64,000 bases of DNA from positions 4,034,001 to 4,098,000 of the forward strand of contig NZ_CP107841.1 in the NCBI RefSeq assembly GCF_036346855.1. Reading direction: 5' to 3'. The notes beneath the pieces were generated by a model, which worked only from the letters and a program-made list of their open reading frames with translations, did no database searches and was not told the DNA's origin. This document shows positions 1-64,000 of this stretch, in pieces; positions within the stretch are counted from its first letter, which is position 1; each line of letters starts with the position of its first letter. The DNA comes from Streptomyces europaeiscabiei. GTDB lineage: Bacteria > Actinomycetota > Actinomycetes > Streptomycetales > Streptomycetaceae. The position numbers were made by a program, and so were the translations under genes.

Positions 1-1
1 C

Positions 2-70
2 GACGGGGAGGATCCGCACCGGGTGGCGTTGGAGTGGATGGTGGCGGAGGGGTTCGTGCGGGAGGGGTGA
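2..70 (+). CDS. C-terminal end of a truncated protein, possibly OpuAC-type osmolyte-binding domain
   Basis: Only the last 22 codons are inside the window, in the frame that starts at base 2 and stops with TGA at 68-70. The visible end reads DGEDPHRVALEWMVAEGFV. The DP-x-VA-x-x-W(L/M)-x-x-x-G(L/F)V pattern resembles the C-terminus of glycine betaine/choline substrate-binding (OpuAC) domains, but 22 residues are too few for assignment. Codon third positions are strongly G/C, which supports real coding. It converges on the Lon-like protease gene. Confidence 0.45.
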   Translation, partial: DGEDPHRVALEWMVAEGFVREG

Positions 71-220
71 GTTGGTGGAAGCTCCGCCGGTCGGCGGCTG
101 TCGATCAGCGGCCGGGATCAGCCGCTGGATCGGCGGATTGATTCAGCAGTTGGATCCAGGAATTGGATCCAGGAGTCTGATCGAGCGGTCTGACCCAGCG
201 GTCTGATTCAGCGGTCTGAT
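71..220. repeat. Short imperfect tandem repeats between convergent genes
   Basis: About 150 bases separate two convergent stops. They contain repeated short words: GGATCCAGGA twice near 153-173, and GCGGTCTGA three times at about 185-218, the last two followed by TTCAGC. No convincing terminator stem was found. The repetition probably reflects slippage; no gene is seen here. Confidence 0.5.
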
Positions 221-1021
221 TCAGCAGCTGGGTACGGAGCCCTTGCCCGTCTCCAGCGCCACGAGCGAGCCGACCGCACCCTTCAAGGTCGTCACCGGGA
301 TGAGCCGCAGCCCCTTGGGCAGTTCGGCCTTCGCGTCCGAGCACTCGGCCTTGGGTACGAGGAAGACGGTGGCGCCGTCGCGACGGGCCGCCTGGGTCTT
401 GAGGGTGACCCCGCCGACCGCGCCGACCCGGCCGGCCGTGTCGATGGTCCCCGTCCCGGCGATGACGCGACCGCCCGTGAGGTCGCCGCCGCTGCCGTCG
501 CCGTCGAGTTTGTCGACGATGCCGAGGGAGAAGAGCAGGCCCGCGCTGGGACCGCCGACATCGGCGAGCCGCAGGGTGACCTCGATGTCGCCGGAGTCCT
601 CGCCGAGGTAGGCGAGAGCCGCCTCGGTGGCCGTGTCCTGGGACTCCTTCATCTCGGCCGCGTTGTACTCCTGGATCTCCTCTGCGGTGTCGCCGCTGGG
701 GTAGACCGCCTCGCGCGGCATGACGGCCTGGTCCGTGCGGAACCAGCCGTCGAGCACGTCGCCGAGCCCGACGCGGGTGTCCGGTCCCGTCGCCTCGATC
801 GTCGTCATCCGCAGCTGCCCACTGGTCTTCCGGGCCTCCGCGCCGCTGATCGTGATCACCGGATCGCCCTTGTTCTCGCCCAGCACGTTCGCCGTCATCC
901 CCGGCTGCGCCACGGAGAACGGCAACGGCGCGAACACCGCCGTGGCGAGCAGCCCCACCACGGGCAGGGCGCATACGGCTACGGCCACGGGACGCGAAAG
1001 GCTGGAGAGACGAGAGAGCAC
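221..1021 (-). CDS. Secreted or membrane-anchored Lon-like (S16) serine protease
   Basis: 266 aa from a GTG start. An N-terminal hydrophobic segment (about residues 10-37) acts as signal or anchor. The C-terminal half is a Lon proteolytic domain: the catalytic Ser159 lies in GGPSAGLLFSLG and the partner Lys208 in GAVGGVTLKTQ, the usual Ser-Lys dyad spacing. This is the actinobacterial YlbL-like family, which is normally PDZ plus S16; here no clear PDZ is visible between the anchor and the protease domain. An ATPase domain is absent, so it should act outside the membrane without ATP. Substrate unknown. Single-gene unit converging on the partial gene at the window start. Confidence 0.85.
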   Translation of the reverse strand: MLSRLSSLSRPVAVAVCALPVVGLLATAVFAPLPFSVAQPGMTANVLGENKGDPVITISGAEARKTSGQLRMTTIEATGPDTRVGLGDVLDGWFRTDQAVMPREAVYPSGDTAEEIQEYNAAEMKESQDTATEAALAYLGEDSGDIEVTLRLADVGGPSAGLLFSLGIVDKLDGDGSGGDLTGGRVIAGTGTIDTAGRVGAVGGVTLKTQAARRDGATVFLVPKAECSDAKAELPKGLRLIPVTTLKGAVGSLVALETGKGSVPSC

Positions 1022-1105
1022 GGGGTCAATCTAACGTGAGGGGCACTTCCGGCCAGGGGGCGGTGGCACCCGCGGGCGGGAGCCGGCACGGTGGGCCGGC
1101 GGGTC

Positions 1106-1600
1106 TCAGTTGACGTCCACGTCCTCGAAGAGTCCGAGGAGATGCGTCAGCACCCGTACACAGGCGTCGACGTCGGCCCCCGTCAGCTCACCGCTCGCCT
1201 GCTTCAGCAGCACGCTCTCCCGGGCCACCAGCGCGTCGATGGTCGTACGGCCGACGTCGGTCAGCCGGATCAGGGAGGAGCGCTGGTGCGCGGGGTTCGG
1301 GATGGCCTCGACGAGGTCCCGCCCCGCTGCCTCGTTGACCATCCGCTGCACGAACTGCCTGCTCAGCGCCAGCGTCCGGCCCATCTGCGGCACCGTCATC
1401 GGCCGCCCGCCCATGCGCAACAGCTCCAGCACGGCACGTACACCGACGGGGAACCCCTCCTTCCGCTCCTTCAGCTCCAGCGCGCGGGTCGTCCGCCGGT
1501 AGAGGGGGCCCAGGACGGCGAACACCTCGGACAGCCGCCCGGCGAGCACGTCGGGCGGCAGCGGCTCATTGTTCTCTGTCACGGGGTCATTCTCTTCCAC
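1106..1600 (-). CDS. MarR family transcriptional regulator
   Basis: 164 aa with a MarR winged-helix fold: the recognition region is around PMTVPQMGRTLALSRQFVQRMV (about residues 67-88), followed by a wing with PAHQRSSLIRLTDVGR. It is read from GTG at 1600; an in-frame GTG at V7 would also be possible. It is divergent from an alpha/beta hydrolase, and the 66-base gap holds two nearly identical inverted repeats, so it very likely represses itself and the hydrolase. MarR proteins are usually released by small phenolic or lipophilic ligands; the ligand here is unknown. Confidence 0.9.
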   Translation of the reverse strand: MEENDPVTENNEPLPPDVLAGRLSEVFAVLGPLYRRTTRALELKERKEGFPVGVRAVLELLRMGGRPMTVPQMGRTLALSRQFVQRMVNEAAGRDLVEAIPNPAHQRSSLIRLTDVGRTTIDALVARESVLLKQASGELTGADVDACVRVLTHLLGLFEDVDVN

Positions 1601-1618
1601 GCTCCACCACCGAGCAGA

Positions 1619-1637
1619 ATGACAACCCAGTTGTCAT
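1619..1637. promoter_or_regulatory. MarR operator 1
   Basis: Perfect inverted repeat ATGACAAC-CCA-GTTGTCAT with 8-bp arms and a 3-bp centre. It lies between the divergent MarR and hydrolase genes, just upstream of the MarR start. The size fits a MarR dimer site. Confidence 0.8.
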
Positions 1638-1649
1638 CACCTCCTCATT

Positions 1650-1668
1650 ATGACACCTTAGTTGTCAT
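1650..1668. promoter_or_regulatory. MarR operator 2, overlapping the hydrolase start codon
   Basis: ATGACACC-TTA-GTTGTCAT, the same as operator 1 apart from one base in the left arm and the centre. Centre-to-centre distance from operator 1 is 31 bp, about three helical turns, so two dimers would sit on the same DNA face. The right arm runs into the ATG at 1667, so a bound repressor would block a leaderless or short-leader transcript of the hydrolase. Confidence 0.75.
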
Positions 1669-2506
1669 GACTGATGTCTCACAGGTACCCACGCGCACGT
1701 TTCAGTCCGACGACGGTCCGCTCGCCTACCTGGACGTCGGTTCGGGCACCCCGCTCGTACTGCTGCACGGCAGCTTCACCGATCACCGCATGTGGCACGA
1801 TCTGGTGCCCGCCCTCGCGGCCGGTCACCGCGTCATCGCACCGGACGCCCGAGGGCACGGCGCCTCCGCCAACGCGAGCATGCCGTTCCGCCTCACCGAC
1901 GACCTCGCCGCGCTCCTGCGCCACCTGGAAACGGGCCCGGTGGTCCTGATCGGCATGTCGATGGGCGGAGGCACGGCCGTCGACACGGCACTGGAGCATC
2001 CCGGACTCGTACGCGCCCTCGTCGTCAGCGGTGTCGGCACCAGTGAGCCCGAGCACACGGACCCGTGGACCAAGGACAGCGTCGCCCGCTACTACGGCAC
2101 GCTGATGTCCGGCGACATCGAGGGCTGGCTCGACGTGGTCGGTGAGGCAGTCGCCGGCCCGCACCGCGCGGTCGACGACGTGGACCCCGAGATCGTGCGG
2201 CGCGTACGGGAGATGAGCCGCGCCACCGCCGCCAAGCACACCGTGGGCGAGACGGACTGGCACGTCCCGGTGACCGACACCTGGGCCCGCGCCGCCACCA
2301 TCACCGCCCCCACCCTCGCCATCAACGGCGCCCTCGACGCCCCCGACCTCATCGCCATGGCCGAACGCCTGACCAGGACCGTCGCGGGCAGGGGCCGTGC
2401 AGTCTCGATCGAGGGCACCGCCCACTACGCCAACATGGAACAGCCGGACACGTTCAACAAACACCTGCTGGACTGGCTGAGCACGCTGGACACCGAGACG
2501 GAGTGA
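1667..2506 (+). CDS. Alpha/beta hydrolase
   Basis: 279 aa. The nucleophile elbow is GMSMGGG (Ser98), the oxyanion region is LLHGSFTDHRMW, and the C-terminal catalytic His lies in GTAHYANMEQP, so the serine-hydrolase triad appears intact. Length and layout fit the S33-like alpha/beta hydrolase family; the substrate cannot be told. No Shine-Dalgarno precedes the ATG and operator 2 touches it, which suggests a leaderless or near-leaderless transcript. Divergent MarR gene and twin operators imply induction by the MarR ligand, perhaps the ester or lactone it degrades. Confidence 0.88.
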   Translation: MTDVSQVPTRTFQSDDGPLAYLDVGSGTPLVLLHGSFTDHRMWHDLVPALAAGHRVIAPDARGHGASANASMPFRLTDDLAALLRHLETGPVVLIGMSMGGGTAVDTALEHPGLVRALVVSGVGTSEPEHTDPWTKDSVARYYGTLMSGDIEGWLDVVGEAVAGPHRAVDDVDPEIVRRVREMSRATAAKHTVGETDWHVPVTDTWARAATITAPTLAINGALDAPDLIAMAERLTRTVAGRGRAVSIEGTAHYANMEQPDTFNKHLLDWLSTLDTETE

Positions 2507-2530
2507 CCGCGGCGGCCGAGCCGCCCCGCG

Positions 2531-3172
2531 TCACCGCAGCGCGTCGGCCACCTCTCGGGCCGCGTCCATGACACGCGGCCCGACCCGCTCCGGCACCGCG
2601 TCGGCCAGCATGACGACTCCCACGCTGCCCTCGACCCCCGTCACCCCGAGCAGGGGCGCGGCGGCCCCGCTGGCCCCCGCCTCCAGCTCCCCGTGCGTGA
2701 GCGCGTACCCGGGCCAGTCCCCCGGCTGCAGCCGACCCGACAGGATCGCCCGCCCCGCGGCGCCCCGGTCCAGCGAGTGGCGGAAGCCCGCCCGGTACGC
2801 CACGTGGTAGTCCGTCCACGTCGGCTCGACGACCGCGACGGCCAACGCCTCGGTCCCGTCGACGAGAGTGAGATGGGCGGTCGCCCCTATGTCCTCGGCC
2901 AACGACCGCAGGGCGGGCAACGCGGCCTCCCGCACCAACGGGTGCACCTGCCGCCCGAGCCGCAGCACCCCCAGCCCGACCCGGGCACGTCCGCCCAGGT
3001 CACGTCGTACGAGGGAGTGCTGTTCCAGGGTCGCGAGCAGACGGTACACAACAGTTCGGTTGACCCCGAGCTTGTTGGAAAGCTCGGTGACGGTCAGCCC
3101 GTGATCGGTGTCGGCCAGCAGCTTGAGGACACGCAGTCCCCGATCAAGCGTCTGAGAAGTCTCCGCGGTCAC
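2531..3172 (-). CDS. IclR family transcriptional regulator
   Basis: 213 aa from GTG at 3172, chosen because AAGGAG stands about 8 bases upstream; an in-frame GTG at 3181 would overlap that ribosome site. N-terminal winged helix (LTVTELSNKLGVNRTVVYRLLATLEQ, about residues 26-51) is followed by an IclR effector domain with the RAGFRHSLDRGAAGRAIL segment. At 213 aa it is shorter than the usual 250-270 aa, mainly in the effector domain. Convergent with the hydrolase gene. Target unknown; no adjacent catabolic operon is obvious. Confidence 0.88.
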   Translation of the reverse strand: MTAETSQTLDRGLRVLKLLADTDHGLTVTELSNKLGVNRTVVYRLLATLEQHSLVRRDLGGRARVGLGVLRLGRQVHPLVREAALPALRSLAEDIGATAHLTLVDGTEALAVAVVEPTWTDYHVAYRAGFRHSLDRGAAGRAILSGRLQPGDWPGYALTHGELEAGASGAAAPLLGVTGVEGSVGVVMLADAVPERVGPRVMDAAREVADALR

Positions 3173-3590
3173 GACGCCCACTCCTTCGTGGTGAGGGCGG
3201 CGACCCCTGTCACGGCTGATGCGTCACCGGTCCCGTTCGGCGTCGCGCTACAGAGGCCGCCGATCGGCTGAACCCGGATGATCCGGGCGGAGTCGCTTCA
3301 CGGCTGCGCTCCGCGGCGGCGCTGCCACGGGGCGTATGCGTAGCGGGACAGTAGACGAGCGGGTTCGCTGAGCGGAAGACTCCGTCCAGAATCCGGGCAG
3401 TGTCCGGTACGGACTACTTCGATTTGTCGCACTATGTACGGGCGCACCACCCGAGGCGCACCACCCGGGGCGCACTCCCCCGGAACTCAGCGCGGACTCC
3501 CCCGAAGCTCGGAGCACACTCCCCGGCCTCGGAGCACACTCCCCGAAGCTCGGAGCGTCCTCCCCGGCCTCGGAGCGTCCTCCCCGGACG
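3173..3590. repeat. Intergenic region with tandem repeats just downstream of the helicase gene
   Basis: The 418 bases between the helicase stop and the IclR start contain a tandem array at about 3500-3590. The 20-21-bp units alternate CGAAGCTCGGAGC and CGGCCTCGGAGC cores, each followed by ACACTCCC or GTCCTCCC, in at least four copies. The rest (3173-3480) has no convincing ORF. It should carry the IclR promoter. Confidence 0.7.
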
Positions 3591-5387
3591 TCACTTCATC
3601 CGGGTGGCCCACTCCTGCACCTTGGCGATGCGCTGCCGCAGCTGCCCCGCCGTGGCCTCGGCACTCGGCGGTCCACCGCACACACGCCGTACCTCGGTGT
3701 GGATGACACCGTGCGGCTTGCCGGTCTGATGGGAGTACGCGCCGACCATGCCGTTGAGCTGTTTCCGCAGCTCAAGCAGCTCCTTGTGGGTGACGACGGG
3801 CCGCCGTTCGGCCGGCAGCTCCACCAGGTCGGCCTCGGAGTCCGGCCTCTTGCGGCTGTGCGCGATCTGCCGGGCCTGCCGCTTCTGGAGCAGCAACTGC
3901 ACCTGGTCCGGCTCCAGCAGCCCCGGAATCCCGAGGTAGTCCTGCTCCTCCTCGCTCCCGGGGTGGGCCTGCATACCGAACTCGGCGCCGTTGTACATGA
4001 CCCGGTCGAACACGGCGTCGGACTCCAGCGCCTCGAACGGCAGCATGTCCTGGTCGCCGGTGTCCTCGTCCTGCTCCCTCTCCGCCTCCGCCAGGAGCTT
4101 GTCCTCCTCGGCGTACGGGTCCTCCTCGCCCTCCTTCTTCGGTTTGTCGAGGGCGTGGTCCCGTTCCACCTCCATCTCGTTGGCGAAGGTGAGCAGGTCG
4201 GGGATGGTCGGCAGGAACACGGACGCGGTCTCGCCGCGCCGCCGGGACCGTACGAAACGTCCGACGGCCTGGGCGAAGAAGAGCGGGGTGGAGATGGTGG
4301 TGGCGTAGACCCCCACGGCCAGCCGGGGCACGTCGACGCCCTCGGACACCATCCGCACGGCGACCATCCACCGGTCGGTGCCGGCACTGAACTCGTCGAT
4401 ACGGTTCGAGGCGCCCGAGTCGTCGGACAGGACGACCGTCGCGCTCGTCCCCGTGATCTCGCGGATCAGCTTGGCGTAGGCGCGGGCGGAGTCCTGGTCG
4501 GTGGCGATGACGAGCGCACCGGCGTCCGGGATGCCCTTCCTGACCTCGGTGAGCCGCTGGTCGGCGGCGCGCAGCACACTCGGCATCCACTCACCGCGCG
4601 GATCGAGGGCCGTACGCCAGGCCTGGCTGACCGCGTCCTTGGTCATGGGCTCGCCGAGGCGCGCGGCGATCTCGTCGCCCGCCTTGGTCCGCCAGCGCAT
4701 GTTGCCGCTGTAGGAGAGGAAGATGACGGGCCGCACGACGTTGTCGGCGAGCGCGTTGCCGTAGCCGTAGGTGTAGTCGGCGGACGACCGCCGGATCCCG
4801 TCCGTCCCCTCCTCGTAGGCCACGAAGGGGATGGGGTTGGTGTCGGAACGGAAGGGTGTACCGGTGAGCGCTAGCCGCCGGGTGGCGGGCTCGAAGGCCT
4901 CCAGGCACGCTTCGCCCCAGGACTTGCTGTCGCCCGCGTGGTGAATCTCGTCGAGGATGACGAGGGTCTTGCGCTGCTCGCTGCGATTGCGGTGCAGCAT
5001 GGGCCGCACACCCACACCCGCGTAAGTGACGGCGACCCCGTCGTACTCCTTGCTGAGCGGCCCCGCGCTGTACTCCGGGTCCAGCTTGATCCCTATCCGC
5101 GCCGCGGCCTCGGCCCACTGCTTCTTCAGATGCTCCGTGGGCGCCACGACCGTCACCTGCTGCACGACGTGGTGGTGCAGCAGCCAGGACGCGAGCGTCA
5201 GCGCGAAGGTGGTCTTCCCGGCGCCGGGGGTCGCGACCGCGAGGAAGTCCCGCGGCTGCTCCTGGATATACCTCTCCATCGCCCCCTGCTGCCAGGCGCG
5301 CAGCTTGCTGGCCGTACCCCATGGGGCGCGGCCGGGAAAGGCGGGAGAGAGGTGGTGGTTCGAGGAGGAGGTGGCGGTGGTAGTCAC
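3591..5387 (-). CDS. DEAD/DEAH-box (superfamily 2) helicase
   Basis: 598 aa from GTG with GGAG upstream. Walker A is TPGAGKTT (about residues 53-60), motif II is DEIH (146-149), motif III is LTGTPFR, and the second RecA lobe includes SEGVDVPRLAVGVYATTISTP and QAVGRFVRSRR (motif VI). This is the ERCC3/RecG-like SF2 layout seen in actinobacterial DNA helicases. A charged glutamate-rich linker and a C-terminal KRQARQIAHSRKR basic stretch follow. Likely a DNA-repair or DNA-remodelling helicase; the substrate is not established. Single transcription unit. Confidence 0.9.
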   Translation of the reverse strand: MTTTATSSSNHHLSPAFPGRAPWGTASKLRAWQQGAMERYIQEQPRDFLAVATPGAGKTTFALTLASWLLHHHVVQQVTVVAPTEHLKKQWAEAAARIGIKLDPEYSAGPLSKEYDGVAVTYAGVGVRPMLHRNRSEQRKTLVILDEIHHAGDSKSWGEACLEAFEPATRRLALTGTPFRSDTNPIPFVAYEEGTDGIRRSSADYTYGYGNALADNVVRPVIFLSYSGNMRWRTKAGDEIAARLGEPMTKDAVSQAWRTALDPRGEWMPSVLRAADQRLTEVRKGIPDAGALVIATDQDSARAYAKLIREITGTSATVVLSDDSGASNRIDEFSAGTDRWMVAVRMVSEGVDVPRLAVGVYATTISTPLFFAQAVGRFVRSRRRGETASVFLPTIPDLLTFANEMEVERDHALDKPKKEGEEDPYAEEDKLLAEAEREQDEDTGDQDMLPFEALESDAVFDRVMYNGAEFGMQAHPGSEEEQDYLGIPGLLEPDQVQLLLQKRQARQIAHSRKRPDSEADLVELPAERRPVVTHKELLELRKQLNGMVGAYSHQTGKPHGVIHTEVRRVCGGPPSAEATAGQLRQRIAKVQEWATRMK

Positions 5388-5547
5388 GGTCTCCGGTCTG
5401 GGGGTCGAGCGGCTCGGCGGGTAGCCCCGGGCGACTCGCGCAGCGACCCACCCGCCTCGGCTACGTATGACAACCGGGCCACCCTACCGGCGCCCCGCTT
5501 CCGCCAACGCGCGAACGGGACCGGGTCGGCCGCAGATGGGACTCAGC

Positions 5548-5937
5548 TCACATCGGCTGCTCGGCAAGCTCCCGCAGAGCCTCGGAGATGACCTTGACCT
5601 CGTCCATGTCACCGGTGGCCACGGCGATCACAAGCCGTTCGGCGGCGTCGATGTCCGGCCGGAGCTGCACGTCGTTCATGGCGAGGAAGACGACACAGGA
5701 TGTCCAGGCCGTGCGCTTGTTCCCGTCGACCAGGGGATGGTTGATCACGAGCGACTGCAGGAGTGCCGCCGCCTTACCGAACGCGTCGTTGTACGCCTCC
5801 TGCCCGAACATCGAGGCCGAGGGGCGGTGCACGGCGGACTCCAGGAGACCCACGTCCCGTACGACGACGTTCTGGTCATCGACGGCAAGCTCGGCGATGG
5901 CCAGGACGTCCTCGGCCGACAAGTAGACGTATGTCAC
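5548..5937 (-). CDS. doc: Doc/Fic-type toxin
   Basis: 129 aa. GTG at 5937 is chosen because it overlaps the antitoxin stop by 4 nt (GTGA), the usual coupling in such operons. The Fic motif is HPLVDGNKRTA (His67 to Arg75), the HxxxDGNKR form of Doc toxins, which phosphorylate EF-Tu. All catalytic residues are present, so the toxin should be active. No antitoxin-type inhibitory helix is fused, consistent with a separate antitoxin. Confidence 0.9.
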   Translation of the reverse strand: MTYVYLSAEDVLAIAELAVDDQNVVVRDVGLLESAVHRPSASMFGQEAYNDAFGKAAALLQSLVINHPLVDGNKRTAWTSCVVFLAMNDVQLRPDIDAAERLVIAVATGDMDEVKVISEALRELAEQPM

Positions 5938-6134
5938 TTGAGCCGCTCCAACAGCTCGGCCCACTTGACGGTCTGCTCCTTGGCGGCCTTGCGAACGAGG
6001 GCCTCATGAGCCGTCCTTGCCAGGTAGTCATCCACCGCCTTGAGCAGTATGGCGTGCATGCTTGTTCCCTCCTCCTCGGCACGCAGCTTCAGAGCTTCCG
6101 TCTGATCGTCACGAAGGCGCAGGTTCATAGCCAT
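5934..6134 (-). CDS. Ribbon-helix-helix (CopG-like) antitoxin of the Doc toxin
   Basis: 66 aa from ATG at 6134 (a second ATG two codons later is possible). The start MAMNLRLRDDQTEALK followed by AEEEGTSMHAILLKAVDDYL fits a ribbon-helix-helix DNA-binding domain. The C-terminal helix, KEQTVKWAELLERLK, would wrap the toxin. Overlaps doc by 4 nt. Two palindromic operator copies lie immediately upstream, so autorepression by antitoxin or toxin-antitoxin complex is expected. Classical Doc partners are Phd-like; here the partner is RHH type. Confidence 0.88.
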   Translation of the reverse strand: MAMNLRLRDDQTEALKLRAEEEGTSMHAILLKAVDDYLARTAHEALVRKAAKEQTVKWAELLERLK

Positions 6135-6139
6135 ACCAA

Positions 6140-6176
6140 AACGGTACCACTGGAGAGGGGTCAAAGTGGTACCACT
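6140..6176. promoter_or_regulatory. Double operator of the toxin-antitoxin operon
   Basis: AGTGGTACCACT at 6165-6176 is a perfect 12-bp palindrome. A second copy, AACGGTACCACT at 6140-6151, matches at ten of twelve positions; centres are 25 bp apart. The pair begins 5 bases upstream of the antitoxin ATG and ends 1 base before the stop of the upstream MFS gene, so the whole control region fits in 43 bp. Confidence 0.8.
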
Positions 6177-6177
6177 C

Positions 6178-7659
6178 TCAGGTGGAAGTGGCCCGCAACC
6201 GCGTAGTCACCCAAGCCCCCACCAGCGCCACCCCCGCCATCGGCAGGAACACCGCGACGAAGGCGGCCGGGTGCGAACCGGCGCCGGAGGCCGTGGTGCT
6301 GGTCGTGTGGGCGACCGTGCCGCCGCCCAGCGCGGCGAAGGCGGCGCCTCCCCCGGCGAGGAGGAGCGCGTTGGAGAGGCCGTCGGACATCTGGAGGGCG
6401 GCGGAGTTGGTGCCGGCCTGTTCGGGGGCGGAGAGCTGGAGCAGAAGGACGCTGGTGGAGGAGATGACGAGCCCCATCCCGAAGCACCCGAAGGCCCACG
6501 CGACGGCCACGGTCCACACGGGCACGGAGTGGATCAGCGCACCCGGCAACGTGGTGATCGCCGCCGCGACCAGCACCATCCCCACCGTCATCAGCCGCTC
6601 CCGGTACGGCTCCACCCCAGCACGCGCCTGCAGCCACGACCCCAGCGCCCAGGTCCCCCCGCCCGCCGCGAGCGAGAACCCGGCGAGCGTCGGCGACAAC
6701 CCCCGCTGTGTGACCAGCATCAACGGCACGAACGACTCGGCCGCCACGAACGACCCCGCGGCCACCCCACGCAGCAACACCACCGACGGCAGCCCCCGCA
6801 CCGCCCGGTACGTCCCCCGCGGCAACAGCCCCAGCACGGCCGGCACCAGCAGCCCGGCCCCCACCACAGCCGGTACCAACGACCACCACCGCAGATCCTG
6901 AGCCGCGTACTGCAACAGCCCGGCCCCGAGCGAGATACCGAAGGCGAGCCGGATACGGCGACGGCCGACGGAGGGGGCGTCGGCGACCCGCGCCGCCGCC
7001 CCCTCGGTCGTCACCGGACCGGAAGCCCTCCGCCGTATCTGGGGCAGTGCCAGCCCCAGGGGCAGGACGACGAGCACCGGAATGCCCACGAACACCCAGC
7101 GCCAGCCCAGCTGTTCCGTCACCGCGCCCGAGACGAGGGGGCCGACCACGGACGGGACGACCCAGCTCGCCGCGAAGGCCGCCATGATCGACGGCTGCAG
7201 CCGCTCCGGGTACGCGCGCCCGACCACCACGTACAGTGCGACGATCACCAGCCCGCCGCCGAGCCCCTGCACGGCCCGCCCGAGGACGAAGAGCCACATC
7301 GCCCCTGCGGTCCCCGACAGCATCAGACCGGCCGCGAAACCACCGATCCCTGCCGTCAGCGCCCCCAACGGCCCCCGCCGGTCAGCCCACTGCCCCGCCA
7401 GCACCATCCCGAACAGGCTCGTCGTGAAGTACGCCGAGAACGCGAACCCGTACACCGCGATCCCGTCCAGCTCCCGCGCCGCGACCGGCATGGCCGTGCC
7501 GACCGCCATGGCCTCGAACGCGATCAGCAGCACGACCGAGACGATCCCGATACTGAGCCCCCGGTAGGAGCGGCTCAGCACGCTTTCCTCACCGTCGGGA
7601 ACAGTGGGCGGGACAGGGGTCAACGTGACGGCTGTGCGACGCGGTTCGAGGTCGGCCAT
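6178..7659 (-). CDS. MFS transporter (drug efflux type)
   Basis: 493 aa from ATG at 7659 (MADLEPRRT); an upstream in-frame start at 7716 would add 19 residues. About 14 hydrophobic segments follow an N-terminal cytoplasmic stretch of about 35 residues. The motif-A-like loop is GQWADRRGPLGAL. LGRAVQGLGGGLV after TM4 fits the DHA2-like drug:H+ antiporters. Its stop abuts the toxin-antitoxin operator. Substrate unknown. Confidence 0.88.
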   Translation of the reverse strand: MADLEPRRTAVTLTPVPPTVPDGEESVLSRSYRGLSIGIVSVVLLIAFEAMAVGTAMPVAARELDGIAVYGFAFSAYFTTSLFGMVLAGQWADRRGPLGALTAGIGGFAAGLMLSGTAGAMWLFVLGRAVQGLGGGLVIVALYVVVGRAYPERLQPSIMAAFAASWVVPSVVGPLVSGAVTEQLGWRWVFVGIPVLVVLPLGLALPQIRRRASGPVTTEGAAARVADAPSVGRRRIRLAFGISLGAGLLQYAAQDLRWWSLVPAVVGAGLLVPAVLGLLPRGTYRAVRGLPSVVLLRGVAAGSFVAAESFVPLMLVTQRGLSPTLAGFSLAAGGGTWALGSWLQARAGVEPYRERLMTVGMVLVAAAITTLPGALIHSVPVWTVAVAWAFGCFGMGLVISSTSVLLLQLSAPEQAGTNSAALQMSDGLSNALLLAGGGAAFAALGGGTVAHTTSTTASGAGSHPAAFVAVFLPMAGVALVGAWVTTRLRATST

Positions 7660-7789
7660 GCCCGCCAGCGTAAGAGGCAACACCGACATTCGCCCCTGTC
7701 CGAAGTCCCCCACCACCCGGGACCTTCGTCGTACGCCCCGCCGTTCATGAACGGCGTGTGGCAGTCCCGTTGCAGCACCTCCGCGCCCC

Positions 7790-7819
7790 TTGAGCCCTCC
7801 CCCGGGACCCGCCTACGGT
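7790..7819 (+). promoter_or_regulatory. Candidate promoter of tRNA-Cys
   Basis: TTGAGC (7790-7795), an 18-bp spacer and TACGGT (7814-7819) fit the vegetative actinobacterial consensus. Transcription would start near 7826, about 45 bases before the mature tRNA. Pattern match only. Confidence 0.45.
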
Positions 7820-7871
7820 CTTCACATCGAGTCCGGAGCGACAGGCACGACAGCCCTGACGCTTTCGACCC

Positions 7872-7943
7872 GGCCGTGTGCCCGAGTGGTTTAGGGACTC
7901 GCCTGCAAAGCGAGTTACGTGGGTTCGATTCCCGCCACGGCCT
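7872..7943 (+). tRNA. tRNA-Cys (GCA)
   Basis: Acceptor GGCCGTG (7872-7878) pairs with CACGGCC (7936-7942). The anticodon stem CTCGC/GCGAG encloses the loop CTGCAAA with anticodon GCA. The T-arm is GTGGG-TTCGATT-CCCGC, the variable loop is short, and the discriminator is T. CCA follows directly at 7944-7946, so it appears encoded. Confidence 0.95.
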
Positions 7944-7956
7944 CCAGCACGATGTG

Positions 7957-7986
7957 ACGGCCGACCGCTGTTCAGTGGTCGGCCGT
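7957..7986 (+). terminator. Hairpin downstream of tRNA-Cys
   Basis: ACGGCCGACC (7957-7966) pairs perfectly with GGTCGGCCGT (7977-7986) across a 10-base loop. It lies 11 bases after the CCA and ends 19 bases before the convergent SUKH-4 stop. The T tract is weak, as is usual in this GC-rich genus. Confidence 0.7.
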
Positions 7987-8004
7987 CTTCGTGTGCCCGC
8001 GGTC

Positions 8005-8610
8005 TCAGAGGCCCGCGCAGGCCTTGTTGCGCAGCGTCTCCACCCAGCAGCCCGTGGCTGTCCCCTCGCGCTTCTCGCGGTGGAGGAGCCAGAGGGTGAA
8101 GGCGAGGGTGGAGATGTCGGCGCCGAGGGGGCAGAGCGCCGACTCGGGCTCGCTCCAGTTGAGGATCGCGCCTGTCGTGCCGTCGACGACGAGGCTGTCG
8201 CCCTCGACGAAGTGGCCGAGGCGGATCAGGTGGGCGGCGCCGGCCGGGAGCCGCTCGGGGGTGGACTCACCGGGGCGTTCGTTCGCGTGGTACTCGGCGA
8301 GGGTCTGCAGCGGGATGTCCGTGTCGAGCTGGAAGAAGCCGTGGTTCTCGGGCAGGCCCATGTTCCGCAGGAAGCGGCGGGTCGGCTCGTGGGTGAGCGT
8401 GGCCGGGAAGTCGAAGTCCTCGAAGCGCCACACCGCGCTCTGGCCGAACTCCTCGTCCAGCAGCCGGGCGGGCAGGTCCAGCTCCAGTCCGGAGTGGGTG
8501 ACCGGTCCCCCGGTCAGCACCGCCAGGTCGTTCAAGTGGTTCAGATTGTTCAGGTCGTTCAGGTCGTTCAGGTCCGTCAGGCCCATTGTCCCCATCGTCA
8601 TTGTGCTCAT
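8005..8610 (-). CDS. SUKH-4 family immunity-like protein
   Basis: 201 aa from ATG at 8610, which has GGGGGGAG upstream. After a short leader comes a leucine-asparagine-aspartate repeat (LTDLNDLNDLNNLNHLNDL, residues about 10-28). The SUKH-4 core follows: LTHEPTRRFLRNMGLPENHGFFQL, HLIRLGHFVEGDSLVVDGTTGAILNW and SALCPLGADISTLAFTLWLL. SUKH proteins neutralise polymorphic or nuclease toxins, and Streptomyces also carries many solitary copies. No toxin gene is adjacent, so a stand-alone role is possible. Confidence 0.85.
   Translation of the reverse strand: MSTMTMGTMGLTDLNDLNDLNNLNHLNDLAVLTGGPVTHSGLELDLPARLLDEEFGQSAVWRFEDFDFPATLTHEPTRRFLRNMGLPENHGFFQLDTDIPLQTLAEYHANERPGESTPERLPAGAAHLIRLGHFVEGDSLVVDGTTGAILNWSEPESALCPLGADISTLAFTLWLLHREKREGTATGCWVETLRNKACAGL
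8522..8584. repeat. 9-bp tandem repeat inside the SUKH-4 gene
   Basis: About seven in-frame copies of a 9-bp unit related to TTCAGGTCG (plus strand) encode the (D/N/H)-L-N repeats near the N-terminus. Copy number should be prone to slippage without frame loss. Confidence 0.8.
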
Positions 8611-8777
8611 GGCTCCCCCCGGCACATGGTCCGCAGCGTGCTTCCCCCGTGGGGATGCGGCGCCGCCGAGCGGTCGTTCTCCCCACTGCCGAGAACCATA
8701 CGCCGCCCCACTGACAACGCCCGACGTACACGCGAACACGCACCTCAGGGGCTACGCGGGGATCCGCTCACGCACCC

Positions 8778-11093
8778 CTACGCGCCCGTCACCACCACCG
8801 CCGCCTGCGGCCGGATCGGGAGGCGGTTCACGGGGCGCCCCGTGGCCGCCCGGACCGCCGCCGCGATGGCCGCCGGAGACGTGACCACCGGTACCGCGCT
8901 GGCCGCCTTCGCGCCGAAGGGGGCGATGACGTCCCGCTCCTCGACCAGTTTGACGATCTGGATGTCGGGGGTGTCGAGGGCGGTGGGCAGGGCGTAGCCG
9001 GTGAGGTCGGGGTGGCGGATGAGGCCTCGGGGGGTGCGAAGGTTCTCCGTGAGGGCCACGCCCACGCCCTGGGTGACACCCGCCTCGATACGCGCGGCGA
9101 GCTGCGTCGGGTTGAGGATCCGGCCGACGTCCTGGGCGACGGCAAGCTCCACGACCCGTACGGAGCCGAGCTCGATGTCTACGTCCACGACCGCGCGGAT
9201 CGCGCAGAACGCCAGGCCCACGAACGCGTCGCCCTGGCCGGCGCCGTCCAGCGGTTCGGTCGGATGGGGGCGGCACTGGGCGGTGGCCCAGAGTTCCTTG
9301 CCGTCCAGTGCCTCCGCGACCGTGGTCGACAGCACACCGTCGTACGACGTGATCTTGCCGTCGGTGATCTGCAGCAGCTCCGTGGACATGCCGAACTTGT
9401 GCGCCAGGGGCTGGAGCAGCTGTGTGCGGACCATCTTGGCCGCCCGTTCCACCGCGCCGCCCGAGACCCAGGTGTGGCGGCCTCGGCAGCTCGGGCCCGC
9501 CGGGGGCTGGTCGGTGTCGACCTGGGCGATGTGGACCTCGTCGATGCCCAGGGTCTCCTGGACGATCTGCCGGGCGAGGGTGGAGAAGCCCTGGCCGGTG
9601 TCGACGGCCGCGCACAGGACGGTCGCGATGCCGTCGTGGACCTTCACGGTGGCCGTGGAGACCTCGTCCGCGCCCTCGGCGCCGAGCATGTGGACCATGC
9701 CGAGGCCGTAGCCGACGCCGCGCCGGACGGCACCCGGCTCGCCCGCGCCCTCGGGACCGCCCGGGAGCAGCCACTCCTCCTCGGGGCTGTCCTTGGGGAG
9801 GGCCGGCAGCGGGAACTCCTGGACGGCCTGGAGGAGTTCGGCGACCGGGGCCGGGCAGGTCACCGACTGGCCCGTCGGCAGCACGTCTCCCGTGGACATC
9901 ACGTTGCGCATGCGCAGCTCGGCCGGGTCGATGCCCAGCTTCTTCGCCAGCTTGTCCATCTGGGCCTCGTACGCGGCGCAGACCTGCATGGCGCCCTCGC
10001 CGCGCACATGGCCGGAGGGCGGGTTGTTGGTGCGTACCGCCCAGCCCTCGATGAAGGCGTTGGGGACGACGTACGGGCCGCAGGCGAACGAGACGGCGGC
10101 TGCCAGCGCCTCCGACGAGGTGTCGGCGTACGCGCCCGCGTCGAGGAGGATCTGCGCCTCGACCTTGACCAGCCTGCCCTCGGCGTCCGCGTGGTGCCGG
10201 TATCTCAGCAGGGTGGGGTGCCGGTGGGCGTGGCCGAGGAAGGACTCCTCGCGGGTGGCCGTCAGCTTGACCGGGCAGCCCGTCTTCAGGGCCAGCAGCC
10301 CCAGCGGGAGTTGGAAGCCCTGGTCCTCGCGGTCGGCGGTGGCGCCGGGGACACCGGTGACGACGATCTTGACGCGGTCGGGGACCAGGCCGTAGCAGGC
10401 GGCGGCCGCGTCGCGGTCGGTGTGCGGGTCGGTGGAGGCCACGTACAGCTCGACGCCGCCGTCGGGACGGGGCACGGCGAGGCCTGCCTCGGCGCCGATG
10501 GGGGCCGGGTCCGCGCGGCCGATGCGGTACTGGCCCTCGACGACGATCTCGCCGGCCGCGTCCGGGTCGCCGTGGCGCAGCGGGATGTGGCGGATGAGGT
10601 TGCCGTCGGGGTGCAGGGGCTCGGCCTCGAAGGCCTGCTCCGGGTCGATCACCGGGTCGAGCACCTCGTACTCGACGATGACGGCGGCGGCGGCCATGCG
10701 CGCGGTGTCGGGGTGGTCGGCGGCGACGGCCGCGATGGGCTCGCCGTGGTGGCGTACGACCTCGGAGGCGAACAGGGGCCGGTCGGCCTTGCCGCGGCCG
10801 TGCAGCGAGACTCCCGGCACGTCCTCGTGGGTGATGACGGCCCGTACGCCGGGCATCTCGCGCGCGTGGGACGTGTCGATCGACACGATGCGCGCGTGCG
10901 GGTGCGGCGAGCGGAGCACGGCGGCCCACAGCAGGCCCTCGGCCCACAGGTCGGCCGCGTAGGGGAAGGTGCCCTCCGACTTGGCGCGGGCATCGGCGGA
11001 CGGCAGGTTCGCGCCCAGGCCGTGCGGCAGCTGCTCGGGGGGCTCGGCCTCGCCGGAGCCCGCGGACGTCGCGATGACGGTTTCGTTGCTCAC
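8778..11093 (-). CDS. Xanthine dehydrogenase family, molybdopterin-binding subunit
   Basis: 771 aa from GTG at 11093, overlapping the stop of the iron-sulfur gene by 4 nt. It carries the aldehyde oxidase/xanthine dehydrogenase a/b hammerhead domain (RIVSIDTSHAREMPGVRAVITHEDVPG) and then the molybdopterin domain, with QGFQLPLGLLALKTGCPVKL, GHVRGEGAMQVCAAYEAQMD and DTGQGFSTLARQIVQETLGI. The C-terminal GVGVALTENL segment lies where the catalytic Glu is expected. Last gene of the operon after the FAD and Fe-S subunits. The complex hydroxylates a purine or other heterocycle; the substrate cannot be fixed from sequence. Confidence 0.88.
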   Translation of the reverse strand: MSNETVIATSAGSGEAEPPEQLPHGLGANLPSADARAKSEGTFPYAADLWAEGLLWAAVLRSPHPHARIVSIDTSHAREMPGVRAVITHEDVPGVSLHGRGKADRPLFASEVVRHHGEPIAAVAADHPDTARMAAAAVIVEYEVLDPVIDPEQAFEAEPLHPDGNLIRHIPLRHGDPDAAGEIVVEGQYRIGRADPAPIGAEAGLAVPRPDGGVELYVASTDPHTDRDAAAACYGLVPDRVKIVVTGVPGATADREDQGFQLPLGLLALKTGCPVKLTATREESFLGHAHRHPTLLRYRHHADAEGRLVKVEAQILLDAGAYADTSSEALAAAVSFACGPYVVPNAFIEGWAVRTNNPPSGHVRGEGAMQVCAAYEAQMDKLAKKLGIDPAELRMRNVMSTGDVLPTGQSVTCPAPVAELLQAVQEFPLPALPKDSPEEEWLLPGGPEGAGEPGAVRRGVGYGLGMVHMLGAEGADEVSTATVKVHDGIATVLCAAVDTGQGFSTLARQIVQETLGIDEVHIAQVDTDQPPAGPSCRGRHTWVSGGAVERAAKMVRTQLLQPLAHKFGMSTELLQITDGKITSYDGVLSTTVAEALDGKELWATAQCRPHPTEPLDGAGQGDAFVGLAFCAIRAVVDVDIELGSVRVVELAVAQDVGRILNPTQLAARIEAGVTQGVGVALTENLRTPRGLIRHPDLTGYALPTALDTPDIQIVKLVEERDVIAPFGAKAASAVPVVTSPAAIAAAVRAATGRPVNRLPIRPQAAVVVTGA

Positions 11094-13084
11094 GCCTGGC
11101 CTCCGTCCTGGCCGAACGACCGGCCCTGACCGCCGTACGAGTCGTCCGGGCCGCCGAAGGACTGCCCTTGGCCGCCGTAGGTGTCGCCCTGACCGCCGCC
11201 GAACGACTGGCCCTGGCCGCCGTACGAGTCGTCCGGGCCGGTGAACGACTGGCCCTGACCACCGTAGGTGTCGCCTTGACCGCCGCCGAACGACTGGCCC
11301 TGGCCGCCGTACGAGTCGTCCGGGCCGCCGAAGGACTGCCCCTGGCCGCCGTAGGTATCGCCTTGACCGCCGCCGAACGACTGGCCCTGGCCGCCGTACG
11401 AGTCGTCCGGGCCGCCGAAGGACTGGCCCTGACCACCGTAGGTGTCGCCCTGACCGCCGCCGAACGACTGCCCCTGACCGCCGTACGAGTCGTCCGGGCC
11501 GGTGAACGACAGCCCCTGACCGCCGTAGGACCGGTCCGGGTCGTGCGGTGGCGATGCTCCCTGGGAGTCGTACGCCGCCGTGTTGACGCCGCCCGCGCCC
11601 GGGCCCGCCTGGTGCGGGATGCGTGCCTCGTCGGTGTCCGCGGCGGCCTCGTTCTCCGCGGCCGAGTGCGCCTCGCGTTCGGCGACGACGTCGCGGACGG
11701 CCGCCAGGACGCCCCGGTAGCCGGAGCAGCGGCAGAGGTTGCCGCAGAGCGCCTGGCGGGTCTCCAGGTCGCTGGGGGCGGGGTTGCCCTCCAGGAGGTC
11801 GTGCAGGGTCATCGCCATGCCGGGCACGCAGAAACCGCACTGCACGGCACCGCACTTGGCGAGGGCCCGCTGCACGTCCGAGGGCTGCCCGTCGGCGGCG
11901 AGGCCCTCGACGGTGCGCACCTCGCTGCCCGCGGCGGTGACGGCGGGAACCAGGCAGGACGCCACGAGCCGGCCGTCGACCTGGACGTTGCAGGCGCCGC
12001 ACTCGCCCTGTGAGCAGCCGTCCTTGGCGCCCGCGAGGCCGAGCCGCTCGCGCAGCACGTAGAGCAGCGACTCGCCGATCCAGGCGTCGCTGACGGGCCG
12101 CTCCGTGCCGTTGACGCGCAGGAGGAAGGAGGCGAGGGGGTGGTCGTCGTGCGGGGGCGGGGCCGGGGCGGGCTCGTCGGCCGACGCCGGGTCGCCCTCG
12201 CTGGTCCCGGCGGCAGTGGCGGCAGCGGCCCCGGACGTCTCAGGAGCCGTCTCCGGTGCCTCGGGCCGTTCGCCGCTCTTCGTCTCCGCGTCGGCCTCGC
12301 CGATCGGCTCAGCGGGCTCCTGGGCGGCTTCCGGGGTCTGCCCGGCGGTCTCGGGGGCGGGGTCGGCGTACGCCTCTCCAGGGTCCGCGGAGGGCTTCCC
12401 AGGGGCCTCCGGGGCCACGCCTGCCGCGCTCTCCCCCGGCGTACGGCTGCCGGTCGCGTGCTCGTCGGGCCGGTGCTCGTCGGCCGGGGGCGGCGGCGCG
12501 GTCCACGCCGTGCCGATCTGTTCGGTCGCCCAGGGCGCGGCGGCGCCGCCGGGAAGCGTGGCGGGCGGGTTGCCGCCCCACTGCTCGACGAGGGCCGATG
12601 TGCTGAACTCACCGGATTCGTCCGGAAGATCACCCCCCGCGACCGGAATCGACCACTCGCCGGTCACATCGTGACCGGGGGCGGTGCCTTCCTGTGCGGC
12701 CGGCTCCTCGAACGTCCACTGCCCGGTCGAGCCCGGGTTGTACGTGAAGCCGTCCTGCGTCGGGGGCTGCGGCTGCCCGGCGTTCGGGTCGTGCCACTGG
12801 TCGCCCCCGGCCGGCATCGCCCACGTGCCCGGAACGGACGGGTCGGTTCCGGCGGTGTGGGCCGTGTCCCCCACGTGCGCGGTGTTCGCAGCTATCTGCG
12901 GCGGCACATAGCCGTGGCCGGGCGCGGCCAGCGGGCTGTCGGCGGCGAGCAGCGCGTCGATGCCCCCCTCGGGGAGCTGTACGAAGGTGGTGGCGCCGTC
13001 GTCGTAGTCGCCCTGCGGCAGCCGTTCCCAGCCGCCCTGGCCTCCCTGCTGCGGGGTGCTCTCTCCGTGCTGGTCGTCGCTCAC
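11090..13084 (-). CDS. Xanthine dehydrogenase family [2Fe-2S] subunit with giant low-complexity extensions
   Basis: 664 aa, four times the usual 160. The real Fe-S domain spans about residues 318-475. Cluster I ligands are Cys357, 362, 365 and 377 (DGCSQGECGACN), and cluster II ligands are Cys416, 419, 451 and 453 (CGFC, CRC), all present. Residues 1-317 are Pro/Ala/Glu/Gly-rich and apparently disordered. Residues about 515-660 contain ten copies of (S/T)YGGQGxSF arranged as four 29-residue units plus two flanking half units. Both its start and its stop overlap neighbouring genes as GTGA, so the extensions are locked inside a tightly coupled operon. No signal peptide is seen. Role of the extensions unknown; tethering, scaffolding or condensation are possibilities. 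Confidence 0.88.
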   Translation of the reverse strand: MSDDQHGESTPQQGGQGGWERLPQGDYDDGATTFVQLPEGGIDALLAADSPLAAPGHGYVPPQIAANTAHVGDTAHTAGTDPSVPGTWAMPAGGDQWHDPNAGQPQPPTQDGFTYNPGSTGQWTFEEPAAQEGTAPGHDVTGEWSIPVAGGDLPDESGEFSTSALVEQWGGNPPATLPGGAAAPWATEQIGTAWTAPPPPADEHRPDEHATGSRTPGESAAGVAPEAPGKPSADPGEAYADPAPETAGQTPEAAQEPAEPIGEADAETKSGERPEAPETAPETSGAAAATAAGTSEGDPASADEPAPAPPPHDDHPLASFLLRVNGTERPVSDAWIGESLLYVLRERLGLAGAKDGCSQGECGACNVQVDGRLVASCLVPAVTAAGSEVRTVEGLAADGQPSDVQRALAKCGAVQCGFCVPGMAMTLHDLLEGNPAPSDLETRQALCGNLCRCSGYRGVLAAVRDVVAEREAHSAAENEAAADTDEARIPHQAGPGAGGVNTAAYDSQGASPPHDPDRSYGGQGLSFTGPDDSYGGQGQSFGGGQGDTYGGQGQSFGGPDDSYGGQGQSFGGGQGDTYGGQGQSFGGPDDSYGGQGQSFGGGQGDTYGGQGQSFTGPDDSYGGQGQSFGGGQGDTYGGQGQSFGGPDDSYGGQGRSFGQDGGQA
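11110..11550. repeat. 87-bp tandem repeat encoding YGGQG(x)SF units
   Basis: Four nearly identical 87-bp units (29 codons each), plus a half unit at either side, lie in the 3' part of the Fe-S subunit gene. Each 87-bp unit contains two diverged 14-15-codon half repeats, PDDSYGGQGQSFGG and GQGDTYGGQGQSFGG. Silent differences between copies, for example GTATCG versus GTGTCG, show some divergence after duplication. Confidence 0.9.
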
Positions 13085-13974
13085 GACAGTGCCCTCCCCA
13101 GTGCTCGTCGGGCCAGCGCGGCGACGGTGCGCCGCAGGTGCAGTACGGCGGGCGGAAGCGGTGGTACGGAACCGTCGACCTCGGGGGCCGGGTCCGGGAT
13201 GCAGGCGGCCGCCACGTACTCACCGAAGGCCTGCAGCGCCTCGGGGACGAGGGTGCGCTGGCCGTCCCAGTCGATCAGCCGACCGACCCACGCCTCGGCG
13301 TCCAGGGGGCGCAGCGGCATCGGTGCTATGGCTCCGACGGCGCACCGCACCCCGCGCCGGGCGGGGTCGAGGACGAGAGAGACGGAGGCGACCGCGCGGC
13401 CGGGGCCGGTGCGGCCGGTGGCCTTCAGGAAGACCTGGGGCGCGTGCAGCAGCGGCACGCGCACGAAGCCGATGAGTTCACCGGGTCGCAACATTTCCAT
13501 GCCGGCCAGCAGGTGCGAAACGGGCATCTCACGGCGGGCCCCGCCCGGGCCCGCGATGATCAGCGTGGCCTCCAGGGCGGCCAGCACGGGCAGCGCGTCC
13601 CCGGTGGGGGCGGCCGTCGCGATGTTGCCGCCGAGGGTGCCGGCGTTGCGGATCTGCGGTGGTCCGGCGGCGCGCGCGGCTGCCGCGAGCGCCGGAATGA
13701 GCGCCGCGAAGTCCGGGCGCCCCATCCGCGCGTGCGTCAGTCCGGCACCCAGCAGGGCGTGTCCGTCCTGGTACTGCCAGCCGCGGATCTCGCTGATCTT
13801 GCCGAGGCCGACCAGCGCGGCGGGCCTGAGCTGCCCCGAGTTGACCGCGGCCATGAGGTCCGTGCCGCCCGCCACCGGAACCGCCCAGGGCATGGCGGCG
13901 AGGGCCGCCACGGCCTCGTCCAGCGAGCCGGGCAGGGTCACGGCCTGCGCCGCCTGCGGTGCGTGCGTGGTCAA
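13081..13974 (-). CDS. Xanthine dehydrogenase family FAD-binding subunit
   Basis: 297 aa from TTG at 13974, chosen because GGAAGGGG stands upstream and the length then matches the family. FAD-binding motifs: VAGGTDLMAAVNSGQLRP (PCMH fold) and AGPPQIRNAGTLGGNIATAAPTGD, the typical I-R-N-x-G-T-x-G-G-N signature. First gene of the coupled operon; its stop overlaps the Fe-S gene start (GTGA at 13081-13084). It passes electrons from the Fe-S clusters to its acceptor. Confidence 0.9.
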   Translation of the reverse strand: MTTHAPQAAQAVTLPGSLDEAVAALAAMPWAVPVAGGTDLMAAVNSGQLRPAALVGLGKISEIRGWQYQDGHALLGAGLTHARMGRPDFAALIPALAAAARAAGPPQIRNAGTLGGNIATAAPTGDALPVLAALEATLIIAGPGGARREMPVSHLLAGMEMLRPGELIGFVRVPLLHAPQVFLKATGRTGPGRAVASVSLVLDPARRGVRCAVGAIAPMPLRPLDAEAWVGRLIDWDGQRTLVPEALQAFGEYVAAACIPDPAPEVDGSVPPLPPAVLHLRRTVAALARRALGRALS

Positions 13975-14022
13975 ACCGGCTGCCCCTTCCCGCTGCCCCA
14001 CCTGGTCCGCCTGTGTTGCCGT

Positions 14023-14053
14023 ACGGTACGTGCTGACAGGGCGGACGTGGCAA
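14023..14053 (-). promoter_or_regulatory. Candidate promoter of the xanthine-dehydrogenase-type operon
   Basis: On the minus strand TTGCCA (14048-14053), a 19-bp spacer and TACCGT (14023-14028). The -10 lies in the near-palindrome CGTACGGTACG, a possible repressor site. Transcription would begin about 45 bases upstream of the TTG start. Spacer is one base longer than ideal. Confidence 0.35.
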
Positions 14054-14261
14054 CTCTGGCACATTCTCGCGAGGCCCGAACGCGGGGGTCCGCCAGGAGG
14101 CGTTCGTCCACCTCGCCCGGGAGGTGGTCCGTTTTGGCCAGGCATCACCCATAGGCGCGAATTAACACACATGGCGCCACTTTCACCTCTTGCGCCTCTT
14201 GTTCCCACTGCGGTCACCGTCGCAGGGCACGCGCTTTCGGTCCTACGGGTTCGCGGTCGCC

Positions 14262-16043
14262 TCACACGTTCGGGGGCCTTCCCTCGATCGGACGTCCGAG
14301 CACGCCGGGTCTCCGCTGCCATGGACGCGGACCCGAGGGCGGCCGATATCCGACCCCCAGGGCGTCAAGTCGCAGGTAGTGGGCCGTCATCCGGCGCTCG
14401 AAGTCGGCGAAGTCACGCTCAGCGGGTTCCGGCAGCCGGCTCCAGGCCACCTCGGCGAAGGCCACCAGGCGCGGGAACGTCTGGTAGTCCACGCGCGCGG
14501 GGTCCTCCATCACCTCGGTCCACACATTCGCCTGGGTGCCCAGCACATGCCGTGCCTCGTCGGGCGTCAACTCCGGTGGTACCGGCTCGAACCGGAAGAC
14601 GTCCTCCAGGGTGCGTACGAAGCCGATGGGCACCGGCTCGTCGGGGCCGCCGTCCTGACGGTGGTCCAGATACACCTGCTGCTCGGGGCACATGACCACG
14701 TCGTGGCCCGCGCGGGCCGCCGTGATACCGCCCGCGTAGCCCCGCCAGGACGACACGGCCGCCCCCGGCGCGAGGTTGATTCCTGTCGCCTCGCCTCCGG
14801 GTGCTCTGATCCCCTGTCGATTCCCCCGGCCCGAGGCCGGGGGCGCCCCCACCTCGTCGGGCGGTCGTCTCGCTGCCTCTTCCTCGTCGTCGTCGCTTTC
14901 GGCAGGGGCGCGCCCTTCGGCTCGGCTCCCGCCCTGCAGGATCTCGTCCCATCCGATCAGGCGACGCCCTCGCGCGGTCAGCCAGTTGCCGAAGTGCCGG
15001 ACGAACCACGACTGCAACTCGTCCTCGTCCGCGAGCCCCAGCTCCCGGATGCGGGCCTGTGCGGTGGCCGACTCCTTCCACTGGTCCTTGGCGCACTCGT
15101 CGCCGCCGATGTGCACGAACGTCGACGGGAACAGCTCCAGGACCTCCTCGAACACCCCCTCGTAGAAGTGCAGGGTGTTGTCGGTGGGGGCGAGCACGTT
15201 CTTGCTGATGCCCCAGGTGTCCCAGACGGTGAGGGAGGTCGTGTCGATGACATCGGTGTTGCCGAGTTCCGGATACGCGGCGATGGCGGCCTGGCTGTGT
15301 CCCGGGATGTCGATCTCGGGGACCACGGTGATATGCCGCTCGGCCGCGTAGGCGACGATCTCGCGGATGTCGTCCTTCGTGTAGTGACCGCCGTGCGGTT
15401 TCTCCTCCCAGAGGGGTGATGCGCGATGGCCGGATTTCGTGCGCGCCCGCCAGGAGCCGACCTCCGTCAGCCTCGGGTATCGCTCGATCTCGATCCGCCA
15501 GCCCTGGTCGTCCGTCAGGTGGAAGTGGAGGACGTTGAGTTTGTGCGCGGCCATCAGGTCCAGATAGCGGAGGATCTGGTCCTTGGGGAGGAAGTGCCGG
15601 GCGACGTCGAGCATGAGACCGCGCCAGCCGAAACGGGGGGCGTCCTCGACGGTCTGGTGCGCGATGCCGTACGTGATCCCCGGGCGGACCGGGGCGCGCC
15701 GGAACGCCTCGGGGCCGAGGAGTTGACGCAGGGTCTGGGCGCCCCAGAAGACCCCCGCCGGGCCGCCGCCCCGGATCTCGATGCCCCAGTTGGCGACGAC
15801 ACCGAGCTTGTACGCCTCCGGCTCCAGGCTCTCGTCCAGGCGCAGCCGCACCGCGTCGCGCGCGTCCTCGGGGCCGGGCGGCAGCGACAGCCCGAGGGCC
15901 GCGCCGAGGGTCGAGCGCAGCCAGCGCTGCGTCCCCTCCGTGCCCGGTGCCCCCCACAGGGTGGTGTTCTCGTCGAGCGATACGCCGCAGCGCATGGGCC
16001 CCTCGACGGCGAGGGGCGCCGGAATCAGGTCCGTTTTCGTCAC
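14262..16043 (-). CDS. Beta-N-acetylhexosaminidase, GH20
   Basis: 593 aa from GTG, one base after the permease stop. The GH20 catalytic pair Asp315-Glu316 lies in FVHIGGDECAKDQW. Other family blocks are GWRGLMLDVARHFLPK, HLTDDQGWRIEI, PEIDIPGHSQAA, GWDEIL and SSWRG. No signal peptide is visible, so it should act on imported sugars in the cytoplasm, releasing terminal GlcNAc or GalNAc. Residues about 373-421, between GWDEILQGG and NLAPGA, are an acidic Pro/Arg-rich insert not expected in GH20; its DNA carries a palindrome and looks like captured intergenic sequence. Last gene of the ABC operon. Confidence 0.93.
   Translation of the reverse strand: MTKTDLIPAPLAVEGPMRCGVSLDENTTLWGAPGTEGTQRWLRSTLGAALGLSLPPGPEDARDAVRLRLDESLEPEAYKLGVVANWGIEIRGGGPAGVFWGAQTLRQLLGPEAFRRAPVRPGITYGIAHQTVEDAPRFGWRGLMLDVARHFLPKDQILRYLDLMAAHKLNVLHFHLTDDQGWRIEIERYPRLTEVGSWRARTKSGHRASPLWEEKPHGGHYTKDDIREIVAYAAERHITVVPEIDIPGHSQAAIAAYPELGNTDVIDTTSLTVWDTWGISKNVLAPTDNTLHFYEGVFEEVLELFPSTFVHIGGDECAKDQWKESATAQARIRELGLADEDELQSWFVRHFGNWLTARGRRLIGWDEILQGGSRAEGRAPAESDDDEEEAARRPPDEVGAPPASGRGNRQGIRAPGGEATGINLAPGAAVSSWRGYAGGITAARAGHDVVMCPEQQVYLDHRQDGGPDEPVPIGFVRTLEDVFRFEPVPPELTPDEARHVLGTQANVWTEVMEDPARVDYQTFPRLVAFAEVAWSRLPEPAERDFADFERRMTAHYLRLDALGVGYRPPSGPRPWQRRPGVLGRPIEGRPPNV
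14781..14927. repeat. In-frame palindromic insert inside the GH20 gene
   Basis: The about 147-bp stretch encodes the acidic insert. It contains a perfect hairpin, CCCCCGGCC-CGA-GGCCGGGGG (14823-14843), followed by GCGCCCCCACC, the kind of GC palindrome usually found between Streptomyces genes. A multiple of three keeps the gene open. Confidence 0.6.
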
Positions 16044-16044
16044 G

Positions 16045-16887
16045 TCAGTCCTTGACCGCGCCGCCCAGTCCGGAGACCAGTCGTCGCTGTACGAGTACGA
16101 AGAAGATCAGCACCGGAACGGTCATCACCGTGGACGCCGCCATCACGCCGCCCCAGTCCGGCTCTTCGGGCTTGTAGAACACCAGGAGGGCCATCGGCAG
16201 GGTCGACTGGGAGGTGTCGCTGATGATGAACGACTTGGCGAACAGGAAGTCGTTCCAGGCGGAGATGAACGAGAAGACGCTGGTGGCCACCAGCCCCGGG
16301 AAGACGAGGGGGAAAAGGATCTGCCAGAGGAATCGGGAACGGCTCGCCCCGTCGAGGTGGGCCGCCTCCTCCAGCGCCTGGGGTACGGCCTTCACGAAGC
16401 CGCGTAGCATCCAGATCGCGAACGGCAGCGAGAAGGCGATGTGGGGCAGGATCAGCGCGCCCAGGGTGTTGAGCTGGCCGAAGTCCCGCATCTGGAAGAA
16501 GAGCGGGATGGTGAGCGCCTCCACGGGCACCATCTGGGCGACCAGGAACATGATGAGCAAGGTGGTCCGGAAACGGAAGCGGAATCGGGTGACCGCCGTC
16601 GCCGCGAGAAACGCGATCAGCGCCGAGACGACCACCACCGTGCAGGCGACGACAAGGCTGTTGACGAAGTAGCGACCGAATTCCTGCTGCCCGAAGACCC
16701 GCCGGAAGGCATCAAGAGTCGGCGCGAGGGTCCAGGGCCGCGGCTCGGCCGACTCGATCTCACCCGCCGGCTTGAACGCGCTCAGCACCATCCAGTAAAG
16801 CGGGAACGCCACCACGACCGCGATGACCAGGGCTGATGCCTCCGCCGCGAGCCGCCAGGGCCGCCGTACGAAACCCGACGAATTCAC
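16045..16887 (-). CDS. Carbohydrate ABC transporter permease (MalG-like)
   Basis: 280 aa from GTG at 16887, which overlaps the upstream permease stop by 4 nt. Six predicted membrane segments. The EAA loop is EEAAHLDGASRSRFLWQILFPLVFPG, which contacts the ATPase. Belongs to the CUT1 family with its MalF-like partner and the binding protein upstream. No ATPase gene is present in the operon; such Streptomyces importers commonly share MsiK, encoded elsewhere. Confidence 0.93.
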   Translation of the reverse strand: MNSSGFVRRPWRLAAEASALVIAVVVAFPLYWMVLSAFKPAGEIESAEPRPWTLAPTLDAFRRVFGQQEFGRYFVNSLVVACTVVVVSALIAFLAATAVTRFRFRFRTTLLIMFLVAQMVPVEALTIPLFFQMRDFGQLNTLGALILPHIAFSLPFAIWMLRGFVKAVPQALEEAAHLDGASRSRFLWQILFPLVFPGLVATSVFSFISAWNDFLFAKSFIISDTSQSTLPMALLVFYKPEEPDWGGVMAASTVMTVPVLIFFVLVQRRLVSGLGGAVKD

Positions 16888-17873
16888 AGCTCCTCCCGTT
16901 GTCCGCGCAGCAGTCGCAAATACACCAGGGTGACCGCCAGCAGAATCACCAGCATCACCACGCCGATCGCCGAACCGAGGCTGTACTGGGAGGACGCGAA
17001 GGCCTTCTGGTAGGCGTACACGTTCAGTACGAGGTTCTGGCCCGCGATACCGCCGCCGCCCGTCATCACATAGATCTGGGTGAAGACCTTGAAGTCCCAG
17101 ATGATCGACTGAATGGTGACGACGACGAGGATCGGCCGCAGCATCGGCGCGAGGACCGACCGCCAGATCCGCCACTGCGAGGCACCGTCCAGGGCCGCGG
17201 CCTCCAGGACCTCGGAGGGTACGGAGCGGATGCCCGCGTAGACGGTCACCATCACGAACGGGAAGGAGCACCACACCACTTCGAGCAGGACGAGGAAGAA
17301 GGCGCTGTAACGCCCGTACGTCCAGGAGTGGTCGCCGAGGCCCAGGATCCGGTTGACCGGGCCGAAGTCCGGGTCGAACAACAGCAGCCACACCGTGGAG
17401 CCCGTGATCGCCGGGGTCGCCCACGCGCCCAGCGCCGCCAGCATCAGCGCGAGGCGCGGCACGGCCCGTACTCGTGTCAGCAGCACGGCGAGCGCGCACC
17501 CGACGGCGAGCGTGGAGACCACACAGGCCGCCGCGAACACGACCGTGGTCAGCAGGACCTGCCAGAACTGGGGATCGCCGAACAGTTCGGCGTAGTTCCC
17601 GAAGCCCTGGAAGGAGGTCGGTTCGCCGCCGCTGACCTGGGCCTGGGTGTATTCGAGGAGCGAGATCAGGCCGAGCTGATAAACGGGGTAGACAAGAAGC
17701 CCACCAAGGACGACAAGGGCGGGGGCGAGATAGAGCCATGGAGTCCACCCACCCCCGCCCCGCAAGGGGCGCGGGGAACTGCGCGAGAAACCACGACCCA
17801 CCCGAGGCCGCCCACGCTCAGCACCCCCCACCCCAGTGGGCGCCCCCCGCTCAACCAGCGGAGCTGAACGCAT
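16884..17873 (-). CDS. Carbohydrate ABC transporter permease (MalF-like)
   Basis: 329 aa if read from ATG at 17873, inside the end of the binding-protein gene (23-nt overlap). Six membrane segments begin at WTPWLYLAPALVV; the EAA loop is EAAALDGASQWRIWRSVLAPMLRP. The first 42 residues (RGAPTGVGGAERGRPRVGR...) are not typical: the DNA at 17765-17786 that encodes part of them is a copy of the dispersed GC palindrome found elsewhere in the window. The native start may have been displaced. In-frame GTG codons in the head are alternative starts. Confidence 0.9.
   Translation of the reverse strand: MRSAPLVERGAPTGVGGAERGRPRVGRGFSRSSPRPLRGGGGWTPWLYLAPALVVLGGLLVYPVYQLGLISLLEYTQAQVSGGEPTSFQGFGNYAELFGDPQFWQVLLTTVVFAAACVVSTLAVGCALAVLLTRVRAVPRLALMLAALGAWATPAITGSTVWLLLFDPDFGPVNRILGLGDHSWTYGRYSAFFLVLLEVVWCSFPFVMVTVYAGIRSVPSEVLEAAALDGASQWRIWRSVLAPMLRPILVVVTIQSIIWDFKVFTQIYVMTGGGGIAGQNLVLNVYAYQKAFASSQYSLGSAIGVVMLVILLAVTLVYLRLLRGQREEL
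17765..17786 (+). repeat. Dispersed palindromic repeat, copy inside a permease N-terminus
   Basis: AGGGGCGCGGGGAACTGCGC plus GA on the plus strand, the same core as the intergenic copies near 30307, 58989 and 62257. Flanks (CCGCCCCGCA and CCACGACCCACCCG) also resemble those copies. Confidence 0.75.
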
Positions 17874-19152
17874 CGTTCATCTGCTTCGCCGCGTCCTTCG
17901 ACGCCTCAGCCACGTTCTTCTTGCCGCTGACGACCTCCTGGAACATCGTCGGCAGCACCAGCGACGCGTCGATCTGCGCCCACGCCGGGGACGCGGGCAC
18001 GAACTTCGTCCCGGAGGACAGCGTCCTGACGAACGGCTCGATGAACGGCTCCTCCTTGGCCGCCTCGGCGCGTACGTCGGTGTACGTCGGCAGGAAGCCC
18101 ATCGCGTCGAAGAGTTCGCCCTGGGTCTCCTTGGACGCCAGCCGCTTCATCAGGTCGACGGCGAGGGTGCGGTGCGTGGTGCTCTTCAGGACGCCGACGT
18201 TGTTTCCGCCCGCGAACGCGGGGGCCACCGAGCCGGGCTTCACTCCCGGCAGCGGTACGACGGCGTACTTGCCCTTGACCTTGCCGGCCTCCACGGCCGC
18301 GTGGCTGAAGTCGCCGCCGATCGCCATGCCCGCCTTGCCGGCCGCGAACGCGGTGACCGTGTCGTTGCCGCCCATGCTCGCGCACTTGGCGGCGGGACAG
18401 TTGTCGTCCCCGAACAGCGAGGTGTACGCCTCGATGCCCTTCCGGGCGGCCGCGCTGTCGATCGTGGAGGCGTACGAGCCACCCTTGCCCTCGGCAATCT
18501 CGCCGCCATTGGCCCAGACGAAGGGCATCGCGCCGTAGGTGTAGGCGCCGCCGACGACGAGCCCGTACAGGTCGGGCTCGGCGGCGCGGATCTTCTTCGC
18601 GGTGGCGGTCAGCTCATCGAGGGACTTCGGGGCTTCGAGACCGAGTTCCTCGAAGACGTCGGTGCGGTAGTACAGCGCGCGCACGCCCACGAAGAAGGGC
18701 GCCCCGTAGACCTTGCCGTCGACCGTCACGGAGGTCCTGGCGGTCGGGTCGGAGTCCTTGGCGTCGGACCAGTCGTTGAACTCCGTGGTGACGTCGGCGA
18801 GTCCGCCGTCCTTCACATAGCCGGCCGTGTCGGTGTTGCCGAACTCCATGAGGTCCGGGGCGCTCTTCGGGTCGTTGAAGGCGGCCTTGATGCGCTGGGC
18901 GCGGGTCTCGACGGGGATGTACTCGACCTTCACCTTCGCGCCGTCGTGCGCCTCCTCGAAGGCGGAGAGCACCTTGTCGACGACCTTCTGCTTCGGCTCG
19001 TTGCTCACCTCCTGGAAGAGCCAGACCCGGAGGGTGCCGGTCGTCTCGTCCTCCCCGGAGGACGAGTTGTCGGAGGTCTGGGGGGCGCAGGCGGTCAGCC
19101 CGGCGAGGGCCAGGGCCGCTACGGGCGTGGCGAGTCTGGCGGCGAACTTCAT
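17851..19152 (-). CDS. Sugar ABC transporter substrate-binding lipoprotein
   Basis: 433 aa. Signal peptide with lipobox LTAC (Cys22), then an acidic Ser-rich linker and a CUT1-family solute-binding fold (TLRVWLFQEVSNEPKQKVVDKVLSAFEE). ATG at 19152 has GGAGGA upstream. First gene of an operon with two permeases and GH20 hexosaminidase, which points to N-acetylglucosamine-type oligosaccharides as ligand (inference from context). An inverted repeat lies 30 bases upstream. Matches, from memory, S. coelicolor SCO2946 in position. Confidence 0.93.
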   Translation of the reverse strand: MKFAARLATPVAALALAGLTACAPQTSDNSSSGEDETTGTLRVWLFQEVSNEPKQKVVDKVLSAFEEAHDGAKVKVEYIPVETRAQRIKAAFNDPKSAPDLMEFGNTDTAGYVKDGGLADVTTEFNDWSDAKDSDPTARTSVTVDGKVYGAPFFVGVRALYYRTDVFEELGLEAPKSLDELTATAKKIRAAEPDLYGLVVGGAYTYGAMPFVWANGGEIAEGKGGSYASTIDSAAARKGIEAYTSLFGDDNCPAAKCASMGGNDTVTAFAAGKAGMAIGGDFSHAAVEAGKVKGKYAVVPLPGVKPGSVAPAFAGGNNVGVLKSTTHRTLAVDLMKRLASKETQGELFDAMGFLPTYTDVRAEAAKEEPFIEPFVRTLSSGTKFVPASPAWAQIDASLVLPTMFQEVVSGKKNVAEASKDAAKQMNDAFSSAG

Positions 19153-19513
19153 GAGCGGGTCCTCCGGAGGGGGGAGCGGAGCGTTGCAACATGTGCAACG
19201 TGCGTTTTGCTCTCTACAACACCTCGGAGGCTAGGGAGTACATGACAATGCCCACAAGAGGTCTCAACCACCTTGTGACCGGCAGAAGCACTCCGTGCAA
19301 CGCAACGATGGCCGCGCGGGGCCGGGAATGGGGGAATTCAGTGATCGACGGCCGAAAACGAACAGCGGCCGGCACTCGTCGCGCCGACCGCACCCACACA
19401 CACCGAAAACCGCACCCAGGCATGACAAGACCGCGGCACCCGCACCACAGGCACCGCGGCCTTCACCCGAACGATCCGGCGCACCGCACCCGGGGGTACG
19501 GCCGGACCTCCGG
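19153..19513. other. Control region of the GH20/ABC operon and gap before DUF3039
   Basis: 361 bases without a supported gene. The operon-proximal end holds the Shine-Dalgarno and the 19-bp inverted repeat. The rest is less GC-rich than coding DNA and has no clear terminator for the DUF3039 gene. Confidence 0.5.
19182..19200. promoter_or_regulatory. Operator-like inverted repeat upstream of the binding-protein gene
   Basis: CGTTGCA-ACATG-TGCAACG: perfect 7-bp arms with a 5-bp centre, 30 bases upstream of the ATG. It resembles neither the DasR site nor the CG-centred LacI sites at 48267. No regulator gene is adjacent, so the factor is probably encoded elsewhere. Confidence 0.65.
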
Positions 19514-19801
19514 CTACTGCTTGCCGTCGCCCTTGCCACCCTGGTCGCCGCCGGCGCCGAGGGACTCGAAGATCTCCTTGCACATGGGGCACACGGGATA
19601 CTTCTTCGGGTCACGGCCCGGGACCCACACCTTGCCGCACAACGCCACGACGGGCGTGCCGTCGAGGGCGCTCGCCATGATCTTGTCCTTCTGGACGTAG
19701 TGGGCGAAGCGCTCGTGGTCACCGTCACCGTGCGACGTCTGCGGCGTCGGCTCGACGAGGGTCCCCGTACCAGTACCGCGCTCGGGCTCAAGAGTGCTCA
19801 T
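19514..19801 (-). CDS. DUF3039 zinc-ribbon-like protein
   Basis: 95 aa from ATG at 19801. Core ALDGTPVVALCGKVWVPGRDP followed by KYPVCPMCKEIF gives one lone Cys and a CPMC pair, a likely metal site with the nearby His residues. This is the DUF3039 family conserved in actinobacteria; function unknown. Corresponds by position to S. coelicolor SCO2947 (from memory). Monocistronic. Confidence 0.88.
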   Translation of the reverse strand: MSTLEPERGTGTGTLVEPTPQTSHGDGDHERFAHYVQKDKIMASALDGTPVVALCGKVWVPGRDPKKYPVCPMCKEIFESLGAGGDQGGKGDGKQ

Positions 19802-20473
19802 GACTGCAAGGGTAATCAACTGCCGGGGAGTGTGGGTCCCTGGCTTGCACAACGGGCGTCCCTGATGGTGACGCCGTGTTCGCGGCCGGCCCCGACCCGT
19901 CGGCGCGATGGCGCGGCAGGGGCCGGCGACTCGGCCCCCCGTCGCCACAAACCCCACGCGCGGACACGGATGTTGCGGGAGCTGCTCCCGGTCCGCATGA
20001 TCAACGAATCCACAGGACCGGCGCTCGATGTCGCGTACGCGTCGCAGCGGCCTCCGTAGCAAGCACGCAGGGCCGCCGCCGGTGCGACATCCGCACAGAA
20101 CCGCCGCCAGTACCGACACCCACACAGAACCGCCGCCGGTACGGCATCCGCACAGAACCGCCGCCAGTACCGACACCCACACAGAACCGCCGCCGGTACG
20201 GCATCCGCACAGAACCGCCGCCAGTACCGACACCCACACAGAACCGCCGCCGGTACGGCATCCGCACAGAACCGTCGCCAGTACCGACACCCACACAGAA
20301 CCGCCGCCAGTCCCGAAGCCTGCGCGGGGTCGTCCCGGTGCGACGTCCGCACCGGTTTCGGCTGCAGCCGACCTCCACCACCAGATTCATGCCCGAGCCG
20401 CTGAAGAGAGTGGTCCATGGCCATATTCGCTCTTCGCACCCGTGCCGGACCCGTATCGGTGGCGAAGGCCCTC
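19802..20473. other. 672-base intergenic region dominated by a minisatellite
   Basis: Between the DUF3039 start and the yqgE stop, both on the minus strand. The central 20071-20320 is a tandem repeat; outside it no gene was found. Long open frames on both strands here are by-products of the 57-bp (19-codon) period. Confidence 0.7.
20071..20320. repeat. 57-bp-period minisatellite
   Basis: Two alternating subunits make the period: a 29-bp unit (AACCGCCGCCAGTACCGACA then CCCACACAG) and a 28-bp unit (AACCGCCGCCGGTACGGCAT then CCGCACAG). Starting with a degenerate 28-mer at 20071, there are four 29-mers (20099, 20156, 20213, 20270) and three 28-mers (20128, 20185, 20242), then a degraded end. Copies are nearly identical, so the array is recent or homogenised. 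Confidence 0.92.
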
Positions 20474-21055
20474 TCAGTTGAGCGAAGCGTCGTCCGGGTA
20501 CGTGGCCACCATCGCGAGTTCGCTGCGCTGGCGGCGCAGGACCTCGCGCCAGAGTCTCTCCGGGCAGGGCGAGGAGACGTCACCGGGTTCGGACTCGACG
20601 ACGTACCAGGCCCCCTCCACCAGTTCGTCCTCCAACTGGCCGGGGCCCCAGCCCGCGTACCCGGCGAAGATGCGCAGCGAGCCGAGCGCGGACGCCAGCA
20701 GCTCCGGCGGGGTCTCCAGGTCGACGAGGCCGATCGCGCCGTGCACGCGCCGCCAGCCGAGCGGGGCCCGGTCCGCGGAGCCGCCGCCGGGTATCACCGC
20801 CACCCCCAGCGCCGCGTCCAGCTGCACCGGGCCGCCCTGGAAGACGACCCCCGGTTCGCCGGCGAGTTCCGCCCAGCCCTCCAGGATGTCGGCGACGCCG
20901 ACCGGCGTCGGCCGGTTCAGGACCACGCCGAGCGAGCCCTTCTCGTCGTGGTCGAGGAGCAGCACGACAGCGCGGTCGAAGTTCGGGTCCGCCAGGGCGG
21001 GCGTGGCCACGAGCAGCCGCCCTGTGAGCGAGGACACCTCGGTCATGCCAGACAT
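20474..21055 (-). CDS. YqgE/AlgH family protein (UPF0301)
   Basis: 193 aa from ATG at 21055; ATG at 21046 (MTEVSSLTG) is equally likely. Family blocks: SLTGRLLVATPALADPNFDRAVV, GSLGVVLNRPT, VFQGGPVQ, IFAGYAGWGPGQLE and EGAWYVV. Cytosolic protein of unsettled function, widely conserved. It is divergent from murA, the same arrangement as S. coelicolor SCO2948/SCO2949. Confidence 0.9.
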   Translation of the reverse strand: MSGMTEVSSLTGRLLVATPALADPNFDRAVVLLLDHDEKGSLGVVLNRPTPVGVADILEGWAELAGEPGVVFQGGPVQLDAALGVAVIPGGGSADRAPLGWRRVHGAIGLVDLETPPELLASALGSLRIFAGYAGWGPGQLEDELVEGAWYVVESEPGDVSSPCPERLWREVLRRQRSELAMVATYPDDASLN

Positions 21056-21356
21056 GATCCCGCATCCTGCCCGCGCGTGGGGAGCCAATGCCGGTAGCGG
21101 TGTGAACGCAGCTCACGGCAGGGGGAAGCAGGCGGGGCGCACGGCCGCGACGGTGACCCCGTGTGGCCGGTGGTGAACGGTTCGTGTTGTGGCAAACCCA
21201 TGACGTGGCTGAGAGGTCCTTGGGCTTACGGAAGGGGGGTGGGCGGCGATTACGCTAGCTCTCCGGCCCACGCCGCGCCGGTCCCCGCACAACGGGTCCA
21301 CCGGCCGTCCGTCCACGCCGGAAAGCCTCTGCCCAACTCCACGGAACGCGAGATCC
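21056..21356. other. yqgE-murA divergent control region
   Basis: 301 bases that must hold both divergent promoters. GATTACGCTAGCT near 21249 offers a possible -10 for murA, but no matching -35 was found. No ORF is supported here. Confidence 0.4.
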
Positions 21357-22703
21357 ATGACCGTCAACGGCTCTGACGACGTACTGCTTGTACACGGCGG
21401 CACCCCGCTCAGTGGCGAGATCCGTGTCCGCGGTGCGAAGAACCTCGTACCCAAGGCCATGGTCGCCGCGCTGCTCGGCAGCGGTCCGAGCCGGCTGCGC
21501 AACGTGCCCGACATCCGCGACGTGCGGGTCGTGCGCGGGCTGCTGCAGCTGCATGGCGTAACGGTCCGCCCGGGTGACGAGCCGGGCGAGCTGGTGATGG
21601 ACCCGACGAACGTGGAGAGCGCGAACGTCGCCGACATCGACGCCCACGCGGGCTCGTCGCGCATCCCGATCCTGTTCTGCGGCCCGCTGCTGCACCGGCT
21701 CGGCCATGCCTTCATCCCCGGTCTCGGCGGCTGCGACATCGGCGGCCGGCCGATCGACTTCCACTTCGAGGTGCTGCGGCAGTTCGGCGCGAAGATCGAG
21801 AAGCGTGAGGACGGGCAGTACCTGGAGGCGCCGCGGCGGCTGCGCGGCACCAAGATCCAGCTGCCGTACCCGTCGGTGGGCGCGACCGAGCAGGTGCTGC
21901 TCACGGCCGTCCTCGCGGAGGGCGTGACGGAGCTCGCGAACGCGGCGATCGAGCCGGAGATCGAGGATCTCATCTGCGTCCTGCAGAAAATGGGCGCCAT
22001 CATCGCGATGGACACCGACCGCACGATCCGCATCACCGGTGTGGACTCGCTCGGCGGCTACAACCACAAGGCGCTCCCGGACCGCCTGGAGGCCGCCTCC
22101 TGGGCGTCCGCGGCGCTGGCGACCGAAGGCGACATCTACATCCGGGGCGCCCAGCAGCGCTCGATGATGACGTTCCTGAACACCTACCGCAAGGTGGGCG
22201 GTGCCTTCGAGATCGACGACGAGGGCATCCGCTTCTGGCACCCCGGTGGCCAGCTGAAGTCGATCGCGCTGGAGACGGACGTCCACCCCGGCTTCCAGAC
22301 CGACTGGCAGCAGCCCCTGGTCGTGGCCCTGACGCAGGCCACGGGCCTCTCGATCGTCCACGAGACGGTCTACGAGTCCCGCCTCGGCTTCACGTCCGCG
22401 CTGAACCAGATGGGCGCGCACATCCAGCTCTACCGCGAGTGCCTCGGCGGTTCCGTCTGCCGCTTCGGCCAGCGCAACTTCCTGCACTCGGCCGTCGTCT
22501 CCGGCCCCACCCGCCTCCAGGGGGCCGACCTGGTCATCCCCGACCTCCGCGGCGGCTTCTCCTACCTCATCGCCGCCCTCGCCGCCCAGGGCACCTCCCG
22601 GGTCCACGGCATCGAACTCATCAACCGCGGCTACGAGAACTTCATGGAGAAGCTCATGGAGCTGGGCGCGAAGGTCGAACTGCCGGGCAAGGCACTCGGC
22701 TGA
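21357..22703 (+). CDS. murA: UDP-N-acetylglucosamine 1-carboxyvinyltransferase
   Basis: 448 aa. First committed step of peptidoglycan synthesis, transferring enolpyruvate from PEP to UDP-GlcNAc in the cytoplasm. The substrate-binding RGAKNLVPKAM segment supplies Lys-Asn at residues 28-29. The fosfomycin-reactive Cys is present as Cys126 in GLGGCDIGGRPIDFH, so the enzyme should be fosfomycin-sensitive at this site, unlike the Asp variants of mycobacteria. Length is normal. Ends 95 bases before a strong bidirectional terminator shared with hup. Confidence 0.96.
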   Translation: MTVNGSDDVLLVHGGTPLSGEIRVRGAKNLVPKAMVAALLGSGPSRLRNVPDIRDVRVVRGLLQLHGVTVRPGDEPGELVMDPTNVESANVADIDAHAGSSRIPILFCGPLLHRLGHAFIPGLGGCDIGGRPIDFHFEVLRQFGAKIEKREDGQYLEAPRRLRGTKIQLPYPSVGATEQVLLTAVLAEGVTELANAAIEPEIEDLICVLQKMGAIIAMDTDRTIRITGVDSLGGYNHKALPDRLEAASWASAALATEGDIYIRGAQQRSMMTFLNTYRKVGGAFEIDDEGIRFWHPGGQLKSIALETDVHPGFQTDWQQPLVVALTQATGLSIVHETVYESRLGFTSALNQMGAHIQLYRECLGGSVCRFGQRNFLHSAVVSGPTRLQGADLVIPDLRGGFSYLIAALAAQGTSRVHGIELINRGYENFMEKLMELGAKVELPGKALG

Positions 22704-22798
22704 GCAGTGCCCCGTGAGGGGCGGGGGGTGTGACACCGCGGGGCGCGGCCGGCTGTGGCGCGCCCCGCAGCCGCGTCACGGCGCGTCTCCCGCACGAC

Positions 22799-22838
22799 GA
22801 TGGGGGCGGCACCTGGTTTCCCAGGTGCCGCCCCCATC
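22799..22838. terminator. Bidirectional terminator between murA and hup
   Basis: An 18-bp perfect stem (22799-22816 with 22821-22838; arm GATGGGGGCGGCACCTGG) and a 4-base TTTC loop, between the convergent murA and hup genes. Confidence 0.92.
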
Positions 22839-22886
22839 AGGCGTTCCACGCGCCGTACGCCATCCCGTGGGACGGAGACGGCAAGG

Positions 22887-23168
22887 TTACTTGCCCTTGG
22901 CCGCTTCCTTGAGCTTGCTGCCCGCGGAGACCTTCACGCTGTAGCCGGCCGGGATCTGGATCGGGTCGCCGGTCTGCGGGTTACGAGCGGTGCGAGCGGC
23001 ACGGTGGGTGCGCTCGAAGGTCAGGAAGCCGGGGATGGTGACCTTCTCGTCGCCCTTGGCGACCACGTCGCCGCAAACCTCGGCGAACGCGGCCAGCACG
23101 GCGTCGGCGTCCTTGCGAGTCACCTCGGCGCGGTCGGCCAGCGCGGCCACCAGCTCACTGCGGTTCAT
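22887..23168 (-). CDS. hupA: HU family nucleoid protein
   Basis: 93 aa, the normal size of short HU. MNRSELVAALADRAEVTRKDADAVL is the helical dimerisation part; KVTIPGFLTFERTHRAARTARNPQTGDPIQIPAGYSVKVSAG is the DNA-binding beta arm. It lacks the lysine-rich tail of the second Streptomyces HU (HupS), so it is the vegetative form. Bends and compacts DNA. Position next to murA matches S. coelicolor SCO2950. Confidence 0.95.
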   Translation of the reverse strand: MNRSELVAALADRAEVTRKDADAVLAAFAEVCGDVVAKGDEKVTIPGFLTFERTHRAARTARNPQTGDPIQIPAGYSVKVSAGSKLKEAAKGK

Positions 23169-23414
23169 GTTGTTACTCCCGTGTTCTTCTTGCCGTTGAG
23201 GCGGACCGGGTCCGTCGTCAGACCCTCGCGCCCAGAAACGCATCCTGCACTCACCTGCGGCGGGAAAGCCAATCCAGCACCCCTGGGAGTCACACGACCA
23301 CCCTTGGGAGTCGCGACAGGCCTGAGCTTGGCCGCCACACTAAAGGGCGGCACAAGCCCTCCGGCCCCGCGACGCGCCGATGGGGCGGGGCGTGGCAACC
23401 GTCACAGCGCGGGC

Positions 23415-24827
23415 TCAGGCCGACGCCGCCGCCTTCGCGGCCTCGCGCACCGCCCCGGCGACCGCGCCCGCGACCTTGTCGTTGAAGACGCTCGGGATGA
23501 TGTAGTTCGCGTTCAGCTCGTCCTCGGTGACGACGTTCGCGAGGGCGGTCGCCGCGGCGAGCATCATCTCGGTGTTGACGGTGCGGGACTGGGCGTCGAG
23601 AAGACCGCGGAAGACGCCCGGGAAGACCAGCACGTTGTTGATCTGGTTCGGGAAGTCCGAGCGGCCGGTGGCCACGACAGCCGCCGTCTGCCGGGCGACA
23701 GCGGGGTCGACCTCGGGGTCGGGGTTCGCGAGCGCGAACACAATCGCGTTGTCGGCCATGGCGGCCACGTCGTCGCCGTCGAGGACGTTCGGGGCGGAGA
23801 CACCGATGAACACGTCGGCCTCGCGCACGGCCTCCTTGAGCGTGCCCGTGAGGCCCTCGGGGTTGGTGTTGTCCGCGATCCAGCGCAGCGGCGAGTCGGC
23901 GGCGGCGTCGACGAGGTCGGCGCGGTCGCAGTGCACGACACCGTGGATGTCGGCCACGACGGCGTTCTTCACACCGGCGGCGATGAGCAGCTTGAGGATG
24001 GCCGTACCGGCCGCGCCGGCGCCCGACATGACGACGCGGATGTCCCCGATCGCCTTGCCCGCGACGCGAAGTGCGTTGGTGAGGGCGGCGAGGACGACGA
24101 TCGCCGTGCCGTGCTGGTCGTCGTGGAAGACGGGGATGTCGAGGGCCTCGCGCAGGCGGGCCTCGATCTCGAAGCAGCGGGGCGCGGAGATGTCCTCGAG
24201 GTTGATGCCGGCGAAGCCCGGGGCGATCGCCTTGACGATCGTGACGATCTCGTCGGTGTCCTGGGTGTCCAGGCAGATCGGCCAGGCGTCGATGTCGGCG
24301 AAGCGCTTGAAGAGGGCCGCCTTGCCCTCCATGACCGGCATGGCGGCCATCGGGCCGATGTTGCCGAGGCCGAGGACCGCGGAGCCGTCCGTCACGACCG
24401 CAACGGTGTTGCGCTTGATGGTCAGGCGCCGGGCGTCCTCGGGGTTCTCGGCGATCGCCATGCAGACACGGGCCACGCCCGGCGTGTAGATCATCGAGAG
24501 GTCGTCACGGTTGCGGATGGGGTGCTTCGACGCCATCTCGATCTTGCCGCCGAGGTGCATCAGGAACGTACGGTCGGAGACCTTGCCGAGCGTCACGCCC
24601 TCGATGTGGCGCAGCTGCTCGACGATCTCGTCGGCGTGCGCGGTGGAGGTGGCGGCGATGGTGACGTCGATGCGGAGCTTCTCGTGGCCGGATGCGGTCA
24701 CGTCGAGGCCGGTCACCGAGCCTCCGTGGGACTCGACGGCTCCGGTGAGCTGGGAGACCGCGGTTCCGCTCGCGGGCACCTCCAGCCGGACCGTCATCGA
24801 GTAGGAGACGCTGGGCGCCGTTGCCAT
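23415..24827 (-). CDS. NAD-dependent malic enzyme with N-terminal ACT domain
   Basis: 470 aa. Residues about 8-85 form an ACT-like regulatory domain (YSMTVRLEVPASGTAVSQL). The malic domain follows with IYTPGVARVC, LGLGNIGPMAAMPVMEGKAALFK and DDQHGTAIVVLAAL, and the NAD-binding domain has VMSGAGAAGTAI. Converts malate to pyruvate plus CO2. The position matches S. coelicolor SCO2951, described as NAD-dependent; the cofactor here is inferred from that. ACT fusion suggests amino-acid or other small-ligand control. Confidence 0.93.
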   Translation of the reverse strand: MATAPSVSYSMTVRLEVPASGTAVSQLTGAVESHGGSVTGLDVTASGHEKLRIDVTIAATSTAHADEIVEQLRHIEGVTLGKVSDRTFLMHLGGKIEMASKHPIRNRDDLSMIYTPGVARVCMAIAENPEDARRLTIKRNTVAVVTDGSAVLGLGNIGPMAAMPVMEGKAALFKRFADIDAWPICLDTQDTDEIVTIVKAIAPGFAGINLEDISAPRCFEIEARLREALDIPVFHDDQHGTAIVVLAALTNALRVAGKAIGDIRVVMSGAGAAGTAILKLLIAAGVKNAVVADIHGVVHCDRADLVDAAADSPLRWIADNTNPEGLTGTLKEAVREADVFIGVSAPNVLDGDDVAAMADNAIVFALANPDPEVDPAVARQTAAVVATGRSDFPNQINNVLVFPGVFRGLLDAQSRTVNTEMMLAAATALANVVTEDELNANYIIPSVFNDKVAGAVAGAVREAAKAAASA

Positions 24828-24920
24828 GGCCGACTTCCTCTGCTTTCGCTGCTACTGCGTTTGCTGCGTTTTGCGGTCCGATCGTCGCACCTACCGTCGG
24901 GTAGGCGTTAGCCGTCCGGG

Positions 24921-24943
24921 GTTGAGAACGTTTTGTTCTCAAC
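24921..24943. promoter_or_regulatory. Inverted repeat upstream of malic enzyme
   Basis: GTTGAGAAC-GTTTT-GTTCTCAAC, perfect 9-bp arms with an AT-rich 5-bp centre, 94 bases upstream of the malic enzyme start and beside a hairpin. Could be an operator or part of a double terminator; unusually AT-rich for its surroundings. Confidence 0.55.
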
Positions 24944-24947
24944 GAGA

Positions 24948-24979
24948 AGAGGTCCACGTCACATTCGACGTGGACCTCT
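24948..24979 (-). terminator. Hairpin between helD and malic enzyme
   Basis: AGAGGTCCACGTC (24948-24960) pairs perfectly with GACGTGGACCTCT (24967-24979), loop of 6. Orientation suits termination of the helD transcript before the malic enzyme promoter. Confidence 0.75.
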
Positions 24980-25199
24980 CTCGCTGTTCAGTGGCACCGA
25001 CCCGCCATGCTCGCCTCGCGGCAAGTGGTCGCTCTGAGCGACGAAGGTTGGGCCCGGGGGCTTGGATCGAGCCGGTGCCACACCCAGGCTAACAAACAGA
25101 TCCCGTAAGGCCATTCCCGTACGGCAAGTTGTTTTTGGGGCGCCTTGGAGCCCGGGAGGCAGGGGGTGCGTCGGCGGGTGCGGGTTGCTCGCGTCGGTT

Positions 25200-25254
25200 C
25201 CCCGCGCCCCCGAGAACGCCGGGTGCGACCCAGGTCGTTCTCGGGGGCGCGGGG
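25200..25254. repeat. Long hairpin of the dispersed repeat family
   Basis: CCCCGCGCCCCCGAGAACG (25200-25218) and its exact reverse complement (25236-25254) enclose 17 bases. The right arm continues into AGCCGCGCGACC, matching the tail of the other repeat copies. Sits 38 bases after the helD stop. Confidence 0.75.
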
Positions 25255-25291
25255 AGCCGCGCGACCAGTCCTCACCCGGCCGCAGCCGCAA

Positions 25292-27598
25292 TCAGTCGCG
25301 CAACAGGTCGGGGACGCCCTTCTCGTCCGGGTCGTCCCGCTCCCCCGACACCAGCGTCAGTTGTTGCGTCGCACGGGTGAGGGCCACGTACAGCACCCGT
25401 AGCCCCGCAGGGGACTCGTCGGCGATCTCCGCCGGGGAGACGACCACCGTGGCGTCGTACTCCAGGCCCTTCGCCTCCAGGCTGCCCAGGGCGACGACGC
25501 GGTCGCCGAGGCCGGCCAGCCAGCGGGCGGCCTCGTCGCGGCGGTTCATGGCGACGACGACGCCGACCGTGCCGTCGACGAGGTCCAGCAGGCGCGCGGC
25601 CTCCGCGCGGACCGTGCGGGCCAGGGATTCCCGTACGGCGGTGACGAAGCGCGGCTCGACGCCCGTGGAGCGGACCGCCGACGGGGACTCGGAGCCCGGC
25701 ATGGCCAGCGCGAGCACCTTCGCCGCCAGTTCGGCGATCTCGGCCGGGTTCCGGTAGTTGACCGTCAGGGTGAAGCGGCGGCGCGGGCGGCTGCCCAGGG
25801 CCTCGTCACGGGCCTCGGCCGCCTCGTCCGGGTCGGACCAGGACGACTGGGCGGGGTCCCCCACGACCGTCCACGTGGCGTGGCGTCCGCGACGGCCCAC
25901 CATCCGCCACTGCATCGGGGTCAGGTCCTGCGCCTCGTCGACGATGACGTGCGCGTACTCGGTCCGCTCCTGCGCCAGCCGCTCGGCCCGCTCCCGCTGG
26001 GTCTCCTCGCGGACGGGCATCAGCTCCTCCAGGCCCGTGAGCTGGTCCAGGGGATCGAGATCGCGCTTCCTCCTGGGGCGGGCCGGGAGGCCGAGGACGG
26101 CCTGCAGTTCGTCCAGCACGGCGACGTCGTGGACCGAGAAGCCGTCCCGTTTCAGGGAGCGGGCGACCCGGCGGACCTCACCCGGGTTGAGGATGCGCCG
26201 GGCCCAGCGTCCGAGGCGGCGCTCGTCGGCCATGGCCGCCAGGACTCCGCGCGGGGTCAGCTCGGGCCACCAGGCGTCGAGGAAGGCGATGAAGTCGTCC
26301 TCGCTCGTGATGTCCTCGTCGAAGGAGGAGCGCAGTTCGGCGGCCAGTTCCGGGTCGCTGTGGCGGCCCTGCGCCCCCGACCGGGCCCACAGGGCGTCCA
26401 GGAGGAGCTTGCGGGCGCGGGGGCGCAGGAGGTTGACGGGGGCCGTGCCGCCGAGCGCGTTCTGGCGGATGCGGTCCAGTTCGGGCGCCTCCAGCTCGAT
26501 ACGGCGGCCGAAGGCGACGACCCGGAGGCGGGTGGGCACGTCGCCCGACTCCAGCGCGCCCCGCGCGGCCTTCCGCAACACCTTGAGCATGCGGTACGAG
26601 CCCTTGGCGCGGGCCACGGCCGGGGAGTCGTACAGCGTGGCCTCGGCGCCGCCCGTGTCCTCGGCCAGTGAGCCGATCGCGCGGATGGCGACCTGGCCCT
26701 CCTCGCCGAGGGACGGCAGGACGCCCTCGGTGTACGCCACCAGCAGCGGGGTCGGGGAGACGATCAGGATGCCGCCCGCGTACCGGCGCCGGTCCTGGTA
26801 GAGCAGGTACGCGGCGCGGTGCAGGGCGACGGCCGTCTTGCCCGTCCCCGGGCCGCCCTCGACGTACGTCACGGAGGCGGCGGGGGCGCGGATCACCAGG
26901 TCCTGTTCGGCCTGGATGGAGGCGACGATGTCGCGCATGGTGTGGCTGCGGGCCTGGCCGAGGGCGGCCATGAGGGCGCCGTCGCCGATGACGGGCAGCT
27001 CGCCGCCGTCGAGGAAGGCCTTCAGCTCGGGGCGCATCAGGTCGTCCTCGACGCCGAGCACCTTGCGGCCCTTGGAGCGGATGACCCGGCGGCGTACGAC
27101 CCGGCCGGGGTCGACCGGGGTCGAGCGGTAGAAGGGTGCGGCCGCCGGGGCCCGCCAGTCGATGACCAGCGGCGCGTAGTCGGAGTCCAGGACGCCGATA
27201 CGGCCGATGTGGAGGGTCTCGGCGATGTCGGCCGTGTTGTCGGGACGGACGGTGCCCTCGGCCGGTTCGACGGCGGTGTACGCGCCGTCCGGGCCCTTCT
27301 TGCCGTCCTTGCCGAGCAGCAGGTCGATACGGCCGAAGAGGAAGTCCTCGAACTCGTTGTTCAGGCGGTTGAGGTGAATGCCCGCCCGGAAGACCTGGGC
27401 GTCCCGCTCGGCGAGCGCGCCGGGGGTGCCGACCTGACCGCGCTGGGCCGCGTCGTTCATCAGGAACTCGGCCTCGTGGATCTTCTCCTCAAGACGCCGG
27501 TACACCCGGTCCAGATGTTCCTGTTCGACGCCGATCTCCTTCTCACGTACCGAATCGTGAGCGGAGTCGAGCGTTTCCTGCTGAACCTGAGCGGCCAC
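25292..27598 (-). CDS. helD: HelD-like RNA-polymerase-associated UvrD-type ATPase
   Basis: 768 aa. An N-terminal coiled coil (about residues 10-80, HLDRVYRRLEEKIHEAEFL) precedes a UvrD-like motor: Walker A GGPGTGKTA (248-256), VIVDEAQDLTPMQW for motif II, VVGDPAQSSW and a C-terminal YVALTRATQQL. The coiled coil plus insert-bearing motor is the HelD layout; these proteins pry stalled or rifampicin-bound RNA polymerase off DNA. Actinobacterial relatives include the HelR rifamycin-resistance factors; whether this copy gives resistance is not shown. I did not find the rifamycin-associated palindrome upstream. Confidence 0.9.
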   Translation of the reverse strand: MAAQVQQETLDSAHDSVREKEIGVEQEHLDRVYRRLEEKIHEAEFLMNDAAQRGQVGTPGALAERDAQVFRAGIHLNRLNNEFEDFLFGRIDLLLGKDGKKGPDGAYTAVEPAEGTVRPDNTADIAETLHIGRIGVLDSDYAPLVIDWRAPAAAPFYRSTPVDPGRVVRRRVIRSKGRKVLGVEDDLMRPELKAFLDGGELPVIGDGALMAALGQARSHTMRDIVASIQAEQDLVIRAPAASVTYVEGGPGTGKTAVALHRAAYLLYQDRRRYAGGILIVSPTPLLVAYTEGVLPSLGEEGQVAIRAIGSLAEDTGGAEATLYDSPAVARAKGSYRMLKVLRKAARGALESGDVPTRLRVVAFGRRIELEAPELDRIRQNALGGTAPVNLLRPRARKLLLDALWARSGAQGRHSDPELAAELRSSFDEDITSEDDFIAFLDAWWPELTPRGVLAAMADERRLGRWARRILNPGEVRRVARSLKRDGFSVHDVAVLDELQAVLGLPARPRRKRDLDPLDQLTGLEELMPVREETQRERAERLAQERTEYAHVIVDEAQDLTPMQWRMVGRRGRHATWTVVGDPAQSSWSDPDEAAEARDEALGSRPRRRFTLTVNYRNPAEIAELAAKVLALAMPGSESPSAVRSTGVEPRFVTAVRESLARTVRAEAARLLDLVDGTVGVVVAMNRRDEAARWLAGLGDRVVALGSLEAKGLEYDATVVVSPAEIADESPAGLRVLYVALTRATQQLTLVSGERDDPDEKGVPDLLRD

Positions 27599-27646
27599 CC
27601 GGGCCCCCTTCTGACGTGCTGGGCAGCCGTCTACCGTACGCGAAAA

Positions 27647-27680
27647 GGACCCCGACAGGCTATGTGCCCGACCGGGGTCC
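27647..27680 (-). terminator. Intrinsic terminator of the sigma/anti-sigma operon
   Basis: GGACCCCG (27647-27654) pairs with CGGGGTCC (27673-27680). On the minus strand a TTTTC run follows the stem. It lies 23 bases after the anti-sigma stop and in front of helD. Confidence 0.85.
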
Positions 27681-27702
27681 GTTCGCCGCTTGTCTCAATG
27701 TG

Positions 27703-28518
27703 TCACGCCTTGACCGAGACGAGCTTCTTCCCACTGAAGGTCAGGACCTCGAAGTGGTCGATCTGGTCCGGGGTGAAGGCGGCACCGCCGTGGGTGTAGA
27801 GCGGGTTTCTGGCCTGCTCCGTCTTGGCGTTCTTGATGCCGTAGCCCCACTTCGGGACGGACCAGGAGGTGACTGTCTCGCGCTCGCCGTTCTTGCCGAC
27901 GGCGATGAGCGAGCACTTCTCCGGACCCTTGACGTTCTTCAGCTCCAGGACCGCGTGCGTGCCCCAGGCCTTGGACTCCATGCCGATCGTGGCACTGACC
28001 TGGGTGGACGCGTCGGTCCCCGAGACCTTGTCCGCCGCCGACATCTTGATGAAGGCCTCCTGGGCCGGGCCGGACGCCACCGGCGGCTCCTCGTCCCCGC
28101 CGCCCGTCGTCGCGAACACCGCCGTCGGACCGCCGACGATCAGGGCCACGCCGGCCGCCAGCATGAAGAAGTTGCGTCGGGTCTTCTTCGCGCGGTGCTG
28201 GACGACCTCGCCGACCAGCCGGTCCGCGAGTCCGGTGGTCGGTTTCGCGGACAGGGACTCGCCGATCGCCGGTGTGCCCTGGGAAGCGGGCAGGTCCGCG
28301 AGCGCGGCCAGCATCGGTTCCATACCGGCCAGCTCGTCCAGCTGCTGGCCGCACCATTCGCACGTGGCGAGGTGCATCTCGAACTGGGTGGCCTCGGTGT
28401 CGTCCAGTATCCCGAGGGCGTACGCGCCGACGGTTTCATGGATGTTGTCACCGGAACCTTGGGCTCCTTGCACAGACCCGGGCATTCCCGGTCCATACCC
28501 CCCGTAGATGTTGCTCAT
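27703..28518 (-). CDS. rsuA: Membrane-anchored anti-sigma factor with zinc-binding domain
   Basis: 271 aa. N-terminal anti-sigma domain with the ZAS motif His49-x3-Cys53-x2-Cys56 (HLATCEWC) and His27 upstream. One membrane segment near residues 130-150 (NFFMLAAGVALIVGGPTAVFA) is followed by an outside anti-sigma-K/DUF-type C-terminal domain of about 110 residues. ATG overlaps the sigma stop by 4 nt (ATGA), securing 1:1 synthesis. It should hold the ECF sigma at the membrane until an outside signal leads to release. The symbol follows the S. coelicolor SigU/RsuA pair by position. Confidence 0.85.
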   Translation of the reverse strand: MSNIYGGYGPGMPGSVQGAQGSGDNIHETVGAYALGILDDTEATQFEMHLATCEWCGQQLDELAGMEPMLAALADLPASQGTPAIGESLSAKPTTGLADRLVGEVVQHRAKKTRRNFFMLAAGVALIVGGPTAVFATTGGGDEEPPVASGPAQEAFIKMSAADKVSGTDASTQVSATIGMESKAWGTHAVLELKNVKGPEKCSLIAVGKNGERETVTSWSVPKWGYGIKNAKTEQARNPLYTHGGAAFTPDQIDHFEVLTFSGKKLVSVKA

Positions 28519-29090
28519 GCCGTCACCCCGCGCTCCTCTAGAGCCAGCTTCATCGACCGCAGGGCGTAGAACACCCGGGAGCGGACGGTGCCACTGGGGA
28601 TGCCAAGCGTCTCGGCCGCCTCATTGACCGTACGCCCTTTGAAATAGGTCTCGACCAGGACCTCCCTGTGGGCAGGGGTCAGGTCGTCCAGCGCGTCCGA
28701 CAGTGTCATCAGCCACAACGCCTTGTCGATCTCGTCCTCCGCGGGGATGACCTCCAGCGGCGACGGGTCGACCTCCTGCGGCCGGGCCTGCCGGCTGCGG
28801 TGGCCGTCGATGACGATGCGACGTGCGACCGTCACCAGCCAGGGGCGTACCGATCCGGTCGCTCGATTGAGCTGACCGGCGTTCTTCCAGGCCCTGATGA
28901 GAGTTTCCTGCACAACGTCCTCGGCACGCTGGCGATCGCCCGCGACCAGACGCAGCACGTACGCGAGCAAGGGTCCAGCGTGCTCGCGGTACAGCGCGCG
29001 CATCAGCTCCTCGTCTGGCTCTGAGGGCTGTGATGCGCGATGACGGGCCCTGTGCGGGCGTTCATCGGCCACAGCGGAATCCTTGCGCAC
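28515..29090 (-). CDS. sigU: ECF-type RNA polymerase sigma factor (SigU-like)
   Basis: 191 aa from GTG with GGAGGT upstream. Sigma region 2: LMRALYREHAGPLLAYVLRL and DVVQETLIRAWKN, with RPWLVTVARRIVIDGHR closing it. Region 4: LTPAHREVLVETYFKGRTVNEAAETLGIPSGTVRSRVFYAL. No region 3 and no extra C-terminal domain. Coupled with a membrane anti-sigma gene. In S. coelicolor, uncontrolled SigU disturbs differentiation and secretion (established for that organism); the inducing signal here is unknown. Confidence 0.88.
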   Translation of the reverse strand: MRKDSAVADERPHRARHRASQPSEPDEELMRALYREHAGPLLAYVLRLVAGDRQRAEDVVQETLIRAWKNAGQLNRATGSVRPWLVTVARRIVIDGHRSRQARPQEVDPSPLEVIPAEDEIDKALWLMTLSDALDDLTPAHREVLVETYFKGRTVNEAAETLGIPSGTVRSRVFYALRSMKLALEERGVTA

Positions 29091-29420
29091 GGCTACCTCC
29101 GGTGTCCGGGGGTTCCCCCAGTCGGTCGCTCACATCGGGATACGTAGGTAATCAGTTGTGTGTTCAGAGTTGAGCCACAACTTTCTCGATTCAACTGGGT
29201 GCGGGCGGGGCAGGTGGGGGACAAGTGCGTCCATATCCGTTGTTAAACCGGCACGCATGGACGGGAATTGTGAAGGCACCCAAGTCATGATGTGAAAAAC
29301 AGCACTGCTGCTTCTTTACGGAGGTAGGGGGTTTGACCAACTGGCGCGCCGGGTAAGGCAGATGGGCATTTCTGCGCCAACGGGGAGAAGTAGGGCGCGA
29401 GAGGCGTGCCTTGAGGTGGG
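29091..29420. other. Upstream region of the sigma operon
   Basis: 330 bases between the sigma start and the CGNR-protein stop. It is more AT-rich than average and contains an inverted pair GTTGTG (29155-29160) and CACAAC (29176-29181), which may lie in the sigma promoter. GCAGCAGTGCTGTTTTT on the minus strand near 29296-29312 could end the CGNR transcript. No gene is supported. Confidence 0.45.
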
Positions 29421-29999
29421 CTAGGCGCGGGCCAGGGCCGCTCGGCGGCGGTGGCGGGCCACGCGTTCGCGGTTGCCGCAGATCTCGCTGGAGCACCAGC
29501 GGCGGCGTCGGCCGCGGGAGGTGTCGACGTACACGATGGGGCAGTTGTCGCCCGCGCACCTGCGCAGGCCTGCGCACGCCACGGGGTCGGTGAGCAGCTC
29601 CACGGTGTCTCTGGCGATCAGGGCGAGCAGGGCGGCGCAGTCGGGGGTGTGGTCCAGGGCGCGGGTGAGCGTGCCGTCGTCCGTGCGGACGGCCCGCAGG
29701 GCCGGGGTGGCCGCGCGGGCCAGTTCGTTGACCCTCGCCAGGGAGATGTCGAAGGGGCGGGAGTCGGGCTTGCGGTCCGGTTCGCCCCGGACCAACTGGC
29801 CGATGTGCCCGCGGAGTTCCCGGAAGCCGACGAGCCAGGGCGGGGCGATGTGGTCGAGGGGGGTGCCTTCGGGGACCAGGCCGGCCGCGGTGATCCACCC
29901 GCGCAGTCGGTCCGCCGAGTCGAGTTGTTCCTCGGGGTGGGTGGTCGCGAGGAAGTCCAGGCAGAGGTGACCGCAGTCGAAGCGGGGGTCATGTGCCAT
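29421..29999 (-). CDS. CGNR zinc-finger transcriptional regulator
   Basis: 192 aa. N-terminal ABATE-like domain (LDFLATTHPEEQLDSADRLRGWI) and a C-terminal CGNR zinc finger: CAGDNCPIVYVDTSRGRRRRWCSSEICGNRERVARHRRR, where three Cys and the CGNR Cys bind zinc. Such proteins are stress-related DNA-binding regulators; target unknown. Monocistronic. Confidence 0.9.
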   Translation of the reverse strand: MAHDPRFDCGHLCLDFLATTHPEEQLDSADRLRGWITAAGLVPEGTPLDHIAPPWLVGFRELRGHIGQLVRGEPDRKPDSRPFDISLARVNELARAATPALRAVRTDDGTLTRALDHTPDCAALLALIARDTVELLTDPVACAGLRRCAGDNCPIVYVDTSRGRRRRWCSSEICGNRERVARHRRRAALARA

Positions 30000-30361
30000 G
30001 CGCCTGTCACCGCCTTGGGGTGCCGACCGGCAGGGGTGCGTCTGAGGGGTACGTACCCCTTACCTTGCCCGGCCGCGCCCGAGGGTGGAACCCTCCGGGG
30101 GGTGGCTGGATCCGCTCGCCCCCGCCGCCCCTGCCCGTCCCTCCCCCACTCTCGGCTTCGCCCGAGCGGGAGGTGCCCGCATCCAGGGGCTGCGCCCGTT
30201 CGACCCCCAGCCGCGGGTCCGGGGGGCCGGTCGGGCAGTTTCCTCGCGCCCCTTGAGGGCCTACGGCCCCTCAGGCGCGAAGAGCACGGGGCGCAGCGCC
30301 TGCTTCTCGGGGGCGCGGGGAACTGCGCGACCAGCCCCACGAACCCGCGGACGAACAACCC
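30000..30361. repeat. Intergenic region with an inverted pair of dispersed repeats
   Basis: 362 bases between the nnaR stop and the CGNR start. GGGCAGTTTCCTCGCGCCCC (30234-30253) and GGGGGCGCGGGGAACTGCGC (30309-30328) are inverted copies of the dispersed element, about 55 bases apart. Several further GC hairpins lie in between. No gene is seen. Confidence 0.7.
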
Positions 30362-31516
30362 TCACGCGTCGTACTTCGTGTCCGCTGCCGGGTCCAGGGC
30401 CAGGCGGTAGCCGCGTTTTACCACGGTCTGGATCAGTTTCGGGGTGCCGAGGGACGTGCGGAGGCGGGCCATCGCCGTCTCGACGGCGTGTTCGTCGCGA
30501 CCGGAGCCGGGGAGTGCCCGCAGGAGGTCCGAGCGGGGGACGACCCAGCCCGGCCTGCGGCACAGCGCCCGCAGCAGGGACATACCGGCCGGGGGGACGG
30601 GGCGGAGGTCGCCGTCGACCAGGACCGCGTGGCCGCGGATCTCCACACGGTGGCCGGCGATGGGCAGGGTGCGGGCGCGCCCGGGAAGTTCCTGGCAGAG
30701 GAGCTGGACCAGGGGGCCGAGGCGGAAACGCTCGGGCTGGACCGTGTCCACGCCGTGGGCCTGGAGTGGGAGGGCCGTCACCGGACCCACGCAGGCGGGG
30801 AGGACGTCGTGGTTGAGGGCGTTGAGCAACTCCGGGAGCAGGCCCCGGTCCTCGGCGCGGGAGAGCAGGGACGCCGCCGCCGGGGCGCTGGTGAAGGTGA
30901 GGGCGTCGAGGCCGCGGCCGACCGCCGAGTCGAGGAGGCGGTCCATGGGGGTGATGTCCTCGGGGGGCATCCAGCGGTAGACGGGGACCCCCACGACCTC
31001 CGCTCCGGCGGCGCGCAGGGACTCCACGAAGCCGGGGAGCGGTTCACCGTGGAGCTGGATGGCGATACGGCGGCCTTCGACACCCTGCTCCAGCAGCCGG
31101 TCGAGTACCTCGGCCATGGATTCGGAGGAGGGGGACCACTCCTCGGTGAGGCCGGCGGCCCGGATCGCGCCCTTCACCTTCGGCCCGCGTGCCAGGACTT
31201 CGACCCCCCGCAGCCGGTCGAGGAGGGCCTCGCCCAGGCCCCAGCCGTCCGCCGCCTCGATCCAGCCACGGAATCCGATCGCGGTCGTCGCCACCACGAT
31301 GTCGGGTTGCAGGTCGAGCAGGTCCTTGGTCGCGGCGAGCAGTTCGCTGTCGTCGGCGAGCGGCACGATGCGCAGGGCGGGGGCGTGGAGGACGGCGGCT
31401 CCGCGGCGCTGGAGGAGCGCTCCGAGTTCGTCGGCCCGGCGGGCGGCCGTGACCCCCACGGTGAACCCCGCGAGTGGCCCGTGTTCCGTCTGCACTGTCC
31501 GATCCATCCGATCCAT
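30362..31516 (-). CDS. nnaR: HemD-like / winged-helix fusion regulator of nitrate assimilation
   Basis: 384 aa from ATG at 31516, with AGGACGG upstream. Residues about 15-260 form a uroporphyrinogen-III synthase (HemD) fold (GFTVGVTAARRADELGALLQRRGA, LTFTSAPAAASLL). The last about 95 residues form an OmpR-type winged helix (VLVDGDLRPVPPAGMSLLRALCRRPGWVVPRSDLL, HAVETAMARLRTSLG, VVKRGYRLA). The same fusion beside narK is S. coelicolor NnaR (SCO2958), a partner of GlnR in nitrate and nitrite assimilation. The HemD half probably senses rather than makes tetrapyrrole. An upstream SDRADRPDR-type repeat frame is excluded. Confidence 0.88.
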   Translation of the reverse strand: MDRMDRTVQTEHGPLAGFTVGVTAARRADELGALLQRRGAAVLHAPALRIVPLADDSELLAATKDLLDLQPDIVVATTAIGFRGWIEAADGWGLGEALLDRLRGVEVLARGPKVKGAIRAAGLTEEWSPSSESMAEVLDRLLEQGVEGRRIAIQLHGEPLPGFVESLRAAGAEVVGVPVYRWMPPEDITPMDRLLDSAVGRGLDALTFTSAPAAASLLSRAEDRGLLPELLNALNHDVLPACVGPVTALPLQAHGVDTVQPERFRLGPLVQLLCQELPGRARTLPIAGHRVEIRGHAVLVDGDLRPVPPAGMSLLRALCRRPGWVVPRSDLLRALPGSGRDEHAVETAMARLRTSLGTPKLIQTVVKRGYRLALDPAADTKYDA

Positions 31517-31661
31517 CAGAACCGTCCTGTCCGGTCGATCGGCTCGATCTGATCGCTGGGTCGCTGCTGTTCGTCGTACATGGCTCTCGTCCCGCAGTCG
31601 AGTCGTTGCACTCAGTCGATGCACTCGGTGATGCACCGATTGGTGCGCCCACATACCGAAC

Positions 31662-31689
31662 GAGCCTGTCAACGGCGCGTGACAGGCTC
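31662..31689 (-). terminator. Hairpin between narK and nnaR
   Basis: GAGCCTGTCA (31662-31671) pairs perfectly with TGACAGGCTC (31680-31689); flanks CCGAAC/GTTCGG extend the stem with one bulge. It lies 55 bases after the narK stop and could end narK or act as an attenuator before nnaR. Confidence 0.7.
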
Positions 31690-31743
31690 GGTTCGGGTTG
31701 ATGTCGCTGGTGTTACGTCACTCGTGTCAAGGCATGGGCGATG

Positions 31744-33126
31744 TCACACCTCGGCGTAGCTGAGCTGCGGCTTCGCCTCCGTCGTGGCCGTCTTCGCGGA
31801 GGTGTTCGAGGCCGGGCGCCGAAGGTATACGGCCCAGGTCACCGCGAAGCAGACACCGTAGAAGGCGAGGAAGCTGACGAAGGCGCCGGTGCCGGAGCCG
31901 ACCGTGAGGAAGGACTGGCGGAAGGCCAGGTTGATGCCGAGGCCGCCGAGTGCGCCGACCGCGCCGATGATGCCCATGGTGGCTCCGGAGAGGCGGCGTC
32001 CGTAGGCCGCGGCCTCCTCGCCCTCCAGCCCCTTGGCGAGGGCCTTGGCCTGGAAGATGCCCGGGATCATCTTGAAGGTGGAGCCGTTGCCCAGACCGCT
32101 GAGGACGAAGAGCACGATGAACGCGGTGGTGAACAGCGGCAGCGACTTCTGCATGGAGGCGATGACGATGACGCCGGTGGCGCCGGCCATGGCGACGTAG
32201 TTCCACAGGGTGATCTTGGCGCCGCCGTACTTGTCGGCGAGCGCGCCGCCCACCGGCCGGATCAGCGAGCCGAGCAGGGGGCCGATGAAGGTGACGTACG
32301 CGGACTCCAGCGGCGTACGGCCGAACTGGGTCTGCAGGACGAGGCCGAAGGCGAAGCTGTAGCCGATGAAGGAGCCGAAGGTGCCGATGTAGAGGAAGGA
32401 CATGATCCAGGTGTGGGCGTCCTTGACGGCTTCCTTGGCGGCGCCGGTGTCGTTCTTCAGCTCCGCGATGTTGTCCATCTTGACCCAGGCCAGGACGGCG
32501 GCGATCACGATGAAGGGGATGTAGACCCCCAGCAGGACGCGCGGACCGCCGCCGGCCCCGATGACGGCGAGACCGATGAGCTGCACGACCGGGACGCCGA
32601 TGTTGCCGCCGCCCGCGTTGAGGCCGAGCGCCCAGCCCTTCTTCCGCAGCGGGAAGAAGGCGTTGATGTTGGTCATGGAGGAGGCGAAGTTGCCGCCGCC
32701 GATACCGGCGAGCATCGCGCAGATCAGGAACGTGTTGAACGAGGTCCCCGGCTCCATCACGAGGAACGCCGCGACCGTCGGGATGAGCAGCAGGCTCGCG
32801 GAGACGACCGTCCAGTTGCGTCCGCCGAAGAGCGCCACCGCGAAGGTGTAGGGGATGCGGACGATGGCGCCGACCAGCGTGGCCATCGAGACGAGGAAGA
32901 ACTTGTCGGCCGGCGTGAGCCCGTACTCGGGGCCCATGAACAGCACCATCACCGACCAGACGGTCCAGACGGAGAAGCCGATGTGCTCCGAGAGGACCGA
33001 GAAGATCAGGTTGCGGCGGGCGACCTTCTCGCCGGTCTCGTTCCAGAAGGCCTCGTTCTCGGGATCCCAGTGCTCGATCCAGCGGCCTCCCCTGCTTGGT
33101 GCGGGGGCAGTGCTCGGGGCTGTCAT
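31744..33126 (-). CDS. narK: Nitrate/nitrite transporter, NarK family
   Basis: 460 aa MFS protein of the nitrate-nitrite porter family, with 12 membrane segments. A conserved Arg appears in VRIPYTFAVALFGGRNW and the nitrate signature is seen in GIGGGNFASSMTNINAFFP. The second half has PVGGALADKYGG and GLGNGSTFKMIPGIF. The N-terminus WIEHWDPENEAFW is typical of the actinobacterial group. It lies upstream of nnaR in the same direction, consistent with nitrogen control. Confidence 0.93.
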   Translation of the reverse strand: MTAPSTAPAPSRGGRWIEHWDPENEAFWNETGEKVARRNLIFSVLSEHIGFSVWTVWSVMVLFMGPEYGLTPADKFFLVSMATLVGAIVRIPYTFAVALFGGRNWTVVSASLLLIPTVAAFLVMEPGTSFNTFLICAMLAGIGGGNFASSMTNINAFFPLRKKGWALGLNAGGGNIGVPVVQLIGLAVIGAGGGPRVLLGVYIPFIVIAAVLAWVKMDNIAELKNDTGAAKEAVKDAHTWIMSFLYIGTFGSFIGYSFAFGLVLQTQFGRTPLESAYVTFIGPLLGSLIRPVGGALADKYGGAKITLWNYVAMAGATGVIVIASMQKSLPLFTTAFIVLFVLSGLGNGSTFKMIPGIFQAKALAKGLEGEEAAAYGRRLSGATMGIIGAVGALGGLGINLAFRQSFLTVGSGTGAFVSFLAFYGVCFAVTWAVYLRRPASNTSAKTATTEAKPQLSYAEV

Positions 33127-33307
33127 GACGCCTCCACGTTCTCCGGACTCAGGTGGTGCGATGCGGTGATGAGGGGTGATGAGTCCCGAAGGTAGGGAGG
33201 GCGCGTTTCCTGTTCTGTGGCACCGGGTGACCGGAAAGGAACTTCGCTCTCACGTATGCGCGGACCGGCCGGTGAGGAATCGGTGAGCAGGGCGTCATAC
33301 CTCGTGG

Positions 33308-34681
33308 TCACGCCACCTTCGGCGCGGCCCTCATGCCAATGTAGGCGCACCGCGTGCCGTCGCTCAGCGTGGCGAAGACCACAGGCATCCAGTCCTCCGC
33401 GAACGAGGCGCCGCCGCCCGACCCGGCGAACACCGTGTCCGACAGGGGTACGAGGTCCATCTCCAGGTCCGGCGAGTAGCCCACCATGCCGTCGACGAAG
33501 GCGTAGGTGAGATGCGGTGTGCCGTTCCTCTCGCCGATCGTGATGACGACCCCCTCCCTCTTGTACGTACCGGCCCAGGGCGTGATGTCGACGGCGGGCG
33601 GCTCGGCGGCCGGGGCGAACGGCGCGGGCATCGTGATCCCGGCCAGCTCCGCCATCAGCTCGCGCAGCAGGTCGGCGTAGAGGAGACGGGACGAGCCGCC
33701 GTTGGTGAGCAGCGCGACGGCGACGCCCTCGGTCGGCACCACCCGGAGGAAGGCGTACTGCCCGGTCGCGGCGCCGTCGTGCCCGTAGCCCGGGACACCG
33801 TCCCAGTCGTACAGCGTCCAGCCGAGCCCCCAGCCGTCCGCGCTGACCGTCCACTTGTCGGGTACGTCGGTCTCGCGGGCCTGCATGGCCGCCACGGTCC
33901 GGGGGCGGAGGATCCCGCCGCCACCGTCGAGGTGGGCCTTCGCGTACCGGACCACGTCACCGGCGGTGGCGAGCACCCGGGCGCCCGGACCGGCGGCGCG
34001 CGGCATCATGTCCCAGACCGGTGCCGGGACCTGGGTCCCGCCCTCCCCCGCCATGTGCCCCATGGCCGCGCGGAACGGCAGCGCCTCCTCCGGCAGCGTC
34101 ATGGTGTGCGCGAGCCCGAGCGGCGCGAACACCCGCTCCTTGAGTGCCTGGTCCCAGGTCAGGCCGGTCAGCACCTCGACGATCCGGCCGAGCACGACGT
34201 ACCCGATCCCGCTGTACGACACCGCCGTACCCGGCGGGCAGTCCATCGCCACGCCCTTCGCGGCCTCGACGTACCTGGCGATCGCGTCGTCGCCACGCCC
34301 GGTGTCGATGTGGAAGTCGCAGGTCAGGCCGCTGGTGTGAGACAGCAGCATGCGGGGTGTGATGACCTCGGTGGCCGCCGGGTCGACCGTCGCGAACTCC
34401 GGCAGCACCCGCACCACCGGGACGTCCAGGTCGAGTTCACCGGACTCCACCAGCTGCATGACGAGTGCGGCCGTGTAGACCTTCGCGATCGAGCCGAGCT
34501 GGAAGACCGAGTCCGTGGTCGCCTCGACGCCGGTCGCCCGGCTCAGCACACCGCTGGCCAGCTCGTGGACCTCACCGTCGACGAGGAAGGCGAGGGTCGC
34601 GCCGGGCACGTCGTGGGTGGCGCGGAGGGTGTCGAGGCGGTGCTGCCAGTGGGCGAGGTCGGGGGTGGCCTGCTGGGACAT
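33308..34681 (-). CDS. Serine hydrolase, class C beta-lactamase / D-aminopeptidase family
   Basis: 457 aa from ATG with AAGGAGA upstream. Catalytic SxxK is SIAK in FQLGSIAKVYTAALVMQL; the Tyr motif is YSG in GTAVSYSGIGYVVLGRI; GHDGAATGQYAF is in the place of the KTG/HxG motif. About 100 extra C-terminal residues form a lipocalin-like beta domain (ITPWAGTYKREGVVITI). No signal peptide, so a cytosolic esterase or peptidase is more likely than a true beta-lactamase. A good promoter lies just upstream. Confidence 0.88.
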   Translation of the reverse strand: MSQQATPDLAHWQHRLDTLRATHDVPGATLAFLVDGEVHELASGVLSRATGVEATTDSVFQLGSIAKVYTAALVMQLVESGELDLDVPVVRVLPEFATVDPAATEVITPRMLLSHTSGLTCDFHIDTGRGDDAIARYVEAAKGVAMDCPPGTAVSYSGIGYVVLGRIVEVLTGLTWDQALKERVFAPLGLAHTMTLPEEALPFRAAMGHMAGEGGTQVPAPVWDMMPRAAGPGARVLATAGDVVRYAKAHLDGGGGILRPRTVAAMQARETDVPDKWTVSADGWGLGWTLYDWDGVPGYGHDGAATGQYAFLRVVPTEGVAVALLTNGGSSRLLYADLLRELMAELAGITMPAPFAPAAEPPAVDITPWAGTYKREGVVITIGERNGTPHLTYAFVDGMVGYSPDLEMDLVPLSDTVFAGSGGGASFAEDWMPVVFATLSDGTRCAYIGMRAAPKVA

Positions 34682-34745
34682 GGCGTTCTCCTTCGGGTGG
34701 CAGGGAATCGGAGCCGCCGCCGTACGCTGTGCGGCGACAAGGAAC

Positions 34746-34774
34746 ACTGTACGCACTGCGAACACTGTGCGCAA
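34746..34774 (-). promoter_or_regulatory. Vegetative promoter of the serine hydrolase, with direct repeats
   Basis: On the minus strand TTGCGC (34769-34774), a 17-bp spacer and TACAGT (34746-34751). Two copies of ACAGTGTTC, 18 bp apart, overlap the spacer and the -10 and could bind the TetR protein encoded next door. The perfect palindrome GCCGTACGGC lies just upstream. Confidence 0.65.
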
Positions 34775-34807
34775 GGCCGTACGGCGTTCCTTCCCTGGCA
34801 CGGAAAA

Positions 34808-34836
34808 GGGCCGCGCACGACTGCTGTGCACGGCCC
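34808..34836 (-). terminator. Terminator of the TetR gene
   Basis: GGGCCGCGCACG (34808-34819) pairs, with one G-T, with the arm ending at 34836. On the minus strand CTTTTCC follows the stem. It lies 17 bases after the TetR stop. Confidence 0.8.
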
Positions 34837-34852
34837 TCGAGCGGGGGGTGTG

Positions 34853-35599
34853 TCAGAGGCGGGTCGCGAGGCCGTCCAGGATCCACTGGAGGCCGTGGTC
34901 GAAGTTGTCCTGGACGACGTCCGCCGACTCGGCTCCGGCCTGTTCCGCGTACCGGCGGCTCAGGTGCGGGTGGTCGCGGGTGGCCCGCTCGATGGCCGGG
35001 CCCACCTGCCGGGTCCAGTCCTCGGGGCTCCGTCCGCTGCGGGCGAGCATGGTCAGCCAGGCCGCCTCGGTGGTGGTCATGCCGAGGACGTACGCGAAGA
35101 GGATGCGTACGGCGTGGTCCGCGCGGTCGAGCGTGAAGCCCGCCGTGTGCAGCATGGCGAGCATGCTCTCGGTGAGCCGCAGGGAGTTGGGGCCCAGGGA
35201 GACGCCGACCTCGCCCAGCATCGGGGCGATCCAGGGATGGCGCAGGATCGTCGCGCGGATGCCGTGCGCACAGCGGGCGGCGGCGGCCCGCCAGTCCTGG
35301 GCGGCCTCCGGGCCCGGTACCTCCATCTCGCCGTAGATCCGGTCGACGAGCAGTTCGATCAGCTCGTCCCTGCTCGCCACGTGCGAGTACATGGAGGTCG
35401 CGCCCACGTTCAGCCGGGCACCCAGGCGGCGCATGCTCAGCGCGTCGGCACCCTCCTCGTCGAGCAGCCGGACGGCCTCGGCGACGATCAGATCCCGGGT
35501 GAGCGCGGGCCGCTCACGCCCGGGGCGTCGGGGGCGGGCCCAGACGGAGGGGATGACCGCGGCGGTCGGATCGGCGGGGGTCTGCGGGTTCTCGGGCAT
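34853..35599 (-). CDS. TetR family transcriptional regulator
   Basis: 248 aa from ATG at 35599, GGGAGGT upstream. TetR HTH: RDLIVAEAVRLLDEEGADALSMRRLGARLNVGATSMYSHVASRDELI (about residues 33-80). The C-terminal domain resembles tetracycline-repressor C-terminal proteins (HPWIAPMLGEVGVSLGPNSLRLTESMLAMLHTAGF). A Pro/Arg-rich N-terminal arm precedes the HTH. The downstream serine hydrolase, whose promoter carries direct repeats, is its likely target. Confidence 0.9.
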   Translation of the reverse strand: MPENPQTPADPTAAVIPSVWARPRRPGRERPALTRDLIVAEAVRLLDEEGADALSMRRLGARLNVGATSMYSHVASRDELIELLVDRIYGEMEVPGPEAAQDWRAAAARCAHGIRATILRHPWIAPMLGEVGVSLGPNSLRLTESMLAMLHTAGFTLDRADHAVRILFAYVLGMTTTEAAWLTMLARSGRSPEDWTRQVGPAIERATRDHPHLSRRYAEQAGAESADVVQDNFDHGLQWILDGLATRL

Positions 35600-35801
35600 G
35601 ACGGCGCCACCTCCCGGCTTCGACGGACATGACGGTGCGTGCAGCGTACGTCCCCCCGCACGCTGTACGAGTGCCACGCGCACCTGCGGCAGCTGATCGG
35701 CGACCGGGGCATCGCCGGGCAGGCGAGGCCGGGCAGACGAGGCCGGGCGAGCTGGGACAGGCTGCGCGTCCCGCGCGTCTGAACGGAGGCTGAGGACAAC
35801 G

Positions 35802-36053
35802 ATGACGATGACCGACTCGAAGACCGACTCGAACCGCAGAGCGGTACGTACGGCGATCCAGGCCCTGTTGGCGGTGGCGACCGCCCTCCCGCTGCTCGCC
35901 GACACCCCGGGAGTGGCCGATCTCCCCGGCTACTCCACGCTGGTGGTCGCGGCCACCGCGCTGAGCCGGCTGATGTCCATGCCGTCGGTGGACCGCCTTC
36001 TCCCACCGTGGCTCAAGGCCGGATCCGGAGGGGCCGTCGATGGTGGGCAGTGA
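35802..36053 (+). CDS. Small phage-holin-like membrane protein
   Basis: 83 aa, GAGGA upstream of ATG. A charged start (MTMTDSKTDSNRRAVRT) precedes two hydrophobic helices (AIQALLAVATALPLLA and LPGYSTLVVAATALSRLMS), then an amphipathic end SVDRLLPPWLKAG. The pattern resembles holin-like proteins of actinophages. It overlaps the next gene by 14 nt. No other phage genes are nearby, so this is an orphan lysis-like cassette or a domesticated pair. Confidence 0.7.
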   Translation: MTMTDSKTDSNRRAVRTAIQALLAVATALPLLADTPGVADLPGYSTLVVAATALSRLMSMPSVDRLLPPWLKAGSGGAVDGGQ

Positions 36054-36300
36054 TGAACGGGCCTCCGTGGCACTGGAGTTGGAGCGCCTGCGCAGAGCCG
36101 TGGACGTCGGCTTCGCCACCACCCGCGGCGACCTCGCCCTCCTCCTCCAACGCGCCGACCAGACCGACAAGACCCTCTCCGAGCACGAGGACCGCCTGGA
36201 CGCCCTGGAACGCTCCCGCTGGCCCCTGCCGTCGCTGGCCGCGGTGACCTCGTGCGCGGCCCTGGCCGTGACGGTGTGGTCGACGACGAGCGGAAAGTAG
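36040..36300 (+). CDS. Coiled-coil protein with C-terminal membrane anchor, partner of the holin-like gene
   Basis: 86 aa from ATG with GGAGGGG 7 bases upstream, inside the end of the previous gene. Heptad-rich helix VALELERLRRAVDVGFATTRGDLALLLQRADQTDKTLSEHEDRLDALER (about 10-58), followed by a single membrane helix LPSLAAVTSCAALAVTVW. Such short coiled-coil plus TM proteins accompany holins in actinophage lysis modules; the biochemical role is unclear. Confidence 0.68.
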   Translation: MVGSDERASVALELERLRRAVDVGFATTRGDLALLLQRADQTDKTLSEHEDRLDALERSRWPLPSLAAVTSCAALAVTVWSTTSGK

Positions 36301-36311
36301 ACCCACAGCAA

Positions 36312-36342
36312 GGGGGTGGGCCGGTGACTCCGGCCCACCCCC
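36312..36342. terminator. Terminator after the holin-like pair
   Basis: 13-bp perfect stem GGGGGTGGGCCGG (36312-36324) with CCGGCCCACCCCC (36330-36342), loop TGACT. It separates the plus-strand pair from the convergent phosphoribosyltransferase gene, so it can serve both. Confidence 0.88.
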
Positions 36343-36360
36343 ACTTGGTCGTGGAAGCGT

Positions 36361-36888
36361 TCAGCCGTGTTGCCAGGGCCGGAGCGCGCAGACGTCCCAG
36401 GAGAAGCGGCGCAGACGCGCCTGCTCGACATGCGTGGCAGTGTCGCCGTAGGTGGTGTTGAGATGGCGCCCGAGAACGACGACGGCCACACTGCCCGCAC
36501 CGGAGGACTTCAGAGCTGCCGCTGCGGACTGAACGTGGTGGCCGGTGGCCCAGGTGTCGTCGATGAGCAGGACGTTCTCACCCCAGAGCGCCGACGCGAT
36601 GTAGCGCGACGGGGAAGCCGTGCGGCCGAGGGTGGCCGCGTCCGGCGTCGGGGTCAGCAGGTCTCGGTGGCGGTCGCGGGTGACGCCGACGACATCGGCC
36701 ACCATGGTGCGCAGGGGATGGCCTTCGCGCCCGCTGGTGCTGGGAACAGTGGTGACCACGCTGAAGCCGGGGACCGCGCAGTGGGCCGCGACGCAGACTT
36801 CGTGCAGAGCGAGGAAACGCCACAGGACGGCCGCAAGGCCCATCTGGAAGTACTGCCGCTGGGGCCCCGTGGTGTTCTTGTACGCCAC
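36361..36888 (-). pseudogene. Phosphoribosyltransferase domain, 3' part of a gene split by an in-frame TGA
   Basis: 175 aa if started at GTG 36888. It carries the PRPP-binding loop VLLIDDTWATGHHVQSAAAAL and the upstream FSVVTTVPS block of ComF-like type I phosphoribosyltransferases. The preceding zinc-ribbon ORF is in the same reading frame and ends in TGA 36892-36894, only one codon (GCT) before this GTG. No Shine-Dalgarno precedes the GTG, and ComF proteins are normally one chain of ribbon plus transferase. So this is either a gene broken by one nonsense change, a product of reinitiation, or a sequencing error. The catalytic part itself is intact. Confidence 0.75.
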
Positions 36889-36891
36889 AGC

Positions 36892-37110
36892 TCATTGGCG
36901 TACTGCTCGTTCTTGAGGGCCCCGGCTCACCGGGACCACGGCGTCGGCAACCCCCACACCGAGGATCTTTCTGACCTTGCCACACTGCCAGCAGGTGGGA
37001 TAGCCAGGTTTCGCAGGACCTCGGCATACCTGACACACACTCGTGTCCGGCAGTAAGGGGTGAACCAGGAAGTTGGCGTAGCGGGCGGACAGCCCTTCAA
37101 CGGTTGCCAC
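36892..37110 (-). pseudogene. ComF-like zinc-ribbon domain, 5' part of the split gene
   Basis: 72 aa from GTG. CQVCRGPAKPGYPTCWQC gives two Cys pairs typical of the N-terminal ribbon of ComF-like proteins. Starts 13 bases after the dprA-like stop, so it is co-transcribed with it. Leu19 is encoded by TTA (37054-37056), the rare codon read by the bldA tRNA in Streptomyces, implying developmental control. Ends with an in-frame TGA directly ahead of the transferase domain. Confidence 0.75.
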
Positions 37111-37123
37111 CCGGATCCGCCGC

Positions 37124-38008
37124 CTACGCCCAGGTCAGCTCGCCCGTGGCGGGGACGAGGGAGTCGAGGTGGTCGAAGACGTCGGCCGGGCCGTCGACGA
37201 CGGTCGTGTTCGGTCGACTCGCGTACTCCCTGGCCCATTCATGAGTCATGAGAGAGCGCATGAGGAAGACCCTGCGGCCGTGCTCCAGGGCGAGACGGGC
37301 CTGCATGCGAGCCCCGCTGCGGTACGCCGCCTCGACCACCACCGTGGCCAGGCTGTAGCCGCTCATCACAGCGTTGCGCATGGGGAACGACGCCTTCGAG
37401 GGCGGCGCGGAGGGCCAGAACTGGGAGAGCACCAGTCCTCGCTCGGCGATCTCCCGCTGCAGGCCGGCGTTCTGCGCCGGGTAGGCGTGGCGCAGGCCGG
37501 TGCCGACCACCGCGACCGTCCGGCCGCCGACCGCGAGTGCGGTCCCGTGTGCCGCCGTGTCGATCCCGGCGGCCAGGCCGCTGACCACCGTGACTCCGCG
37601 TTCGGCAAGTCCTCCTGAGATGGCGCGAGCGTGGGCGATTCCCTCGGGCGTGGGGGTGCGAGTGCCGACGACGGCGACCCGCAGGTCGTCCTCGACAGCG
37701 GTGCCGCGCAGGAACAGGAACGGCGGCCGCTGGTGGACCAGCCGCAGGTAGAGCGGATAGCCCTCGTCAAGGATCGTCACCAGGCGCATGCCCTCGCGCT
37801 CCCATGCGGCGATCTCCGTGGCGACGGCTTGCAGATCCACGGTGGGCTCGGTGTCGAACAGAGCACTCTGGCCCGAGGCGTCGAGCGCGCTCTCCAGGAC
37901 CTCGCGGGCACTACCGACGGTCTCGATCTGGTCGGTGAGCTCGGGCCAGGGGCGGTCGCCGCGCCGCAGCAGTGCGACGAGGGCGGCTCGCTCCAGGTCC
38001 TGGTCCAT
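37124..38008 (-). CDS. DprA/Smf-like (SLOG superfamily) protein
   Basis: 294 aa from ATG at 38008. An N-terminal helical region of about 60 residues precedes a Rossmann DprA core: VAVVGTRTPTPEGIAHARAI, LAERGVTVVSGLAAGIDTAAHGTAL, VAVVGTGLRHAYPAQNAGLQREIAERG, SQFWPSAPPSKASFPMRNAVMSGYS. It lacks the C-terminal winged helix of housekeeping DprA. In this genus true dprA lies elsewhere, and DprA/SLOG plus phosphoribosyltransferase pairs are predicted nucleotide-signalling or conflict modules, so a defence-like role is possible (inference). Confidence 0.85.
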   Translation of the reverse strand: MDQDLERAALVALLRRGDRPWPELTDQIETVGSAREVLESALDASGQSALFDTEPTVDLQAVATEIAAWEREGMRLVTILDEGYPLYLRLVHQRPPFLFLRGTAVEDDLRVAVVGTRTPTPEGIAHARAISGGLAERGVTVVSGLAAGIDTAAHGTALAVGGRTVAVVGTGLRHAYPAQNAGLQREIAERGLVLSQFWPSAPPSKASFPMRNAVMSGYSLATVVVEAAYRSGARMQARLALEHGRRVFLMRSLMTHEWAREYASRPNTTVVDGPADVFDHLDSLVPATGELTWA

Positions 38009-38109
38009 GGCCCGAGTATAGGGACGGCTTCCTGACCGCACGCCCGGCGGAGGAGGGGCGCCGCACCGGCCGAGGGTCACTCCTACGACGCACGCGGCGC
38101 GGTCCGTAG

Positions 38110-38601
38110 TCAGACGGCTACGCATCCGGACTCCACCCCTGCCCCACCCAGCTCGAACCACATCAGCTTCCCCCCACCCCTCCCGAGGCTCCCGCCCTCC
38201 ACCGGCCAGCACCCCCATCGGTCGGCGCACTGGCGGATGAGGAAGAGGCCCCGGCCGTGGTCGATGTCCGTCGAGGGTGAGCGTGGGACCGGCGCGGCGT
38301 CCGGGTCGTCGAACGGAGGTGGGACGTACGCGCTGTGGTCCCAGACGAAGACGCGCAGGCGCCCGCCGCCGAGGGCGACCAGGCGTACGGAGGAGGGACC
38401 CTTCGTGTGCTGGTACGCGTTGGTGACCAGCTCCGAGGTCAGCAGCTCGGTGACGTCGACGATCTCGTGAAGGCCGTGACTCGACAGGATCGCCCGCACG
38501 GTCACGCGGGCGATACGGGCGGCCCGGGGGTCGCAGGGCAGACGAAGGGCGTACTTCCAGCATTCGGGCGAACGGGAGTCGAGCGGGGATACGGTGACCA
38601 T
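38110..38601 (-). CDS. RsbW/SpoIIAB-like ATP-binding protein
   Basis: 163 aa from ATG at 38601, with GGAGG upstream; an in-frame TTG at 38640 is less likely. HATPase_c motifs: N-box ELLTSELVTNAYQHT and GRGLFLIRQCADRWG (G1). SSVRLVALGGGRLRVFVWDHS lies between. These single-domain kinases are abundant in Streptomyces and act as anti-sigma-type switch proteins. Its partner is unknown. Divergent from the XRE gene, a pairing often seen in this genus. Confidence 0.88.
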   Translation of the reverse strand: MVTVSPLDSRSPECWKYALRLPCDPRAARIARVTVRAILSSHGLHEIVDVTELLTSELVTNAYQHTKGPSSVRLVALGGGRLRVFVWDHSAYVPPPFDDPDAAPVPRSPSTDIDHGRGLFLIRQCADRWGCWPVEGGSLGRGGGKLMWFELGGAGVESGCVAV

Positions 38602-38816
38602 GAACGCCTCCGGGGAGGAAGGGGACTTGGGCTCGCTCAACGGCCGCGGCTCAGCGGTGGCAGTGCCTGGGGTGGTGCGCTTCCGGCTTACGGACGGGGC
38701 CAGTTGGGCGGTACGTGTCCACCGTAGGACAGATGGTTAGATGGATCTAACCAAAACAACTGAAAGCATCAGCGCTTCACTCTTGTGAGGGATGCACACC
38801 GCTGAGGGGAGACGTC

Positions 38817-39668
38817 TTGCCGCCCACGAACAGTCCGACGCTGCGCCAGCGGAGACTGGGCGCCGAGCTGCGCAAACTCCGCGAGCGCGCGGGACTCACC
38901 GCGACCGGTGCCGCCACACTCCTTGGGGTCAACCAGGCGCGCGTCAGCATGATGGAGACCGGCCGCACCCCCATCAGCGCCGACCGAGTGCGCTCCATGG
39001 CCCGGGCTTACGACTGCTTCGACGCGGCGTACGTCGACGCGCTGGCAGCGATGACCGGACGGCGGACGCGTGGCTGGTGGGAGGAGTACCGCGAACACCT
39101 CCCGGCCAACTTGGTCGACCTCGTGGAGCTTGAGCATCACGCGGCCTCACTGCGGGTGGCCCTGTTCGTCCATGTTCCCGCGCTGCTCCAGACCACCGAA
39201 CACGCCCGGGCGCTCTTCCGGACAGTGGTCCCACCACTGCGGCAGTACGAGATCGAGCACCGTCTGACTCACAGGATCAAGCGACAGGGAATCCTCTACC
39301 GGAGCAACCCCACCCCGTATCTGGTCACCATCCACGAGGCGGCTCTGAGGATGGGATTCGGCGGCCGAGCCGTGGCCGTCGAACAGCTCAGGCACCTTGT
39401 CGACATGAGCGAACTCCCCCATGTCACCATCCGGGTCATCCCCTTCGGCGATGCCAGCTTCCCGGGCGCGGGGCAAAGCATCACCTACGCCGCCGGACCC
39501 GTTCTCCAGGTTGACACTGTGCAGTTGGACAGCCACCACGGTTGCGAGTTTCTGGACAGTGAGGCCCAGCTCGCCAAGTACCGATCAGTGATCGACGGCC
39601 TGGAGGCTTGCGCCCTCGCGCCGGAGAAGTCGCGAGATCTGATCCACAGCATCGCGAACGACCTGTGA
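38817..39668 (+). CDS. XRE-type HTH regulator with DUF5753
   Basis: 283 aa from TTG, with GAGGGGAGA upstream. Cro/C1 HTH: LGAELRKLRERAGLTATGAATLLGVNQARVSMMETGRTPISADRVRSMARAYD (residues about 14-66). The C-terminal DUF5753 segment includes WWEEYREHLPANLVDLVELEHHAASLRVALFVHVPALLQT and a Val-Ile-Pro-Phe block VTIRVIPFGDASFPGAGQSITY. WhiJ-like family; members act with DUF397 partners, present here directly downstream, in developmental control. Confidence 0.92.
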   Translation: MPPTNSPTLRQRRLGAELRKLRERAGLTATGAATLLGVNQARVSMMETGRTPISADRVRSMARAYDCFDAAYVDALAAMTGRRTRGWWEEYREHLPANLVDLVELEHHAASLRVALFVHVPALLQTTEHARALFRTVVPPLRQYEIEHRLTHRIKRQGILYRSNPTPYLVTIHEAALRMGFGGRAVAVEQLRHLVDMSELPHVTIRVIPFGDASFPGAGQSITYAAGPVLQVDTVQLDSHHGCEFLDSEAQLAKYRSVIDGLEACALAPEKSRDLIHSIANDL

Positions 39669-39679
39669 AAGGCACCGGC

Positions 39680-39895
39680 ATGTCCAGACTTCACTGGCAG
39701 AAGTCCACCTATTGCGGCGACGCCTCCAACTGCGTCAACCTCGCCGCCGCCCCCACCGGACACATACTCCTCCGCGAGAGCGACACCCCCACCACCATCC
39801 TCACCACCGCCCACGCCCCCCTCCGCTCCCTCATACAGACCCTCAAGGGAGCGGAGGCGCAGAAGAAGGGTCAGCCCGACGCATCGCCCACATAG
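39680..39895 (+). CDS. DUF397 protein, partner of the XRE regulator
   Basis: 71 aa from ATG with GAAAGG upstream; an in-frame GTG at 39665 overlapping the XRE stop (GTGA) is an alternative. DUF397 hallmarks: LHWQKSTYCGDASNCVNLA and ILLRESDTP. Small acidic-to-neutral partners of this kind bind the WhiJ-like regulator in toxin-antitoxin-like fashion. Its 3' end overlaps the convergent gene at 39871 by 25 bases. Confidence 0.9.
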   Translation: MSRLHWQKSTYCGDASNCVNLAAAPTGHILLRESDTPTTILTTAHAPLRSLIQTLKGAEAQKKGQPDASPT

Positions 39896-40740
39896 CTGAG
39901 CGTGTCCGTGCCGCCGGCCTCCCAGGTGATGACCACGTCGTTGCCGGAGCGGCGGACCGTGGCGAAGGTGATGTCGTCGTCACCGACGTCCTTCGAGGCC
40001 AGGGGGGCGAGGGCCATACGGAAGTTGTTCTCGTCACGGTAGGTGCCGACGCCCGACATCATGCCCTTGCTGCCGACCATGTCGATGTAGGAGAGGAGGT
40101 GCTGGCCCTTGTTCTCCCCGGTGGTCTCCTCGGCGCGGATCGTCAGGGTCCTGAGCTCGTCGTCCTGCCACTGGCCCTCGACGCCCGTTGCGGGGGCAAC
40201 GCTCGAACCACCGTCGTCCAGACCGCCGTCGGGCGTGTCACTGGCCTCGTCCGTGGCCTCGTCGGTGGCCTCCTCCGTCTCCGACGGGCTCTCGGACTCG
40301 CCCGCCGACGCCGACACGCTCTGCCCGGGCTTGGCCGTGTCGTTCTCGTCCCCGTCGCTGGTGAGGAGGAAGATGCCACCGCCGATCACCGCGAGCGCCG
40401 CCACGGCGGCCACGATGATCAGCGCGACTTTGCCTCCGCTACCACCGGAGGGCGGAGGCGGCGGATAACCCCCGTACTGCGGGCCGTAGTTGGGCGCCCC
40501 CGGCATGCCCGGCGCCCCGTACTGCTGTTGCGGAGCCGTCGGGTACGGCTGCTGCGGAGCCGCCCCGTACGGCTGCTGAGGAGCCGTGGCGTACGGGTTC
40601 GGCGGCTGGCCGGGGACCTGGCCCTGGACCGGCGGGGGCCCACCGGGCGCCGGCGGGGGCGTGTAAGGCCCCGGGTACGGCTGCTGCGGCGGCTGGGCGC
40701 CGTAACCGTCGTACGGCGGCTGGCCGGGGGGCTGAGTCAT
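39871..40740 (-). CDS. Proline/glutamine-rich single-span membrane protein
   Basis: 289 aa. Residues 1-105 are a cytoplasmic Pro/Gln/Tyr-rich tail with PQQPYG-type repeats. One membrane helix, VALIIVAAVAALAVIGGGIFLL (about 109-130), follows. An acidic Ser/Glu-rich linker leads to an extracellular domain of about 100 residues (GQWQDDELRTLTIRAEETTGENKGQHLLSYIDMVGSKGMMSGVGTYRDENNF). No family recognised for that domain. The layout resembles many Streptomyces surface proteins of unknown function. Confidence 0.82.
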   Translation of the reverse strand: MTQPPGQPPYDGYGAQPPQQPYPGPYTPPPAPGGPPPVQGQVPGQPPNPYATAPQQPYGAAPQQPYPTAPQQQYGAPGMPGAPNYGPQYGGYPPPPPSGGSGGKVALIIVAAVAALAVIGGGIFLLTSDGDENDTAKPGQSVSASAGESESPSETEEATDEATDEASDTPDGGLDDGGSSVAPATGVEGQWQDDELRTLTIRAEETTGENKGQHLLSYIDMVGSKGMMSGVGTYRDENNFRMALAPLASKDVGDDDITFATVRRSGNDVVITWEAGGTDTLSYVGDASG

Positions 40741-40903
40741 CGGCGGGTGTCACTCCTTGAGTCGCTTCGGCGAGGCAAGAAGTGCGAGAACGCCTGCCTC
40801 CAGCCAGCCCAACATCCACCACCCGCCGAGTCGTACGCAAGTGCGTATCCCGGTTGGTTACGCGGTCAATACATGACCGACCACCCGCAAGTGACCGCCC
40901 GCG

Positions 40904-42085
40904 TCAGGGCCTTCCCCCGGCCCTCCCAGGATCCGCACTCTTCGGCCACAGTCGAGGCCTGCGCCGGGCGGCCAGATCCTCCGCCCAGCCGAACGCGACG
41001 ACGCAAGCGACGACCAGCAGCCAGGTCAGGACCAGTACCGGCCAGACGCTCTCCAGCAGCCACGGGGCGTTCTGTTCGAGGAACACCACGTCCCACAGCC
41101 GGTCCCACTGGGTCTCGGCGATCATGATGCAGGTGGTGTGCCAGAGATAGATCGTCACCGCGCGGGAGTTGAGGAAGGTGACCACCCCGTCCCAGCGGCG
41201 CAGCCGGGGCGGCCACTGCGGCCACGACGGGCTGAAGTGCAACAGCAACGCCACCACCGCGACGGACCACAGGGACTGGGCGAACGGCATGTCGTCCAGG
41301 TCGTTGCCGGCGCCGTAGTCGTGGCGCAGGGCGTACCAGAGGCCGATCAGGGCGACCACCGGGGCCACGGACGGCACGACGTACCTCGGGAGGCGCTTGA
41401 GGGTCCCCTCGTGGTGGGCCATGCCGAGGATCCAGCAGGCGCCGAAGGTGGTGAAGTCCGTCAGCCCCGAGGAGATCCGCTCGCCCGGCAGCTCCAGCAG
41501 GCCCAGTTCGAGCACCCCGGCCAGCGCGATCGGCGCGAGGACCGTCACCACCGGCACCTTCCGCAGCGCGCGAAGCAGCACCGGGGAGAGGACGACGAAC
41601 CAGATGTAGGTGCGGACGTACCAGAGGGGTCCGGCCAGTTCCACGGCCCAGTCGGCGCCGATGAAGCCGTGCACCCCGGGCAGGCCGTCGGCGTACGGCG
41701 GCTCGCTGACCGGGAGGATCCAGAACGTGAGGTGGAACCACCACCAGAGGGGATGCCAGTACGGATCCGGCCCCCAGCCCTGGGCCACCATCCCCGTCAC
41801 GCCGACGACGCCCAGCAGCCACACCGGCGGCAGCAGCCGGCGGAGCCGGCCCCTGACGACGTCCAGTGCCGGGCGCTTGAGCGAGCGCGCCATGAGGTTG
41901 CCGGCGAGCGCGAACATCACGCCCATGGAGGGGAAGACGAGCGGCAGCCAGCTCCAGCCCGCGAGGTGGTAGAGCACCACCCGGAAGATGGCGAGGCCCC
42001 GGAGAAGGTCGAAGTAGCGGTCCCGGCCGGGCGCGGGTGGCGCCGACGGGGTCTGCGGGGTGGAATCCTGCGTGAGCGTGCTCAT
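40904..42085 (-). CDS. Membrane acyltransferase (acyltransferase 3 family)
   Basis: 393 aa, overlapping matB by 4 nt (ATGA at 42082-42085). RDRYFDLLRGLAIFRVVLYHLAGW at the start is the typical family-3 entry, followed by about ten membrane helices. IYLWHTTCIMI near the C-terminus matches the late conserved His region. Likely transfers an acyl group (such as succinyl or acetyl) to a surface glycan, probably the matB product given the coupling. Confidence 0.88.
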   Translation of the reverse strand: MSTLTQDSTPQTPSAPPAPGRDRYFDLLRGLAIFRVVLYHLAGWSWLPLVFPSMGVMFALAGNLMARSLKRPALDVVRGRLRRLLPPVWLLGVVGVTGMVAQGWGPDPYWHPLWWWFHLTFWILPVSEPPYADGLPGVHGFIGADWAVELAGPLWYVRTYIWFVVLSPVLLRALRKVPVVTVLAPIALAGVLELGLLELPGERISSGLTDFTTFGACWILGMAHHEGTLKRLPRYVVPSVAPVVALIGLWYALRHDYGAGNDLDDMPFAQSLWSVAVVALLLHFSPSWPQWPPRLRRWDGVVTFLNSRAVTIYLWHTTCIMIAETQWDRLWDVVFLEQNAPWLLESVWPVLVLTWLLVVACVVAFGWAEDLAARRRPRLWPKSADPGRAGGRP

Positions 42086-44454
42086 CCGACCGGCCTCCGC
42101 TCGCCGCCTGCCCGCTGTTGAGGCAGAGACGGCTCCTGCGGCGCACCGGGCAGCCCCACGGCCCCCGTCCGCCGCAGCTTCTGCCAGCGCAGCCGGCCGC
42201 CGATCAGTGCCGTGATCCACGACTGCAGCAGGACGACGTACATGAGCTGGCGGTAGAGGATCTGCTGGAGCGGGAGCGAGATCAGATGGGTCATGCGCTC
42301 CTTGTCGAGGTGGAACGCCAGCGCGGCGCACACCACCTGGACGACCAGGACGCCCAGCCAGGCGCCGATCGTCTTCTCCGTCGGCCCGAAGATCAGCCCG
42401 TAGAGCAGGAACACGTCGATGAGCGGGGCCAGCAGGGGCGCCACGACCATGAACAGCGACACCAGCGGCAGGCCCACGCGCCCGAAGCGTCCCGACGCGC
42501 CGCGGTCGAAGATCGCGCCCCGGTGCTTCCAGATCGCCTGCATCGTGCCGTACGACCAGCGGTAACGCTGCGACCACAGCTGCTGGACGGATTCCGGGGC
42601 CTCGGTCCAGGCCCGCGCGTTCTCGGCGTACACGACGTGCCAGCCGTCGCGGTGCATGGCCATGGTGATGTCGGTGTCCTCGGCGAGGGTGTCCTCGCTC
42701 ATGCCGCCGACGCGTTCGAGGGCCTCGCGCCGGAACGCCCCGACCGCGCCGGGGATCGTCGGCATGCAGCGCAGGATGTCGTACATCCGGCGGTCGAGGT
42801 TGAAGCCCATCACGTACTCGATGTGCTGCCAGGCGCCGATCATGCTGTCGCGGTTGCCGACCTTGGCGTTGCCCGCGACCGCGCCGACACGGGGGTCGGC
42901 GAAGGGCTGGACCAGCTCGCGGACGGTGGACTGTTCGAAGACCGTGTCGCCGTCCATCATGACGATGATCTCGTGCCGGGCGTTGGCGATGCCCCGGTTG
43001 AGGGCGGCGGGCTTGCCCGCGTTGAGCTGGCGTACGACGCGGACGCCCGGCAGGTCCTTGCCCAGCTCCTCGACGATGCCGGCCGTGCCGTCGCTGGATC
43101 CGTCGTCGATGACCAGCACCTCGATGGGGTGGTCGCTCGCCACCAGCGAACGGACCGTCTTCTCGATGCACTTGGCCTCGTTGTACGCCGGGACGAGCAC
43201 CGACACCGGTTCCGTGACGGGCCCGTTCGGACCCCAGCGGAAACCGCGTCGCCTGACCTTGCGGGCGTGCGCGATCGACAGGATCAGCATCAGGCCGAAG
43301 CGGGCGAGGACGAGGACGCCGACGACCGCGAGGGCGACCACGAGGACGCTCGTCGTCTTCTCCGAGACCTGCACCAGCGTCACCCAGACCTTGCCCTTCA
43401 CCAGGCCGAGGCCCGTGACCGGGGTGTGTGCGCTGGGCGCCTTCAGGGCGCCGGTCAGGGTGTCGAACTTGTAGCCCTTGACCTGGAGTCCACTGATGTA
43501 CCGGTCCAGCGCGGCGACGGTCTGCGAGCGGTCGCCGCCTGCGTCGTGCATCAGCACGATGTGCCCGTCACCGAGCTCGGGCGTGGCCCGGCGGATGATC
43601 TCGTCGACTCCGGGGCGGGCCCAGTCCTGGCTGTCGGTGTCGCTGACGACGGTGATGTAGCCGCGGCTGCCGATGTACTGCGTGACCGGCCAGGTCCGGT
43701 TGTCCATGCGCGCGGAGAACGAGGAGTACGGCGGCCGGAACAGCGAGGTGCGGATGCCGGCGGCGCCCGCGAGCGCGAGCTGGTTCTGGGACAGCTCCCA
43801 GTCGATGCGGTCCTTGCCCTGGAGCGAGAGGTCCGGGTGGTTGAAGGTGTGCAGGCCGATCTCGTGGCCCTCGTCGACCATCCGCTGGACCAGGTCCGGG
43901 TAGCGCGAGGCCATCGTGCCGGTGATGAAGAAGACGGCCTTGGCCTCGTGCTTCTTCAGCATGTCGAGGACCTTGGGGGTCCACTGGGGGTCGGGCCCGT
44001 CGTCGAACGTCAGGACCAGCTCGTAATCGGGGATGTCGAGGCTGATCTGGCGGCCCGAGCGGGTGTCGATCACGGGCCCGCCCTTCAGTATCTTCTTCGG
44101 CACCCGGTCGTTCGCCACCGGCGGCCCGACCCGGTGGTCCGCGAGGATCTCGCTGTGCACGTATCCGCGCAGCATCAGCATGGCCATCAGGGCGAGGAGC
44201 AGCACACAGGGCAGCAGATGGCGCAGCGGCACCCGCCGCCCGGAACGCTTCTGCCTGCTCTTGCGCGGGCTCTTCCGCGAGCGCTTCGAGGAGCCGTTCG
44301 CCGAGCCGCCGGCCGTGCTCGCAGCCGTACTGCCGGGCGGGTTGTCCACCGTGTCGCCGGCCGTGCCGCCCTCGGGGCTCTTCGGTGAACGCGGTGAGCG
44401 GGTAGGGCGCTTGGCGGCACGCGAAGGCGTGCCGCCGCGCTTGGAGCGGGTCAT
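42082..44454 (-). CDS. matB: Bifunctional polysaccharide deacetylase / family-2 glycosyltransferase
   Basis: 790 aa. After a basic cytoplasmic head and one membrane helix (about 75-93), residues about 145-330 are a NodB deacetylase with TFDDGPDPQW, HTFNHPDLS, RPPYSSF and IVLMHDAGGDRSQT. A membrane helix follows near 360-385. The GT2 domain then carries DDGSSDGT, MDGDTVF, EDTDIT and QRYRW, the complete processive-synthase set, then C-terminal membrane helices. S. coelicolor MatB (SCO2962) has this architecture and is needed for a PNAG-like glycan and pellet formation. One-base overlap with matA. Confidence 0.9.
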   Translation of the reverse strand: MTRSKRGGTPSRAAKRPTRSPRSPKSPEGGTAGDTVDNPPGSTAASTAGGSANGSSKRSRKSPRKSRQKRSGRRVPLRHLLPCVLLLALMAMLMLRGYVHSEILADHRVGPPVANDRVPKKILKGGPVIDTRSGRQISLDIPDYELVLTFDDGPDPQWTPKVLDMLKKHEAKAVFFITGTMASRYPDLVQRMVDEGHEIGLHTFNHPDLSLQGKDRIDWELSQNQLALAGAAGIRTSLFRPPYSSFSARMDNRTWPVTQYIGSRGYITVVSDTDSQDWARPGVDEIIRRATPELGDGHIVLMHDAGGDRSQTVAALDRYISGLQVKGYKFDTLTGALKAPSAHTPVTGLGLVKGKVWVTLVQVSEKTTSVLVVALAVVGVLVLARFGLMLILSIAHARKVRRRGFRWGPNGPVTEPVSVLVPAYNEAKCIEKTVRSLVASDHPIEVLVIDDGSSDGTAGIVEELGKDLPGVRVVRQLNAGKPAALNRGIANARHEIIVMMDGDTVFEQSTVRELVQPFADPRVGAVAGNAKVGNRDSMIGAWQHIEYVMGFNLDRRMYDILRCMPTIPGAVGAFRREALERVGGMSEDTLAEDTDITMAMHRDGWHVVYAENARAWTEAPESVQQLWSQRYRWSYGTMQAIWKHRGAIFDRGASGRFGRVGLPLVSLFMVVAPLLAPLIDVFLLYGLIFGPTEKTIGAWLGVLVVQVVCAALAFHLDKERMTHLISLPLQQILYRQLMYVVLLQSWITALIGGRLRWQKLRRTGAVGLPGAPQEPSLPQQRAGGERRPVG

Positions 44455-45602
44455 CAGGCGGGGCTCTCCGGGTTCTGCGGGCTCTGCGGGCTCGACGGCT
44501 CCTGCGGGCTCGACGGTTCCTGTGGGCTCTGCGAGGTCTCCGGCGTCGACGGGGCGGGCTCGACGGGCGCCGGGGACGCCGGACCGTCGGCGACGGTGTC
44601 CGTGCCGGAGTCCGGAGCGGAGCCCGGGCCGGGGCCGCCGGTCTCGGAGGGCGAGGGTGAGGGCGGGGGCGAGGCAGAGGGGCTGGGGTCGACCTTCGGC
44701 GGCTCGGGCGCGGAGGGGGACGGCTCGGGGTTTTTCACGCCGTCGCTCGGCTTCGGCTTCGGCGTCACCCCGGCACTGGGCCCGGCCGACGGCTTGGCAC
44801 TGGCCGACTTCTCCGGCTGCTTGGCCCTGCCCGACGAGCCGGTCGGGGACTTGGCGGCGGGCGAGGACGTCGCCCCCGTACGGCCTCCGCCCGGACCCGC
44901 GTCCGGTGCGAAGCCGTCCGCCTCGTCGGACCGGTCGTCCGACTCGGCAGGCAGCGGAGGTGTGTCCACCTTGCCCGCCGGCTTGTCGTCCTTCTGCATC
45001 GGCACCGGCAGCCAGGGGGCGTCCGAGTTGCCCGACACCAGCGTGCCGACGATGACCACGGCGTACGCCGCGCAGGCGGTGCCGACGGCGATACCCAGCC
45101 GCCGGTACATGTTCCTGCGCCGGCCCGACTCGTCGACGAAGACCGGCCCGTCGGAGTCCTGCCCGGCACCCGCCGCGTCCCCGTCCTTGCCCGCGTGCCT
45201 GCCCGGTCCCTCGTCCACTTCGCGCCCCACGCCGTCGAGTTGCACGGTCACCTCGTGCGGATCGTGATTGCGTCCCGGCTGGTCGGGCTGCTCCCAGGGC
45301 GCCGGGACGACACCCGGCCGTCCCGCCGCGTCCGGGGCACCGGGGGCCCCGGAGGCGGTCGGCTGCCGAGGCACTCCGGTGCCCGGCTGCCCGGAGATCC
45401 CCGCCTGGCCGGAGGTCTCCCTCCCGTGGCCCCGCTCCGTCCGGGACACCGCTCCCGTTCTGTCGGCGGCCTCGGGCCAGACCACCTCGCTCCCGGAGCC
45501 ACTACCACCACGGCCTCGACCGAGGCCTTCGACTTCGCCATCGGTCCGCTTCGGCTGAAAGCCCTTCGGCTGAATGCCCTTGGGCCAGTTCTCGACGTGC
45601 AC
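44454..45602 (-). CDS. matA: Proline-rich single-span protein of the mat operon
   Basis: 382 aa from GTG at 45602, supported by GGGGGGAAG 4 bases upstream. A disordered cytoplasmic part (about 1-160) precedes NMYRRLGIAVGTACAAYAVVIVGTLVSG, the only membrane helix (about 165-190). The outside portion is a Pro/Ser/Glu-rich tail with SPQEPSSPQEP-type repeats at its end. TGATG links it to matB. Position and layout fit S. coelicolor MatA (SCO2963), also needed for glycan-mediated pelleting. Molecular function is not known. Confidence 0.8.
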   Translation of the reverse strand: MHVENWPKGIQPKGFQPKRTDGEVEGLGRGRGGSGSGSEVVWPEAADRTGAVSRTERGHGRETSGQAGISGQPGTGVPRQPTASGAPGAPDAAGRPGVVPAPWEQPDQPGRNHDPHEVTVQLDGVGREVDEGPGRHAGKDGDAAGAGQDSDGPVFVDESGRRRNMYRRLGIAVGTACAAYAVVIVGTLVSGNSDAPWLPVPMQKDDKPAGKVDTPPLPAESDDRSDEADGFAPDAGPGGGRTGATSSPAAKSPTGSSGRAKQPEKSASAKPSAGPSAGVTPKPKPSDGVKNPEPSPSAPEPPKVDPSPSASPPPSPSPSETGGPGPGSAPDSGTDTVADGPASPAPVEPAPSTPETSQSPQEPSSPQEPSSPQSPQNPESPA

Positions 45603-45760
45603 GCACTTCCCCCCACGGGATCGTTCAGGTGCGTGTTCGATGCCGGACTGTCGCACTTTCCTGTACCGGACCGGACCCCCACCCGATCCGGGGCGCCCCG
45701 CCCATCACACACACCCGGGCCCCGAATGTAGGGGTGGGAGAGATGTATATGTGTGTGATG

Positions 45761-46735
45761 TCAGGTGAAGGTCATCATGATGAGTGCATCTGTGACCGGA
45801 ATCCACCCGTCCTCCTGATATGACAGCCATACTTCCGCCCCCGCCAACTCGGCGGCGGCCCGCCGCAACGCGTCGAGCCCCGGATGCGCGAACCCCTTCC
45901 GCCACACCAGCGAGACGGGCGACAGCGGTACGGGGTCGACGAGCGGCCGCGCCACCGTGCCGGGCATGGACGGGAAGTCCACCACCGCCAGCACCGGTGA
46001 CCTCGTCCTGGCCATGATCCGCTGGAACTCCTCCTCTCCCACGGCCAGCGGGGCGGGCGCCGCGACCTCGATCCCCCGCCCCTCGAACAGCCGCCGCGCG
46101 AGCTCCGTCCACTCCGGCGTACGCGGATTCCCCGCGCCCGCGTACACCCGCTCACCCGCGAGTTCCGCCAGTGGTACGGCGTCCAGCCCGGCCAGCCGGT
46201 GATCCTCGGGCAGGATCACCGTCATCGGCTCGTACCGCACCGGCTGCTGTGCGAGCCGCGCCCGCACCGCCGGTTCGAGCCCCGCGAACCTCCCGAACGA
46301 CACGTCCAGCCGCCCCGCGAGGATCTCTGCCGCCGCATGGGTCAGCCCGCTCTCGTACCGCGCCATCAGCTCCAGCTCCGGCACGATCTCCCGGGCCCGG
46401 CGCAGCACCCGCGCCCCCGTGGCCAGTCCCGGCGAATTCAGATCCACCAACAGGGGCCGCACCGGCCGGAACGCCGCCACCAACTCCTCCTGTGCCTCCA
46501 GCACGCGCCGTGCATGAGGCACCAGTCGCTCCCCTTCCCCCGTCAACGCCACCTGCCGGGTACTCCGCAGAAACAGCTCCACCCCCAACTCCCGCTCCAG
46601 CCGCCGGACATCCCGGCTGAGGGCCTGCTGGGCGACATACAGCCGAGCAGCGGCCCGGGTGAAGTGCAGCTCTTCGGCGACGGCGAGGAAGGCACGGAGG
46701 AGGCGGGGATCGATGGCCTGGGCGGCAGCGGACAT
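45761..46735 (-). CDS. LysR family transcriptional regulator
   Basis: 324 aa. N-terminal HTH: LLRAFLAVAEELHFTRAAARLYVAQQALSRDVRRLERELGVELF (residues about 12-55), then a LysR substrate-binding domain. Divergent from an MFS efflux-type gene with an 83-bp gap between the assigned starts, so it probably controls that gene. No clear T-N11-A box could be singled out. Confidence 0.9.
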   Translation of the reverse strand: MSAAAQAIDPRLLRAFLAVAEELHFTRAAARLYVAQQALSRDVRRLERELGVELFLRSTRQVALTGEGERLVPHARRVLEAQEELVAAFRPVRPLLVDLNSPGLATGARVLRRAREIVPELELMARYESGLTHAAAEILAGRLDVSFGRFAGLEPAVRARLAQQPVRYEPMTVILPEDHRLAGLDAVPLAELAGERVYAGAGNPRTPEWTELARRLFEGRGIEVAAPAPLAVGEEEFQRIMARTRSPVLAVVDFPSMPGTVARPLVDPVPLSPVSLVWRKGFAHPGLDALRRAAAELAGAEVWLSYQEDGWIPVTDALIMMTFT

Positions 46736-46818
46736 CCGGCGAACTTACAACCGGGGTGCGTGAATGGCCACGGAGTAGGTGTTGGACGGTGGATCAGGGG
46801 CCGGGCGACCGTAAGGGC

Positions 46819-48240
46819 ATGCCCACTCCCCCGCCCGAAAGGGCCCACTCCTCAAGACCCCGCCCAAGGGGCGCAGCCCCTGCCCTTCAGGGTCGCGGGG
46901 AACCGCGCGACCAGCCACAACCGACCCGCACCCGCCGACGAACCCGCACCCCCACCCCCTCACGCGCCCCTACCCCCTACCGCACCCTGTTCCGGACCGA
47001 CGGCACCCGCGGCCCCTACCGCACCCTCTTCCTGACCCCCGGCGCCCGAGCCTTCACCCTCGGCAACCTCATAGCCCGCCTCCCCATGGGCATGTTCAGC
47101 GTCAGCGCGATCCTCATGATCGCCGCCTCCCGGGACTCCTACGCCCTGGCCGGCGCGGTGGTCGCCACCGGCCTCGCCGCCACCGCCCTGGTCGCCCCCT
47201 GGACCGCCCGCCTGGTGGACCGTTACGGACAGGCCAGGATCGCCGTCCCCGCCACCGCCCTCGCGTCCCTCGGCAACCTCTCCCTGATCGCCTGCGCCCA
47301 CTGGAACGCCCCCGCCTGGACCCTCTTCGTCTCCTACGCCGCCACCGCCACGGTCCCCAACACGGGCGGCATGTCCCGAGCCCGCTGGGCCCACCTCCTG
47401 AAGGACGACCCGGCGGCCCTGCACACCGCCAACTCCTTCGAACAGGCGGCGGACGAACTCTGCTTCATGCTCGGCCCGGTCCTCGCGGCCTTCCTCTGCA
47501 CCACCCTGTTCCCCGAGGCCGGCACCCTCGTCGGCGCCGTCCTCTGCATGACCGGCGTACTGCTCTTCGCCGCCCAGCGCACCACGGAACCGCCCCCCAC
47601 CGGCCGGACGACCGCGAGGTCCCCCCTCCGCAGCCCCGGCATCCCGCCCCTCCTCGCCGTCTTCCTCGCCACCGGCGCGGTCTTCGGCTCCCTGGAGGTC
47701 GTCACCATCGCCTACGCGGACGCCCGGGGCCACGTCTCGGCGGCCGGCGTGATCCTCGGCCTCCAGGCGGCCGGCTCCTGCGTGGCGGGGCTCGCCTACG
47801 GCGCCCTGCGCGTGACGGGCCCAGCGCCACGCCGGTTCCGCCGCTGCCTGGCCGCGATGACCGCCCTGATGGCCCTCCCCTGGCTCACCGCCACGGCCAC
47901 CGGCTCCCTCCTGCTTCTCGCCCCGGCCCTCCTCCTCGCCGGCATGGCCACCGCCCCCACGATGGTCACCGCCATGGCCCTCGTCCAGCACCGCACCCCC
48001 GCAGGCCGGTTGAACGAGGGCATGACCCTCGCCGTCACCGGCCTGCTCGGCGGCATAGCGGGCGGATCGGCGCTGGGCGGCTGGGTCGCGGAGCACATGC
48101 CGGGAACCGGCACGGCGGGCTTCGCGGTGCCGGTGGCCGCGGCGGCCTCGGCACTCCTGATCGCCTCGGCGCAGCGCCCGACCGTACGCCCCGGTGTTCG
48201 ACGATCCGAACATCGCACGAATTCCCGTCCGCCCCATTGA
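46819..48240 (+). CDS. MFS transporter with a repeat-derived N-terminus
   Basis: 473 aa from ATG at 46819, with AAGGG upstream. Eleven or twelve membrane helices begin at FTLGNLIARLPMGMFSVSAILMI, and GRLNEGMTLAVTGLLGG is in the C-terminal half. The first about 75 residues are Pro/Arg/Thr-rich. Bases 46887-46913, which encode part of them (QGRGEPRDQ), are a copy of the dispersed GC palindrome. The PYRTLF motif occurs twice, around 70 and 82, indicating a local duplication. No ATG, GTG or TTG lies between 46822 and 47088 in frame, so the repeat must be translated or the start is noncanonical. Confidence 0.82.
   Translation: MPTPPPERAHSSRPRPRGAAPALQGRGEPRDQPQPTRTRRRTRTPTPSRAPTPYRTLFRTDGTRGPYRTLFLTPGARAFTLGNLIARLPMGMFSVSAILMIAASRDSYALAGAVVATGLAATALVAPWTARLVDRYGQARIAVPATALASLGNLSLIACAHWNAPAWTLFVSYAATATVPNTGGMSRARWAHLLKDDPAALHTANSFEQAADELCFMLGPVLAAFLCTTLFPEAGTLVGAVLCMTGVLLFAAQRTTEPPPTGRTTARSPLRSPGIPPLLAVFLATGAVFGSLEVVTIAYADARGHVSAAGVILGLQAAGSCVAGLAYGALRVTGPAPRRFRRCLAAMTALMALPWLTATATGSLLLLAPALLLAGMATAPTMVTAMALVQHRTPAGRLNEGMTLAVTGLLGGIAGGSALGGWVAEHMPGTGTAGFAVPVAAAASALLIASAQRPTVRPGVRRSEHRTNSRPPH
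46887..46913 (+). repeat. Dispersed palindromic repeat, copy inside the MFS N-terminus
   Basis: GGGTCGCGGGGAACCGCGCG with ACCA following, one of the dispersed family. It is preceded by AAGGGGCGCAGCCCCTGCCC, the companion hairpin seen next to several intergenic copies (for example at 61875). Confidence 0.75.
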
Positions 48241-48266
48241 CGCACCCGCAGCCCGCCCATACCTTC

Positions 48267-48306
48267 CGTCGAAGCGCTTCGACGTCGGTCATCGAAGCGA
48301 TTCGAC
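48267..48306. promoter_or_regulatory. Twin LacI operators upstream of the alpha-xyloside-type operon
   Basis: CGTCGAAGCGCTTCGACG (48267-48284) is a perfect 18-bp palindrome with a CG centre. ATCGAAGCGATTCGAC (48291-48306) is a close second copy, centres 23 bp apart. Both lie within 85 bases of the binding-protein start. The LacI gene that ends this operon is the obvious reader. Confidence 0.88.
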
Positions 48307-48348
48307 TACACCTTTCGACGATCCATCCGACTCCCCCGGAGGCACTGG

Positions 48349-49638
48349 ATGTTGACGGCACGAAGGCGTACGGCAGCGGCTGCGGCGGCTCTCGGCGGAG
48401 CCCTGCTCCTGACCTCCTGCGGCGGTTCGGAGAGCGGCGACGACGGCGGGACCCTCCGCCTCTGGCACTACGAGGGCCCCGACAGCGCGATGGGCGTGGC
48501 CTGGAACGCGGCGATCGAGGAGTTCGAGAAGACCCACCCGGGTGTCGAGGTCGAGTTCGAGGAGAAGGGCTTCGAACAGATCCGCAAGACCGCCCCGATG
48601 GTCCTCAACTCCTCCGACGCGCCCGACCTCATGGAGTACAACAAGGGCAACGCGACCGCCGGACTCCTCTCCAAGCAGGGTCTTCTCACCGACCTCACGC
48701 CGGAGGTGAGCGAGCGCGGCTGGGACAAGAAGCTCAGCGCGGGCGTCCGTACCACCAGCCAGTACGACGCCGACGGCGTCATGGGCTCCGGCAAGTGGTA
48801 CGGCGTGCCGAACTACGCCGAGTACACGATGGTCTTCTACAACAAGGAGCTCTTCGACAAGCACGGCATCGCCGAGCCCACCACCCTCGCCGAACTCACG
48901 GCCGCCATGGACGAGTTCGTCGACGCGGGCATCACGCCACTCGCCAACGCCGGCGCCGAGTACGTGGCGCAGCAGTACCTGTACCAGCTGGCGCTGAGCA
49001 AGGCGGACCGCGCCTGGGTGGACTCCTACGAGCTGTACAAGGGCGAGGCCGACTTCCATGACGCCGCGTGGACGTACGGGGCGGAGACCTTGGCCGAGTG
49101 GGTGGAGAAGGGATACATCAGCGAGAAGTCGACCGGGACGAAGGCCGAGGACGCGGGCGTCTCCTTCATCCAGGGCAAGGCGCCGATCCTGTTCTCGGGG
49201 AGCTGGTGGTACGGCCGGTTCAAGGCGGAGAACCAGTTCGACTGGGGCACGTTCCTGTGGCCGGACACCAACCTCACCCTCGGCTCCGGCGGCAACCTCT
49301 GGGTCGTCCCGAAGGGCGCGAAGAACAAGGAACTCGCCTACGACTTCATCGACATCACCATGTCGGAGAAGATCCAGAACCTGCTCGGCGACAAGGGCGG
49401 GGTCCCGGTGGCCGCGGACCCGGCCGCCATCACCGATCCACAGGCCAAGAAGCTGATCGCCGACTTCAACGCCCTCTCCGAGAAGGACGGCCTGGCCTTC
49501 TATCCCGACTGGCCCGTCCCCGGCTTCTACGACGTCCTCGTCTCCGAGACCCAGAAGCTGATCACCGGCAGTGCGGACCCGGACGCGTACCTGGACGCGA
49601 TCGGGAAGGCGTACGAGAAGGACGTACCGGAGCGATGA
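48349..49638 (+). CDS. Sugar ABC transporter substrate-binding lipoprotein
   Basis: 429 aa, GGAGG before ATG. Signal peptide with lipobox LTSC (Cys24), acidic linker, then a CUT1 solute-binding fold (TLRLWHYEGPDSAMGVAWNAAIEEFEKTHPGVEVEFEE). Cytoplasm-external, lipid-anchored. First gene of a five-gene operon ending in LacI. The GH31 alpha-xylosidase-type enzyme downstream suggests isoprimeverose or another alpha-xyloside as ligand (inference). Confidence 0.93.
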   Translation: MLTARRRTAAAAAALGGALLLTSCGGSESGDDGGTLRLWHYEGPDSAMGVAWNAAIEEFEKTHPGVEVEFEEKGFEQIRKTAPMVLNSSDAPDLMEYNKGNATAGLLSKQGLLTDLTPEVSERGWDKKLSAGVRTTSQYDADGVMGSGKWYGVPNYAEYTMVFYNKELFDKHGIAEPTTLAELTAAMDEFVDAGITPLANAGAEYVAQQYLYQLALSKADRAWVDSYELYKGEADFHDAAWTYGAETLAEWVEKGYISEKSTGTKAEDAGVSFIQGKAPILFSGSWWYGRFKAENQFDWGTFLWPDTNLTLGSGGNLWVVPKGAKNKELAYDFIDITMSEKIQNLLGDKGGVPVAADPAAITDPQAKKLIADFNALSEKDGLAFYPDWPVPGFYDVLVSETQKLITGSADPDAYLDAIGKAYEKDVPER

Positions 49639-50606
49639 CGGTGACCGTGGAGAGAGGGGCCGCGGTCGGCAAGGAGGGGCGCACCGGCCGCACACGCCAC
49701 CCCCGCGGCCCCCGTGACTCCTACGCGCTGTTCCTCCTCCCCGGCGCCCTCGCCTTCTTCGCCGTCGTCATCGTCCCGTTCCTGATGAACACGGGGGTGA
49801 GCTTCACCGACTGGCAGGGAGTCGGCACCCCGGAGTGGTCCGGCCTCGCCAACTACCGGGAGCTGCTGGGCGACTCGGCCTTCTGGGCGTCGTTCCGGCA
49901 CAGCCTGTTCATGGTGGTCGCCATGGCGGCCGTACCGACCGCGCTCGGACTGGTCCTGGCCGCCGCCCTGTTCGACTTCGTCGGCAAGCACTTCGGCAGC
50001 CGGGTCACCGCCGTGCTGCGCGCCTGCTTCTACCTCCCCCAGGTGCTGCCGATCGCGGTCGCGGGCATCGTCTGGAGCTGGATCCTCGCCCCCGAGAACG
50101 GCTCCCTGAACGAACTGCTGAAGACGGTCGGTCTGAGCGGATGGCAGCAGGACTGGCTCGGCGACCCCGACCTCGCCCTCTACACCGTCATGGCCGTGAT
50201 GGTGTGGGTGCAGCTCGGCTTCCCGCTGGTCGTCTTCATGGCGGGGCTGCAACGCGTCGACCCGGCCCTGTACGAGGCCGCCGAGCTGGACGGCGCCGGC
50301 TGGTGGCGCCGTTTCCGCCACATCACACTGCCGCAGATCCGGCCCGAGATCCATGTCGTCCTGCTGTGGTGCACGATCGCCGCGCTCAAGGTGTTCGGCG
50401 CGGTGTACGTCCTGACGAAGGGCGGCCCCGGCGGCGCCACCGACGTCCCGTCCTACTTCTCCTTCACCACGTTCTTCGAGAAGACCCAGGTCGGCTACGG
50501 CGCCGCGATCTCCACCGTCCTGACCGTGATCGTCCTCGCCCTGGCCCTGATCGGTCTGAGGCTCCAGACGCGCGCCGAGGACGCCGAGGAAGGGACCCGC
50601 GTATGA
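49635..50606 (+). CDS. Sugar ABC transporter permease (MalF-like)
   Basis: 323 aa; ATG overlaps the binding-protein stop by 4 nt (ATGA). Six membrane helices. EAA loop: YEAAELDGAGWWRRFRHITLPQIRPEI. The N-terminal VERGAAVGKEGRTGRTRHPRG is a normal cytoplasmic head. The ATPase must come from elsewhere, probably MsiK. Confidence 0.93.
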   Translation: MTVTVERGAAVGKEGRTGRTRHPRGPRDSYALFLLPGALAFFAVVIVPFLMNTGVSFTDWQGVGTPEWSGLANYRELLGDSAFWASFRHSLFMVVAMAAVPTALGLVLAAALFDFVGKHFGSRVTAVLRACFYLPQVLPIAVAGIVWSWILAPENGSLNELLKTVGLSGWQQDWLGDPDLALYTVMAVMVWVQLGFPLVVFMAGLQRVDPALYEAAELDGAGWWRRFRHITLPQIRPEIHVVLLWCTIAALKVFGAVYVLTKGGPGGATDVPSYFSFTTFFEKTQVGYGAAISTVLTVIVLALALIGLRLQTRAEDAEEGTRV

Positions 50607-51424
50607 CCGCCGTCCGCCGCTACCCGGTCCTCGTGGCCCTCTGCGTCGCCGCCCTCTTCATGATCGTCCCGTTTCTGATCGTGGCCGTGAACGCGGTGAA
50701 GTCCCCGGCGGAGTACTCCCGGGGCGGCCCGCTCAGTCTCCCCGACGGCCTCTACCTCGACGGGCTGAAGGACTTCTGGGAGCGGGTCGACTACAGCCGA
50801 AAGCTGTTCAACTCCGTGCTGATCAGCGGCTCGGTGGCGGTGCTGGCCGTCGTCCTGTCGGTGCTCAACGCGTACGCGATCGGCATCGGCCGGCTGCGGG
50901 GCCGTACCTGGATCCTGGCCTTCTTCGTGCTGGCGAACATGCTGCCTCAGGAGGCGCTGGTCTACCCGGTGTACTTCCTCTCCAAGGAAGCCGGCCTGTA
51001 CGACACCCGCCTCAGCGTGGTCATCGTCTTCACGGTCGTCCAGGCGGCCTTCGGCACCTACCTCCTCTCCGCCGTCCTCGGTCGGTTCCCCCGCGAGATC
51101 GTCGAGGCGGCCCGGATCGACGGTGCGAACAGGTGGCAGATCCTGTGGCGGATCGTCGTCCCCGTCAGCCGCCCCACTCTCGGCGTGCTGCTGGTCTTCT
51201 TCTTCATCTGGACCTGGAACGAGTTCCTGCTCCCCCTCGTCATGCTGATCTCCAACGACAACCAGACCGTGTCGGTGGCCCTGGGCGTCCTCCAGGGCCA
51301 GCGTCTGATGGACGCCACGATGACCAACGCGGCGGCCCTGCTCGGCCTGCTCCCCGCTCTCGTGTTCTTCCTCCTCTTCCAGCGCACGCTCACCCGCGGC
51401 ATCGCCGTGGGAGCCGTGAAGTGA
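50603..51424 (+). CDS. Sugar ABC transporter permease (MalG-like)
   Basis: 273 aa; ATG overlaps the first permease stop by 4 nt. Six membrane helices. EAA loop: VEAARIDGANRWQILWRIVVPVSRPTLG. PQEALVYPVYFL and FFIWTWNEFLLPLVML are typical of the family. Third gene in the operon. Confidence 0.93.
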   Translation: MTAVRRYPVLVALCVAALFMIVPFLIVAVNAVKSPAEYSRGGPLSLPDGLYLDGLKDFWERVDYSRKLFNSVLISGSVAVLAVVLSVLNAYAIGIGRLRGRTWILAFFVLANMLPQEALVYPVYFLSKEAGLYDTRLSVVIVFTVVQAAFGTYLLSAVLGRFPREIVEAARIDGANRWQILWRIVVPVSRPTLGVLLVFFFIWTWNEFLLPLVMLISNDNQTVSVALGVLQGQRLMDATMTNAAALLGLLPALVFFLLFQRTLTRGIAVGAVK

Positions 51425-51461
51425 GCCGTGAAGCAGGCCGTGACGTAAGGAGACCCCCCAC

Positions 51462-53747
51462 ATGAAGTTCACCGACGGCTACTGGCTGCTCCGCGAGGGC
51501 GTCACCGCGGCCCACCCGGTCGAGGTCCTCGACGTCACCGCCACGGACGGCGGCGCCCTGGAGGTCCACGCCCCGACCCAGCCCATCCGCCACCGCGGCG
51601 ACCTGCTGAAGGGACCGGTCGTGACGATCAGCGCCCACGCCCCGATGCCCGACGTCATCGGCGTCACGTTCACCCACTTCGAGGGCGAACGGCCACGCGG
51701 CCCTCGGTTCGAGCTGACGAGCGATGAGTTCACCCCCCACACCTCCTACGACGACGAGCACGCCACCCTCACCGCCGGAGAGCTGTCGGTCCGCGTGTCC
51801 CGCACCGGCCCCTGGCACGTCGACTTCCTCGCCCACGGCCGCACCCTCACCACCAGCGGCCCCAAGTCGATGGGCATCATGCGCGAGGCGTCCGGCGCCC
51901 ACTACCTCCGCGAGCAGCTCAACCTGGGCGTCGGCACCTCGGTGTACGGCCTCGGCGAACGCTTCGGCCCGCTCGTCAAGAACGGCCAGGTCGTCGACGT
52001 CTGGAACGCCGACGGCGGCACGGCCACCGAACAGGCCTACAAGAACGTGCCGTTCTACCTCACCGACGCGGGCTACGGCGTCTTCGTCGACCACCCCGGC
52101 AAGGTGTCCTTCGAGGTCGCCTCGGAGGTCGTGTCGAGGGTCCAGTTCAGCGCGGAGACGCAGCAGTTGACGTACTACGTCATCTACGGCCCGACCCCGA
52201 AGGACATCCTCCGCAAGTACACGGCCCTCACCGGCCGCCCGGCTCTCCCGCCCGCCTGGTCGTTCGGTCTCTGGCTGTCGACCTCCTTCACCACCTCCTA
52301 CGACGAGGAGACGGTGACCTCCTTCATCGAGGGCATGCGGGAGCGGCGGCTGCCCCTCTCCGTCTTCCACTTCGACTGTTTCTGGATGCGCGAGTTCCAG
52401 TGGTGCGACTTCGAGTGGGACCCCCGGGTCTTCCCGGACCCGGAAGGCATGCTGGCCCGCCTCAAACGCCGCGGCCTGCGCATCTCCGTGTGGATCAACC
52501 CGTACATCGCCCAGCGCTCCCCGCTCTTCGCGGAGGGCAGGGCGCTCGGCCATCTGCTCCGCAGACCCGACGGCAGCGTCTGGCAGTGGGACCTCTGGCA
52601 GCCCGGCATGGCCCTGGTCGACTTCACCAGCCCGGCGGCCCGCGAGTGGTATGCGTCGAAGCTGGAGGCGCTGCTCGCCCAGGGCGTCGACTGCTTCAAG
52701 ACCGACTTCGGCGAGCGGGTCCCCCTGGACGTGACCTGGTCCGACGGCACGGACCCGGAGCGGATGCACAACTACTACACCTACCTCTACAACCGCACGG
52801 TCTTCGACGTCCTGCGCAAACACCGGGGCGAGGGCGAGGCGGTGCTCTTCGCCCGCTCGGCGACGGTCGGCAGCCAGCGCTTCCCCGTCCACTGGGGCGG
52901 CGACTGCGAGTCGACGTACGAGGCGATGGCCGAGTCGCTGCGGGGCGGGCTGTCGCTGGGGCTGTCGGGCTTCGGGTACTGGAGCCATGACATCGGCGGC
53001 TTCGAGGGCACCCCGACCCCCGCGCTCTTCAAGCGGTGGATCGCCTTCGGCCTCCTGTCCTCCCACAGCCGACTGCACGGCTCGTCGTCGTACCGGGTCC
53101 CCTGGCTCTTCGACGACGAATCGGTGGACGTCCTGCGGAAGTTCACCCGCCTGAAGCTCAGCCTGATGCCCTACCTCCACGAGGCCGCGCGCACCGCCCA
53201 CACCGAGGGTGTCCCGATGATGCGCGCGATGGTGCTGGAGTTCCCGGACGACCCCGGCTGCGCGCATCTGGAACGCCAGTACATGCTCGGCCCCGACCTC
53301 CTCGTGGCCCCCGTCTTCAGCGACGAGGGTGACGTCACGTACTACGTCCCCGAGGGCACCTGGACCCGCTTCCCGACCGGCGGCACGGTCACCGGCCCCC
53401 GCTGGGTCCGTGAACGGCACGACTTCAGAAGCGTGCCGCTCCTGGTCCGTCCGGGCACGGTCGTCCCGGTCGGCGCGGTGACGGACCGCCCGGACTACGA
53501 CCACGCAGACGGGGTCACGCTGCACGCGTACGGCCTCGAACACGGGGCCCAGGTCACCGTGCCGGTGGGCGACGTGACCTTCACCGTCGTACGGGAGGGC
53601 AAGGTGCTGCGGGCGTCGTGCGGCGATCCGAGGGCGCCGTGGGGGCTCGCGGCCGGTGACCGGGAGGTCCGGGCGGAGGCGGGCACGGGCTTTCTGACGA
53701 TGGACCTGGACGGGGAGTCGGATTCCCAGGGAACGAGGTCGGTGTGA
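51462..53747 (+). CDS. yicI: GH31 alpha-xylosidase (YicI type)
   Basis: 761 aa; AAGGAGAC upstream. GH31 catalytic nucleophile Asp415 in CFKTDFGERVP and acid/base Asp481 in GGDCESTYEA. The N-terminal part includes YGLGERFGPLVKNGQ and a beta-sandwich. FHFDCFWM (rather than the WxD of alpha-glucosidases) and the KTDFGE sequence match YicI alpha-xylosidases. Cytoplasmic, removing alpha-1,6-linked xylose from imported oligosaccharides; some family members act on other alpha-glycosides, so substrate is inferred. Confidence 0.92.
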   Translation: MKFTDGYWLLREGVTAAHPVEVLDVTATDGGALEVHAPTQPIRHRGDLLKGPVVTISAHAPMPDVIGVTFTHFEGERPRGPRFELTSDEFTPHTSYDDEHATLTAGELSVRVSRTGPWHVDFLAHGRTLTTSGPKSMGIMREASGAHYLREQLNLGVGTSVYGLGERFGPLVKNGQVVDVWNADGGTATEQAYKNVPFYLTDAGYGVFVDHPGKVSFEVASEVVSRVQFSAETQQLTYYVIYGPTPKDILRKYTALTGRPALPPAWSFGLWLSTSFTTSYDEETVTSFIEGMRERRLPLSVFHFDCFWMREFQWCDFEWDPRVFPDPEGMLARLKRRGLRISVWINPYIAQRSPLFAEGRALGHLLRRPDGSVWQWDLWQPGMALVDFTSPAAREWYASKLEALLAQGVDCFKTDFGERVPLDVTWSDGTDPERMHNYYTYLYNRTVFDVLRKHRGEGEAVLFARSATVGSQRFPVHWGGDCESTYEAMAESLRGGLSLGLSGFGYWSHDIGGFEGTPTPALFKRWIAFGLLSSHSRLHGSSSYRVPWLFDDESVDVLRKFTRLKLSLMPYLHEAARTAHTEGVPMMRAMVLEFPDDPGCAHLERQYMLGPDLLVAPVFSDEGDVTYYVPEGTWTRFPTGGTVTGPRWVRERHDFRSVPLLVRPGTVVPVGAVTDRPDYDHADGVTLHAYGLEHGAQVTVPVGDVTFTVVREGKVLRASCGDPRAPWGLAAGDREVRAEAGTGFLTMDLDGESDSQGTRSV

Positions 53748-54757
53748 CGGTGAAGATCACGGACGTGGCCCGGCACGCGGGCGTCTCCCCCAGCACCGTC
53801 TCGTACGCCCTGAGCGGCAAGCGGCCGATCTCGGCGGAGACGCGGGAGCGGGTCGAGGCGTCCATCCGCGAGCTGGGTTACCGTCCGCACGCGGGCGCCC
53901 GGGCTCTGGCCAGCAGCAAGTCGAACGTGCTGGCGATGGTGGTGCCGTTACGGGCCGGGATCAATGTGCCGGTGGTCATGCAGTTCGCGGTCTCGGCGGT
54001 CACGACGGCCCGCGCGCACGACCACGACGTGCTGCTGCTGACGCAGGAGGAGGGCGAGGAGGGCCTGCGGCGGGTGGCGGACACGGCACTGGTGGACGCG
54101 TTGATCGTGATGGACGTCCAACTCCACGACCCCAGGCTGCCGTTGCTGCGAACCCTGGACCGCCCGTCGGTACTGATCGGCTTCCCCGCCGACCCCTCCG
54201 GCCTGACCTGCATCGACCTGGACTTCAGGACGGCGGGCGAGCTGTGCGTGGAGCATCTGGCCGGCCTGGGGCACCGGGTCGTGGGCCTGATCGGCTCGCC
54301 GCCCGAGGTCTACGTCCGCCAGACCTCCTTCGCCCAGCGCGTCGTCCAGGGTTTCACCTCGGCCGCCACCCGCAACGGCATGTCCTCCACGGTCCACCCG
54401 TGCGAGGCCACCCCCGCGGCCGCCCGAGCCGTGGCGGAACGTCTGCTGCGCGAACAACCGGCCCTCACGGGCGTGGTCGTCCACAACGAGGCGATCCTGG
54501 ACCCCCTCGTCGACGCCTTCGAACACCTCGGTCTCCGCGTCCCGGCCGACCTCTCGGTCACCGCCCTCTGCCCGGACGAGCTCGCCGCGAACCTCCGCGT
54601 CCCCCTCACGTCGATCGCCATCCCGGCGGCCGAGGTGGGCGAACAGGCGGTCGCCCTCCTGATGAAGAAGCTGGCCGGCGCCCCCGTACCCGAGGCCACC
54701 CTGCTGCCGCCCCGCCTGACCGTCCGGGCGAGCACGTCCCGCCGGGTGACGGGGTGA
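53744..54757 (+). CDS. LacI family repressor of the GH31 operon, with a TTA codon
   Basis: 337 aa from GTG overlapping the GH31 stop by 4 nt. HTH: ITDVARHAGVSPSTVSYALSGKRPISAETRERVEASIRELGYRPHA, with the conserved hinge ARALASSKSNVLAMVVP. The effector domain follows. Leu69 is encoded by TTA (53948-53950), read by the bldA tRNA in Streptomyces, so full-length repressor may appear only at certain stages. Last gene of the operon, 75 bases from the ssrA 3' end. The twin palindromes upstream of the binding-protein gene are its likely sites. Confidence 0.9.
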   Translation: MTVKITDVARHAGVSPSTVSYALSGKRPISAETRERVEASIRELGYRPHAGARALASSKSNVLAMVVPLRAGINVPVVMQFAVSAVTTARAHDHDVLLLTQEEGEEGLRRVADTALVDALIVMDVQLHDPRLPLLRTLDRPSVLIGFPADPSGLTCIDLDFRTAGELCVEHLAGLGHRVVGLIGSPPEVYVRQTSFAQRVVQGFTSAATRNGMSSTVHPCEATPAAARAVAERLLREQPALTGVVVHNEAILDPLVDAFEHLGLRVPADLSVTALCPDELAANLRVPLTSIAIPAAEVGEQAVALLMKKLAGAPVPEATLLPPRLTVRASTSRRVTG

Positions 54758-54780
54758 ACGCATACGGGGTCAGGAAATGA

Positions 54781-54816
54781 CGAAAGCCCCGCTGCTGTGT
54801 CGCAGCGGGGCTTTCG
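54781..54816. terminator. Bidirectional terminator between lacI and ssrA
   Basis: 15-bp perfect stem CGAAAGCCCCGCTGC (54781-54795) with GCAGCGGGGCTTTCG (54802-54816), 6-base loop. Starts 23 bases after the lacI stop and serves the convergent tmRNA. Confidence 0.92.
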
Positions 54817-54831
54817 CCCACATGGGAATTG

Positions 54832-55231
54832 TGGAGATGGCGGGAATCGAACCCGCGTCCAACGGTGAGGAATCAGGGCTTCTCCGTGTGCAGTTCGCTG
54901 TGATTTTCTCAGCCCCGGCGATCACGCGAACAAGTCGCCGACGGGCTCAGTCACTGTTAGATTTCCCTCTTCACCCCGTGACCGGGATCAAGGTTTAGTC
55001 CCCTAGCTGATGCCAGGATCCGGGTCGGGAACACCCCCGGGCTGACACTCCCTTTAGTAAGGAGCAGTCGCTTCGCTACCTGAGATCAGGCGGCGAGAGA
55101 GAACTGCTGCTTGGGAGAATCGCTGTTGGAATTGGCGATTATTTTTTTCGGCCTGTGGTTTACGAGATCGTGGCCGCTTCCTCGACACGCTTCCCCTGCT
55201 TCGACATCCGCTGTCGAAACCGATCATCCCC
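54832..55231 (-). ncRNA. ssrA: Transfer-messenger RNA (tmRNA)
   Basis: About 400 nt. The 5' end GGGGATG pairs with CATCTCC at the 3' end (one G-U), discriminator A. GGTTCGATTCCCGCC is the T-arm. The coding part, 55136-55086, gives the tag ANSNSDSPKQQFSLAA then TGA, beginning at GCC and ending in the LAA that ClpXP recognises. CCA is not encoded. Rescues stalled ribosomes with SmpB, encoded immediately upstream. Confidence 0.95.
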
Positions 55232-55352
55232 ATGTTGTTTTTTCAATGTCCTCCGAGGAGGAGTCCCCCGAGGAGGACTTGTCGCACCCGCTGTGAGGTG
55301 CAGTGCCATCGTACGTGACCAACGCGAGCGCGTGCCACCGTATTCCCCGTGG

Positions 55353-55907
55353 CTACGCGTCGCGCTGCTTCCGCTTCGCCGCCGCGATCGCGCGGTCCGA
55401 CTCCCGCCGGTCCTGCTGCTCCCGCAGCGTCTGCCGCTTGTCGTACTCCTTCTTGCCCCGCGCGAGAGCGATCTCCGCCTTCGCCCGGCCGTCCTTGAAG
55501 TACAGCGCGAGAGGGATGATCGTGTGGCCGGTCTCCTGCGCCTTGGACTCCAGCTTGTCGATCTCCTCGCGGTGCAGCAGCAGCTTCCGCTTGCGGCGCG
55601 CGGAGTGGTTGGTCCAGCTGCCCTGGTGGTACTCGGGGATGTGGGCGTTGTGCAGCCACGCCTCACCCCGGTCGATCTGGACGAAGCCGTCGGCCAGCGA
55701 GGTCCGGCCCTCGCGCAGCGACTTGACCTCGGTCCCGGTGAGGACCAGCCCGGCCTCGTAGGTGTCGATGATCGCGTAGTCGTGCCGGGCCTTCTTGTTC
55801 TGGGCGACGATCTTGCGCTTGCCGCCCTTCTCGCCGTCCCGGCCCTTGGCGGCCGTCCCGCCCTGCTTGGGCTGGGACTCCTTCGGTACGTACATTCCCT
55901 TGCTCAT
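55353..55907 (-). CDS. smpB: SsrA-binding protein
   Basis: 184 aa from ATG at 55907; in-frame ATGs at 55919 (4 codons earlier) and at MYVPKESQ also exist. SmpB core: [46 protein letters not shown] and [25 protein letters not shown], plus the basic C-terminal tail. Binds the tRNA-like part of tmRNA. Located 121 bases upstream of ssrA, same strand. Confidence 0.95.
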
Positions 55908-56020
55908 AGTGCCGCCCATTTTCGCACTACGCGGGGGGTCAACGGGAAGCCGATTAACGGGAGCGGCGACCGGGGGAACGCGAGGGAGGCGGGCAGGAGC
56001 GCGCGAGGCGGCGGAGGCGG

Positions 56021-57220
56021 CTACTGCCCGAGGCCGCTGAGCACCGTCTCGGCCCGCTGCAGGGCGTCCTCGTCCGCCTCCAGGTCGGGCGTGATGCCGC
56101 TGCCGTCGACGCCCCGGCCGGAGGGGGTGCGGTAGTGGCCGACGGTCAGTTCGGCGACGGATCCGTCGGGGAGGCGGCTCGGCATCTGCACCGAGCCCTT
56201 GCCGAAGGTGCGGGAGCCCACGACCACCGCACGGCCCCGGTCCTGGAGGGCTCCCGTGAGCAGCTCGGCCGCGCTCATCGTGCCGCCGTCGACGAGCGCG
56301 ACCAGGGGTCTGGTGGTGTCGCCGCCCGGCTCGGCGTGCAGGGCCCGCTGCTCGCCGTTGACGTCGTAGGTGGCGACGAGGCCGCCGTCGAGGAAGGCGG
56401 AGGCGGCGGTGACGGCCTCGGAGACCAGGCCGCCGGAGTTGCCGCGGAGGTCGAGGACGAAGCCCGCGGCGTCGGAGGACTGCTCCACGGCGGCTCGTAC
56501 GACGTCGCCGGAGCCCTTGGTGAACGCGTCGACCGTGATGACGCTGACCCCGCCGGCGGTGCGGCTCACGGTCACGTCCTCGGTGGAGAGACGGGCCCTG
56601 CGCAGGGTCTCGTGCCATGTCCGGGTGCCGCGCCGCAGCTCCAGCGACACCTTCGTACCGGCGGCCGCGCTCTCGGGGGTGCCGGTGTTCCCGGCCCCCT
56701 CGTCGATCGCGTCGCCGCGGAGTAAGGAGACGACCTCGGTGACCGGGCGCCCGTCGACCTTCTCCCCGTCGACGCCGACGAGCCGGTCGCCCGCGCGGAT
56801 CCCGGCGCCCGCCGCGGGCGAGCCGTCCTGCACCCGGGCCACCTCGATACGGCCGTCCCGCCGCAGCCGGGCCCAGAGGCCGACGCCGGTGTACTCGCCG
56901 TCGAGGGCCTCCTCGAACTGCTCGTACTCGCCCTCGGAGTAGACGGCGCCCCACCGGTCTCCGCTGCGGCTGACGGCCCGCTCGGCGGCCTCCACGGGGG
57001 ACTCGCCCTCGGCCATGGCCTCGGCGGCCGCGTCGGCGACGTCCTGCTCCCTGTCGGCCGGGGCGGAGCGGGAGGGGTTGGCGACGGCCGTCGTCCCGCC
57101 GCGCGGATCGTCGAAGCAGCCGGTCGCGGCGCCCGCCGCGAGCACACTCGCGAAGACCAATGTCAGGGCGGCCCCGCGGCCGATGCGGCGGGGCTGGGAG
57201 AACAGGTCGCGGCCTGACAT
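56021..57220 (-). CDS. S41 C-terminal processing protease with PDZ domain
   Basis: 399 aa. Signal peptide ending ATGC (Cys35), a possible lipoprotein. The PDZ domain spans about 110-210 ([45 protein letters not shown]). The S41 dyad is Ser316 in [12 protein letters not shown] and Lys341 in FGKGSVQMP. Cuts C-terminal tails of exported proteins. In the smpB-ctp-ftsX-ftsE neighbourhood as in S. coelicolor (SCO2967). Confidence 0.92.
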
Positions 57221-57287
57221 GTCGGCGAGTCTAGGACAACGCGAAGGGCCGCACCGGCGCTCGCCGGTACGGCCCCAGGGGCATGCG

Positions 57288-58205
57288 TCACACCTTCAGG
57301 TACTTGCGCAGCGCGACGAACGCGGCAAGCGCCGGCATCAGGAAGCTCACGGTGAGAATGAGCGGCAGCTTGACGAGGACGGCGTCCCAGCCGACGAAAT
57401 TGATCAATGGCAGGTTCTGGGACAGTGCCACTCCGTTGTCGATCACGAAGTACTGGCCGAGTGCCAGGAAGGCGCAGGCGACCACGCCGCCGATGATCCC
57501 GGCGACCGCGGCCTCCATGATGAACGGCGCCTGGATGTAGAAGCCCGAGGCCCCCACGAGCCGCATGATCCCGATCTCACGGCGACGGCTGAACGCCGAG
57601 ACACGCACCGTGTTGACGATCAGCAGCAGCGCCACGATCAGCATGACCGCCATCACTCCGCGCGCCGCCAGGTTCAGGTACCCGAGGAGCCGGAACAGGT
57701 TGTCCAGGATGCCCTTCTGGTCCTGCACCGACTGCACGCCGTCACGGCCGTTGAAGGCGCTCGCGATGACCTGGTACTTCTCCGGGTCCTTGAGCTTGAT
57801 GCGGTACGACTCCTGCATCTGGTCCGGCGTGAGGCTGCTGGCCAGGGGCGAGTCGCCGAACTGCTCCTTGTAGTGCTTGTACGCCTCGTCCTGCGACTCG
57901 TGCTCGACGTTCTCGACGACCCCCATCTTGTTCAGATCAGATTTGATCTGGTTCTTCTGCTGGGTCGTGACGGCGCCCTTGGCGCAGTTGGGGTCGGACT
58001 CCGCGTCGCTCTTGTTGCAGAGGAAGACCGACACGTTGACCTTGTCGTACCAGTAGCCCTTCATCTGGCTGACCTGGTCGCTCATCAGCAGCGATCCGCC
58101 GAACAGGGCGAGGGAGAGGGCGACGGAGACGATGACCGCGAAGGTCATCGTGAGGTTGCGGCGGAGACCGACACCGATCTCCGACAGGACGAACTGGGCG
58201 CGCAT
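57288..58205 (-). CDS. ftsX: Cell-division ABC transporter permease
   Basis: 305 aa. One N-terminal helix, a long extracellular loop (about 55-175, including LCNKSDAESDPNCAKGAV, with two Cys), then three C-terminal helices. Works with FtsE to activate cell-wall hydrolases at division. Starts 35 bases after the ftsE stop. Confidence 0.95.
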   Translation of the reverse strand: MRAQFVLSEIGVGLRRNLTMTFAVIVSVALSLALFGGSLLMSDQVSQMKGYWYDKVNVSVFLCNKSDAESDPNCAKGAVTTQQKNQIKSDLNKMGVVENVEHESQDEAYKHYKEQFGDSPLASSLTPDQMQESYRIKLKDPEKYQVIASAFNGRDGVQSVQDQKGILDNLFRLLGYLNLAARGVMAVMLIVALLLIVNTVRVSAFSRRREIGIMRLVGASGFYIQAPFIMEAAVAGIIGGVVACAFLALGQYFVIDNGVALSQNLPLINFVGWDAVLVKLPLILTVSFLMPALAAFVALRKYLKV

Positions 58206-58240
58206 GGCGTTCCGCTAAGCCTTTCCGTGGACTGGGGCGG

Positions 58241-58930
58241 TCAGTGCTGGTAGCCGTAGACGCCGCGTGCCTGGTCGCGGACGAGGCGGCCCTTCTCCAG
58301 CTCGATGACGCGCTTGCGCATCTGGTCCACGATGTTCTGGTCGTGGGTGGCCATCACCACGGTGGTGCCCGTCCGGTTGATCCGGTCGAGCAGCTTCATG
58401 ATGCCGACGGAGGTCTGCGGGTCGAGGTTGCCGGTGGGCTCGTCCGCGATGAGGAGCTTGGGCCGGTTCACGAAGGCCCGCGCGATGGCCACACGCTGCT
58501 GCTCGCCACCGGACAGCTCGCCGGGCCTGCGCTCCTCCTTGCCGCCGAGACCGACCAGTTCCAGCACCTGCGGCACGGACTTGCGGATCTCGCCGCGCGA
58601 CTTGCCGATGACCTCCTGGGCGAAGGCGACGTTCTCGCCGACCGTCTTGTTCGGCAGCAGCCGGAAGTCCTGGAACACCGTCCCGAGCTGGCGGCGCATC
58701 TGCGGCACCTTCCAGTTGGACAGGCGCGCGAGATCTTTGCCCAGGACGTGCACCTGTCCCTGGCTGCACCGCTCCTCCCGGAGGATCAACCGCAGGAAGG
58801 TGGACTTTCCGGAGCCGGATGACCCCACGAGGAACACGAACTCGCCCTTCTCGACCTCCAGGGACACATCCCTGAGTGCGGGGCGGGTCTGCTTGGGGTA
58901 GACCTTGGACACGTTGTCGAATCGGATCAC
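58241..58930 (-). CDS. ftsE: Cell-division ATP-binding protein
   Basis: 229 aa from GTG. Walker [11 protein letters not shown]-loop [11 protein letters not shown] signature [15 protein letters not shown] and Walker [14 protein letters not shown], with HDQNIV as H-loop. Energises FtsX. First gene of the ftsE-ftsX unit. Confidence 0.96.
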
Positions 58931-58988
58931 GGATGCACCACAAGCCGTCGGGAATGGATGACGAGACTGTACCGTCCCCGGCCCGCCA

Positions 58989-59011
58989 AGAGGCGCGGGG
59001 AACTGCGCGAC
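58989..59011 (+). repeat. Dispersed palindromic repeat upstream of ftsE
   Basis: AGAGGCGCGGGGAACTGCGC followed by GAC, a family copy in the gap between ftsE and the divergent small zinc-ribbon gene. CCCACCGGCCCGCAGCCGCG follows, as after other copies. Confidence 0.75.
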
Positions 59012-59172
59012 AAGCCCCCACCGGCCCGCAGCCGCGCGACATGGGGCGACCCTCCCCTTTCCGAGGCCCCCGCGCAACCTCCGGAGGAACCTGGCACAGT
59101 GGTGTGGAGGAACGGTCCGGTTCCACGAAGCGTTGAGGTATGTGTGAGGCCATTGCAAGGAGGGCGAGGCGC

Positions 59173-59364
59173 ATGACGTACGACCGGTTGGTGTGCGCGA
59201 ACTGCGCGTCCCCCGTCGCCGAGGGCCGCTGTCATGTGTGCCGGGCCAGCCGCGAGCGGCTCCAGCAGGAGAACCCCTTCGCGAACCTGAGCCCCGTGAC
59301 CCTGATCGCCCTCCTGGCGATCCTGATAGCGGCGGTGGCGCTGCTGGCGCATCAGACGGCATAG
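59173..59364 (+). CDS. Small zinc-ribbon membrane protein
   Basis: 63 aa from ATG with AAGGAGGG upstream. [21 protein letters not shown] gives CxxC...CxxC for zinc, followed by a charged stretch and one membrane helix ([21 protein letters not shown]). Ribbon faces the cytoplasm. Conserved in Streptomyces next to ftsE; function unknown. Confidence 0.88.
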
Positions 59365-59388
59365 AGCGGCTCAGACGTACGACGAAGA

Positions 59389-59429
59389 ACGACGAAGGCC
59401 CGGGGCTGGCTGCCCCGGGCCTTCGTCGT
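59389..59429. terminator. Bidirectional terminator
   Basis: 17-bp perfect stem ACGACGAAGGCCCGGGG (59389-59405) with CCCCGGGCCTTCGTCGT (59413-59429), 7-base loop, between the convergent zinc-ribbon and LAETG genes. Confidence 0.92.
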
Positions 59430-59463
59430 ACGTCTGTGTGTGGCTGTGCCTGATCGCGAACGG

Positions 59464-60318
59464 TCAGGCGGTGGCGCCGCGGCCGTCCATCAGGCGCGGC
59501 AGCAGACGGAAGCCGATACCGCCGGCGATCATGGTGGCGGCGCCGACCAGCAGGAACGTGGTCTCGGTGGCGCCGGTCTCGGCCAGCTCGCCGCTGCCGG
59601 CGCCCTGGGCCTCGGTCTCCGAGCCGGTGTCCGTGAGGGCCGAGGAGCCCTCCTCCTGGACGACCGCGTCGTTGCCGCCGCCGTCGGGGTCGGTGCCACC
59701 GGAGGTGTCACCGCCGGTGGTGCTGTTGCCGCCCGTGCTGCTGGCGTCACCGGTCGTGCTGGTGCTGTTGGCGTTGCCGGTGCTGTTGGCGTTGCCGGTG
59801 CTGTTGGCGTTACCAGTGCTGTTGGCGTTACCAGTCGTGGTGGGGTCACCGGTCGTGCTCGTCGTGGTGGGGTCACCGGTCGTGCTCGTCGTGGTGGGGT
59901 CACCGGTCGTGCTCGTCGTGGTGGGGTCACCGGTCGTGCTCGTCGTGGTGGGGTCACCCGTCGTGCTCGTCGTGGTGGGGTCACCCGTCGTGCTCGTCGT
60001 GGTGGGGTCACCCGTCGTGCTCGTCGTGGTGGGGTCACCCGTCGTGCTCGTCGTGGTGGGGTCACCCGTCGTGCTCGTCGTGGTGGTGGTACCGGTGGTC
60101 GTAGAACCCTCGGTCACACCGATGCTGGTGCCCTCGGTGTCGTTGCCGGTCTGGACCGAGACATCAGCTTCGACCGAACCGCCGTCGTCGGTGCTGACAC
60201 CGACACCGACGCCGAGGTCCAGCGCGGAAGCGGCACCCGCGGCGGTCAGTGACGCGCCAGCGGCGATCACGGCACCCGCGGCTATTCGCGCAACGCGGAT
60301 CCGTGTCTTCTTCGTCAT
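59464..60318 (-). CDS. Sortase-anchored Thr-rich repeat surface protein
   Basis: 284 aa. Signal peptide (cut near ASA-LDL). A low-complexity middle has nine 9-residue TTTSTTGDP repeats and four NANSTG repeats. The end [31 protein letters not shown] is a class E sortase LAXTG signal with hydrophobic span and basic tail. The Thr/Ser-rich stalk is likely an extended, perhaps O-glycosylated, wall spacer. A short N-terminal conserved part ([23 protein letters not shown]) is the only non-repeat domain. Confidence 0.88.
59777..60085. repeat. 27-bp and 18-bp tandem repeats in the LAETG gene
   Basis: Nine 27-bp units (plus strand GTGCTCGTCGTGGTGGGGTC then ACCSGTC) encode TTTSTTGDP, and four 18-bp units encode NANSTG. 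The four units nearest the 3' end of the gene and its neighbours differ by a silent change (CCGG versus CCCG), so the array has two blocks. Confidence 0.9.
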
Positions 60319-60565
60319 ATGGCTGCTACCCCCAGTAGCTCATCAGTGAATGGAGCAGAGCGCCCGGGGCCGCGATCAACGGGAGCAGTCGGTTGGGTCG
60401 AAGTCCCCCGGTTCACATGCGCCCCAGTAATGCGCATGCCATGCGCCAGCCTTCCCAGTTTTCGCAGCAACGTCAAGGTCGTTGCGTACGCGATGTCCCG
60501 TTCACCGCATTTGACCCCGGCAACGACATGTGAGTGTGACGTAAGACCCAGACATCCCCGCACAG

Positions 60566-60604
60566 ACAAGGCAACCGCCTTCCATTGGAAGGCGGTTGCC
60601 TTGT
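60566..60604 (-). terminator. Terminator downstream of prfB
   Basis: 19-bp perfect inverted repeat, ACAAGGCAACCGCCTTCCA (60566-60584) and its complement (60586-60604), 26 bases after the prfB stop. Confidence 0.9.
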
Positions 60605-60629
60605 CGACAAAGCGCTGAATTGGGCCGCT

Positions 60630-61736
60630 CTACTTCTCCTGCTGCTTGCGCCAGCGAATTCCGGCCTCCAGGAAGCCGTCGATCTCGCCGTTGAACACGG
60701 CCTCGGGGTTGCCGACTTCGTGGTCGGTGCGGAGGTCCTTGACCATCTGGTACGGGTGCAGGACGTACGAACGCATCTGGTTGCCCCAGGAGTTGCCGCC
60801 GTCGCCCTTGAGGGCGTCCATCTTGGCCTGCTCCTCCTGCCGGCGCCGGTCGAGGAGCTTCGCCTGGAGAACGTTCATCGCGGACGCCTTGTTCTGGATC
60901 TGCGACCGCTCGTTCTGACAGGAGACGACGATGCCGGTGGGGAGGTGGGTCAACCGCACCGCGGAGTCGGTGGTGTTGACGCCCTGGCCGCCGGGCCCGG
61001 ACGACCGGTAGACGTCCACCCGCAGCTCGGTCTCGTCGATCTCGATGTGGTCCGTCGTCTCGACCACGGGCAGGATCTCGACACCGGCGAAGGAGGTCTG
61101 CCGCCGCCCCTGGTTGTCGAACGGCGAGATCCGGACGAGCCGGTGCGTGCCCTGCTCGACGGAGAGCGTGCCGTAGGCGTACGGCACCTGCACGGCGAAG
61201 GTGGTGGACTTGATGCCCGCCTCCTCCGCGTACGAGGTCTCGTACACCTCGGTCTTGTAGCCCTTCTGCTCCGCCCAGCGCAGGTACATCCGCTGCAGCT
61301 TCTCGGCGAAGTCGGCGGCGTCGACGCCACCGGCCTCGGCGCGGATGTTGACGAGGGCCTCGCGGGAGTCGTACTCGCCGGACAGGAGGGTGCGGACCTC
61401 CATCTCGTCCAGCGCCTTCCGGACGGAGGTCAGCTCCGACTCGGCCTCGGCGCGGGTGTCCGGGTCGTCCTCCTCCTCGGCCATCTCGAAGAGGACACCG
61501 AGGTCGTCGATGCGACCGCGCAGCGCCTCCGCCTTCCTGACCTCGGCCTGGAGGTGGGAGAGCTTGCTGGTGATCTTCTGCGCCTCGTCCGGGTTGTCCC
61601 ACAGGGACGGCGCGGCCGCCTGCTCCTCGAGCACGGCGATGTCTGCCCTCAGCTTGTCGAGGTCCAAAACGGCCTCGATCGACTCCATGGTCGAGGAGAG
61701 GGACTTCAGCTCTTCGGATACATCGACGACTGCCAC
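60630..61736 (-). CDS. prfB: Peptide chain release factor 2
   Basis: 368 aa from GTG, continuous. SPF codon-recognition motif in [17 protein letters not shown] and the catalytic GGQ in [13 protein letters not shown]. Reads UGA and UAA stops. No in-frame TGA or frameshift site near codon 25, so the autoregulatory frameshift of many bacteria is absent, as expected in actinobacteria. Confidence 0.96.
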
Positions 61737-61847
61737 GCCCCCAGCCTAACGGCTCCGCCGGGCGGGCCATGCGGGGTGCGCCCTCGTCGGGCCCTTGCCG
61801 TGGGGCCGGCGCCGGGTGGGTTCCTCGGCCGCGGGTGCGTGGGGGCT

Positions 61848-62282
61848 GATCGCGCAGTTCCCCGCGCCCCTGAGAAGCAGGGGCTGCGCCCCGTGCTTTT
61901 CGACCCGCGCGACCGTTGTCCTTCAGGCCCGCGGGGTCTGGTCTTCAGACCTGCGGCGCCCGGTCTTCAAACCCGCGGGACCTGGTCTTCAAACCTGCGG
62001 CGCCAGGTCTTCAAACCCGCAGGACCTGGACTTCGAACCCGCGGAACCTGGTCCTTCAGACCCGCAGGACCTGAACTTCGAACCCGCGGAACCAGGTCTT
62101 CAAACCCGCAGGACCTGAACTTCGAACCCGCGGAACCTGGTCCTTCAGACCCGCAGGACCTGAACTTCGAACCCGCGGAACCAGGTCTTCAAACCCGCAG
62201 GGCCTGGACTTCGGACCCGCGAGGCCCAGTCCTTCGAACCCTCGGCGCCTGGTCTTTCAGGGGCGCGGGGAACTGCGCGATC
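61848..62282. mobile_element. 435-bp element with perfect 26-bp terminal inverted repeats
   Basis: GATCGCGCAGTTCCCCGCGC plus CCCTGA (61848-61873) is exactly inverted at 62257-62282. These ends are the dispersed repeat itself. The interior carries a tandem array (61918-62251). There is no transposase, so it would be a non-autonomous or purely structural element. Mobility is inference only. Confidence 0.5.
61918..62251. repeat. 22-23-bp-period minisatellite
   Basis: About 15 units of the type GTCTTCAAACCCGCGGGACC plus TG, alternating with GACTTCGAACCCGCGGAACC plus TG and GTCCTTCAGACCCGCAGGAC plus CTG. Higher-order groups of three recur. The period varies between 22 and 23, so no frame is kept and it is not coding. 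Confidence 0.9.
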
Positions 62283-62346
62283 GGCCACGGCGGGCCCGCA
62301 CCCGCCTGATCACAGTCGTCCCCGAGTGATCAGGCGCCCTAAGGAC

Positions 62347-63585
62347 TCAAGGGTTTCCCGGCGCCGAATTCTTCGTGTCGGAGGGCGCACCACCGTCATC
62401 GTCCCCGGAGGTGGCCGCCCACGCCCCCACCCCCACCGCCGCGATCAACACCACCGCCGCCGCGCCCAACGTGATCCGTCGCCGTCGGACCACACTCCCC
62501 CGGTTCCGCGCCGACCCCGGCCGAGGCGCCCCCGCCGCCCGGGGCACCCGCGCGGTCCCCCGCGCACCCCCGGCCAGCTCGTCCGGCCCCGGCACCCGCA
62601 TCGACGTGTGCGTGTCCCGGTTGGAATCCGGCTTGGCCCCCGGCACCAACGGCACCGCCCCCCGCCGCACCCGCTCCCGCGGCGCCTCCGCCTCGGCGGG
62701 CGCCTCCTCGTACTCGTCGCCGGACTCCGTCCCGGGTTCGTCGACGTCCAGCGGCGGCATCCCCGCCAGCAACGGCAGTTGTTCCCGCAACCGTGCCGCC
62801 AGCTCGGACGCCCGCAGCCGCGAGGCCGGCGCCTTGGCGAGGCACTGCACGAGCAGTTGCCACAGCTCCTCGGGAATGCCGGGCAGCGGGACGACCGTCT
62901 CGGTGACGTGGCGGCGCAGCACGGCACCGGGGTGCCCGCCGCCGAACGGGGTGAAGCCGGCGAGCAGCTCGTACAGCACGGTCGCCAGGGCGTAGATGTC
63001 CACGGCCGCGCGAGGCGGCAGGCCCTCGACGATCTCGGGGGCGAGATAGTCCGGCGTACCGATGATCTTCGTGGCGCGGGTACGGCGGGGCGAATCGATC
63101 AGCTTGGCGACGCCGAAGTCGGTCAGGAGGGCCGGGTGGGCGCCGCCGGGCCCCAGCGGGCCCTGCATGTCCAGCAGCACGTTCTCCGGCTTCACGTCCC
63201 GGTGGACGACCCCGGCCGCGTGGGCCGCCGCCAGGCCGTCCGCGATGTCGGCAACTATGGCGACCGCCGCCTCGGGGGCCATGCGCCGCTCCCGGTCGAG
63301 GCGGGTGCGCAGATCGGTGCCCCGGACGAGGTCCATGACGAGGGCGAGGTCGTTGCCGTCGACGACGAGGTCGCGTACGGAGACCACGTTCGGGTGGTCG
63401 AGGCCCAGCAGCGCGGTGCGCTCCTGGACGAAACGGCCGACGAGTTCCTGGTCGGACGAGAGGTCCTCGCGCAGCAGCTTGATCGCGACGGGGCCCTCCG
63501 GGCCCTCGCCCAGCCACACCGTTCCGGCGCTGCCCCGCCCCAGAATCTGGTTCGCGGTGTACCGGCTTCCGATCTTCCGTCCCAA
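62347..63585 (-). CDS. pkaB: Serine/threonine protein kinase (PkaB-like)
   Basis: 412 aa from TTG at 63585, with AGGAG 6 bases upstream. Kinase domain 1-265: P-loop LGRGSAGTVWLG, Lys36 (VAIKLL), catalytic HRDVKPEN (Asp130), DFG (156-158), APE in DYLAPEIVEG. An acidic/basic linker follows, then one membrane helix (RRRITLGAAAVVLIAAVGVGAWAA) and a short outer tail with no sensor domain. Follows prfB as pkaB does in S. coelicolor. Confidence 0.92.
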   Translation of the reverse strand: MGRKIGSRYTANQILGRGSAGTVWLGEGPEGPVAIKLLREDLSSDQELVGRFVQERTALLGLDHPNVVSVRDLVVDGNDLALVMDLVRGTDLRTRLDRERRMAPEAAVAIVADIADGLAAAHAAGVVHRDVKPENVLLDMQGPLGPGGAHPALLTDFGVAKLIDSPRRTRATKIIGTPDYLAPEIVEGLPPRAAVDIYALATVLYELLAGFTPFGGGHPGAVLRRHVTETVVPLPGIPEELWQLLVQCLAKAPASRLRASELAARLREQLPLLAGMPPLDVDEPGTESGDEYEEAPAEAEAPRERVRRGAVPLVPGAKPDSNRDTHTSMRVPGPDELAGGARGTARVPRAAGAPRPGSARNRGSVVRRRRITLGAAAVVLIAAVGVGAWAATSGDDDGGAPSDTKNSAPGNP

Positions 63586-63926
63586 GACTGCTCCTACAGG
63601 CCGCGTGTTGGCGACAAAGCTACGCGCCCCGGACCCCAACCTTCACCGCCGAGGCGGAAATCACCCCTCAGATATCGACAAATCCCCAACCCTGGCGACG
63701 AGACACCATCAACCGCACCACGCGGGCTGCCAAGGCCGTGGGTGACTGCGCCCCTTCAGGGGCGCGGGGAAGAGCCCGACCGCCTCCACCGGCCCGCAGC
63801 GGCTCACAACCGCCGCCGAGACCGAAGCAGGCCGGGGCCAGGGTCCAGGCCGCGGGGTCAGGGGCCAGGCCGGGGTCAGGAGCCAGCGCCGGGGTCATTG
63901 CCCGGGGCTCGACCCCCGGGCCCGCG
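63586..63926. repeat. Intergenic region with a dispersed repeat copy and GC repeats
   Basis: 341 bases between the two kinase genes. TTCAGGGGCGCGGGGAAGAG (63755-63774) is a degenerate family copy. At 63836-63900 the words GGGGTCAGG and CCAGGCCG recur. CCCGGGG/CCCCGGG (63901-63907, 63914-63920) forms a hairpin after the upstream gene. No ORF is supported. Confidence 0.6.
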
Positions 63927-64000
63927 TCACTGGCCCGTGCCGTTGTCCAGCTCGCGGAACCACTTGGCCGCCTCGCCAGCCCAGTCGGTGAGCTGGCCCC
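63927..64000 (-). CDS. pkaA: C-terminal end of a PkaA-like kinase (truncated by window edge)
   Basis: The last about 23 codons, ending QLTDWAGEAAKWFRELDNG then TGQ and TGA at 63929-63927. Trp/Ala/Lys-rich amphipathic end. By position it should be pkaA, the kinase gene upstream of pkaB in S. coelicolor; the fragment alone cannot prove this. Confidence 0.5.
   Translation of the reverse strand, partial: GQLTDWAGEAAKWFRELDNGTGQ

What the first reader, a model, noticed from the sequence alone, without database searches (positions are those of the whole stretch)
36361..38008. DprA/SLOG plus ComF-like phosphoribosyltransferase module, split by one in-frame TGA
Seen: a winged-helix-less DprA-like gene, 13 bases on a zinc-ribbon ORF, then one in-frame TGA and GCT before the transferase domain in the same frame with no ribosome site. 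Known: ComF-like proteins join ribbon and transferase in one chain; SLOG proteins linked to phosphoribosyltransferases are predicted nucleotide-signalling or conflict systems. Inference: either a recent nonsense mutation (inactivating a costly effector), stop readthrough or reinitiation, and a possible undescribed defence module.
Basis: partly seen in the sequence, partly recalled or inferred. Interest (0 to 1): 0.82.

Follow-up and report, generated by a model that had tools for sequence, protein, structure and literature searches.

The report
Known toxin-antitoxin defence pair, toxin frame-broken
A two-gene bacterial module of an already described anti-phage type is present in a Streptomyces genome; its second gene is interrupted because a short stretch reads in the wrong frame, probably a very recent mutation or a sequencing error rather than a special stop signal.

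Summary
The layout described is there, on the minus strand: a DprA-like gene (37124-38008), 13 bases, a four-cysteine ribbon fragment, an in-frame TGA (36892-36894), then a phosphoribosyltransferase fragment. But the TGA is not a nonsense codon replacing a residue. Against an intact relative the gene carries two opposite one-base frame changes about 42 bases apart (near 36925 and 36883); the conserved residues between them lie in another frame. The normal product is one 249-aa protein: open in the 13 other close full-length places found in 392 Streptomyces genomes (one is the query's own) and in 19 of 22 close named loci (the sets overlap). A Streptomyces europaeiscabiei database protein identical over 173 of 173 residues runs through the spot uninterrupted. 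dN/dS over the rest of the gene is 0.15, and of 63 ORFs compared nearby no other that I judged a genuine gene is broken: a very recent mutation or a local sequence error. The pair is not undescribed: DprA-like plus phosphoribosyltransferase is the ShosTA architecture (toxin-antitoxin, anti-phage). This is an actinobacterial form with a ComF-type toxin, a bare two-gene cassette also seen on plasmids and in a Gordonia phage. Toxicity and defence were not tested.

The parts
37124..38008 (-). DprA-like gene (ShosA-like antitoxin candidate), 294 aa, intact, no winged-helix domain found
   Evidence: Pfam DNA_processg_A 2.1e-58; PADLOC ShosA 2e-61; PDB ShosA 9vzo 4.5e-24; open in all 22 close named loci that hold both genes
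37111..37123 (-). 13-base gap between the two genes
   Evidence: 12-15 bases in the 22 close relatives, except L080, whose broken second gene distorts the estimate
36361..37110 (-). footprint of the phosphoribosyltransferase gene (ShosT-like toxin candidate; 249 aa and one chain in relatives), frame-broken here
   Evidence: residues 1-248 of the relative align without gaps, 71% identical
36892..37110 (-). N-terminal fragment as read (72 aa and TGA); the four ribbon cysteines span 36982-37035
   Evidence: C26, C29 and C40 invariant and C43 at least 90% conserved in 44 relatives
36884..36925 (-). stretch read in the wrong frame, bounded by one-base gaps of opposite sign against S. adelaidensis; holds Q69 and L74 (conserved in 90% or more of 44 relatives)
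36892..36894 (-). the TGA, produced by reading that stretch out of frame
36361..36888 (-). C-terminal fragment as read (175 aa) with the PRPP-binding motif at 36541-36573
   Evidence: Pfam Pribosyltran 6.3e-4, below the curated cut-off; identical over 173 of 173 residues to P0001, S. europaeiscabiei
35802..36300 (+). two small phage-type genes (35802-36053 and 36040-36300) facing the end of the cassette; the place where S. adelaidensis carries a phage-like block
   Evidence: phrog_4316 9.9e-11 and phrog_5225 9.3e-25

Best explanation
It is a two-gene module of the ShosTA kind. The second gene normally makes one 249-residue ComF-fold phosphoribosyltransferase with a four-cysteine ribbon, the toxin; the first makes a DprA-like SLOG protein without a winged helix, the antitoxin and probable sensor. 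Working model (inferred from ShosTA, not shown here): the DprA-like protein keeps the transferase harmless; when a phage disturbs DNA replication or host functions, the transferase is released, acts on PRPP and the nucleotide pool, damages DNA metabolism and stops the infected cell. In the window the toxin gene is not working as written: two opposite one-base frame changes put about 42 bases out of frame and expose a TGA. As far as seen, these changes are private to this assembly and very recent: either a local sequence or assembly error or one fresh mutational patch. With them the locus would hold an intact antitoxin and a disarmed toxin.
Against: PADLOC ShosT matches are weak and not specific: 2.8e-6 for the S. 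adelaidensis copy and 3.3e-5 for the window fragment, while two relatives without a DprA neighbour in the stretch held, L093 and L104, score 5.8e-6 and 2e-6. The genome's second DprA (47% identical) also matches ShosA (6.8e-49 on a 180-aa piece). So the pairing, not either protein alone, carries the assignment. In the plain Foldseek ranking PRPP synthetase 3mbi is first, ComF second and ShosT only 30th. Toxicity, neutralisation and defence are untested here. Error versus true mutation is not decided. The window's dN/dS is higher than that of the S. adelaidensis copy in 10 of 14 (non-independent) comparisons, if slightly. P0001 is 198 aa and starts inside the gene, so it shows the frame across the break but not the first 51 residues.
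Confidence: 0.82

Rival explanations
1. Local sequence or assembly error: the gene is intact in the organism and the two frame changes are a miscalled patch in G+C-rich DNA.
For: The changes lie 42 bases apart and cancel, with otherwise constrained sequence; a same-species protein reads through uninterrupted and is identical over the 173 residues compared.
Against: Errors are not general: the other 10 ORFs flagged among 63 compared (22,911 aa) in the syntenic 108 kb did not hold up as broken genes when I read them. No reads could be seen. The single-strand DNA fold of the stretch is not unusual (z -0.73).
Confidence: 0.5
2. True recent inactivation: the strain has lost its toxin while keeping the antitoxin, a cost-free way to disarm such a pair.
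For: Close relatives show the same asymmetry: second gene broken with the DprA-like gene open in L055, L058 and L080, and an intact DprA-like gene with no transferase in the 1.5 kb downstream in G123/L131; none of the 22 close loci shows the reverse. If breaks fell by gene length, 4 of 4 (window included) in the second gene has p about 0.044, one-sided (arithmetic).
Against: The numbers are small and the other breaks may be errors too. In distant relatives two DprA-like genes are split over two frames beside an open transferase (L030, L069), against two with the second gene broken (L105, L141). Two cancelling changes so close together are odd for simple decay.
Confidence: 0.42
3. Functional recoding: programmed frameshifts, TGA readthrough or stop-start reinitiation that makes ribbon and transferase as separate or joined products.
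For: Net frame is kept and a GTG follows the TGA by one codon.
Against: No close relative examined has the stop, conserved Q69 and L74 are lost on readthrough, and two programmed shifts of opposite sign would be needed to make the conserved protein.
Confidence: 0.02
4. Competence or housekeeping genes (DprA and ComF for DNA uptake or recombination) and not a defence pair.
Against: The genome has another DprA elsewhere; only 21 of 392 genus genomes have a match to the transferase at E up to 1e-10; the cassette sits in different neighbourhoods, on plasmids and in a phage; NCBIfam comF and dprA cut-offs are not reached.
Confidence: 0.1

Closest known systems
ShosTA (DprA-like antitoxin ShosA plus phosphoribosyltransferase toxin ShosT; PDB 8zvb-d, 9w2p-q, 9vzo, 8zva)
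   Same: DprA-like protein plus PRPP-motif transferase; best profile match in the PDB; anti-phage and toxin-antitoxin roles reported for the known members
   Different: The toxin here is 249 aa with a ComF-like four-cysteine ribbon, whereas the solved ShosT chain has 432 residues, though PADLOC also holds a 237-position ShosT model; no functional test
PsyrTA / RqlHI (RecQ-like helicase with a transferase domain plus DprA-like partner)
   Same: DprA-like partner restrains a toxic transferase domain (RqlHI; PMC4670107, passages); PADLOC PsyrA 2.8e-28
   Different: No helicase domain here (the chain is 249 aa; the PsyrT model has 689 positions)
ComF / ComFC (H. pylori ComF, 7p0h)
   Different: NCBIfam comF 14.8 bits against a cut-off of 233.55; carried with a second DprA as a mobile pair
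Canonical DprA
   Same: DNA_processg_A core
   Different: No winged helix found; NCBIfam dprA 184.0 bits, just under the cut-off of 191.15; a second DprA is encoded elsewhere in the genome

Membership tests
ShosTA | DprA-like gene and phosphoribosyltransferase gene adjacent on one strand | tested here: met
   Window; 71 of 79 relatives (the best 80 matches of 129 were kept), two of the 71 with only a piece of the DprA-like gene (L060, L061); the other 8 are one at a contig edge and seven at 31-39% identity
ShosTA | DprA-like protein matches ShosA | tested here: met
   PADLOC ShosA 2e-61, PDB 9vzo 4.5e-24; not specific, since the other DprA of the genome also matches and canonical DprA 3uqz scores higher in the PDB (1.3e-32)
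ShosTA | Transferase matches ShosT | tested here: inconclusive
   4.6e-8, 42 of 44 relatives at E up to 1e-3, PDB 1.1e-6; but relatives without a DprA neighbour score alike and the matched part is mostly the PRPP motif
ShosTA | PRPP-binding motif present | tested here: met
   D184, D185, T186 and T188 at least 90% conserved and G190 invariant in 44 relatives; D184, D185, T186 and G190 also stand in the window fragment
ShosTA | Carried by phages or other mobile elements | tested here: met
   Gordonia phage Vasanti, plasmids, bare cassette in varying neighbourhoods
ShosTA | Toxin neutralised by the DprA-like partner; protection against phage | not testable with these tools
   Needs expression and plaque assays
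ShosTA | Both genes intact in the window (needed for a working system, not for kinship) | tested here: not met
   Second gene frame-broken
ComF family | NCBIfam comF model above its curated cut-off | tested here: not met
   S. adelaidensis copy 14.8 bits against 233.55
ComF family | Zinc-ribbon cysteines plus type I phosphoribosyltransferase fold in one chain | tested here: met
Canonical DprA | NCBIfam dprA model above its cut-off | tested here: not met
   184.0 bits against 191.15
Stop-codon readthrough gene | Conserved stop at one position with conserved protein in the same frame on both sides | tested here: not met
   Stop absent in the 13 other close full-length places; conserved residues at the spot lie in another frame

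The most novel reading that the evidence does not exclude
Actinobacteria carry their own branch of ShosTA in which the toxin is a small ComF-type enzyme, moved as a bare two-gene cassette by phages and plasmids, and Streptomyces repeatedly disarm it by breaking the toxin while the DprA-like antitoxin is kept, perhaps because the antitoxin alone is useful in recombination or as protection against incoming copies.
Probability: 0.2. Interest if true: 0.45.

Novelty: new member of a known kind. Interest (0 to 1): 0.24.

Why it matters
It moves the finding from 'possible recoding and undescribed module' to a known anti-phage architecture with a private frame break. The useful by-product is an actinobacterial set (71 of 79 loci with the DprA-like gene directly upstream) with a phage-borne copy, in which the question whether ComF-type transferases are toxins held by DprA paralogues can be tested directly.

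Tried and rejected
Nonsense mutation at one codon: rejected, because the conserved residues sit in another frame. Readthrough or reinitiation: rejected. A generally error-ridden assembly: not supported; of 63 S. adelaidensis ORFs (22,911 aa) compared with the window genome, 11 were flagged. I read these one by one: five are poorly aligned upstream extensions (left identity 0.25-0.38), one is a stop 5 residues from a C-terminus, one is an N-terminal extension over the neighbouring gene, one is a long upstream extension of an AhpC gene, two look like antisense shadow ORFs by their codon-position G+C (my judgement, both have good identity on either side of the stop), and one is the finding itself. 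The reverse comparison (67 window-genome ORFs against S. adelaidensis, 8 flagged) bears on the other assembly and is not used. A first frame-walk version was too noisy and is not used. Long-standing pseudogene: rejected by dN/dS, counted on the two fragments separately and leaving out residues 63-77. Sigma-70 promoters and terminators: none found, uninformative for Streptomyces. Local DNA hairpin as cause: no signal. Viral contigs: 1 distant locus (28%) from one scan, not examined further. The plain Foldseek list gives no clear nearest relative (5 matches at E up to 0.001; ShosT 8zvb at rank 30). Rows dropped before the count of 22 close named loci: L057 and L059 (non-Streptomyces, 46-48%), L060 (second copy, both genes degraded) and L088 (piece at a contig edge). 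Literature: nine searches; one search matched mostly unrelated words. Judged by titles and abstract starts, no paper on a Streptomyces DprA-ComF toxin pair came up; absence from this library proves little. The primary ShosTA mechanism paper (Pu et al. 2025) is not held, so its content is taken from one passage of a review (PMC12593503) and a PDB entry title. Of PMC10482375 I saw passages only, and I could not make out its one ShosTA mention there. Sberro et al. 2013 was not read; it is cited in passages I saw.

Full report
What is there. The finding lies on the minus strand: a DprA-like gene at 37124-38008 (294 aa), 13 bases, a GTG at 37110 opening a ribbon fragment, a TGA at 36892-36894, one codon, and a GTG at 36888 opening a 175-aa phosphoribosyltransferase fragment ending at 36361. 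The window is bases 4034001-4098000 of the 10.76-Mb first contig of a 10.95-Mb genome.

What the TGA is. 12 of 61 genomes searched, the window's own included, matched the fragment at E up to 1e-3; the best other, L002, has a single 249-aa protein after the same DprA-like gene and the same 13-base gap. Aligned to the window, that protein matches over residues 1-248 without a gap in frame -2, except that residues 64-76 match in frame -3. S. adelaidensis (L047) is the only one of 26 loci compared at DNA level that shares the neighbourhood; several of the 26 have short flanks. Against it, the gaps in the two genes amount to two one-base gaps of opposite sign, near 36925 and 36883. The TGA is therefore what one reads when a 42-base stretch is out of frame. 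The stretch holds Q69 and L74, conserved in at least 90% of 44 relatives.

How normal is an open gene. In 392 genus genomes (six candidates scored in each), 21 have a match at E up to 1e-10; besides the window's, 13 full-length places at 70% identity or more are listed, one of them the query's own genome, and all are open; only the window's has a TGA. Of 79 named loci (the best 80 matches of 129 were kept), 22 close Streptomyces ones (L037-L056, L058, L080) hold both genes: the second gene is in one frame in 19, broken in L055, L058 and L080, and the DprA-like gene is in one frame in 22. The two sets overlap (L002 and L037 are the same protein). Other damage: L060 has both genes degraded; L105 has one stop in the second gene; L141 has the second gene in two frames; L030 and L069 have the DprA-like gene in two frames beside an open transferase; L131 has an intact DprA-like gene and no transferase in the 1.5 kb downstream; L144 has a DprA-like piece alone; L029, L035 and L007 are transferase remnants without a DprA-like gene. 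So the tendency 'toxin breaks first' holds in the close group but is not clean overall.

Error or mutation. The rest of the gene is under purifying selection: dN/dS 0.151 against S. adelaidensis; against 14 other copies 0.160-0.281 for the window and 0.149-0.247 for S. adelaidensis, the window being higher in 10 of 14. So the break is very young if real. A database protein labelled Streptomyces europaeiscabiei (P0001, 198 aa) is identical over 173 of 173 residues and continues through the spot without a stop; it starts inside the gene. This also suggests that the window belongs to that species or a near one (inference). In the syntenic 108 kb, no other ORF that I judged a genuine gene among 63 compared is broken (two exclusions rest on my reading of codon-position G+C). 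That speaks against a generally poor assembly but not against a local error. I put error at about 0.5 and true mutation at about 0.42.

Known background. Rousset et al. 2022 (PMC9122126, passages) found a DprA-phosphoribosyltransferase pair that protects against T7 and lambda, and cite shosTA and rqlHI as toxin-antitoxin systems with DprA homologues as antitoxins. RqlI restrains the toxic transferase domain of RqlH (PMC4670107, passages). A 2025 review states that ShosT is a phosphoribosyltransferase and pyrophosphatase that disturbs purine metabolism, ShosA binds DNA, and T7 Gp0.7 is a trigger (PMC12593503, one passage). [quoted passage not shown] ShosTA is listed among defence systems of actinobacterial prophages (PMC10023795, passages) and of a Pseudomonas Pf phage (PMC11878078, passages). 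The window pair is thus a new member of a known kind; its action is inferred, not shown.

Surroundings. Two small phage-type genes (35802-36300) face the end of the cassette. At the same place S. adelaidensis carries a 14.7-kb block with endolysin, tape measure, tail terminator and repressor genes, where the window genome has about 0.9 kb.

Noticed in passing
window 34888-35818: S. adelaidensis has a 14.7-kb phage-like block between the matching flanks (endolysin, tape measure, tail terminator, repressor), while the window genome has about 0.9 kb; two small phage-type genes (35802-36300) remain in the window.
   Followed up: partly
L131 (genome G123): Intact cassette-type DprA-like gene (89% identical) with no transferase found in the 1.5 kb downstream: an orphan antitoxin candidate.
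   Followed up: partly
L055, L058, L080: Separate frame breaks in the transferase gene beside an intact DprA-like gene in three other Streptomyces.
   Followed up: partly
L030, L069: DprA-like gene split over two frames beside an open transferase gene, against the simple 'toxin breaks first' idea.
   Followed up: partly
L116 (Gordonia phage Vasanti, genes 29 and 30): Complete DprA-like plus phosphoribosyltransferase pair in a phage record, between the integrase and minor tail genes.
   Followed up: yes
L147 (Streptomyces venezuelae plasmid): DprA plus phosphoribosyltransferase pair on a 158-kb linear plasmid, close to a CoiA-family gene.
   Followed up: no
L004 (genome G041): Relative of the transferase (43%) with no DprA-like gene found in the stretch held, 1.2 kb upstream.
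   Followed up: no
window 38110-38640 and 38817-39668: A HATPase_c_2 protein and an HTH-DUF5753 regulator beside the cassette; the stretch is collinear with S. adelaidensis.
   Followed up: no
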